A DNA stretch of 34,164 nt from positions 1 to 34,164 of the forward strand of contig CANRET010000021.1 of the NCBI GenBank assembly GCA_947629715.1, in the 5' to 3' direction. The stretch comes from an uncultured Akkermansia sp. (GTDB lineage: Bacteria; Verrucomicrobiota; Verrucomicrobiia; Verrucomicrobiales; Akkermansiaceae). The notes beneath the pieces were generated by a model that ran no database searches, was not told the DNA's origin, and was given only the letters and a program-made list of their open reading frames with translations. Within the stretch, counting starts at the first letter, position 1; each line of letters begins with the position of its first letter. Position numbers and translations under genes: made by a program. Of the stretch, positions 1 through 34,164 are shown in pieces.

Positions 1-710
1 GACATGTATTTGCTGTCCAGCCAATGCGGGCCCAAGCATTCCTTGTACTTCTTTTTCACCACGGCGGGGGGCATCCATGCCATCATTTCCGATCCCCCCA
101 AACTGGCATGCACCACAGCCACCGGTACACCCAGCAGCTCATGCAGCTTGCGGCCGAAGTACCAGCCCACAGCGCTCATGCGCGGGCAGTCTCCCGATCC
201 GCCCACATGCCACGCACCCTCGTACATGCGGTTTTCTTTGAGCCGGGTCAGTAAATCGTTATTGTAAGCGCCGGCGTTTGTGTGCACCTGGGGTTCAGCG
301 TGGTAAAAACGAAACCCGGGAATAGCGGGCTGATTCAGCGCGGTTTTGTCTCCGGTTTGGTCGAGACGAAACAGCATGTTACTCTGACCGGAGGCGAACC
401 AGACCTCGCCCACCAGGACATCGTCCAGTTGCACGTTTTCATCTCCCTGAGTAATGGTGAGGGTCTTCCCCTCTGCATCGGCCTTCAAAGGAGGCAATAC
501 GGCCTGCCATTTCTTCCCTTTCACCGTGGCTTTCACCTCCGCATTGCCAAACTTGACCGTCATGGGCGCGGAACTCGTGCAAGTCCCGCTGACCGGTATC
601 GGTTTCCCCTGCTGGAGAATCATGTGCGATTGATAGATGGAATCGACAGCGAGCTCGGCATGAACCACGCCGAGCACACTCGCCACCAGGAAAAGAATGA
701 GGCGTTTCAT
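1..710 (-). CDS. Sialate O-acetylesterase-like SGNH hydrolase, C-terminus beyond the window
   Basis: Reading from the ATG at 708-710 towards base 1 gives 236 open codons that run off the window edge. The first 18 residues (MKRLILFLVASVLGVVHA) form a signal peptide, so the product is exported. The sequence GEVWFASGQSNM around residue 110 is the nucleophile block of SGNH/GDSL sialate O-acetylesterases, with Ser110 as the probable nucleophile. The later GVPVAVVHASLGGS stretch matches the same family, which removes O-acetyl groups from sialic acids or other glycans. Family members are usually 450-650 residues, so about half is visible and the Asp/His part is missing. It starts 44 bp after fabI on the same strand and may be read through from it. 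The family call is firm; the true substrate is not known. Confidence 0.85.
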   Translation of the reverse strand, partial: MKRLILFLVASVLGVVHAELAVDSIYQSHMILQQGKPIPVSGTCTSSAPMTVKFGNAEVKATVKGKKWQAVLPPLKADAEGKTLTITQGDENVQLDDVLVGEVWFASGQSNMLFRLDQTGDKTALNQPAIPGFRFYHAEPQVHTNAGAYNNDLLTRLKENRMYEGAWHVGGSGDCPRMSAVGWYFGRKLHELLGVPVAVVHASLGGSEMMAWMPPAVVKKKYKECLGPHWLDSKYM

Positions 711-754
711 GAGAGGCAAGACTTTTCTTGGGGATAGAAACTCCGACTCGGGCA

Positions 755-1549
755 TCACATACCCACGATCTCGTAGCCACCGTCCACGTAGATGACCTGC
801 CCGGTGATGCTCGCTGCGCCGTCGCTCGCCAGGAAGGTGGCAGTGGCGCCGAGTTCCTCCAGCGTGCAGGAGCGTTGCAACGGACTCTTCTCTTCGTACA
901 CCTTGAACATACCGGTGAAGCCGGACACTCCGCGCGCCGCCAGCGTCTGCACCGGTCCGGCGGAGATGCAGTTCACGCGGATCGGCTGCTCGCGCCGTCC
1001 CAAGTCAAAGGCCAAGTACTTGCTGCAAGTTTCCAGCGCAGATTTTGAAACCGCCATCAAGTTGTAGTTGGGCACCACCTTTTGGCTGGCATAGTAGGTC
1101 ATGGCCATGATGGAACCGCCGTTCACCATGAGCGGAGCCACCGCGCGAGAGAGGGCGATGAGCGAGTACGCCGATATCTGGAGCGACAGGTTGAACGCAT
1201 CCCTCGGAATGTCGGAGAAATGGCCCTCAAGAGCGCCCGGCGCTTTCGGCGCAAAGGCAATGGCGTGCAGCATCATGTCCACCCGGTCGGTGTGCTGCTT
1301 TACAAAATCGAAGAAGTTGGCGATCGATTCGTCGCTCGTGACATCGAGATCGCAGACGGGGGTGTCCTCGCCGAAGGTTTCGTGCACGAGCTTGATGACG
1401 CCGTCCTTGAGGCGCTCTCCCTGGTAATTGAAGATGAGTCTGGCGCCGGCCTCGTGCCAGGCTTTGGCAATGCCGAATGCAATGCTTCGCTTATTGGCCA
1501 CGCCGGTGACCACGCCTACTTTGCCTTCCAATGGTTTTTCGAGTGACAT
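755..1549 (-). CDS. fabI: Enoyl-[acyl-carrier-protein] reductase (NADH), FabI
   Basis: This enzyme reduces trans-2-enoyl-ACP to acyl-ACP in the last step of each fatty acid elongation round in the cytoplasm. The 264-residue product has the FabI version of the short-chain dehydrogenase fold. The dinucleotide-binding segment GVANKRSIAFGIA lies at 16-28, and the catalytic Tyr162 and Lys169 sit in the Y-x6-K spacing. Tyr152 corresponds to the second conserved tyrosine of FabI. The C-terminal TGQVIYVDGGYEIVGM is also typical. Length matches the family (about 260). It follows the YbjN-like gene by 31 bp on the same strand, so both probably share the promoter at 2064-2092. It is the form of enoyl reductase targeted by triclosan-like inhibitors, known for the family. 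Confidence 0.96.
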   Translation of the reverse strand: MSLEKPLEGKVGVVTGVANKRSIAFGIAKAWHEAGARLIFNYQGERLKDGVIKLVHETFGEDTPVCDLDVTSDESIANFFDFVKQHTDRVDMMLHAIAFAPKAPGALEGHFSDIPRDAFNLSLQISAYSLIALSRAVAPLMVNGGSIMAMTYYASQKVVPNYNLMAVSKSALETCSKYLAFDLGRREQPIRVNCISAGPVQTLAARGVSGFTGMFKVYEEKSPLQRSCTLEELGATATFLASDGAASITGQVIYVDGGYEIVGM

Positions 1550-1580
1550 AGTTGTGAGTTGTTTTCAGAAAGGATAAACG

Positions 1581-2048
1581 TCAGGAGGCGAACTCCTGAG
1601 AGATAATCTGTGCGTACGTCAGGCTCATCTTCACCCCCGTAGCTTCCATGTGGCGAATCTTGTTGAGTATTTCAGACTCGCTGACGCTCAGGTCATCCAC
1701 CACAAACTTGAGACGGTAGTACACGTACCCTCCCTCGCGATCCAACAGCAGCTGCCCCTCCGGCAAGTTGGCATTGATGGTGAGAAGCAGTTGCGAAAGC
1801 TCCGCCTGATCCTCCGGCGCGATACGAGAGGCGAAATGCGCATCAAACACCAGGCTGCACGGCTCATGCAGTTCCGTGAACATAAACGTACACGGCATGC
1901 CGGTCACGTCCAGCGGGAGGTAAGCCAGGCCGATCTTCTCCGGTCCCATCGTCACCCACTGATACTCCTCACCGCGGCTGACAAGGTGCCGACGCACCTG
2001 CGCCAACAGGTTCGGCTGTTGTGTCTTTTCTGATGTTGAGTCTGCCAT
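1581..2048 (-). CDS. YbjN-like (bacterial sensory transduction regulator fold) protein
   Basis: This is a 155-residue soluble protein without signal peptide or membrane segment. The central part (about 35-140) alternates beta strands and helices, with FMFTELHEPCSLVFDAHF, then LLLTINANLPEGQLLLDREGG and YYRLKFVVDD. This resembles the YbjN / type III chaperone-like fold, in which a small alpha-beta domain binds partner proteins. No catalytic residues are apparent. The ATG at 2046-2048 lies 15 nt after a good -10 box. It leads a minus-strand unit with fabI. Function is unknown, and the family assignment rests on pattern only. Confidence 0.6.
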   Translation of the reverse strand: MADSTSEKTQQPNLLAQVRRHLVSRGEEYQWVTMGPEKIGLAYLPLDVTGMPCTFMFTELHEPCSLVFDAHFASRIAPEDQAELSQLLLTINANLPEGQLLLDREGGYVYYRLKFVVDDLSVSESEILNKIRHMEATGVKMSLTYAQIISQEFAS

Positions 2049-2063
2049 AACGCACTTGCCCCT

Positions 2064-2092
2064 ACCCTACGCATACGCACACGAAAAGTCAA
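2064..2092 (-). promoter_or_regulatory. Promoter for YbjN-like gene and fabI
   Basis: On the minus strand TTGACT (2092-2087) is followed after exactly 17 nt by TAGGGT (2069-2064). The predicted start of transcription is about 8 nt before the ATG at 2048. The 2093-2308 stretch beyond it, up to the end of the DUF721 gene, holds no gene; a weak hairpin (AACGCT/AGCGTT) lies at 2302-2316. Confidence 0.6.
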
Positions 2093-2308
2093 GCGTCCAT
2101 TGCGCCATCAAAGCAAACGCTTGAAAAACGCGGTTGCCTGTTCAGGATGTCGCTGTCTCTGAACACTCTCGGGGAAAAGAGGACCAGAAAAGCGGAGAAA
2201 TTGAGAGGGCTAGCGCGTTTTGCTTGCAGCGCCAACACCGGACTCCGCCGAGAGCCACATCCCCGGCAAGCCGTCGTCGGCACGAGATACGGCTCCGAAT
2301 TAACGCTC

Positions 2309-2905
2309 TCAGCGTTGTCGGATATTCACGGAGCGCACGCAGCCTTCGCCGAAGGATTCATTGAGAGCCTGAATAAGATGGCGACTCTGTCGGCGCAGTT
2401 CGAAGCACACGGTAGGGTGAGGGGCGCGAATGATGGCGCAGCCATTGGAAAGCGAGATGAGCTGCGACTGGGAGGCGAGAAAGTCACCCACGGCGTCCTT
2501 CCACACCTGGGCAAGAAACTCCGGCGCAAACTCGGCTTCTTTCAGGTTGAGACGGCTGATCACCTCCGTGAGCACGGAAGTGATGTCGCGCATGTTCACC
2601 CCTGTGGAGAGGGGCGCCACATTCCCAAACATGTCAGCCTCGACCTGACGCTTCATGCCGACGCGGCGGGTGGCGTAGCGCTCCGGACGCAACGTGTTGT
2701 CCGGGTAGCGCACCATGGAGTAGCGAGGCTCTGCGCCCCTGGTCGGCAGCGCGGGCTGAGGCTCCTGCCGTTTTACGGCGCGACGCGCCGAGGCGGCCCG
2801 GCGGCGACGCGGCGCAACTGATCCCTCTTCGAGCGGCATACGGACAATGAGAAACCCCGGGCGGCGCACGCCCCCGAGGTTACATTGCTTGTCGGGACGA
2901 ATCAC
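2309..2905 (-). CDS. DciA-like DUF721 protein
   Basis: The C-terminal half (residues about 110-198) fits the DUF721/DciA family. It has an amphipathic helix (VLTEVISRLNLKEAEF), then VWKDAVGDFLASQSQ, a strand with a glycine turn (ISLSNGCAIIRAP), FELRRQSRHLIQALNESFG and a final VRSVNIRQR strand. DciA is the ancestral loader of the replicative DnaB helicase in bacteria without DnaC or DnaI. The N-terminal 100 residues are basic and probably disordered (RRRRAASARRAVKR). The start used is a GTG at 2905-2903, whose last two bases are shared with the ferredoxin TGA (GTGA), suggesting coupled translation. A later ATG at 2838 is an alternative. Role in helicase loading is inferred from the family. Confidence 0.72.
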   Translation of the reverse strand: MIRPDKQCNLGGVRRPGFLIVRMPLEEGSVAPRRRRAASARRAVKRQEPQPALPTRGAEPRYSMVRYPDNTLRPERYATRRVGMKRQVEADMFGNVAPLSTGVNMRDITSVLTEVISRLNLKEAEFAPEFLAQVWKDAVGDFLASQSQLISLSNGCAIIRAPHPTVCFELRRQSRHLIQALNESFGEGCVRSVNIRQR

Positions 2906-3135
2906 TCGCCGTCATCGCCGATAGCCTGGACGGGGCAACCCTCCATGGCTTCCGTACAGGAGGCAACTTCTTCCTCCGTGCCGGGCTGCTTTTTCACATA
3001 GGAAACGCCTTCGTCGTCATCGCGTGCAAAGAAGTCCGGAGCGGATTCGCGGCACAGATCACAGTCGATGCAGCTGCTGTCAACATAGAACTTGCCGGGT
3101 ACGTTTTTCTCGTTTTTTTCGTCAATATCAGCCAT
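2902..3135 (-). CDS. Single-cluster [4Fe-4S] ferredoxin
   Basis: This 77-residue acidic protein has Cys22-x2-Cys25-x2-Cys28 and a distant Cys67-Pro. That is the ligand set for one [4Fe-4S] cluster in monocluster ferredoxins; Cys60 is an extra cysteine. There is no second CxxCxxC set, so it is not a bacterial 2[4Fe-4S] ferredoxin. It acts as a cytoplasmic low-potential electron carrier; the partner is not evident here. Many Asp and Glu residues (for example DDDEG at 39-43) fit a docking surface for basic partners. It overlaps the downstream DUF721 start by 4 nt. It is transcribed away from lnt, and the 104 bp between the two starts hold both promoters. Confidence 0.9.
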   Translation of the reverse strand: MADIDEKNEKNVPGKFYVDSSCIDCDLCRESAPDFFARDDDEGVSYVKKQPGTEEEVASCTEAMEGCPVQAIGDDGE

Positions 3136-3204
3136 AATGTGCAGGGCTTATTTCGGCCCGAGGACATTGTTTCCGATTTTTTTGACAAATGCAATCCTTT
3201 TTTG

Positions 3205-3233
3205 TTGCAAGGCGGGATTTTTCCGGGCAGAAT
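3205..3233 (+). promoter_or_regulatory. Candidate promoter for lnt, leaderless arrangement
   Basis: TTGCAA (3205-3210), 17 nt, CAGAAT (3228-3233), then 6 nt to the ATG at 3240. Each box matches the consensus at 4 of 6 positions. The distance places transcription start at or next to the ATG, a geometry seen at several other genes in this window. A TTGACA at 3182-3187 lies further up without a convincing -10 box. Confidence 0.4.
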
Positions 3234-3239
3234 GGACTC

Positions 3240-5162
3240 ATGCAAAGTCAGTCGGAACAACCCGATACCTGTGCAGCGCGTTCGGGGAAAGCGCACAGCA
3301 AAACTAGCTGCAAAGGATTGTGGAAAGACTGTCTGATAGCGTTGGGCGGCGGCGTACTGTTAGCCCTTGCCTTTCCTCCGTACGATCTGGGCAACATGGT
3401 ATGGGTGGCCCTGCTGCCCCTGCTGAGTGTGCTGTGGCGGGGGCATATCACGCGCAAGCGCGCTTTCGGATTGGGATGGCTCTACGGCATGGGGTGCTAC
3501 TGCGTGAGCTTTTGGTGGATTCACGAGGTGGGCTATGTTTTCGGCATACCGCAGCCGCTTTTTTTGGCTGTGGCCTTTGTACCGCTCATGGCCGTGTACT
3601 CCTGCCTGCCGGGGCTGTGGGCTCTGGCGGCGGGCAGTTGGCTGCGGCCTTACCCGGCGCCGTTACCGCAGGAAAGCGCCTCCTCTCCGACGCGTCGCAG
3701 GGAGCTGTGGGCGGCTTGGGCGGCGGCGGACTTGCGCTCCACCCTGCGCTCCGCCATCGGACTCGGAGCGCTCTGGGTATGCATTGAGTGGCTGCGCGCC
3801 CACGGCACGCTGGGCTTCAGCTGGAACAGCCTCGGAACCGCCCTCTACGGCGGGCTCTCGCTGGTGCAGTGGGCCGAGTTTGTCGGCACGTGCGCGCTCT
3901 CTTTCGTCCCGGTGTCCATGTCGGTCATCGTCTGGCGGGCGCTGCGCCGCACGTTTCTGCACTTCAAGGGGGCCGGCGTCGGGTGCCGCCCGTGGGACTT
4001 CTACGCCGGGGTCGTACTTCTCTTCCTGCTTTTCGGCGGCGGGTTGATGATGTCGCGCCTTTACGCTCCTGCCACGATGCTGAAGCGTTCGGAAGTGTTT
4101 CCCCTGCCGGTGATGGCGCTGCAGATCAATAAGGATCAGACCGAGCACATCTCCTCTCCCCGCTCCGTCTCCCAGTACCACGAATATCTCAACGCCACGG
4201 TGGAAGCTTTCAACGAGATTGCGCGCGACACCATGCGCAACGCTCAGCGCAGCGAGGACGTGGGGCTGAAGCTGCAACTGCCGGTCTGGGTGGTGTGGCC
4301 GGAGAGCGCGCTGCCCTTCCCCTTCTACCGGGATGCCGACACGCGCCGCTTGCTGACCGATGCGATCAGCAACGAACACCTGCTGCAGGGATCCGGACTT
4401 CCTCTGGCGCGTCAACGCGTGAGAGAAATGGGAGGACAGGATTTTACGCTCTTCACCGGGGTGGACGAAGCGCTTTTGCGCAACGATGAGCGAGGACTCT
4501 CTTTCTGTGGGCTGCTCAATTCCTTGGCAGCCATTCCCGACGGAGCGGAGAGCATTCGCACCGCCTCCAAGCAGCATCTCATGCCCTTCGGCGAGTACAT
4601 CCCGCTCGCTCAGGACATCAAGTGGATCGGCGAAGCCTACTCGCGCATCACCGGCACTCAGGTGGGCGATGGCATCATCCCCGGCGCCGGCTCTGCCCCC
4701 CTTCCCGTTCCGATCCCGGGCGCACAGCTCACCGTCGGCGCCATCCCGGCCGTCTGCTACGAGGACACCGTGGGCGACCTGCTGCGCCTCTTCGCGCGCC
4801 CCGGCCCCCAGGTCATCGTCAATGTCACCAACGACGGCTGGTTCCGTGAGTCATCCTGCGGCGTGCAGCAAGCCCGAGCCGCCGCCATGCGCTGCATCGA
4901 ACTGCGACGCCCCATGGTGCGCGCCGCCAATATGGGACTCTGCTGCGCCATCGCCCCGAACGGCGCGGTCATTCACTCCCTGAAGAAGGCCGACGGCTCC
5001 CCGCACTTGCCCGGTTACAGCTACGCAATTCTCCCCGTGGACACCAAAGCGAGACTCACGCTCTACGCGGCTTGGGGCGACTGGGCAGTCCTCCTCTGCC
5101 TGCTGATTGCGCTGGCATTTGCGGGGTATGACCTGGCCAACCGTCGGCGATGCGTTGCGTGA
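3240..5162 (+). CDS. lnt: Apolipoprotein N-acyltransferase
   Basis: Lnt adds the third acyl chain to the N-terminal cysteine of lipoproteins in the inner membrane, the last step after Lgt and LspA. The product is 640 residues from the ATG at 3240. Several hydrophobic segments fill the first 280 residues and one more lies near the C-terminus (YAAWGDWAVLLCLLIALAFAGYDLA, shown here only in part by position 5060-5130). Between them is the nitrilase-type periplasmic domain, with a likely catalytic triad Glu355 (VVWPESALPF), Lys444 (SKQHLMPFGEY) and Cys506 (AVCYEDT). NVTNDGWF follows as expected. It is longer than the usual 500-550 because of loops near 120-160 and 300-420. An in-frame ATG at 3189 would add 17 residues; the promoter at 3205-3233 argues for 3240. 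Confidence 0.93.
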   Translation: MQSQSEQPDTCAARSGKAHSKTSCKGLWKDCLIALGGGVLLALAFPPYDLGNMVWVALLPLLSVLWRGHITRKRAFGLGWLYGMGCYCVSFWWIHEVGYVFGIPQPLFLAVAFVPLMAVYSCLPGLWALAAGSWLRPYPAPLPQESASSPTRRRELWAAWAAADLRSTLRSAIGLGALWVCIEWLRAHGTLGFSWNSLGTALYGGLSLVQWAEFVGTCALSFVPVSMSVIVWRALRRTFLHFKGAGVGCRPWDFYAGVVLLFLLFGGGLMMSRLYAPATMLKRSEVFPLPVMALQINKDQTEHISSPRSVSQYHEYLNATVEAFNEIARDTMRNAQRSEDVGLKLQLPVWVVWPESALPFPFYRDADTRRLLTDAISNEHLLQGSGLPLARQRVREMGGQDFTLFTGVDEALLRNDERGLSFCGLLNSLAAIPDGAESIRTASKQHLMPFGEYIPLAQDIKWIGEAYSRITGTQVGDGIIPGAGSAPLPVPIPGAQLTVGAIPAVCYEDTVGDLLRLFARPGPQVIVNVTNDGWFRESSCGVQQARAAAMRCIELRRPMVRAANMGLCCAIAPNGAVIHSLKKADGSPHLPGYSYAILPVDTKARLTLYAAWGDWAVLLCLLIALAFAGYDLANRRRCVA

Positions 5163-5185
5163 TTCGCGAGGTCTCCGCAAATGGG

Positions 5186-5214
5186 TTGACATGCTCGGCA
5201 GAATAGACTATAGT
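5186..5214 (+). promoter_or_regulatory. Strong promoter for ribH-nusB-ftsY
   Basis: TTGACA (5186-5191), exactly 17 nt, TATAGT (5209-5214). The leader to the ribH ATG is about 45 nt and contains a small hairpin (ACGTC 5224-5228 with GACGT 5235-5239). GTGTGGG at 5213-5219 and CCCACAC at 5254-5260 form a wider inverted repeat across the start site. No FMN riboswitch can fit in this leader. Confidence 0.8.
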
Positions 5215-5264
5215 GTGGGCGCAACGTCCGGAGAGACGTCTGAACGTACGAACCCCACACAGCC

Positions 5265-5762
5265 ATGTCCAACGAAGGCATCAAAAAAGCGCAAAAGGAT
5301 GAGCGATTCATGCGCATCACGATCGTGGCATCCGAGTACAATCGCCGATACACGGATGCGCTTCTGGAGCATTGCAGGACGGAGCTGGAGAAGCTGGCTG
5401 AGCGCGCAGGAGTAAATGTGGTGCGGGTGCCGGGAGCCTTTGAAATTCCGGTGATGGTAAACCGGGAGCTGGCGAAGGGAAACGGAGCGCGTCCGGATGT
5501 GGTGATTGCGTTGGGGGTCATCCTGCGAGGAAGCACGGCGCATGCGGATTTGATAGGTGAAGCGATTACGCGCGAGCTGTTGAACGCGGCGTGCCGAAGT
5601 TTAACGCCGGTCATTCATGAGGTGCTTCTGCTGCAGGACGAGCAGCAAGCCGAGGAGCGCTGCCTGGGCGACACGCTGAACCGTGGACGAGAAGCGGCGC
5701 GAGCGGCAGTGGCCATGTACGACGCAACACACCCGAGGCAAGACGACAACGCACGATCATAA
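5265..5762 (+). CDS. ribH: 6,7-dimethyl-8-ribityllumazine synthase
   Basis: RibH condenses 5-amino-6-ribitylamino-uracil with dihydroxybutanone phosphate, the step before riboflavin synthase. The 165-residue protein shows the substrate site VPGAFEIP (about 54-61) and ALGVILRGSTAHADLIGEAI, with the catalytic histidine in TxHxD. PVIHEVLLLQDEQQAEERC occupies the place of the usual PxxxGVLTxxxxEQAxxR block. Two positions depart from common RibH: the aromatic after the catalytic His is Ala, and the Gly of GVLT is replaced (HEVLL). Length is normal. It is 3 nt ahead of nusB, a frequent bacterial pairing that supports both calls, and is driven by the promoter at 5186-5214. Confidence 0.93.
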   Translation: MSNEGIKKAQKDERFMRITIVASEYNRRYTDALLEHCRTELEKLAERAGVNVVRVPGAFEIPVMVNRELAKGNGARPDVVIALGVILRGSTAHADLIGEAITRELLNAACRSLTPVIHEVLLLQDEQQAEERCLGDTLNRGREAARAAVAMYDATHPRQDDNARS

Positions 5763-5765
5763 TCC

Positions 5766-6680
5766 ATGCTGACGCAACGAAACATTCGCAAATCGTCTCT
5801 CCTGCTCATTTACGCGCTGGAGATGCAGCACACGAACCCGAAAGACATCCGCGACTTCCCCCTGGAAAACTACTGGGGACTCGTGAATGAACATGCGAAA
5901 AAGAAGTATGCAGGCATGCTCGCCAAGGCAGTTCTGCACGAAAGTCGCTCGCTTGCGGAACTGCTGGACGCCATGCGTGCGCGGGCCGGAGAGTTCGAAA
6001 CATACGCGGCGGGACGCGACACAACGGCGGCAGCTGCGGCCAGTACGCACGCCCTGCTGAAAGAGCTGGAGGATGTGCCACGCGTCATGCGTTCCCTGCG
6101 CCGACTTTTAGAGGAGGAAGGAAACGAACGTGAACGGGAGCAGCTGCCGGAGCAGACCGGACGCCTCATCGGCGCCTGCGAGCGCATTTGCCGCTTTGCC
6201 GAAGAGCATTTGCCTCTGTTGGAGCGGGAGACGCATGAGTCGGTCACGGCATTTGCGGGTGCGTTGCGCCGCGTCAAAAAAGCGGCGGAAGGCTGCGCCG
6301 CGCTGCGCTGCCCGGAGCAGCTTCCCTCGAATAGCGAACACGCGAACATCATCGGTCTCGCAAAAGAAATGCGCGAGCGGCGTCCGCTTACAGAGAAACT
6401 GGCGTTGGAAGTGTATTCCCGCTGCGAAGAATGGGAACGCCACCTGCAAAACCTGCTGCGTAATTATGTGCCTTCGCGTCTGAACGCGATCGATCGCTGC
6501 ATTCTCTACATCTCTTTCTACGATCTGCTCTGCCGCAAGCTCGACCCCGGCATCGTCATCTCGGAAGCCTGCATTCTGGCAGACGAGTATTCCGGCGGCA
6601 AGAGCGCACCCTTCATTCACGGCGTCATCGCCACGGCAATTATGCAGCTCATGCCGGATACGAACCAACCCGAGCGCTGA
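5766..6680 (+). CDS. nusB: Transcription antitermination factor NusB, long form
   Basis: NusB, with NusE (S10), binds boxA of nascent rRNA and holds the antitermination complex together. Ends of the protein match NusB: RKSSLLLIYALEMQ near the N-terminus, and at the C-terminus an arginine-rich start (NYVPSRLNAIDRCILYISFYDLL) followed by PGIVISEACILADEYSGGKSAPFIHGVIATAI. Canonical NusB is about 140 residues; this one has 304. The extra 150 or so residues lie between the first helix and the C-terminal core. They are charged, probably helical and partly coiled coil (RRLLEEEGNEREREQLPEQ). Position directly after ribH supports the call. It is followed by ftsY after 12 nt. Confidence 0.85.
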   Translation: MLTQRNIRKSSLLLIYALEMQHTNPKDIRDFPLENYWGLVNEHAKKKYAGMLAKAVLHESRSLAELLDAMRARAGEFETYAAGRDTTAAAAASTHALLKELEDVPRVMRSLRRLLEEEGNEREREQLPEQTGRLIGACERICRFAEEHLPLLERETHESVTAFAGALRRVKKAAEGCAALRCPEQLPSNSEHANIIGLAKEMRERRPLTEKLALEVYSRCEEWERHLQNLLRNYVPSRLNAIDRCILYISFYDLLCRKLDPGIVISEACILADEYSGGKSAPFIHGVIATAIMQLMPDTNQPER

Positions 6681-6692
6681 ACCCTCCCACCC

Positions 6693-7541
6693 ATGGCTAA
6701 CTTTTTCAACAGACTCATCGATAAACTGCTCGGCGAACCCGAGATCGACTGGGACGAGCTGGAAGCCGACCTCATCTCCGCCGACGTCGGCGCTGCACGA
6801 ACAATCCGCATGCTCGAAGAACTGCAAAAACGCGATGAACAGGACGCCTGCGAGATTGTGGACTACATCAAAGCACAGCTCGCTGCCGCGTTTCCTTCCC
6901 CTCTCCCTGAGCTGCCCCGGCCCCGGGAGGGACGTCCTTGCGTCATCCTGCTCATCGGTGTGAACGGCGCAGGCAAGACCACCACCTGCGCGAAGCTGGC
7001 GCACCTGCTGCAAAAGCGCGGAGAATCCACGCTGATGGCAGCGGCAGACACCTTTCGCGCGGCGGCAACGGAGCAGCTGGAACGCTGGGCGACACGTCTG
7101 AACCTACCGCTTTACAAAGGTCAACCGAACCAGGATCCGGCCTCCGTGTGCTACGAGGCGCACGCGCGAGCTTTGCGCGACGGCGTGCACTACCTCATCT
7201 GCGACACGGCCGGGCGTCTGCACACGCGCCACAACCTGATGGAAGAGCTGGCCAAGATACGCCGCACGCTGTCCAAGCAGGATGCCTCTGCGCCACACGC
7301 ATGCTACCTGGTGGTGGACGCCACTACGGGGAGCAACGCCCTGCTGCAGGCGCGCGAGTTTCACAAAGCGGCGCCGCTGGACGGACTGATCATCACGAAG
7401 CTCGACGGCTCCGGGAAAGGCGGAGTGGCCATCGCCGTGCAGGACGAACTGGGAGTGTCGCCCATCTTCATCGGGACGGGCGAAGGCGAGGATCATCTGA
7501 GTCCCTTCCGAGTGCGAGACTACATCGACACCCTGCTCTGA
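6693..7541 (+). CDS. ftsY: Signal recognition particle receptor FtsY
   Basis: FtsY is the SRP receptor GTPase that docks ribosome-SRP complexes at the membrane for co-translational insertion. The 282-residue protein has a short N-domain (1-80) and then the G-domain with GVNGAGKTTTCAKLA (P-loop), AAADTFRAAATEQLERW, the DTAGR switch, TKLDGSGKGG and a final GTGEGEDHLSPF typical of SRP GTPases. The acidic A-domain of E. coli FtsY is absent, giving a short N+G form common in many phyla. It is cotranscribed with nusB (12 nt gap) and 43 nt ahead of rlmN. Confidence 0.95.
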   Translation: MANFFNRLIDKLLGEPEIDWDELEADLISADVGAARTIRMLEELQKRDEQDACEIVDYIKAQLAAAFPSPLPELPRPREGRPCVILLIGVNGAGKTTTCAKLAHLLQKRGESTLMAAADTFRAAATEQLERWATRLNLPLYKGQPNQDPASVCYEAHARALRDGVHYLICDTAGRLHTRHNLMEELAKIRRTLSKQDASAPHACYLVVDATTGSNALLQAREFHKAAPLDGLIITKLDGSGKGGVAIAVQDELGVSPIFIGTGEGEDHLSPFRVRDYIDTLL

Positions 7542-7584
7542 ACCCGGAAGCCGCTTCACGCACCATCACGTCTTCCCCTGAAAC

Positions 7585-8649
7585 ATGGAGCAACTCCCCA
7601 CACTTCTGGCATGCACGCAAGAACAGCTTGCTGCCATTCTCGCCGAGGCAGGCGAAACGAAAAGCTACCGCGTGACTCAGCTCGCCGAGTGGATCTGGAA
7701 GAAGGGAGCAACCAATTTCGAGCAGATGAGCAACCTGCCGCCGACATTGCGTCGCACGTTGACCGAACGCTACACACTGCGTCCGCTCGCGGTGACGGAG
7801 CGGCGGGTTTCCGTCGGTGGCACACGCAAGCTGCTCTGCCGTCTGCAGGATGGCGAACTGGTGGAAACGGTGATCATTCCCGCCGCACTCGGAGAAAACG
7901 GCTCGCAGAGTCAGCGACTCACGCTCTGCATATCATCCCAGGTGGGATGCTCCTTCGGTTGCAAATTCTGTGCGAGCGGGCTGCACGGATTGAAGCGCAG
8001 CCTGAGCGTCGGCGAAATCATCGGTCAAATTGCTGTGGCGCAGGATGAGGCGGACGATCGTGTGGACAACCTCGTGTTCATGGGCATGGGCGAACCATTG
8101 GACAATTTGGAAAACCTCCTTCCTGCCCTGCGACTCATCATCGATCCGCACGCCCTGGGCATCAGCCCGCGCCACATCACCATCTCAACCTCGGGAAACG
8201 TGCCGGGACTGAAGAAGCTGGCGCAGTGCGGGCTTCCGGTACGCCTGGCCGTTTCGTTGCACGGCGCTACGGACGAAGTGCGTTCGCGCATCATGCCGGT
8301 CAACAGGAAGTGGCCGCTCAGTGAACTGCTGTCGGCATTGGAAGAATGGCGGGCAGGGTCCAAGCACATGATCACGCTGGAGTATATCCTGATTGCCGGG
8401 GTGAATGATATGCTTCCTCAAGCCGACTTGTTGGCCGACATTGCCCGGCGTCTGCGCGCCAAAATCAACCTTATTCCCTGCAACCCCGTGCCGAACCTGG
8501 ATTGGCAGCGTCCCGCCGAGTCCGTCTGCCGGGCTTTCTGCCGGTCCTTGCTCGCTCACCATGTGCCCGTCACCATGCGCTACGAAAAAGGCGCGGACAT
8601 TGACGCCGCTTGCGGACAATTGCGACGGAGAACAATCGAGCGGCAATGA
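7585..8649 (+). CDS. rlmN: Dual-specificity 23S rRNA (A2503-C2)/tRNA (A37-C2) methyltransferase RlmN
   Basis: RlmN is a radical SAM enzyme that methylates C2 of A2503 in 23S rRNA and of A37 in some tRNAs. The 354-residue product has the cluster motif Cys122-x3-Cys126-x2-Cys129 (CSFGCKFCASG) and the MGMGEPLDN SAM-site stretch. ISTSGNVPGL, SLHGATDEVRSRIMPVN and EYILIAGVND follow. Cys343 near the C-terminus (DAACGQL) corresponds to the cysteine that carries the transferred methylene. Cfr, the resistance paralogue, shares the core but housekeeping context favours RlmN. It is last in the plus-strand run and ends 91 nt before the rplS terminator. Confidence 0.95.
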   Translation: MEQLPTLLACTQEQLAAILAEAGETKSYRVTQLAEWIWKKGATNFEQMSNLPPTLRRTLTERYTLRPLAVTERRVSVGGTRKLLCRLQDGELVETVIIPAALGENGSQSQRLTLCISSQVGCSFGCKFCASGLHGLKRSLSVGEIIGQIAVAQDEADDRVDNLVFMGMGEPLDNLENLLPALRLIIDPHALGISPRHITISTSGNVPGLKKLAQCGLPVRLAVSLHGATDEVRSRIMPVNRKWPLSELLSALEEWRAGSKHMITLEYILIAGVNDMLPQADLLADIARRLRAKINLIPCNPVPNLDWQRPAESVCRAFCRSLLAHHVPVTMRYEKGADIDAACGQLRRRTIERQ

Positions 8650-8740
8650 GCCGCGATTGCGGACCACGCGTGCGAGTGTGCAACGCAAAAAGCCGACGAA
8701 AAACGAAATTGCACAAATCAAACTGACTCAACGCCCTGCG

Positions 8741-8770
8741 AAAAAGGCAAAGCGCCGCAGCAACTTTGCC
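8741..8770 (-). terminator. Rho-independent terminator of rplS
   Basis: On the minus strand GGCAAAG (8770-8764) pairs perfectly with CTTTGCC (8752-8746) and is followed by five T (8745-8741). It lies 30 nt after the rplS stop codon. Confidence 0.8.
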
Positions 8771-8799
8771 GAATCCTATTCGCGAATCGCCGGTCAACT

Positions 8800-9144
8800 T
8801 CAGCGCGCGGTCTTGACCGTGACGGCTTCCTTGCCCACGCGATTGCGCAGGTAGTGGAGCTTGGCGCGACGGACTTTGCCGCGAGAGGCGACTTCAATCT
8901 TGGCAATGCGGGGAGAATGCAGAGGGAAAGAACGCTCCACGCCCTCGCCGTAGGAAATCTTGCGCACGGTGAACGCCTCGTTGACGCCGGCTCCCCGTTT
9001 GCCGATCACAATTCCCTGAAACACCTGCACACGCTCCTTGCCGCCTTCGATCACGCGGCAGTGCACCTTCACCGTGTCACCCACATTGAATGGCGTCACT
9101 TCGCTCTTGAGCTGCTCCTGACCGATTTTATCGAGAATGTTCAT
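8800..9144 (-). CDS. rplS: 50S ribosomal protein L19
   Basis: L19 sits at the interface of the large and small ribosomal subunits. The 114-residue sequence shows the whole family pattern: [32 protein letters not shown] in the first half, then [28 protein letters not shown] and RRAKLHYLR. Length is as expected (110-120). It is usually found with rimM and trmD; here it stands alone, convergent with rlmN, with its own promoter (9208-9236) and terminator (8741-8770). The leader of about 57 nt has no obvious structured element. Confidence 0.97.
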
Positions 9145-9207
9145 CTTGGGTACTTGTTAAGAGATTCGAGCCGGGAAGCGACCTTCACTTCCTCCGAAAG
9201 GCGGGGT

Positions 9208-9236
9208 ATTTTATACGATTTTTTTTCACTTGGCAA
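9208..9236 (-). promoter_or_regulatory. Promoter of rplS
   Basis: On the minus strand TTGCCA (9236-9231), 17 nt rich in A, then TAAAAT (9213-9208). Predicted transcription start is about 57 nt before the rplS ATG. Confidence 0.65.
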
Positions 9237-9299
9237 TGCAAATTCGTTACATCAAGCGATTTTTTTATCGCGAAGGGAGCGCAACGGCGAAGAATTGAG

Positions 9300-9328
9300 T
9301 TGCAAGCCCGCAACACGCGTGGTAAAAC
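9300..9328 (+). promoter_or_regulatory. Promoter of the HIT-family gene
   Basis: TTGCAA (9300-9305), 17 nt, TAAAAC (9323-9328). Only 9 nt separate the -10 box from the ATG at 9338, so the mRNA would have a leader of about 3 nt. Confidence 0.5.
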
Positions 9329-9337
9329 AGGGACGCA

Positions 9338-9682
9338 ATGGAGAAGACTCTTTTTCAAAAGATCGCGGACAGGGAAATCCCCGCACAAATCGTCTATGAA
9401 GACGAACTGTGCGTGGCGTTTCGCGACATCTCGCCGGCTGCTCCGGTGCATGTACTGCTGGTGCCGCGCAAGCCCATACCGAGTCTAGCAGCGGTGGAAG
9501 AGGAAGACGCCCCGCTGCTGGCGCACCTGATGCTCAAGGCACGGGACATTGCGCGGGCGGAGGGCATTGCCGAGGGAGGATTCCGCACGGTGCTCAACAC
9601 CGGAGCAGACGGCGGGCAAACCGTACCGCACCTGCATATCCACATCATCGGCGGACGCAGCATGCAGTGGCCCCCGGGCTAG
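9338..9682 (+). CDS. HIT-family (HinT-like) nucleotide hydrolase
   Basis: HinT-type proteins are dimeric purine nucleoside phosphoramidases that hydrolyse AMP-lysine and similar compounds. The 114-residue protein has the full pattern: FQKIADREIPAQIVYEDE at the start, RDISPAAPVHVLLVPRKPIPSL, and the catalytic histidine triad His98-x-His100-x-His102 (PHLHIHIIGGR). The C-terminal tryptophan segment (MQWPPG) is also typical of HinT. It is soluble with no signal peptide. It has its own promoter and lies 72 nt before the GH31 gene, which may be partly read from it. Confidence 0.93.
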   Translation: MEKTLFQKIADREIPAQIVYEDELCVAFRDISPAAPVHVLLVPRKPIPSLAAVEEEDAPLLAHLMLKARDIARAEGIAEGGFRTVLNTGADGGQTVPHLHIHIIGGRSMQWPPG

Positions 9683-9740
9683 GAGGTTTGCGGATTTCGA
9701 TTTGCAACTTGAGCGCGCCGGGAATGCGAGGAGGGGAAGC

Positions 9741-9758
9741 ATGGCGACTCGGGAATGA
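9741..9758 (+). promoter_or_regulatory. Possible five-codon leader ORF overlapping the GH31 start
   Basis: ATG at 9741 with a good ribosome site (GAGGAGGGGAAGC) opens a five-codon frame, M-A-T-R-E, whose TGA (9756-9758) overlaps the GH31 ATG (9755-9757) as ATGA. The strongest Shine-Dalgarno sequence in the area thus serves the mini-ORF, and GH31 could be translated by re-initiation. Alternatively the site simply acts at longer distance on 9755. Confidence 0.3.
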
Positions 9759-12103
9759 AGTTGACGTACGAGTGGATTGATGAGAGAACGCTGGAGCTGG
9801 AGCTGCCGGCGGCGCGGCTGCGTCTTTCTTTTCCGGAGGAAGGGATGGTGCGCTGTCGGTATGTGACGGGAGTGGTGTTCGAGAATATACCGAGCTACGG
9901 AGTGAGCCCAGAGTATCGACCGAGCAAGGTCGAGATCACGGAGAGCGAACGGGAGGACGCCTTTGAACTGCGAACGACGAGACTGACAATCCGAATACGC
10001 AAAGCGGACGGCGGATTGGAGTTTTACGAAAATGCAAGCGGCAGACTGCTGTGCGCGGATGCGGAAGGCGTGGGACACCGAACGCAGGAAAGGACGGGCG
10101 ATGAGTTGGTGTGGGCGCTCAAGCAGATGCCGGAAAAGGCGCATTTTTACGGACTGGGAGACAAGCCCTGCGCACTGAATCTGCGCGGCATGAGATTTGA
10201 AATGTGGGGGGCGGATCACTACAAGTTCACCCCGGAAAGCGACCCGCTTTACAAGAACATCCCGTTCTTTCTCTGCCTCAACCAGGGCACGCAATACGGC
10301 ATCTTTTTCGACAACACGATGCGCTCCTATTTCGACTTCGGCAAGGAGCGCGATGATCGTTTGCTCTTCGGCGCCGACGGCGGGGTAATGGATTACTACT
10401 TCATCTGCGGAGAAAATGCACTGGGCACGGTGCAGATGTACACGCGTCTCACGGGACTGGCGCCAATGCCGCCGCTCTGGGCGCTCGGCTACCACCAGAG
10501 CAAGTGGAGCTACTACCCCGAGGAGAATGTGAACGAGGTGGCCCGCGAACTGCGAACCCGGCGCATCCCCTGCGACGCCATCCACCTGGACATCCACCAC
10601 ATGAAGCGCTACCAGAGCCTCACCTGGGACCGCGAACGCTTCCCCGACCCTCCCGGCATGATCCGCCGCCTTGGCGAACAGGGCTTCAAGACGGTCACCA
10701 TCGTGGACCCCGGCATCAAGATCAACCCCGACAACTATGTGTGGCGCAGCGGGTTCGAGCGAAACGTCTTTTGTCGGCGGCACGATGGCGCTCTGTTGGA
10801 AGCGGAAGTGTGGCCGGGATTGTGCACCTTCCCGGACTTCACGAACCCGACCACGCGCACCTGGTGGGCGGACCTGTTTCACCGGGAAGTGGGCGAATAC
10901 GGCGTGCGCGGAATATGGACGGATATGAACGAGCCTGTGATCTTCCCGGACAAAACGTTCCCGGACGACACCAGGCATGCGTACGACGGCTTTGCCTGCT
11001 CGCATTTGAAAGCGCACAACATCTACGGACAATGCATGGCCCAGGCAACGCGCTTGGGAATGGAGAAGAGCGCGCCGGAGAGGAGGCCTTTTGTGCTGTC
11101 GCGCTCGGGCTTTGCTGGTTTGCAACGCTGGGCGGCCACCTGGACGGGCGACAACTGTTCCGACTGGGAAAATCTGAAGATGGCCAACCTCATGATTCAG
11201 CGTCTCTCCGCCAGCGGCGTCTCTTTCTGCGGGGCGGACACCGGCGGCTTTCTGGGACGTCCCACCCCGGAACTTTTCCGCCGTTGGATGCAGATGGCAG
11301 CTTTTCACGTCTTTTTCCGCAACCACAACAATGGCGAGTTCGGGGGACAAGAACCCTGGCGCTTCGATCAAAAAACGGAGGACATCGTACGCCTCGCCAT
11401 CGAGGAAAGATACCGTCTGCTGCCCTACCTCTACACGTGCTTCTACCGCTACTCGACCGTCGGTCTCCCCATCATCCGCTCACTCGCCCTCATGTACCCG
11501 GAAAACACGGACACTTACTGGAGGAGCAGTGAGTTTTTCCTGGGAGATGATCTCTACATCGCGCCGGTGCATCACCCGGGGCAGACGGAACGCAGTCTTT
11601 ACCTGCCGCCCGGCGCGTGGTTCTCGTTGTGGGACGATTCCCCGGCCCCGGCAGCAGATGCCGAGGCCATGGCTTCTGCTCCGGAGGAACGCATCCCCGT
11701 TTTTGTGCGCAGCGGTAAGGTGATTCCGCGCTGGCCGGTGCAGCAATATGTGGGGGAAATGAGCTGCCCGCCGTGCTTTCTGGAACTCTGGCACGCGCCC
11801 GGACTCAACGAACAGAGCTTGCTCTACGAGGATGACGGCGACGGTTCGGCGTATCGCTACGGAGCGTACCTTCTCCACACCTTCGTATGCCGCACGGAGC
11901 AACATGCCCTGACGCTCACCCACCGCCGAACCGGACAGTACAGACCTCAACGCTCGACATTCGGCCTGCGCATCCACGTTCTGCCGTCCGATGCGCAACC
12001 CCGGCTCGTCGTGGACGGCGAAAGCGTGCCTGCAGAGCTGAACGAAGGTGTATTGTGCGCTGATATTCCCACCGATTTTCGCGAAATTTCACTGAGCCTA
12101 TGA
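9755..12103 (+). CDS. Glycoside hydrolase family 31 (alpha-glucosidase type)
   Basis: GH31 enzymes are retaining exo-glycosidases, mostly alpha-glucosidases or alpha-xylosidases. The 782-residue protein begins with the N-terminal beta-sandwich (about 1-225). The (beta/alpha)8 barrel then carries the nucleophile Asp390 in WTDMNEP and the acid/base Asp466 in WTGDN. Further blocks are SFCGADTGGFLG (near 490), AAFHVFFRNHN and the C-terminal sheet domains. No signal peptide is visible, so it probably works in the cytoplasm on imported oligosaccharides. Its stop overlaps the start of the histidine kinase (ATGA). Substrate specificity cannot be fixed from sequence; starch-like or host glycan alpha-linked glucose is the first guess. 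Confidence 0.93.
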   Translation: MKLTYEWIDERTLELELPAARLRLSFPEEGMVRCRYVTGVVFENIPSYGVSPEYRPSKVEITESEREDAFELRTTRLTIRIRKADGGLEFYENASGRLLCADAEGVGHRTQERTGDELVWALKQMPEKAHFYGLGDKPCALNLRGMRFEMWGADHYKFTPESDPLYKNIPFFLCLNQGTQYGIFFDNTMRSYFDFGKERDDRLLFGADGGVMDYYFICGENALGTVQMYTRLTGLAPMPPLWALGYHQSKWSYYPEENVNEVARELRTRRIPCDAIHLDIHHMKRYQSLTWDRERFPDPPGMIRRLGEQGFKTVTIVDPGIKINPDNYVWRSGFERNVFCRRHDGALLEAEVWPGLCTFPDFTNPTTRTWWADLFHREVGEYGVRGIWTDMNEPVIFPDKTFPDDTRHAYDGFACSHLKAHNIYGQCMAQATRLGMEKSAPERRPFVLSRSGFAGLQRWAATWTGDNCSDWENLKMANLMIQRLSASGVSFCGADTGGFLGRPTPELFRRWMQMAAFHVFFRNHNNGEFGGQEPWRFDQKTEDIVRLAIEERYRLLPYLYTCFYRYSTVGLPIIRSLALMYPENTDTYWRSSEFFLGDDLYIAPVHHPGQTERSLYLPPGAWFSLWDDSPAPAADAEAMASAPEERIPVFVRSGKVIPRWPVQQYVGEMSCPPCFLELWHAPGLNEQSLLYEDDGDGSAYRYGAYLLHTFVCRTEQHALTLTHRRTGQYRPQRSTFGLRIHVLPSDAQPRLVVDGESVPAELNEGVLCADIPTDFREISLSL

Positions 12104-13236
12104 AACGCGACACCATTGAAAAAATCGCCACGCGACTCGATAACCTGGGAGCTGCCGACGTGAGACGGCTTTTCATGCGCCTTGCCGCAGAGAAGGGTCT
12201 GTTGCAGGAAGTGTTTGACGCATTGCGCGACGGGCTCATTCTGTTCGCCGCCGACGGCACGGCACGCTTCGCCAACAAAGCCGCCTGCAGCATCTACAAC
12301 CGTCCGATGCGCGAGCTGCTGCGCGAACCTTTCGAGCGACTGGCAAGCGGCACGTGCACGTGGGAGGAGCTGCAAAGCAGTAAGGTTGCCATCGTGCGCG
12401 ACGTCCACGTGAACTACCCCGCCAGCAAACACTACAACTTCTTCATCTCCCCGCTTGCGGGAGCGCAGGAATACCTGCTTCTCGTGCGGGACGACACGGA
12501 AGCTCAGGAACGCCGGGAGGAAAATGCGGAGGCGGATCAGTTCAACCTGCTCACGTTCCTGACTTCAGCCGTAGCGCATGAAATCGGCAACCCGCTCAAC
12601 TCGCTCGGTCTTACCCTGCAGCTCATGAAACGCAAGCTTGAGAAGATGGATGCCAGGAGCCGCCGCACGCTCGGCGAGTTAGTGGACGGCTCATTGCAGG
12701 AAACGCAACGCCTGGATGCCATGCTGCATCAATTTTTGGAATCCATGCGACCGACCACGCCGGTGCGCAGCAAGGTGCAGGTGAATGACGTCATTATCCG
12801 CGTGCTGCGCGCCCTGGCGCCGGAAATTGCGGAACGCGGGGCCGCCATACAAAGCGAACTCCCGGAGAACTTGCCGGAAATCAGCGCCGATGCCGACCAA
12901 CTTTTTCGCGCGTTCTACAACCTCATCCGTAACGCGCTCCAGTCTCTTCCCGGTTCGCAGGGAGGCATTTCCATCCGCTCGTCGTTCAATGATTCCGACA
13001 TCGGCGTGATTATTGGCGACAACGGTTCGGGCATTTCGCACGAGGTCATGGGCAGCATGTACGAGCCGTTCCGGACCACCAGAAAAAAAGGACATGGACT
13101 GGGGCTGCTCATCGTACGCCACATCATTCGCGAGCACGGCGGCACACTCAGCCTCACCTCACGCGAGGGCCTCGGCGCCACCGTCACCATCACCCTGCCC
13201 CGCGCTGACCGCATCGTGCGCCTGCTGCCCTCCTGA
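12100..13236 (+). CDS. PAS-domain sensor histidine kinase (NtrB-like), no membrane segment
   Basis: The 378-residue protein has an N-terminal PAS-like sensor region (about 30-135: VFDALRDGLILFAADGTARFAN). The phospho-acceptor helix holds His160 in SAVAHEIGNPLNSLG. The ATP-binding domain has NLIRNALQS (N box), IGDNGSGIS (G1), FRTTRKKGHGLGLLIV (F/G2) and GLGATVTITLP at the end. No transmembrane helix is present, so the signal is cytoplasmic. Overlap of 4 nt with the GH31 gene suggests one transcript. No response regulator gene is next to it; downstream is a convergent gene. It therefore looks like an orphan kinase. Signal and partner are unknown. Confidence 0.9.
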   Translation: MKRDTIEKIATRLDNLGAADVRRLFMRLAAEKGLLQEVFDALRDGLILFAADGTARFANKAACSIYNRPMRELLREPFERLASGTCTWEELQSSKVAIVRDVHVNYPASKHYNFFISPLAGAQEYLLLVRDDTEAQERREENAEADQFNLLTFLTSAVAHEIGNPLNSLGLTLQLMKRKLEKMDARSRRTLGELVDGSLQETQRLDAMLHQFLESMRPTTPVRSKVQVNDVIIRVLRALAPEIAERGAAIQSELPENLPEISADADQLFRAFYNLIRNALQSLPGSQGGISIRSSFNDSDIGVIIGDNGSGISHEVMGSMYEPFRTTRKKGHGLGLLIVRHIIREHGGTLSLTSREGLGATVTITLPRADRIVRLLPS

Positions 13237-13296
13237 TTGACCGGGACGTGCGGAACAACCGACCTGCTGCCGCCGGGGAAATCGTCCATCGCGCGC

Positions 13297-15249
13297 TCAC
13301 TTCCGCACGACATCCATCGTGACGCGCAGCATGCCGTCCTGTACGACGGCTTCCCCTCGGATGCGTCCGGAGGGCTTGCAGCTTTCATTCTCGGATTTCC
13401 CGGCCAGGAGAAGCAGCTCGTCCATATTCAACTCAAAACAAGCGCCGCAGAAGGGGCGTCCGTCGCCATCGTCTTTACTCAGAGCATCGGCCAGAACGGA
13501 ATCTCCGGCGAGGGTCATCTTGCTCTCGCCGAGTATCATCTGGGGCTGGTACGCGCCGTTTGCCACCGGAAAAGCAAGCGTGCAGCGCATTGCCCCATCC
13601 GGCAGCGGCTGAGTGTACACGGGCAGGTGATCCAGCAGACTCGGCGGCATGGCCATGGCGCCGGCAATGGATTTGAGATGACGAATCAAGTCATTCCACC
13701 CCGCGATGACAGCGTCGTGATCCGTCACGGTGAGGCGAAGTCCTCCGCCTACCTTTTTCTCCCCGCTGCGAGTGATGACGAGAGTCATGGGATAGGAGAG
13801 ACTGCGGTTGATCTTGGCCAAGTTCTCCCATACGCCGAGAATTTGCGGTCGGAATTGCTGCACGAGCATCATTCCCATGCTCGCCCGATCCTTGAGTTCC
13901 TCATTCAATGTCAAATAAACGCCGGAAATAATGTCGAGAAGGGCGTCCGGAACTCCGCTGCAATCCGGCTGATTCGGATTGACAAAACCGGTCGTTTCCA
14001 GATAGACGGCGCTGCCCGCAGCCAGGAATTGACGCATGATTTTTCCCTGAACAAAAGAAGCTCCGCAAGCATCTGTCCGAAAATCAACGCCGAGGTCCTC
14101 GCCCTGACCATTCGGACGCTCTTCTGTACTGCGACCCCATATTTGAAGCGTCATGGGGCGTCTGGGTTGGGGGAACTGCCGCGTGACGGCACGCAGGGTT
14201 TCCCCCCCCCTGGAAGCTGCCTCGAATGCACGGGCGTCCGCAGGAGCGCTTCCTGCCAGGTCGGAAAATAATTTTTTCATCGATTCAAGCACGCTGAACG
14301 TAGAATTCGACTCCCATGCGCAAGCTTGCAGTGCGGCGGAACACCACACGGTCAGCTTCGCTGTTTCGGCGTGCTCATCCATGCCGTTGAGTTCCGGCGC
14401 AACCAGTAAAGAGCCGTCGTCACCAGACGGCCATGCGACATCCTCTCGGTCAAAAGCCAGCATGATACGCAGCGCGGCAGACTCCTGACGCGTCATCACG
14501 CAGAGCTTATGCTTCGCCAATTCAGCAAGCAGCTCCCGGCGATCGTCCGCAGATAACCCCAAGTCCTCCGCCAAGCCGCCCGCCAAACGATCCAGCGAAA
14601 TTGACAGCACGGAGTTCTCCTTCACTTGCACGGCTTCACCTCCCTCAGGGGCGAGCGCAGCCAGACTTCGACAGACCTGTTCCCCAAACTGGCGAAACGT
14701 CTCTTCCTGGCCTTTCGCTGCCGTGAACACCGCGTAAAGGGGCGCCGCATTCAAGCTGTTCAGCTGCTCCTTGAGTTTCCTCACCTGCGCCTCGCAAGTT
14801 TCCTGCAGACTCGCCATCGCCGCACTTTGCAACGCTCCGGATCCGTGGTGAGCAACATACTGCTTCAGATGATTCGTCACCGCCAGTTCCTGCAAGCAAT
14901 TCTGCACTGCCAACGCAGCCCGACACGCCTGCTCACCTCCCTTTCCCAGACTGACCGCCGCGCTGCTGACGCTCCGTGCAACATCGTCGGCAGACAAATC
15001 CAAATGCAATTCTCTGGCCGCCGCCACCGCCATCATGGATGCGTACTCTTTTCCCGCCGCCGCCACGCCATCCGTTTCTTTCGGGATGCAGCGCAGCGCG
15101 GGAATGCTCGTCGCCCGAGCTTTCTGGACAACGCTCGCAGTCTCCTTCCCGGAGAGCAACCCCGCAACCGAAAAATCAGCCCGCGCGGACTGCGTCGCCA
15201 CCACGCCGAGCAATGCCGTCCACATCGCGATATATTGTGCTTTCTTCAT
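13297..15249 (-). CDS. Large secreted protein of unknown function
   Basis: I do not recognise this 650-residue protein. It starts with a clear signal peptide (MKKAQYIAMWTALLGVVATQSARA, cleaved after about residue 24) and has no further membrane segment, so it should be periplasmic or surface exposed. About ten cysteines are spread through it, enough for several disulfides. Helical segments rich in Ala, Leu, Gln and Glu dominate the first 250 residues. Later parts look like beta strands (for example MTLVITRSGEKKVGGGLRLTV and RCTLAFPVANGAY). No catalytic motif is seen. The promoter at 15256-15284 sits 6 nt from its ATG. It may be a lineage-specific protein. Confidence 0.75.
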   Translation of the reverse strand: MKKAQYIAMWTALLGVVATQSARADFSVAGLLSGKETASVVQKARATSIPALRCIPKETDGVAAAGKEYASMMAVAAARELHLDLSADDVARSVSSAAVSLGKGGEQACRAALAVQNCLQELAVTNHLKQYVAHHGSGALQSAAMASLQETCEAQVRKLKEQLNSLNAAPLYAVFTAAKGQEETFRQFGEQVCRSLAALAPEGGEAVQVKENSVLSISLDRLAGGLAEDLGLSADDRRELLAELAKHKLCVMTRQESAALRIMLAFDREDVAWPSGDDGSLLVAPELNGMDEHAETAKLTVWCSAALQACAWESNSTFSVLESMKKLFSDLAGSAPADARAFEAASRGGETLRAVTRQFPQPRRPMTLQIWGRSTEERPNGQGEDLGVDFRTDACGASFVQGKIMRQFLAAGSAVYLETTGFVNPNQPDCSGVPDALLDIISGVYLTLNEELKDRASMGMMLVQQFRPQILGVWENLAKINRSLSYPMTLVITRSGEKKVGGGLRLTVTDHDAVIAGWNDLIRHLKSIAGAMAMPPSLLDHLPVYTQPLPDGAMRCTLAFPVANGAYQPQMILGESKMTLAGDSVLADALSKDDGDGRPFCGACFELNMDELLLLAGKSENESCKPSGRIRGEAVVQDGMLRVTMDVVRK

Positions 15250-15255
15250 GTCTGC

Positions 15256-15284
15256 ATTTTAACTGTCTCTCGCACGCGTGTAAA
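15256..15284 (-). promoter_or_regulatory. Promoter of the 650-residue secreted protein, leaderless arrangement
   Basis: On the minus strand TTTACA (15284-15279), 17 nt, TAAAAT (15261-15256), then exactly 6 nt to the ATG at 15249. Transcription should begin on or beside the A of the start codon, leaving no room for a Shine-Dalgarno sequence. Confidence 0.6.
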
Positions 15285-15318
15285 GAAGTTTTGCCGGATG
15301 TTCCCTCAGAAAATGCGC

Positions 15319-15347
15319 TTGACTTTCTGCGGAGACTATGCTACATA
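15319..15347 (+). promoter_or_regulatory. Candidate promoter of tRNA-Gln
   Basis: TTGACT (15319-15324), 17 nt, TACATA (15342-15347), about 27 nt before the tRNA 5' end. The -10 match is moderate. Confidence 0.45.
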
Positions 15348-15373
15348 CTCCCCGCTCTCTGCAGGGCATGGGC

Positions 15374-15444
15374 GGTCTCGTGGTGTAATGGTAGCACAAG
15401 GGATTTTGGTTCCCTTAGTCTTGGTTCGAACCCAGGCGAGACTA
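15374..15444 (+). tRNA. tRNA-Gln (anticodon TTG)
   Basis: A full cloverleaf can be drawn. The acceptor stem is GGTCTCG (15374-15380) with CGAGACT (15437-15443), and the D arm is GTGT/GCAC. The anticodon stem is AGGGA/TCCCT with loop TTTTGGT, giving anticodon TTG. The T arm is CTTGG/CCAGG with loop TTCGAAC, and the discriminator is A at 15444. The first pair would be G-U. CCA is not encoded. The 122 nt to the next gene hold hairpins (TTCGGA/TCCGAA near 15455-15475; GGGGTA/TACCCC at 15524-15541) but no clear terminator. Confidence 0.93.
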
Positions 15445-15566
15445 AGCTCCTCGTTTACTTCGGAGCAACAGTCCGAAATTATTTTGTGGAAAACAGGGAA
15501 AGATTGCGTCCATATGCTTGAAGGGGTAAGGAGCTACCCCGTAAACCAAGAAAGGAGACAAAAATC

Positions 15567-16457
15567 ATGAAGATGCCATACGCAACATTAGCGCTTCTCA
15601 CCGGAGCATCGGTGGTCTGCAGTTCCTGCGTTGTGCCTGATACGGGGTACGCTTCGTACACTGTGCCGGGCAGTGTGAACGCCGGCGCCGTATGGACCAA
15701 CGCGAGCTACGATGCCAACGGTTTCCCCATATTCGGCTACTCTTACGGTCGTCCGGTGTACGGCTACACCTCTACCGGAGCTGCCATCTTCACGATTGCC
15801 GCACTCACGGCGCTGTGCTACGTGCCCTATTGGGGACCGGCTCGCTGGTATCGCGGTCCCTACCACTACCCGCGCGGTGTCCATCGCGTGCCCGCACCGC
15901 CGGCTTTCCCACGCGGTCATCAGCCCGGTATGCGTCCTCCGGGAGGCATACAACCGCCGCCACCGGGTGGGGCTCGTCCTCCAGCTCCCGGCAGCGCGCT
16001 TTCCCCCATACCTTCTTCTCCGGCTATGCGTGGACCGGGACCGGCATTCTCAACCATGCCCGCGCCGGGAGGCGTGAGAGTGGCTCCCACCCCGGGAGCA
16101 ATTGCCCCGGGCGCAGGCGGGATGAGTATCCCCAAGCCGATTTCCCCGAGCGTCTCTTCGCCCAAGCCTGCGTTCTCGACCATGCCTGCGCCGAATGGGG
16201 TGAAGGTGGCGCCCGTGCCGGGAGCAGTCAACCCGGGCGTAGGCGGGGTGAGCATCCCCAAGCCGACAAGTTCGGGCGTGAGCTCTCCTAAAGTCTCGAC
16301 TATGCCTGCGTCCGGCGGCTTCAGCATACCGAAACCGGTCGGCGTCTCCGCCCCGACCACCGTGCGCACCGGCCCGCCAGCCGCTTCATCCGGCGGCAGC
16401 ACACCCGCCGTCTCCCCCATGCGGGCAAGCGTGCCCATGCCACGCGGAGCACACTGA
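15567..16457 (+). CDS. Proline/glycine-rich repeat protein, probable envelope lipoprotein
   Basis: Product of 296 residues, not recognised beyond its layout. The N-terminus has a hydrophobic export signal ending in VVCSSCVV, a poor lipobox, so it may be a lipoprotein or simply exported. Residues 25-75 are rich in Tyr, Gly and Ser. A hydrophobic stretch (AAIFTIAALTALCYVPYWG, near 70-90) may span or touch the membrane. From about residue 105 it is low-complexity Pro/Gly/Ser/Ala with two and a half copies of a repeat of 40-42 residues. A strong Shine-Dalgarno site (AAAGGAGAC) 8 nt before the ATG contrasts with most neighbours. A terminator follows at 16484-16516. It may be a surface or wall-spacer protein, by inference. 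Confidence 0.75.
   Translation: MKMPYATLALLTGASVVCSSCVVPDTGYASYTVPGSVNAGAVWTNASYDANGFPIFGYSYGRPVYGYTSTGAAIFTIAALTALCYVPYWGPARWYRGPYHYPRGVHRVPAPPAFPRGHQPGMRPPGGIQPPPPGGARPPAPGSALSPIPSSPAMRGPGPAFSTMPAPGGVRVAPTPGAIAPGAGGMSIPKPISPSVSSPKPAFSTMPAPNGVKVAPVPGAVNPGVGGVSIPKPTSSGVSSPKVSTMPASGGFSIPKPVGVSAPTTVRTGPPAASSGGSTPAVSPMRASVPMPRGAH
16047..16340 (+). repeat. In-gene tandem repeat, period about 126 then 120 bp
   Basis: Units begin with FSTMPAP at residues 161 and 203 and VSTMPAS at 243, each followed by GV-VAP-PGA, PG-GG and SIPKP. The spacing is 42 then 40 residues and the third copy is partial. DNA is diverged between copies while the protein pattern is kept. Confidence 0.8.
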
Positions 16458-16483
16458 TGAAGAGCTGACGTTCACATAATTTC

Positions 16484-16516
16484 AAGCCGAATCACATCGC
16501 GTGGTTCGGCTTTTTT
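16484..16516 (+). terminator. Rho-independent terminator after the proline-rich gene
   Basis: AAGCCGAATCAC (16484-16495) pairs with GTGGTTCGGCTT (16501-16512) in a 12-bp stem with one G-U pair and a 5-nt loop. It runs into a T tract to 16516. Confidence 0.9.
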
Positions 16517-16522
16517 CTCGCA

Positions 16523-16551
16523 TTGACGGGAGAAGAGGAACATGGTAGAAT
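16523..16551 (+). promoter_or_regulatory. Promoter of nadB
   Basis: TTGACG (16523-16528), exactly 17 nt, TAGAAT (16546-16551). It overlaps an upstream in-frame ATG at 16542, so that ATG would not be transcribed and the start at 16566 is preferred. Confidence 0.65.
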
Positions 16552-16565
16552 CCCCGCGTCCATTT

Positions 16566-18164
16566 ATGATACACACTGATTTTCTTGTGGCCGGCAGTGG
16601 CGTGGCAGGACTGAGTTTTGCTCTCAGGGCGGCAGAACACGGCAGCGTAACGGTGCTCAGCAAAAGCGATCCGCTCGTTTCAAGCTCCGCCAAAGCACAG
16701 GGAGGCATCGCGGCGGTAACGGATAAGAACGACAGCTTTGAGGAACACATTGCCGACACTTTGGATGCCGGCGCCGGGCTCTGCGATGAAGATGCCGTGC
16801 GCACAATCGTGACCGAAGCTCCCGAGGCCATTCGCGAGTTGTTGGAATGGGGCGTGGACTTCGACCAAATGAAGGACGGCGCCTTTGAACTGGGAAGAGA
16901 GGGCGGTCACGGCAAACGACGCATTCTGCACGCCAAAGACACGACCGGGCTGGAGATATCCACCAAGCTGCTGGAGTGTGCCCGGCGCCACCCGAATATT
17001 ACCCTGCTGGACCACCGCATCGCCATCGACCTTATCACCACGGCCAAGCTGGGCTGCGTGACGGAGGATCGCGTGTTGGGAGCCTATGTGCTGAACCCGG
17101 CGACGGGAGATGTGGAAATTTTTCGCAGTGATCGCGTTCTGCTCGCCACAGGAGGAACGGGGCGCGTGTACATGTACACCACCAACCCGCCCACAGCCAC
17201 CGGGGACGGCATTGCCATGGCCTGGCGCGCGGGAGCTCAGGTTTCCAATATGGAGTTCGTGCAATTCCATCCCACCACCTTTTACAACCCAAAAAGTCCG
17301 GATCGTGAAGGTCTCACCTTCCTCATCTCCGAAGCAGTGCGAGGTGAGGGCGGCATCCTGAAAGGACCGGACGGCGAGGAATTCATGCAAAAGTACGACC
17401 CACGCAAAAGCCTCGCGCCACGCGATATTGTAGCACGTGCCATCAACAGCGAGATCTTGCGAACCGGTCATCCCTGCATGTATCTGGACATGACGCACAA
17501 GCCCGCCGGCTTCATGGCGGAGCGTTTTCCATACATCTACGAGACTTGCAAGAGCTACGGCATTGATGCCGAAAAAGACATGATCCCCGTGGTTCCCTCC
17601 GCCCACTACCAGTGCGGCGGCGTGAAAACCGACACGAACGGACAGACCACCCTGCGCGGTCTCTTCGTGGCAGGGGAAAGCGGCTGCACCGGACTGCACG
17701 GCGCCAACCGGCTTGCCAGCAACTCGCTTCTGGAGTGCGTCGTGATCACGAAGCGCGCACTGGCCTCCATGCTCACTCACCTCCCGCTCGCCCACTCGCC
17801 GGAATCCTACCCCATCCCGGAATGGAAGCACGGCGACCGCGTGCCGCAGGATGACCTCGCCATCCTCTACCACTGCTGGGACGAGGTGCGTCGCACCATG
17901 ACGGATTACGTGAGCATCGTGAGGACGAATCACCGTCTCCAGCGCGCCGCCACACGACTGCGCAACATCAACCGCGAGATCATGGAATACTACTGGGGCT
18001 ACCGCGTGACTCCGGAAATCCTCGACCTGCGCAATCTGGCGCTCACGGCCTCGCTCATCATTGATTGCGCCATTCGTCGTCAGGAATCTCGCGGTCTGCA
18101 CTACAACCTGGACGCGCCGGATAAATTGCTGCACCCTCGTCCTACCATTCTGCACAACGGCTGA
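16566..18164 (+). CDS. nadB: L-aspartate oxidase
   Basis: NadB oxidises L-aspartate to iminoaspartate, which NadA turns into quinolinate for NAD synthesis. From the ATG at 16566 it has 532 residues. The FAD-binding GSGVAGLSFALRAA lies near 10-25, and SSAKAQGGIAAV matches the isoalloxazine-contact loop of the succinate dehydrogenase/NadB flavoprotein family. DTLDAGAGLCDEDAV, EFVQFHPTTF, FLISEAVRGEGG and GLFVAGESGCTGLHGANRLASNSLLE follow, the last being a NadB hallmark. The ARG/LeuHis details that mark fumarate reductase subunits and the matching iron-sulfur subunit gene are absent, supporting NadB. nadA and nadC are not nearby. An upstream ATG at 16542 is unlikely because it lies within the promoter. 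Confidence 0.93.
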   Translation: MIHTDFLVAGSGVAGLSFALRAAEHGSVTVLSKSDPLVSSSAKAQGGIAAVTDKNDSFEEHIADTLDAGAGLCDEDAVRTIVTEAPEAIRELLEWGVDFDQMKDGAFELGREGGHGKRRILHAKDTTGLEISTKLLECARRHPNITLLDHRIAIDLITTAKLGCVTEDRVLGAYVLNPATGDVEIFRSDRVLLATGGTGRVYMYTTNPPTATGDGIAMAWRAGAQVSNMEFVQFHPTTFYNPKSPDREGLTFLISEAVRGEGGILKGPDGEEFMQKYDPRKSLAPRDIVARAINSEILRTGHPCMYLDMTHKPAGFMAERFPYIYETCKSYGIDAEKDMIPVVPSAHYQCGGVKTDTNGQTTLRGLFVAGESGCTGLHGANRLASNSLLECVVITKRALASMLTHLPLAHSPESYPIPEWKHGDRVPQDDLAILYHCWDEVRRTMTDYVSIVRTNHRLQRAATRLRNINREIMEYYWGYRVTPEILDLRNLALTASLIIDCAIRRQESRGLHYNLDAPDKLLHPRPTILHNG

Positions 18165-18188
18165 CGCCATTCCTCGCCCATCCCTGTC

Positions 18189-19160
18189 ATGAGACACTTC
18201 ACGCTGCGCATTGCCGTGCTCGCCACGCTGACATCGGCGCTGGGTATGTTGCCGTGCATGGCAGTTGGCATCAGCGGACAATCATCGGTGCAACGTAAGG
18301 GCGCGAGCACCAAACGGCTGATTCACTACTCTCCCACCCCCACGCAACCCCGCACCGTGAGCAAGGAAAAACTGCGTGAAATGGCCATCAAAAACGGTCC
18401 TCTCCGTCCGCAAATTGACCAGAGTAAACGCAAAAACTTCCCCGACCCCAAGAAAAATCCCACACCACCGCGCCGAGGAGCTTTCCCCTGGCACTTCGAC
18501 ATCACTGCCACTTGGTTTTTCATCGGCGAACGCGCCACCGCCCGCAACCCCGTACCCAACACCGCCAGCAGCTGGGACAGTGCCTGGGACGACAACTACG
18601 GCGGCTACGATGATCCCAACCCGGAAAAACGCGACCCCGTCACCTTCGCGCCGCGCGGTTTCCGACCGCAGCTCAATCCCTTCTACGTCGCCCTTCCGTA
18701 CAACGACATCGAACGCGGCGGTCCCAAGCCGGAAGCGGAAAAAGTCATCCCCTGGTACCGGCGGGACAAAGAGGGCAAGTATGAATCCGTGTGTCGCGGC
18801 ACGTGGGTGCAGATTTATTACAAGGGACGCTACTGTTTCGCCCAGTGGGAGGACTGCGGACCTTTCCTCACCGATGACTGGGAATACGTATTCAAAGGGA
18901 AGCGTCCCCGCAACAGGCAAAACAACGGCGCCGGCATCGACATCTCACCTGCCGTACGCGACTACCTCGGCATCCCCGGCGGCAGCGCTGCGGTGCATTG
19001 GCGCTTCGTGGATTTCTCGCTCGTTCCCGGCGGCCCCTGGGCCAAGTTCGGCAAGGACAACCCCTTCGTCAACCCTGCGCTCAAGGAAGCTATCCGGAAA
19101 TACAGCCTCAAGTACAATATCAAAGCTTCTCCCTCTCCTCCGGGCAACACAAAAAAATAA
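18189..19160 (+). CDS. Exported protein with a double-psi beta-barrel-like C-terminal domain
   Basis: A 323-residue protein with a signal peptide (first 25 residues, ending near CMAVG). It has a basic, proline-rich linker (30-110) and a C-terminal domain. That domain contains WVQIYYKGRYCFAQWEDCGPF (Asp222, Cys223, Gly224 and Phe226 conserved in style), then GAGIDISPAVRDYLGI (Asp251) and a closing VHWRFVDFSLVP strand. This resembles the RlpA/expansin double-psi barrel pattern, in which the first block reads N-D-R-G-P-F and the second I-D-L-S-x-x-A. RlpA-like proteins act on or bind peptidoglycan. Here Cys replaces Arg in the first block. It lies 24 nt after nadB and 10 nt before the HAD-FolB gene. 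The fold call is inference. Confidence 0.6.
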   Translation: MRHFTLRIAVLATLTSALGMLPCMAVGISGQSSVQRKGASTKRLIHYSPTPTQPRTVSKEKLREMAIKNGPLRPQIDQSKRKNFPDPKKNPTPPRRGAFPWHFDITATWFFIGERATARNPVPNTASSWDSAWDDNYGGYDDPNPEKRDPVTFAPRGFRPQLNPFYVALPYNDIERGGPKPEAEKVIPWYRRDKEGKYESVCRGTWVQIYYKGRYCFAQWEDCGPFLTDDWEYVFKGKRPRNRQNNGAGIDISPAVRDYLGIPGGSAAVHWRFVDFSLVPGGPWAKFGKDNPFVNPALKEAIRKYSLKYNIKASPSPPGNTKK

Positions 19161-19170
19161 TTTTTCCTCT

Positions 19171-20157
19171 ATGTTCTCCTCACTGATTTTCGACTGGTCC
19201 GGTACGCTGTGCGATGATCTGACGCTCACGCTCCAAGCCACCAACTACGTGATTTCACAGTACGGACTGCCCGCGCTGGACCGCGAGCAATTCCGGGCGG
19301 AATTCCAACTTCCCTACCCCGCTTACTACTCATGGAAAACTCCGGGCGTCCCCATTGAGGAGCTGGAAAACCACTACCGACACATCCTGAACTCGCCGGA
19401 GGCGGAGCCTGTCACCGTGCTGCCGCACGCGCGCGAGTTTTTGAACTACTGCCAAGCGCGCGGCATTCGCTGCTTCATCCTCTCCAGCATGGACTCCAAA
19501 GCGTTTGACCGCCAAGCGCGCGAACTCGGTCTCATCGACTACTTTGAAGGGCTGCACACAGGCATCCTCAACAAGGAAGCCCATATTCACTCTCTGCTTG
19601 CTCAGCATGCTCTCGACCCGCAACGCACGGCGTTCATCGGCGACATGCAGCATGACATGTCGGCCGCCCATTGCGCCGACGTCTGCGCCATCGGCGTGCT
19701 GACCGGCTACAACAACGCCGCCCAGCTCTGTGAGGCTGAGCCGGATCTCGTGGTGCCGCACCTCGGCGCACTTCAGTCCCTCATGCAACGCTGCACCTGC
19801 TCCCCCTCGCGTGACAAGATCTGCCTGCACGACCTCTCCTTCACCTGCCGTCTCGGTGTGCCGGAAAGCGAGCGCGCCACGCCCCAACCCGTCCAAGCGG
19901 ATGTCACGATCACCCCGCCGCTGCCCTTCAGTGAGATAACGGAAGACATCGCCTGCACCATCGATTACGACGCGCTCTCCCGTCGCCTTGTTGAGCTGGC
20001 GCAAGCGGAGTCAACCGTGCTGCTTGAAACCCTTGCTCACAAGCTCGCTTCCTGCTGCGTTCGCGAATTCGGCGCAACCGCCGCCACGGTGCGACTGCGC
20101 AAGTTCATCCTGCCCAACACATCCGCCGTCTCTGCCACCGCCCACGCGCGAAAGTGA
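19171..20157 (+). CDS. HAD-family phosphatase fused to dihydroneopterin aldolase (FolB) domain
   Basis: A two-domain protein of 328 residues. Residues 1-210 are a HAD hydrolase: nucleophile Asp8 in FDWSGTL, ILSSMDS near 110 (motif II), and Asp158/Asp162 in FIGDMQHD (motif IV). The position two after the nucleophile, Asp in most phosphatases, is Ser10. Residues 215-328 match FolB, which cleaves 7,8-dihydroneopterin to hydroxymethyl-dihydropterin and glycolaldehyde. This part shows DKICLHDLSFTCRLGVPESER (Glu234), TIDYDAL (Tyr266), LLETLAH (Glu286) and VRLRKF (Lys311). The start at 19171 follows the upstream stop by 10 nt. Longer reading of the frame back into the previous gene is out of frame with it and was not used. 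A role in dephosphorylating dihydroneopterin phosphate before aldol cleavage is inferred from the fusion. Confidence 0.85.
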   Translation: MFSSLIFDWSGTLCDDLTLTLQATNYVISQYGLPALDREQFRAEFQLPYPAYYSWKTPGVPIEELENHYRHILNSPEAEPVTVLPHAREFLNYCQARGIRCFILSSMDSKAFDRQARELGLIDYFEGLHTGILNKEAHIHSLLAQHALDPQRTAFIGDMQHDMSAAHCADVCAIGVLTGYNNAAQLCEAEPDLVVPHLGALQSLMQRCTCSPSRDKICLHDLSFTCRLGVPESERATPQPVQADVTITPPLPFSEITEDIACTIDYDALSRRLVELAQAESTVLLETLAHKLASCCVREFGATAATVRLRKFILPNTSAVSATAHARK

Positions 20158-20423
20158 TTCCAAATCATACATCGAAATAGGCACCGTCAGGCGCTCCCTC
20201 TTCGCTTCCCCGTCCCTGCAACGCGCCAAATTTTCCCCTTATTGAAAAAATCGAATTTCGCCTCAATTTAACCCCAAATTCAGCGCAAATTCGAATAACC
20301 GTCTTTACTAAAACATAATATTCAATATATTACGATATGCGAAATTCCTCTTTAATTCGCTCATTCCATTACAGAAGTTCCCTATGCCGCACCTTTGCCC
20401 CGTATTTGCGGCGGGAAGTATCC

Positions 20424-20974
20424 TCAAGGCTTGAGCGTACCGAGCGGAACAACGCACACTCCGTCCTCGCGGCGATAGGCAAACTGTCCCAGTCCGGTCA
20501 GCACCATCATGAAGGAAGGAGCCGGTGAACGGTCGGTATTCACAAGCGAGGCGAATTTGGTGAGATTGGCTGCGCCTTCGTCCACACTTCGCAAGTCGCC
20601 GCCAACTTAATTTCCACCAGTCCATAACGTCCGTTTCGCAGACGGATAATAGCATCCACTTCCCTCCCGTTCCTGTCCAGGTAATGATAGACCTTGCCAT
20701 CCAAAGCATCGGCATAGATGCGCAAATCGCGTACCGCCATATTCTCAAAAAGGAATCCCGTGGTCGGCAGGTCATCGATCAACTCCTGCGGTCCCGCTCC
20801 GAAAGCCGCCGCCGCGATGGAGGGGTCCGTAAAATAGCGTGTTTTTGCCGCCCTCAGAAGTGCCTTGGAACGCAGACTTGGCGACCAATTTTCTGCTTCT
20901 TCAATGACAAAAATCATCCGTAAAGCCTCCAGATTGTGGATTGCAAAATTAAATGCAACAGGTTCTTGGCCCAA
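20424..20974 (-). pseudogene. Frameshifted remnant of an AAA ATPase, DUF4143 part only
   Basis: The minus strand from 20940 encodes LRMIFVIEEAENWSPSLR, RYFTDPSIAAAAFGAGP, TGFLFENMAVRDLRIYADA, YHYLDRNGREVDAIIRL and GRYGLVEIKL. This is the C-terminal DUF4143 region of prokaryotic AAA ATPases, including the PD-(D/E)xK-like E-V-D...E-I-K. Near 20590 the frame breaks: a doubled TG (GTGTGG) shifts it by two. In the new frame the homology goes on as VDEGAANLTKFASLVNTD, SFMMVLTGLGQFAYRRE and VVPLGTLKP, ending at TGA 20426-20424. The whole N-terminal ATPase half is missing. It is a dead gene, of a different subfamily from the intact ATPase at 32067-33320. Confidence 0.85.
20935..20970 (+). repeat. 36-bp dispersed repeat, copy A
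   Basis: Matches the minus strand of 32027-32062 at 34 of 36 positions, beginning TGTGGATTGCAA and ending GGTTCTTGGC. The second copy lies inside the IS30 transposase remnant. Copy A sits at the broken N-terminal edge of the ATPase remnant, in the opposite direction to it. A TTCTTGGC/GCCAAGAA inverted repeat follows (20963-20990). Confidence 0.75.
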
Positions 20975-21438
20975 AAAAGGGTGCCAAGAAGTTCAAAGCA
21001 TGCTAGAGTAATGCCAGCCAAACAAACAAGACACTACGAACCATGACACCAAGACGCACGTTATAGCTCCATTGCCCGAAAAGGCAAACACATTACCTCA
21101 CACGCGTCCCCATAAAATCTCTTCCGGGCTCATAATACATCCCTCCAAGAGCCTGTCACTTGTACTACGCTTTCCGCGATGTGAACAAGGCTCCATTTAC
21201 TATCCGAAAGGAATCTGCACGACACAGCAAAGAGCGCCGTCCCCTGCCCAACATTGCAACGAAAAAGTAGGGAGAGCGCTTAAAAAGGCAGTCGGGCCAC
21301 GACCACAACCGGCCGTTTTGTATCCATTGCCAAGCTCAAAAAGGGCGATGTCCCCGGGAACACGCTTGGTTGAGGCTTGAAAGTAGAGCAGCTTTGCCCC
21401 ACGGAGTTTTCCCCTCTTTTCTCAGGGGAAGAGCGTAC
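20975..21438. other. Gene-free stretch
   Basis: About 460 bp with only short frames lacking any recognisable protein pattern. It lies between the ATPase remnant and the bactofilin terminator and looks like decayed accessory DNA. A second hairpin (CCCCT/AGGGG) is present near 21409-21428. Confidence 0.5.
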
Positions 21439-21473
21439 AAAAAGCAAGGGGAAATACGATGAGTTCCCCTTGC
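21439..21473 (-). terminator. Rho-independent terminator after the bactofilin gene
   Basis: On the minus strand GCAAGGGGAA (21473-21464) pairs perfectly with TTCCCCTTGC (21453-21444), followed by five T (21443-21439). It ends the pyrH-frr-bactofilin unit. Confidence 0.9.
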
Positions 21474-21497
21474 AACGGAAGATTCTTTTGAGAATAA

Positions 21498-21818
21498 TCA
21501 ACCGATTTCGGCGCGGCCGGAGAGGCGGGCGCCCTCGTCCATGGAGAGGCGAGATGTGGTGATATCGCCGTTCACGATGGCCTGACCGTGCAGGTGGCAG
21601 CGGTCGCTCTGCACATTGCCGTCCACATGGCCGTACACATTAACTTCGCCGGCCTTGATATTGCCCTTGATGTCAGCTTTGTCGCCGATGGTCACCTTGC
21701 CGGATTCGGACTCGATTTTGCCATCAATTTTGCCATCGATGTGCATATCGTTCTGGAAACGGATGGTGCCGACAATCTCGATGCCTGCTGCCAAGACGTT
21801 GGTTTGGGGAGTGCTCAT
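21498..21818 (-). CDS. Bactofilin
   Basis: Bactofilins are small beta-helix proteins that polymerise without nucleotide and act as scaffolds for cell shape, wall enzymes or polar structures. The 106-residue product is nearly all bactofilin domain: IVGTIRFQNDMHIDGKIDGKIES, then regular six-residue turns with glycine (VTIGDKADIKGNIKAGEVNVYGHVDGNV, given across positions 21560-21700). It ends in a short tail, RAEIG. Length fits the minimal family form. It follows frr by 29 nt on the same strand, so it is probably made with the translation genes. No peptidase partner is adjacent. Confidence 0.92.
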   Translation of the reverse strand: MSTPQTNVLAAGIEIVGTIRFQNDMHIDGKIDGKIESESGKVTIGDKADIKGNIKAGEVNVYGHVDGNVQSDRCHLHGQAIVNGDITTSRLSMDEGARLSGRAEIG

Positions 21819-21847
21819 AAATAGGAGAATTGTTTTGTTGTGAGGGG

Positions 21848-22414
21848 TTACACGGTCATAATTTCTTTTTCCTTCATCTCGACCTGTTCGTCGATCTTTT
21901 TCACGTACTTGTCGGTGAGCTTCTGTACTTTATCCTCGGCCAGACGCACGCCGTCCTCGGTAAGCACGTTGTCCGCCTTGAGTTTTTTCACGCCGTCCAT
22001 ACCGGTCTTGCGGGCCGCGCGCACGCGCACCTTGGTGTCCTCCGCCAGACTCTTCACGTACTTGACAAGCTCCTTGCGTCGCTCCCCGGAGAGTTCGGGA
22101 ATGGGGAGGCGCACGGAACGAGCGTCAATGATCGGAGCAATGTTCAAACGGCTCTCGGCGATGGCTTTCTTGATGTCATTGAGCGTGCCGGGGTCAAAAG
22201 GCTGGATGAGGATGGAGCGGGCGTCCGGCGTGCTCACCACGGCCAAACTTTTGAGTTTCATGCTCGAACCGTAGGAGGCCACATACACGTCCATATTATC
22301 CACGAGGGACGGGGAGGCCTTGCCGGTGCGAACGCCGGCGAACTCATCGTGCATGTGCGAGAGAGCCTCGTCCATGGCGGATTCAACTTCGAGAAGCAGT
22401 GTTTCTTCGTCCAT
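21848..22414 (-). CDS. frr: Ribosome recycling factor
   Basis: RRF, with EF-G, splits the post-termination ribosome. The 188-residue protein shows the expected helices and motifs: GVRTGKASPSLVDNMDV near 26, PDARSILIQPFDPG, INDIKK-like helix start, then LPIPELSGERRKELVKYVKSLAEDTKVRVRAARK split over residues 105-140, and a C-terminal coiled helix ending EKEIMTV. Usual length is about 185. It follows pyrH (27 nt), the conserved order in most bacteria, which supports both calls. Confidence 0.97.
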   Translation of the reverse strand: MDEETLLLEVESAMDEALSHMHDEFAGVRTGKASPSLVDNMDVYVASYGSSMKLKSLAVVSTPDARSILIQPFDPGTLNDIKKAIAESRLNIAPIIDARSVRLPIPELSGERRKELVKYVKSLAEDTKVRVRAARKTGMDGVKKLKADNVLTEDGVRLAEDKVQKLTDKYVKKIDEQVEMKEKEIMTV

Positions 22415-22441
22415 TGCAGGTAGGGTTTGTTGATGAAAAGT

Positions 22442-23203
22442 TCAGATGCTGATAATGGTGCCTATCTTTTCGCCGAGCAGTGCGCGAGTGATATTGCCGG
22501 GCTTGTGCATGTCGAAGACCATGATCGGCTTCTTATTGTCCTTGCACAGGGTGAAAGCTGTCTGGTCCATCACCTTGAGTTCGCGGGCAATGCACTCCTC
22601 ATAGGAGATGGAGTCAAAACGCGTGGCGGTGGGATCCACCTTCGGGTCGGCGGTGTAAACGCCATCCACGGAGGTGGCTTTCATGACGATCTGAGCGTTC
22701 ACCTCGCATGCGCGAAGCGCGGCAGCGGTATCGGTGCTGAAAAAAGGATTGCCCGTGCCGGCTGCAAAGACCACGACCTGCCCGGCGCGCAACAAATCCC
22801 GCGCCGTGTTGCGCACGTACGGCTCGGCCACATTCTTCATCTCGATCGCGCTCATCACGTGACACGGCACACCGGCCTCCTGGACAGCGGAACAAATGGA
22901 GAGCGCGTTCATCACCGTGGCGAGCATGCCCACGTAATCTGCCGTGGGACGGTCCATGCCACGCACGCTCGCTTTCGCGCCGCGCCAGATGTTGCCGCCG
23001 CCCACCACCACGGCAATCTGCAAATCCGCCTTCTGCTGAGCCTCCGCAATTTCGCGCGCGATGCGCGCCACAATCTCGGGCGATATGTTGTCCTTGCTCC
23101 CGGGAGCACGCAGAGCCTCCCCGCTCAACTTGAGCAGAATTCGCTTGCAGGGCGCGGCATTGTCGGCAGTCTCGCTCATCATGGTCTCTGTTACGCCGGT
23201 CAT
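22442..23203 (-). CDS. pyrH: Uridylate kinase
   Basis: PyrH phosphorylates UMP to UDP; it belongs to the amino acid kinase family and is hexameric. Motifs are RILLKLSGEAL near 21, VVVGGGNIWRGAK, RPTADYVGMLATVMNAL, VFAAGTGNPFFSTDTAAALRA, KATSVDGVYTADPK and GTIISI at the end. Full length from 23203 is 253 residues. The first conserved strand begins only at residue 20. A minus-strand TGGAAA-N17-CATAAT promoter ends at 23205, so the real start may be the paired ATG codons at 23182/23179. It heads the pyrH-frr-bactofilin unit. Confidence 0.96.
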   Translation of the reverse strand: MTGVTETMMSETADNAAPCKRILLKLSGEALRAPGSKDNISPEIVARIAREIAEAQQKADLQIAVVVGGGNIWRGAKASVRGMDRPTADYVGMLATVMNALSICSAVQEAGVPCHVMSAIEMKNVAEPYVRNTARDLLRAGQVVVFAAGTGNPFFSTDTAAALRACEVNAQIVMKATSVDGVYTADPKVDPTATRFDSISYEECIARELKVMDQTAFTLCKDNKKPIMVFDMHKPGNITRALLGEKIGTIISI

Positions 23204-23263
23204 TATGCCATATCCCTTCTGCCTTTTCCAGCTTAAAATGCGCAGGCCTCGCTAAATTGACAA

Positions 23264-23292
23264 TTGACAGAGGCAAGGCAGGAAGATATGAT
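23264..23292 (+). promoter_or_regulatory. Promoter of the small exported protein gene
   Basis: TTGACA (23264-23269), exactly 17 nt, TATGAT (23287-23292). Another TTGACA lies 7 bp upstream (23257-23262). The -10 box covers the ATG at 23288, so if used, translation must begin downstream, for example at the GTG at 23300. Confidence 0.6.
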
Positions 23293-23695
23293 ACCGGACG
23301 TGAATCTGCAGTGGAGACTCCCGGCTTTGATGATAAGCGGTGCGTGCATGATTTGTGCAGCGCAAGCGGAAGAAGTGGTCGAGACGTGTGCGCAGTTGGA
23401 GAGCGCCTTGCGAGAACAGTTGCAGGCGTTGCAGAGCGTTACGAATGAAACGGGCGTACAGGCTGCTCTGTCCGCGCTGAGCAAAGCACAGCAAAAGCTG
23501 AGCGAACTCAATGAACGGACGGATGAAAAAGAGCTGTGGCGCTACATTGACAACACTCCCGGCGTGAAGCAACCGTTCATCACCATCCTGGAGGACACGA
23601 TGGTGCAGCTGCAACGCATCGAAAAAGCAAATTTTTTCGGGAGCGACGAGCTGAAGCGCAAGCTGGCGCCGATGACGACTCAACCACGACGGTGA
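23288..23695 (+). CDS. Small exported helical protein of unknown function
   Basis: Not recognised. From the ATG at 23288 (AGGA 5 nt upstream) it has 135 residues. A hydrophobic segment (LPALMISGACMICAAQA) looks like a signal peptide with cleavage before EEVVE. The mature part is charged and mainly helical, with a possible coiled coil (QLESALREQLQALQS, SALSKAQQKLSELNE). The start is uncertain. A strong promoter overlaps 23288, and a GTG at 23300 would give the compact signal peptide start (V)NLQWRLPALM on an almost leaderless mRNA. Its last 16 bp overlap the convergent gene at 23680. Confidence 0.55.
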   Translation: MIPDVNLQWRLPALMISGACMICAAQAEEVVETCAQLESALREQLQALQSVTNETGVQAALSALSKAQQKLSELNERTDEKELWRYIDNTPGVKQPFITILEDTMVQLQRIEKANFFGSDELKRKLAPMTTQPRR

Positions 23696-23970
23696 GCGTA
23701 TGCGCCGGACGTTTCTTTCTGACGCAACAGCTCTTGCAGGTGAGCCAGCTCGGCGTCCATGTATTCCGGCAGGTCGTGCCGGTGACGCGCCAGTTCGCTG
23801 AACACCTCGTCCCGATAATCAAGGGCGTGGCGATAGGCTTCTTCTTCCGAACCATACTGCAAGTCTGAAAAGTAACGCGTAATAATGCGTCCGCAGCGTT
23901 GTATGCTGACTCTCCAGCCTTGAAAATCCGTATTCTCGTACGTATAGCGAGTGATGTTTCTGTTTCTCAT
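23680..23970 (-). CDS. Small protein with an AP2-like pattern
   Basis: A 96-residue protein from the ATG at 23970 (a GTG at 23982 would add 4). Residues 10-60 read TYENTDFQGWRVSIQRCGRII and, a little later, YFSDLQYGSEEEAYRHALDYRD. The pattern W-x-V-x-I, then G, then YF, then S-EEA---A--YRD recalls AP2/ERF-type DNA-binding modules found in some bacterial small proteins and homing endonucleases. The match is by eye only. The C-terminal third is helical and charged. It ends convergent to the exported protein gene with a 16-bp overlap. An unrelated small helical protein is equally possible. Confidence 0.5.
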   Translation of the reverse strand: MRNRNITRYTYENTDFQGWRVSIQRCGRIITRYFSDLQYGSEEEAYRHALDYRDEVFSELARHRHDLPEYMDAELAHLQELLRQKETSGAYAHRRG

Positions 23971-24055
23971 ATTCGATCGCACAGGGTCTGAACAGCACAG
24001 ACCCCGCGCGTTGTCGGATAGTTGAATAACTTACAGAGTTAGAACTCGCACCCAC

Positions 24056-26635
24056 TTAACGGAACACGATTTTTCCGTCTTGGACGTCAACATGGATGGT
24101 CGCTCCGTCCGGGAACTTGCCCTCCAGAATAGCGATGCTGAGCGGGTCGAGGATGTCACGCTGGATGGCTCGCTTGAGCGGTCGCGCGCCATACACGGGG
24201 TCGTACCCATGCCCCGCCACCAGGTCTGCGGCAGCATCGGCAAGCTCCAGCTTCAATCCTCGGGCAGCCAAACGCTTGCGCACGCGGTCAAGTTGAATGT
24301 GGATGATTTGCTTGAGGTCGTCCTCCTTGAGACGGTCGAAAATAATGATGTCGTCCACACGATTGAGGAACTCCGGGCGGAAGTGACCGCGCAAAGCGTC
24401 CAGCGCCTTCTCGTTGCGCGCCGCCACATCCTGTTCGTCCAAAATGAAGCGTGAGCCGATGTTGCTCGTCATGATGAGCACGGTGTTGGTGAAGTCCACC
24501 GTGCGCCCCTGTCCGTCGGTGATGCGGCCGTCATCCAATACCTGCAGCAGCACATTGAAGACGTCGGCGTGCGCTTTTTCTATTTCATCGAACAGGACGA
24601 CGCTGTAGGGGCGCCGACGCACGGCTTCCGTGAGTTGGCCGCCCTCATCGTATCCCACGTACCCCGGAGGCGCACCGATGAGACGCGACACGCTGTGCTT
24701 CTCCATGTACTCGGACATATCGATGCGCACCATCGCCGCCTCGTCGTCGAAGAGGAATTCGGCCAGAGCTTTAGCCAGCTCGGTCTTGCCCACGCCGGTG
24801 GGGCCCAGGAAGATGAAAGAACCGAGCGGGCGATGTTCATCCTGCAAGCCAGCGCGAGAGCGACGCACGGCATCGGCCACAGCCTTCACGGCGTCCTTCT
24901 GTCCGATGAGACGCTGTCCGAGCCTCTCCTCCATGTGAACAAGCTTCTCCCGCTCCCCTTCCGCGAGTTTGGCAGCGGGAATGCCGGTCCATGACGAAAC
25001 CACCTTGGCGATATCCGCCTCGGTCACTTCCTCCTTAAGAAGCCCCTCGCCGCTGCTCTGCAAGTCGGACAAAGCTTTGCGGGCTTCGTTCAGGCTTTGT
25101 TCGGCAGCGGGCAGCTCGCCGTATTTGATCTCGGAGGCGCGGGTGAGCTCGCCCTTGCGCTCAGCCTGCTCGGCCTGAGTGCGCAGAGAGTCGATTTTCT
25201 GCTGAGCCTCGCGGGCGCGTTGCACTACCTGCTGCTCGCTCTTCCAGCGCGCAAGCAAAGCGGAGGATTTCTCCCTGTTGTCAGCAAGCTCCCTGGTGAT
25301 TTTTTCGAGCCTCTCACGAGAGGCCGGATCCTTTTCCTTTTCCAAAGCCTGACGCTCCATCTCCAGCTGCATGCCGGTGCGATTCAGTTCATCAATTTCG
25401 GAGGGCATGCTGTCCAACTCAATTTTGAGACGAGCGGCAGCCTCATCCACCAAATCCACTGCCTTATCCGGCAGAAAACGGTCGGTGATGTAGCGGTTGC
25501 TCAACGTGGCGGCGGCTACCAGCGCGCTGTCAGTGATATGCACGCCGTGGTGCACCTCGTAGCGTTCCTTAAGTCCACGCAGGATGGCGATGGTGTCCTC
25601 CACGCTCGGCTCAGCCACAAAAACAGGCTGGAAACGGCGTTCCAGCGCGGCGTCTTTTTCGATGTACTTGCGATACTCGTCCAGCGTGGTGGCGCCGATG
25701 GTGCGCAGTTCGCCGCGCGCCAAAGCCGGTTTGAGCAAGTTAGCGGCATCCATGGAGCTGTCGCCCCCTGCACCGGCGCCCACCAGCGTGTGCAGTTCAT
25801 CAATAAAAAGGATGATCTGCCCCTCGGAGGCGCTCACTTCCTTGATAAAGGCTTTCAGTCGTTCCTCAAACTCGCCGCGATACTTGGCGCCGGCAAGCAT
25901 GGAACCGATGTTGAGCGACACGAGCCGCTTATTCTTCATCCCCTCAGGCACATCGCCGTTCACGATGCGGCGCGCAAGCCCCTCCGCAATGGCCGTCTTT
26001 CCCACGCCGGGTTCGCCGATGAGCACGGGATTGTTCTTCGTTCGGCGCGAAAGGATTTGCAGCACGCGGCGAATCTCCGCGTCTCGTCCGATGACCGGGT
26101 CGATTTTCCCCTGCCTTGCGCGAGCCGTCAGATCCGTGCCGTACTTCTCCAAAGTCTGGTATTTCTCTTCCGGATCCTGATCAGTGATGCGTTGATTGCC
26201 ACGCACCTCCTTGAGCGCCTGCATGCACTTCTCCTGCGGCAATCCGCACCCCGCCAGCAATCCGGCCAGCGCTTCATCCGCCTTGTACACCCCCAGCAGA
26301 AAATGCTCTGCACTCAGGTAGTCGTCCTTCATCGCCTTGCGCCGATCCTCCGCTGCATTGAGCACGCGATCCAGCGCCGCGCCGATGCCCGGACTGTTCG
26401 CCACCGCCCCCTGTTGACGCGGCTGCCGACTCAACGAATCCGCCAGATCCGTCTCCAGCCGTCGGGCATCCGCCCCCGCTTTCTGCAAAATCGCGCTCAG
26501 CACGCCGCCCTCCTGGCGCAGCATGGCCAAAAGCACCTCCGCCGGGAGAATCTCCGCCCTGCCCGCCGCTTGGGCGGCTCGCTGAGCCGCCTGCAGGCTT
26601 TCCATCATTTTTGTGGTCAGGTTGTTGTTCATCAT
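24056..26635 (-). CDS. clpB: ATP-dependent disaggregase ClpB
   Basis: ClpB is the hexameric AAA+ chaperone that pulls proteins out of aggregates with DnaK. From the paired ATG codons at 26635/26632 it has about 859 residues, the usual length. It has a Clp N domain (1-145) and a first AAA+ module with GEPGVGKTA and [12 protein letters not shown]. The ClpB-specific coiled M domain lies near 400-520 (rich in E, K, Q, R), and the second AAA+ module has GPTGVGKTE and [11 protein letters not shown]. There is no ClpP-binding loop of ClpA/X type. A longer reading to 26698 adds 21 residues not seen in the family. No CIRCE element or clear heat-shock promoter was found. Confidence 0.96.
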
Positions 26636-26752
26636 GCCTGTTTGGTAACACAAACCCGCGCGAATGTTCAAAAATAAGTCAGATTTTTTCCTTTCCAAAA
26701 TTGATTCCGTCCGATTTCAGAAAAACCGATGCGCGTCCATTGACAATTGTGA

Positions 26753-26781
26753 TTGACAAAAAAAGCCCGAATACCTATAGT
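26753..26781 (+). promoter_or_regulatory. Promoter of the lipoprotein-tyrA pair
   Basis: TTGACA (26753-26758), exactly 17 nt, TATAGT (26776-26781). This is the same hexamer pair as the ribH promoter. A second TTGACA lies 13 bp upstream (26740-26745). Confidence 0.8.
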
Positions 26782-26805
26782 AAGTGCAGTTTGAAGACAC
26801 CTGCC

Positions 26806-27438
26806 ATGACGAGTTTCACACGCCGACTTACCGTCTGCCTCACCGGGGCGATCGCCGCCGGTCTCACCTCCTGCGTTCTGGATACAAACCCGGTGCCGGA
26901 AATGCCCTATCGCCCTCGTTCCGTTCCTCCTCAGCCGGCTCCGCAACCGGAGGAACCCGTGCAGACCACGACCTGGGAAAACGCACCGGCGGCCTCTTCA
27001 TTCATCACTCCTCCGACGCCCGCACCGGCGGCACAGGTGACTTCGCCCCCGGCAGCGCCGGGGCCAGCAGCAACTCCCATACCGGCGCCGATTCCTTCTG
27101 CTGTCCCTCCCCCGGCGCCGATTCCTGCTCCGACTCCGGAACCCACCTCGACGGAAACACTGCCCACGGTCATCAATCTCAGCCCGCCGCCGGCGGCAAG
27201 CAGCTCTCCGACTCCCGCACCGGCGCCGACTCCGGCTCCTGCGACTGATCTCAAGCAGATCACCAACACCGGTCCCATCCCCACTGCCGCCCGAGTGGAA
27301 GGCGATCCGACCCGCGTGTGGAACCCGCTGGATCCCAGCAAAAAAATTCGCATCATCAACCCCAAGACCAATCAGCCCTACCCCAGCGGCAAGAAGTTGA
27401 AGGTGCGCGGCACCAATTTCCAATTCTACGTGCCGTGA
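26806..27438 (+). CDS. Proline-rich lipoprotein
   Basis: A 210-residue protein, not recognised by family. Signal peptide ends in a good lipobox, GLTSC, with Cys23 as the lipidation site. Residues 30-150 are almost entirely Pro, Ala, Thr and Ser (PAPxPxP-type runs), suggesting an extended spacer through the periplasm. The last 50 residues are different and conserved-looking: RVWNPLDPSKKIRIINPKT, then GKKLKVRGTNFQFYVP, which may be the working part. The ATG at 26806 is preferred because the frame upstream contains the promoter. The stop codon overlaps the tyrA GTG. Confidence 0.8.
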   Translation: MTSFTRRLTVCLTGAIAAGLTSCVLDTNPVPEMPYRPRSVPPQPAPQPEEPVQTTTWENAPAASSFITPPTPAPAAQVTSPPAAPGPAATPIPAPIPSAVPPPAPIPAPTPEPTSTETLPTVINLSPPPAASSSPTPAPAPTPAPATDLKQITNTGPIPTAARVEGDPTRVWNPLDPSKKIRIINPKTNQPYPSGKKLKVRGTNFQFYVP

Positions 27439-28313
27439 GTTTCGGCTTCTCCAATCCTTTTCCCTCCGTTGCCGTCCTCGGACCCGGCCTCATCGGCGGC
27501 TCCCTGGTCATGGCTGTCCGTGAGTGCATGCCCGGTGCGGAAATTCGTCTGTGGGCGCGAAGGGAATCGCCGCTCCAATTTGCAAAGGAGCGCGGGCTGG
27601 CTGATCTGTGCACGCAGTCCCTTGGGGAAGCCGTGCAACATGTCAAGCTCATTGTCCTTGCCACCCCGACCGGCACGTACTCCGAACTGGGAACGAAGTT
27701 CGTGGAGTACCTGGACAAGGACGCCATCGTCACGGATGTCGGCTCGACGAAAGGAAATGTACACGCCGGAATCGGCTCTTTCTTGAAGAAGCAAGGTCAT
27801 CTCTTCATCGGCTCGCATCCCATGGCAGGCTCTGAAAAACAGGGAATTGAACACGCCCGGCCTGACCTCTTCAAAGGAGCCGTCGTCGCGCTTACGACGG
27901 ACGGTTCGGAAGATCAAATCGCGCTGGACAAACTTCGCTCGTTTTGGGAACAGCTCGGCGCTGCGGCTATCGCGATGGATCCGCACAGTCACGATGAAAT
28001 CGTAGCTGCTATTTCCCACGTGCCCCACCTCATGGCCGCGCTCACGGCACGCACTGCCATCTCACCCGACATCGCCCTGTCGGCCCTCGGACAAATGGCC
28101 GCCACCGGGTTCTGCGACACCACGCGAGTGTGCAGCGGGTCCCCGGAACTTTGGACGGACATCCTCACGCAGAATGCCGAAGCAATATGTCCCTGCCTGG
28201 AGCGAAGCATCGCGGACCAGCGGCGCGTGCTGCAGCTTCTTCAGGAGAAAAACTGCCGTGAACTGCAACAGTGGCTTGCCGAAGCGAAGCGAGCGCGCGA
28301 ATCAATTTGCTGA
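27435..28313 (+). CDS. tyrA: Prephenate dehydrogenase
   Basis: TyrA oxidatively decarboxylates prephenate to 4-hydroxyphenylpyruvate for tyrosine synthesis (some members prefer arogenate). With the GTG start at 27435 it has 292 residues. It shows the dinucleotide fold VAVLGPGLIGGSLVMAVRE and TDVGSTKG, then FIGSHPMAGSEKQGIEHA, which holds the substrate-binding His and Ser, and DPHSHDEIVAAISHVPHLMAAL with the catalytic histidine region. No chorismate mutase or ACT domain is present. The GTG overlaps the lipoprotein TGA as GTGA, so translation is probably coupled. The frame can be read back to 27318, but those codons lie in the lipoprotein gene in another frame. Confidence 0.93.
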   Translation: MSFGFSNPFPSVAVLGPGLIGGSLVMAVRECMPGAEIRLWARRESPLQFAKERGLADLCTQSLGEAVQHVKLIVLATPTGTYSELGTKFVEYLDKDAIVTDVGSTKGNVHAGIGSFLKKQGHLFIGSHPMAGSEKQGIEHARPDLFKGAVVALTTDGSEDQIALDKLRSFWEQLGAAAIAMDPHSHDEIVAAISHVPHLMAALTARTAISPDIALSALGQMAATGFCDTTRVCSGSPELWTDILTQNAEAICPCLERSIADQRRVLQLLQEKNCRELQQWLAEAKRARESIC

Positions 28314-28329
28314 GCAGGACCTCCCGCCT

Positions 28330-29829
28330 TCATTCAGCGAGCGTCTCTTTTTTCACATAACCCTTGGGCGCCGGAGCGCTGGCCGTGCCATCCATTGCGG
28401 GGTGCTCCACCTTGATCGTCGTGTCCGTCGTGTTGCGCAAGGAGAGCCCCTTGGTCGCTGCGCTGTCATCTGCTAACGCCTCGCCCACCAGCATGTCCCC
28501 CACCCACACATAGAAACCGCCCGGCACATGGGAGGATGTGCTTCCCGGAAGCCAGGAAACGCGCAGCGCTTGAGTATTTTTGGACATATCGGCGGAGAAA
28601 ATGACATCGGAACCATTCCAGACGAGATAACTTTCGGTGATCGTGAGCTGCCCGCTGTGTTCTCCGTTGCCGATGCTGAGCACAAGTCCCTTCTCTGTAT
28701 CCCAGCCGCCGGCGGCTCCGTTGCCCACGACCGCTTTCAGGTTCACAGCAAACCCCTTGCTGAGGTCGGAGTTTTCCTCCCAATTGACCTTAAACTCTTT
28801 GCCGGGAGCCATGATGAGCGCATCATCCTTCAATTCCACGCCGTCCTTGTCCGCAGCGGCTTCATACATACCTGCCGCCGACATATCAAACTTCGCAGAC
28901 GCCTTGCGCATCACCCCGCCGGAACGTCCGGCCATCCCCAGCGCCTGAGCTACTCGCCCGGCCATGAGCAGGTCCCCATGAGAGGTGGGATGCAAGCCGT
29001 CCCCCTTGTTGAAAAAGCTCGCCACACCCTTGCCGGGCTTTTCCGTGTTGGCCACATCAATGAGGCCCTGGTTCACATCCGCCAGGATCACTTTCTTGCT
29101 CTTCGCCCACGCCGCCAGCTTTTTATTGTAGTTTCGGACGATGGCCGCGTAATCCTCCGCGCGGTCGTTGTTTCCCGGTGCGATGTTCCCCCAGGTCGGC
29201 ACGGAGAGCACCACGATGCGCGCTTTGCCGTTCGCCCGCCGAATGGCGTCCACAATGACCGTCAAATCCCCCTTCTTCTTGTCCAGAAGAGCCTTCTGCG
29301 CCTCATCCAGGTTCGTTCCGTTGCCAATGCCGCCTTTCCCCTTGTGATCGCTCAACGTGTCGTTCGTGCCCAGCAGGATGAAATACGTATCCGGAGCTTT
29401 CCCCTCAATCTTGCGCGGACCGGTATAGGTCTTGTCCAGCCCCAGCCAGTCCAGGATGTCCGTGCGATCCAGGCGTCCTGAGGTGTGGTTGCGTCCTGAC
29501 GTCTCATACGCGCGCTGCGAACTCATGGCCGCGTGTTTGTTGTTGAACTCCTTTCCGATGTACATAGCGCCGACATCGACACCGTGACCATAGTTGCCGG
29601 TCTCCACTCCTACCACCTCAAAGGAAATGCCGTTGTCCACCCAAATTTTATGCAACGCCCAGCGATACGAGCCGGTAGCCACCCCATGCGTAATCGAATC
29701 GCCGATGAACATCACGCGACCCAAATCCGGAACCGGCTTCCCCGGCGCATCTTTTTTTCCTGTTTCCGCTCCGAAACATGCGCACGCCGTCGCGCACGCC
29801 ATCATGAGTATTGCCTGACAGGTCTTCAT
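28330..29829 (-). CDS. Secreted SGNH/GDSL-type esterase with C-terminal beta-rich domain
   Basis: A 499-residue exported protein (signal peptide about 1-20, MKTCQAILMMACATACACFG). The SGNH domain spans about 35-315. Block I is FIGDSITHG with nucleophile Ser45, block III is ILLGTNDTLSD, and block V is GDGLHPTSHGD with the Asp/His pair. Family members are acetyl-esterases or lysophospholipases; in this setting deacetylation of glycans is likely. Residues 330-480 form a second, beta-rich region (LSIGNGEHSGQLTITESYLVWNG) that may bind carbohydrate or resemble a concanavalin-like sandwich; this is inferred. It ends 16 bp from tyrA, convergent. Its promoter at 29836-29864 predicts a leaderless mRNA. 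Confidence 0.85.
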   Translation of the reverse strand: MKTCQAILMMACATACACFGAETGKKDAPGKPVPDLGRVMFIGDSITHGVATGSYRWALHKIWVDNGISFEVVGVETGNYGHGVDVGAMYIGKEFNNKHAAMSSQRAYETSGRNHTSGRLDRTDILDWLGLDKTYTGPRKIEGKAPDTYFILLGTNDTLSDHKGKGGIGNGTNLDEAQKALLDKKKGDLTVIVDAIRRANGKARIVVLSVPTWGNIAPGNNDRAEDYAAIVRNYNKKLAAWAKSKKVILADVNQGLIDVANTEKPGKGVASFFNKGDGLHPTSHGDLLMAGRVAQALGMAGRSGGVMRKASAKFDMSAAGMYEAAADKDGVELKDDALIMAPGKEFKVNWEENSDLSKGFAVNLKAVVGNGAAGGWDTEKGLVLSIGNGEHSGQLTITESYLVWNGSDVIFSADMSKNTQALRVSWLPGSTSSHVPGGFYVWVGDMLVGEALADDSAATKGLSLRNTTDTTIKVEHPAMDGTASAPAPKGYVKKETLAE

Positions 29830-29835
29830 GCCGCC

Positions 29836-29864
29836 AATATACTCCGCCGCTCAATCCTTCTCAA
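29836..29864 (-). promoter_or_regulatory. Promoter of the SGNH esterase gene, leaderless arrangement
   Basis: On the minus strand TTGAGA (29864-29859), 17 nt, TATATT (29841-29836), then exactly 6 nt to the ATG at 29829. Predicted transcription start coincides with the start codon. Confidence 0.65.
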
Positions 29865-30017
29865 GAAAAAAAACAAACGCGAAGCGGATTCACTCCCTGT
29901 CCTGTCACGCTCCCAAAGTCGCGTGGACATCAGTCCTGTCGGCTCTCCAGCCGCTCTCAAAAACGCCTTCACGCGTAAAGTATGAAGCAATTTTTTTGCA
30001 TTTTTTTTGAAAATTAT

Positions 30018-30036
30018 ACTTACACAATGTGTAAGT
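30018..30036. promoter_or_regulatory. Perfect palindrome at the first hicA promoter, probable operator
   Basis: ACTTACAC (30018-30025), AAT, GTGTAAGT (30029-30036): a perfect 8-bp inverted repeat. It overlaps a possible -10 box (TATACT 30015-30020) and a possible -35 box (TTACAC 30020-30025). The latter stands 17 nt ahead of TAAGGT (30043-30048), which is 6 nt before the hicA ATG. HicB antitoxins with a DNA-binding domain repress their own operon, so this is the likely binding site. Confidence 0.6.
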
Positions 30037-30054
30037 TGATGGTAAGGTACGGGC

Positions 30055-30267
30055 ATGGCGACAAAGATCAAAGACCCGGTTGACATACTTGAAAGAAACG
30101 GCTCCGAGCTGACAAAGTTCGGGAAAGGTTCTCACCGCAGATACAAGCACAGAGCCAGCGGAGTTTCGGTCACCATACCGGGCAAAGACGGCGACGATGC
30201 GAAAATCTACCTCGAGAAACAAGTCCAAAAAGCTCTCAAGGATGTCGCGACAGGCAGGGGGGAGTAA
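30055..30267 (+). CDS. HicA-like mRNA interferase toxin, module 1
   Basis: HicA toxins are small double-stranded-RNA-binding-fold RNases that cut mRNA. This 70-residue protein has the core KFGKGSHRRYKHRASGVSVTIPGKDG, with the catalytic histidine His27 in G-S-H, followed by a C-terminal helix (EKQVQKALKDV). The order helix, GSH strand, strand, helix is that of HicA. The G24-K25 spacing and a short third strand differ slightly from textbook HicA. It is followed after 37 nt by a HicB-type antitoxin, the usual hicA-hicB order. The palindrome upstream is its probable operator. Confidence 0.72.
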   Translation: MATKIKDPVDILERNGSELTKFGKGSHRRYKHRASGVSVTIPGKDGDDAKIYLEKQVQKALKDVATGRGE

Positions 30268-30304
30268 TCCTCCCTGCCACTCGCCGCGCCGGAACCTCAA
30301 CCCC

Positions 30305-30760
30305 ATGAACACCACAATGAAAAAAGCACCCCTCAAAAAAATACAAACCCTCGCCCGCCGCTACCCGCGCTTCATCCGCTGGAGCGACGAAGATAAATGC
30401 TATATCGGCTCCTTGCCCGATCTGGACGGCGATTGCACGCATGGCGACACCCCGGAGGAAGTCGCTCGCAACCTCGACGAATGCGCAGAAATCTACGTCG
30501 CCGATTGCCTGGACGATGGCACACCACTCCCCGAGCCAAACTCCTTCATCGTCTCCCCGTCCCGCTACCGCCAGCAAGGCGCCACCGGCCGCGTCCAAGC
30601 CCTGCGCAAATCCCGCGGCATGTCCCAAAAAGACTTCGCCGCCTTCCTCGGCGTGAGCGCATCCTCCCTCATCAAATGGGAAAACGGCGTGCGCAAGCCC
30701 TGCGGAGCCGCCGCCCGCCTGCTTGACATCTGCTCCGCGCACCCGGAACTCGTCCGCTAA
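30305..30760 (+). CDS. HicB-type antitoxin with XRE-like helix-turn-helix, module 1
   Basis: A 151-residue protein from the ATG at 30305. Residues 15-70 have the HicB partial RNase-H-like fold: YPRFIRWSDEDKCYIGSLPDLDGDCTHGDTPEEV, continuing with a helix ARNLDECAEIYVADCLDDG. Residues 95-140 form a helix-turn-helix of XRE type (GRVQALRKSRGMSQKDFAAFLGVSAS, SLIKWENGVRKP). It neutralises HicA and represses the operon. The catalytic residues of RNase H are not kept, as in other HicB proteins. An in-frame ATG at 30317 is an alternative start. Confidence 0.82.
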   Translation: MNTTMKKAPLKKIQTLARRYPRFIRWSDEDKCYIGSLPDLDGDCTHGDTPEEVARNLDECAEIYVADCLDDGTPLPEPNSFIVSPSRYRQQGATGRVQALRKSRGMSQKDFAAFLGVSASSLIKWENGVRKPCGAAARLLDICSAHPELVR

Positions 30761-30867
30761 AGCCACCCTTGACCGCAAGCATGCCCCCAGATAACCGCTC
30801 TCAGCACAACACCTGCGCAAGCCGTGCGCAAATTCCTGATTTTTTTCCGAAAAAAGAAAGATTTTTC

Positions 30868-30894
30868 TTGACTTGGTAAAAAATGCAGTAAAAT
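30868..30894 (+). promoter_or_regulatory. Candidate promoter of hicAB module 2, leaderless arrangement
   Basis: TAAAAT (30889-30894) lies exactly 6 nt before the ATG at 30901. TTGACT (30868-30873) lies 15 nt upstream of it, a short spacer; TCTTGA at 30866-30871 has the 17-nt spacing but a poorer match. No palindrome like that of module 1 is present. Confidence 0.4.
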
Positions 30895-30900
30895 GGGCTC

Positions 30901-31137
30901 ATGACCAAGCGCGACAAACTCACCGAAAAAATCCTCGATGGGAACTCCGATGGAAACATCACCTTCGAAGAAATCATGCAATTCCTGCTTTCGCGCGGGT
31001 ACAGCGTCAAACGCGTGAGAGGCTCGCACTACCACTTCCGCAAGGCGGGCTCGCAGCCCTTCAACCTGCAAGCCTCCGAAAACGGAAAAGCCAAACGCTA
31101 TCAGGTCAAGCAAATCAGAGACTACTTCACCAAATAA
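30901..31137 (+). CDS. HicA-like toxin, module 2
   Basis: A 78-residue protein. After an N-terminal extension of about 20 residues (MTKRDKLTEKILDGNSDGN) comes the HicA core: TFEEIMQFLLSRGYSVKRVR, GSHYHFRKAGSQPF with catalytic His43, and QVKQIRDYF. This matches the HicA double-stranded-RNA-binding-like fold and active histidine. Its antitoxin gene begins 4 nt after the stop, so translation is tightly linked. It shares little sequence with the HicA of module 1, so the two modules are separate acquisitions or an old duplication. Confidence 0.85.
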   Translation: MTKRDKLTEKILDGNSDGNITFEEIMQFLLSRGYSVKRVRGSHYHFRKAGSQPFNLQASENGKAKRYQVKQIRDYFTK

Positions 31138-31141
31138 AACA

Positions 31142-31516
31142 ATGAAAGCATATCACTACCAAATCCAACTCGACTGGGACTCCGAAGACGAAATCTGGAT
31201 CGCCACCGTCCCGGTGCTCCCCGGCTGCTCCGCACACGGCGAAACGCAGGAAGAAGCCCTGCGCGAAATCAACGAAGCGATCACCTGCTACCTCGAAGCA
31301 GAGCTTGGAGTAGACTCCTCATTTGTGCCACCTGTGCCGGACATCGCCACACTCAAAAAAGCCAGCAAAGTACTCAACAAGACGGAGGTCGCTCGCCTGC
31401 TCGGGCTCGAGCCGCGCACGCTCAACGCCCGCATTCGCAACGGTACGCCATTCCGCCCCGGTGAAGCCGAGAAGCTGCGCGATGAGCTGGCCAAGCACTC
31501 CGTCGTCCTGGTCTGA
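31142..31516 (+). CDS. HicB-type antitoxin with C-terminal DNA-binding domain, module 2
   Basis: A 124-residue protein. Residues 1-60 are the HicB fold (YHYQIQLDWDSEDEIWIATV, PVLPGCSAHGETQEEAL, REINEAITCYLEAE). Residues 80-124 carry a helix-turn-helix (NKTEVARLLGLEPRTLNARI, RNGTPFRPGEAEKLRDEL) that probably binds the operon promoter. It pairs with the HicA 4 nt upstream. About 180 bp of degenerate sequence without a clear gene separate it from the IS30 remnant. Confidence 0.85.
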   Translation: MKAYHYQIQLDWDSEDEIWIATVPVLPGCSAHGETQEEALREINEAITCYLEAELGVDSSFVPPVPDIATLKKASKVLNKTEVARLLGLEPRTLNARIRNGTPFRPGEAEKLRDELAKHSVVLV

Positions 31517-31697
31517 GCAGCTCCCCACCCGTGACAGCATGCTCAGACCGTGGTAGCATGCTCGCCAGAAACTCGCCCCCGCCCCGCCTCTCTCCCAAAT
31601 CAAGGAGGCCGTCGATGACGCCGTGCGCCGCAAGCAAAGCGAAAACGCTACCGAGAATGGATTGAACGTCTCCGCGACAAGTCTGTCATTCGCACTT

Positions 31698-32082
31698 TTA
31701 TTTGACTTTCTCAAAAAATTGGCGGATTGTGGGGATAAATGCAACGGATGACAGAAAGGGTTGAACCCTATGCCGGGAGGATTTGCCCTTGAAGATGGCG
31801 CGGGGGTAGCGATTCATCCAGAGAGCGACGGCGTTTGGAGCTGAAGGTTCGAGCACCGAGGCGACGTTCCAGACGGTTGAGGGCACGAACGGCTTGCTCT
31901 GAGTTTTTATGTTTGAGACGCAAGATGATCTCAAATCGGATACCGCGCTCCGTGAGGACAAGGAAGGCGTCGTGGAAACCATGGGGACCGACGACACAAT
32001 CCATCTCGAAGTGAATGCGTTTGGGTGCCAAGAACCTGTTGCATTTCATCTTGCAATCCACAGACCTCACACGTTGAAGCAT
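31698..32082 (-). pseudogene. IS30-family transposase remnant, truncated and internally deleted
   Basis: On the minus strand 32040-31850 encodes HFEMDCVVGPHGFHDAFLVL, TERGIRFEIILRLKHKNSEQ and AVRALNRLERRLGAR. This is the start of the DDE core of IS30 transposases (first catalytic Asp in HFEMD). Homology then stops, and in another frame (about 31830-31750) LWMNRYPRAIFKGKSS appears, which matches the far C-terminal part of the same proteins. The middle, with the second Asp and the Glu, is missing, as is the N-terminal helix-turn-helix. It cannot be active. No terminal inverted repeats were identified. Its upper end overlaps the last codons of the ATPase gene. Confidence 0.78.
32027..32062 (-). 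repeat. 36-bp dispersed repeat, copy B
   Basis: Read on the minus strand it equals 20935-20970 at 34 of 36 positions. It lies just before the HFEMD motif in the IS30 remnant, which suggests that copy A is a fragment of the same element family. Confidence 0.75.
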
Positions 32083-33320
32083 GACGGGTTGAGGAGGAAG
32101 TCGCGGAGGGGGAGAATGAGGATGCCGAAGGGATCGTAGTGAGCGGCGGGGGCGTCGCGGGTGATGAGGACTTTTTTGAAGGAATCGCTGACGGCAAGGA
32201 GGGGACGCTCCTCCTGTTCGCGTTTAGCGGTGGAGGGAATGGAAAGGGCAGACTGGATGTAGAGGCGTGAATCGCCGCGGTTGGCGACAAAATCAACCTC
32301 CACTTTCTTTTGCTCGCGCGAAGCCTTGCCCTTATCCTTGTCCACTTCCACAGATCCGACATCCACGCTGTAGCCCCGGATGAGCAGCTCGTTGTAAATC
32401 ACGTTTTCCATGATGTGGGACTCCTCCGTCTGGCGGAAATTGATGCACGCATTGCGCAGCCCCATGTCCACAAAATAATACTTGTAGGGGGAATCGATGT
32501 AACGGTTTCCTCGGATATCGAAACGTTCGGCACGTTGGATGAGGAACGCCTCCTGCAGAAGATCGAGAAATTGCTTGATCGTAGGCGCTGACAGGTGGAC
32601 GTGCTTGACACTCGCGAAGCAATTTGCCAGCTTACGAGGATTGAGCAGGCAGCCGATGTTCGACGCCAGGATGTTCATCAATTCATCAAGCTCCTCCGTC
32701 TTGCGAAGTCGGTTGCGCTCTATCATGTCCCGCAGGTAGGTCTCACGGAAGAGAGAGCGCAGGTATTGCATCTTCTTCCGTGGCTCGTCGATAGAGAGAG
32801 TGAGAGGCATGCCTCCGTAGAGGATGTACTCCTTCCAAGCTTCCTCCCAGTAGCAATCCTTCACCGAATAAAACTCGGCAAAACTCAGCGGATGCACGCG
32901 CAACTCGTCGCCGCGTCCACGAAACTCCGTCACCACGTCGCTCGACAGAAAACGCGAGTTGCTCCCCGTCACATAGATGTCGAGATTGCGCACACGCAAC
33001 AAGCCATTGAGCACACTCTCGAAGTCTTCCATCATCTGCACCTCGTCCAGCAGCAAATAGTGCATTTCCCCGTCGCGTACCTGCGTTTTCACGTACCGAT
33101 AGCATTCCTCCGGATCGCGGTACTTCCGCTCCGCAAAATTATCCAGAGCCAAGCTGATGATGTGGTCCTCCCGCACCCCCGACTCCAGCAAGTGGCGACG
33201 AAACAACTCGAAAAGAAGGTATGATTTACCGCAGCGGCGAACGCCGCTCACAATTTTGATCAACCCGTTTCCCCGTTTGGAAACAAGTTGATCAATATAC
33301 TCTTTACGATTAATTTCCAT
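32067..33320 (-). CDS. AAA ATPase with DUF4143 C-terminal domain
   Basis: A 417-residue protein from the ATG at 33320 (MEINRKEYIDQLVSKR). It has Walker A GVRRCGKSYLL near 27-37, Walker B YLLLDEVQ, sensor YVTGSNSRFLSSD, and SFAEFYSVKD. The DUF4143 part follows (YKYYFVDMGLRNACINFRQ, ENVIYNELLIRGYSVDVG) with a PD-(D/E)xK-like VEVDFVA core and a final ILILPLRDFLLN. This family is common and mobile in gut bacteria; its function is not established, with DNA-related or toxin-like roles proposed. The frame is open to 33476, but those codons cover the promoter and dyad. It appears intact, unlike the remnant at 20424. Confidence 0.88.
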   Translation of the reverse strand: MEINRKEYIDQLVSKRGNGLIKIVSGVRRCGKSYLLFELFRRHLLESGVREDHIISLALDNFAERKYRDPEECYRYVKTQVRDGEMHYLLLDEVQMMEDFESVLNGLLRVRNLDIYVTGSNSRFLSSDVVTEFRGRGDELRVHPLSFAEFYSVKDCYWEEAWKEYILYGGMPLTLSIDEPRKKMQYLRSLFRETYLRDMIERNRLRKTEELDELMNILASNIGCLLNPRKLANCFASVKHVHLSAPTIKQFLDLLQEAFLIQRAERFDIRGNRYIDSPYKYYFVDMGLRNACINFRQTEESHIMENVIYNELLIRGYSVDVGSVEVDKDKGKASREQKKVEVDFVANRGDSRLYIQSALSIPSTAKREQEERPLLAVSDSFKKVLITRDAPAAHYDPFGILILPLRDFLLNPSCFNV

Positions 33321-33333
33321 AGATTTATCATTT

Positions 33334-33377
33334 TCTATTTTACATCTCGCAGGAATTCCTGAATTGTGTAAAATAGA
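33334..33377. promoter_or_regulatory. Concentric dyad at the ATPase transcription start, operator-like
   Basis: Outer arms TCTATTTTACA (33334-33344) and TGTAAAATAGA (33367-33377) are perfect 11-bp complements. Exactly in the centre is a second palindrome, CAGGAATTCCTG (33350-33361). Both share the midpoint 33355.5. The dyad abuts the -10 box and covers the predicted start and first 35 nt of the transcript, so it could be an operator or a leader hairpin. Confidence 0.6.
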
Positions 33378-33405
33378 ATATACACAAGAGCCTCCCTTTT
33401 GGCAA
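33377..33405 (-). promoter_or_regulatory. Promoter of the DUF4143 ATPase gene
   Basis: On the minus strand TTGCCA (33405-33400), exactly 17 nt, TATATT (33382-33377). The leader to the ATG at 33320 is about 50 nt. Confidence 0.7.
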
Positions 33406-33415
33406 GACAATTCCG

Positions 33416-33442
33416 GGCAAACGCATTTAAATTGCGTTTGCC
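33416..33442. repeat. Perfect hairpin next to the direct repeat
   Basis: GGCAAACGCA (33416-33425), TTTAAAT, TGCGTTTGCC (33433-33442). It ends exactly where the 20-bp direct repeat begins (33443). There is no T tract, so it is not a simple terminator. Confidence 0.65.
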
Positions 33443-33462
33443 TCACATCCGTCCCAAGAAAA
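33443..33462 (+). repeat. 20-bp direct repeat, copy 1
   Basis: TCACATCCGTCCCAAGAAAA, identical to 34088-34107, 645 bp away in the same direction. It lies upstream of the ATPase promoter. Confidence 0.8.
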
Positions 33463-33891
33463 AGCGACTCCAACACGCAGTTATCGGCGCGTAATGTAGC
33501 ATAATGCGTTCATAATTTATGATTTGGAAAGTTCGCGCGCGTTGCGCGGAAAAGCATCTGCTGTTACGCTATGCCGGGTCCACTGCTATGCCGAATCGTT
33601 CATGGTTTGACATCTTGTTGGGCCTACTTCCTTTGACGCCTCGTCACCTCACTGACGCCGCGCCCTGCGGGCAGAGCATGCGCGCTGTCTTAACTGCCTT
33701 ACACCGTCGGCAATTTTGCCCATAGGAAACGCATGAGGAATAGGTTGAATGAGTCCAGAGAAGATTTTATTGGGACACGTGTGGTTTCCGAAACTTCCAA
33801 AATTATCGTCTCAGGGTCCTGCTGGAATGCTCCCACCTTTTGAACAAAAATTCAATTTTCCACAAAAATTTGGGTTGGCCCTGAAATCAAT
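33463..33891. other. Gene-free stretch
   Basis: About 430 bp between the ATPase promoter region and the tRNA-Ala terminator. Only short frames occur, none with a recognisable pattern or ribosome site. Together with the tRNA gene it is enclosed by the 20-bp direct repeats. Confidence 0.5.
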
Positions 33892-33927
33892 AAAAAACGA
33901 GGCTTGTCGTGTTACCGACAAGCCCCG
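33892..33927 (-). terminator. Rho-independent terminator of tRNA-Ala
   Basis: On the minus strand CGGGGCTTGTCG (33927-33916) pairs with CGACAAGCCTCG (33909-33898) in a 12-bp stem with one G-U pair and a 6-nt loop, followed by six T (33897-33892). It lies 10 nt after the tRNA. Confidence 0.92.
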
Positions 33928-33937
33928 ATTTTTACCC

Positions 33938-34010
33938 TGGAGCATAGCGGGTTCGAACCGCTGACCTCCTCAATGCCATTGAGGCGCTCTACCAACTGAG
34001 CTAATACCCC
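33938..34010 (-). tRNA. tRNA-Ala (anticodon GGC)
   Basis: Cloverleaf on the minus strand: acceptor GGGGTAT with ATGCTCC, including the G3-U70 pair that identifies alanine tRNA. The D arm is GCTC/GAGC and the anticodon stem CCTCA/TGAGG with loop ATGGCAT gives anticodon GGC. The T arm is AGCGG/CCGCT with loop TTCGAAC, and the discriminator A is at 33938. CCA is not encoded. It has its own promoter and terminator. Confidence 0.96.
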
Positions 34011-34029
34011 GACCGAACTGAACGGCGGC

Positions 34030-34058
34030 ATTATACCGACATGAGAGCGCTTTGGCAA
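34030..34058 (-). promoter_or_regulatory. Promoter of tRNA-Ala
   Basis: On the minus strand TTGCCA (34058-34053), exactly 17 nt, TATAAT (34035-34030), ending 19 nt before the tRNA 5' end. Confidence 0.85.
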
Positions 34059-34087
34059 GACTAAAAAAACGAAAAATCCATTTGCGG

Positions 34088-34107
34088 TCACATCCGTCCC
34101 AAGAAAA
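34088..34107 (+). repeat. 20-bp direct repeat, copy 2
   Basis: Identical to 33443-33462, upstream of the tRNA-Ala promoter and 21 nt before the possible gene start at 34129. Confidence 0.8.
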
Positions 34108-34128
34108 TGTAATTCATGGGAGGGAAGC

Positions 34129-34164
34129 ATGATGATGGCAGGAGTTGGCGATTTTTGGGCAATT
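34129..34164 (+). CDS. Possible gene start cut by the window edge
   Basis: Three ATG codons in a row from 34129 follow a good ribosome site (GGGAGGGAAGC). The frame stays open for the 12 visible codons (MMMAGVGDFWAI). Too little is present to name a product, and chance cannot be excluded. Confidence 0.3.
   Translation, partial: MMMAGVGDFWAI

Follow-up and report, generated by a model that had tools for sequence, protein, structure and literature searches.

The window, a stretch of 34,164 nucleotides from an uncultured Akkermansia sp., contains on its forward strand an open reading frame with an ATG at 19171 and a TGA stop at 20155-20157, which encodes a predicted protein of 328 amino acids (Table 1). 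The frame remains open upstream of this ATG back to 18376 (593-aa ORF), although the homologues start at the equivalent ATG. The initial annotation had placed a HAD domain and a FolB domain in this single frame, which was borne out by Pfam: HAD_2 matched residues 5-176 (E = 2e-20, above the curated cut-off) and FolB (PF02152) matched residues 217-315 (E = 5e-18, 66 bits versus a cut-off of 31.8). The AlphaFold model of the fusion protein had a mean pLDDT of 90.5, and a fold search with this model retrieved two separate sets of structures, one of C1-capped phosphoglycolate-phosphatase-type HADs and one of FolB enzymes. Elsewhere in the window, positions 20540-20974 of the reverse strand encode a C-terminal DUF4143 fragment of an AAA-type ATPase, the N-terminal part of which is apparently missing.

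Table 1. Coordinates of the HAD-FolB fusion gene and its domains, motifs and active-site residues in the window.
Feature	Position	Strand	Basis
HAD-FolB fusion gene, 328 aa and stop	19171..20157	+	Translation, Pfam
HAD domain with helical C1 cap, residues 1-206	19171..19788	+	Pfam HAD_2, AF2 model, fold search
HAD motif I, D8-W-S-G-T12, with Ser10 for the usual second Asp	19192..19206	+	91/92 distinct domains DWSGT
HAD motif III, Lys135, invariant	19573..19575	+	Alignment of relatives
HAD motif IV, G157-D-M-Q-H-D162 (predicted Mg2+ ligands), His161 invariant	19639..19656	+	Alignment of relatives
Short linker; in most relatives the site of a gene boundary or a NUDIX domain	19789..19809	+	Locus comparison
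FolB (predicted dihydroneopterin aldolase) domain	19810..20154	+	Pfam FolB; FolB structures, TM (target) 0.9
FolB Glu234 (Mtb FolB E22)	19870..19872	+	Alignment
FolB Tyr266 (Mtb FolB Y54)	19966..19968	+	Alignment
FolB Glu286 (Mtb FolB E74)	20026..20028	+	Alignment
FolB Lys311 (Mtb FolB K99)	20101..20103	+	Alignment

The C-terminal domain is most likely a dihydroneopterin aldolase, as predicted from its sequence. It shares with FolB / dihydroneopterin aldolase (PF02152, TIGR00526) the domain, the fold (TMt 0.9) and four active-site residues. Glu234, Tyr266 and Lys311, the FolB residues singled out in the initial annotation, align with E22, Y54 and K99 of Mycobacterium tuberculosis FolB, and the fourth residue, E286 (E74 in M. 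tuberculosis), is also retained, so that all four positions (Glu22, Tyr54, Glu74 and Lys99/100) are kept. Among the NCBIfam models, folB_dom matched above its cut-off, while the FolX model scored 21.7 bits versus a cut-off of 152. The domain differs from the usual FolB in that it sits behind a HAD and scores below the cut-off of the TIGR00525 equivalog (50.5 versus 72.15 bits).

The N-terminal domain has the attributes of a C1-capped HAD phosphatase, namely the nucleophile Asp, the motif III Lys, the motif IV acidic pair and the fold, which it shares with C1 HAD phosphatases acting on small molecules, such as AlnB. The three aspartates on which the HAD assignment had been based, Asp8, Asp158 and Asp162, were all found at the positions given. 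Fold, cap type, nucleophile, motif III Lys and motif IV acidic pair are common to the phosphoglycolate-phosphatase group (COG0546; 2ah5, 2hsz and AlnB 4ex6), but the domain departs from this group by having DWSGT instead of DxDGT and an invariant GDMxHD, and by scoring far below every named equivalog. The HAD equivalog models of NCBIfam matched the fusion protein only below their cut-offs, indicating that no named HAD function suits the domain. Phosphonatase PhnX, the motif I of which reads DW-A-GT, was considered and rejected: TIGR01422 scored 19.5 bits versus 220, and the sole cap Lys near the Schiff-base place, K56, is not conserved.

In classical HAD phosphatases the second Asp of motif I is the general acid. 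The initial annotation had read this motif as D-W-S rather than D-x-D, which is correct and applies to the entire HAD family: among 92 distinct domains no DxD was found, with DWSGT in 91 and DWCGT in one. A Ser at the general-acid position suggests an unusual HAD chemistry, and the invariant His161 of motif IV could, as a guess, be the substitute acid. The family offers a natural test of HAD function with Ser as the general-acid substitute. The replacement of the Asp by Ser10 (Cys in one) across all 92 domains would also suit a HAD devoid of phosphatase chemistry that serves FolB in binding, delivery or regulation. This is very unlikely, since D8, T12, K135, D158 and D162 are unchanged throughout the aligned relatives, a constancy unneeded in a dead domain, and the residue at Asp+2 is dispensable in the HAD phosphatase Sav2152 (PMC11084212). 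In that enzyme the D12A change at Asp+2 raised activity on an activated ester, and Mg2+ binding was apparently taken over by D237 of motif IV; a missing Asp+2 is thus compatible with a phosphatase (PMC11084212). A wider neighbouring group in the phylum (loci L107-L114), which contains the nearest other HADs, has DWNGT as motif I and is likewise without Asp+2.

A first scan of species genomes, ranked by tblastn, yielded 57 Akkermansia-type loci and 22 loci from other Verrucomicrobiota. Every one of the 57 Akkermansia-type loci (L002-L058) had HAD and FolB joined in a single frame, which excludes chance or a sequencing error as the origin of the fusion. Outside Akkermansia, 17 of the 22 orthologous loci encode HAD-NUDIX fusions, and the HAD stands alone in the other five; the NUDIX parts that were scanned gave Pfam E values of 1e-20 to 1e-24, with an intact Nudix box. 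At these 22 loci folB was the next gene in 16 and lay within 2 kb in three more, while one (L067) had none within 6 kb; at the last two (L071 and L076) the contig ends soon and the status of folB was not visible.

Since ranking by tblastn could favour loci near FolB, the count was redone with HAD-only or HAD-NUDIX queries. A phylum survey detected the family in 22 of 145 genomes, members scoring at least 226 bits before a fall to 90, and folB was fused or adjacent in 18 of them; the four exceptions belong to a single family, f4. Many FolB-bearing Verrucomicrobiota in this survey were without the HAD family, suggesting that other phosphatases are able to dephosphorylate 7,8-dihydroneopterin monophosphate (DHNMP). 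A class survey found the HAD in 245 of 384 genomes and 103 of 171 genera, and among the matches listed 134 of the 245 HAD genomes matched HAD-NUDIX over nearly the whole profile. Sixty further loci from the class survey were inspected, not as a random sample but as the 30 best HAD-NUDIX matches together with 30 genomes hand-picked across families, FolB being used in neither choice. There, folB was fused or next in 54 (29/31 with HAD-NUDIX, 20/24 with HAD alone, and five further HAD-FolB fusions, of which three belong to the Akkermansia family and two to other families). A search of plasmids and phages for relatives outside the phylum recovered generic HADs only, with less than 32% identity. 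Some Haloarcula plasmid matches (H18-H20) were to an annotated HAD-IIA protein and covered the last part of the HAD together with the NUDIX domain, possibly a HAD-Nudix fusion that arose independently in archaea.

The Akkermansia HAD-FolB fusions formed one clade in both HAD trees. The smaller first tree gave a single origin of HAD-FolB and the wider genome set gave several: in the wider sample the HAD-FolB label changed five times, with well-supported branches forcing at least four of these changes. The NUDIX label changed eight times, at least five of them forced. The five state changes indicate that HAD and FolB were joined more than once, or were joined and then split, and repeated joining or splitting of the fusion domains has, as judged from these trees, happened. 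The intergenic distance between HAD and folB is 0-60 bases in close relatives, which makes fusion a short step. In Akkermansia, the fused NUDIX domain has been lost.

The genome to which the window belongs (2.2 Mb in 116 contigs, 97.6% complete) was searched for a separate folB, which had been named beforehand as evidence that would count against the proposed role; none was detected, and the fusion is the only FolB of this genome. FolE2, FolK and a FolP-type protein were detected as well. FolE was absent from all eight genomes examined and FolE2 was present in all eight, which rules out a FolE-based pathway and, together with FolK and the FolP-type protein, indicates a folate pathway that starts with FolE2. 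The four Nudix proteins of this genome are an RppH-like protein, a KsgA fusion, a NudE/ADP-ribose-type protein and one that is unassigned; no clear dihydroneopterin triphosphate (DHNTP) pyrophosphatase was found among them, and none could be taken as the lost fused domain, the similarity being weak only. The KsgA fusion lies on contig C2 of the same genome (L082:1402-2853, reverse strand) and consists of a KsgA/RsmA rRNA dimethyltransferase with a C-terminal Nudix domain (YfcD/IDI-like). A single-contig Akkermansia genome (G113) has neither the HAD nor FolB and keeps FolE2, FolK and FolP. Replacement of FolB by a PTPS-III was rejected for this genome: its one PTPS copy resembles those of FolB-bearing Akkermansia, and PTPS therefore gives no explanation for G113.

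The pathway runs from GTP cyclohydrolase, which produces dihydroneopterin triphosphate, through removal of pyrophosphate by a Nudix enzyme and a phosphatase step to cleavage by FolB (PMC1971073, PMC5389931). The Nudix enzyme is known as FolQ in Lactococcus and plants and as NudB in E. coli (PMC1971073, PMC5389931). The phosphatase was termed non-specific in a comparative study from 2007 (PMC1971073), and a phosphatase in the pathway figure of a 2026 review of bacterial pterins is labelled unidentified (PMC13259868). A search of an open literature library retrieved no paper that names a DHNMP phosphatase gene and no description of the HAD/FolB/NUDIX fusion set.

Fused to the HAD and adjoining folB, the NUDIX domain of the relatives belongs to the enzyme class expected from FolQ and NudB, NUDIX being the fold of the known DHNTP pyrophosphatases. 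It differs from them in lacking a specific NudB match, and in the protein of the window it is missing altogether. The domain scored about 24-32 bits with the NudB model (cut-off 103), which was no higher than with other Nudix models, and no DHNTPase model was above its cut-off. Its substrate is presumably DHNTP, as assigned from gene context.

Nudix, HAD and FolB would thus represent three consecutive steps after GTP cyclohydrolase, which assigns the HAD to the DHNMP step. We put the probability at roughly 0.7 that the HAD domain is a DHNMP phosphatase in a bifunctional folate-pathway protein with FolB, a reading drawn from sequence and gene context. The HAD is physically linked to the neighbouring pathway steps, by fusion to FolB or NUDIX and by folB adjacency, and this combination provides strong guilt by association for DHNMP dephosphorylation, with no other known step lying between. 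The proposal of the initial annotation that the HAD is a phosphatase feeding FolB gains support from HAD-NUDIX genes that immediately precede folB across the class, from the repeated HAD-FolB fusion, and from the single FolB that accompanies FolE2, FolK and FolP in the genome. The joint absence of HAD and FolB from G113 and the small-molecule phosphatase fold also favour the DHNMP assignment.

According to this assignment, the HAD domain would remove the phosphate from DHNMP by forming an aspartyl-phosphate at D8, Mg2+ being coordinated by D8, D158 and D162, and the FolB domain would then cleave dihydroneopterin to 6-hydroxymethyl-dihydropterin and glycolaldehyde. In many relatives, the fused NUDIX domain would convert DHNTP to DHNMP, folB lies immediately downstream, and the cluster would span the three successive steps between GTP cyclohydrolase (FolE2) and FolK. 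Passing of the product from domain to domain might bring some benefit. It is moderately likely that the D-x-S HADs constitute a dedicated bacterial DHNMP phosphatase family, fused across Verrucomicrobiota either to the enzyme of the step before, a Nudix DHNTP pyrophosphatase, or to that of the step after, FolB. The fold and the pathway step are known, and the fusion set would supply a gene for the step. If so, a gene-less dephosphorylation in folate synthesis, a classic drug-target pathway, would be filled by a HAD without the usual general acid, and the linkage of this phosphatase to the enzymes acting before and after it would open a direct route to the missing gene in a bacterial class that is widespread and has the gut bacterium Akkermansia muciniphila among its members. 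The synthesis of another vitamin, riboflavin, likewise has HAD phosphatases (YigB, AtPyrP2 and others) that carry out a dephosphorylation for which the enzyme had been missing (PMC12051542); those enzymes stand alone and have low specificity, whereas the HAD of the window is physically joined to a pathway enzyme.

The order of the two reactions could also be reversed, with FolB cleaving the phosphorylated DHNMP and the HAD then hydrolysing glycolaldehyde phosphate, as a folate-pathway phosphatase after FolB; the synteny of HAD and folB would be equally suitable. Glycolaldehyde phosphate is similar to phosphoglycolate, the HAD is nearest to phosphoglycolate-phosphatase-type HADs, and an archaeal protein has been annotated as a DHNMP aldolase (PMC5041015). 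This order is nevertheless highly improbable, given that the FolB residues of the window are standard. FolB enzymes of this type use dihydroneopterin.

The four genomes without adjoining folB in the phylum survey have a different context. In family f4 the HAD adjoins a LOG-family gene, apart from folB, and in three genomes (L119, L120 and L121) FolB is fused behind a circularly permuted YpsA (cpYpsA) SLOG domain (PF12694). LOG-family genes ('lysine decarboxylase', PF03641) adjoin or lie near the DWSGT HAD at L100, L102-L105 and L205, and in genome G078 the gene row is LOG, one intervening gene, HAD-NUDIX and folB. The LOG neighbours in f4 and G078 hint at a nucleotide-related link.

This proximity to a nucleotide-processing gene, the absence of an adjoining folB in some genomes and the frequent promiscuity of HAD phosphatases (PMC12051542) would all fit a general house-cleaning or nucleotide phosphatase, whose joining to folB and NUDIX would be a product of operon history instead of a common pathway. 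We regard this as unlikely in view of the two distinct fusions (NUDIX and FolB) and of the folB adjacency at 54/60 loci from many families, given also that the remaining neighbour genes are variable. Assignment to the DHNMP step is preferred for the HAD.

Two loci from MAG records titled Akkermansia muciniphila (L074 and L079) encode HAD-NUDIX, with a HAD identical to that of genomes from other families, suggesting that the organism names of these records are wrong.
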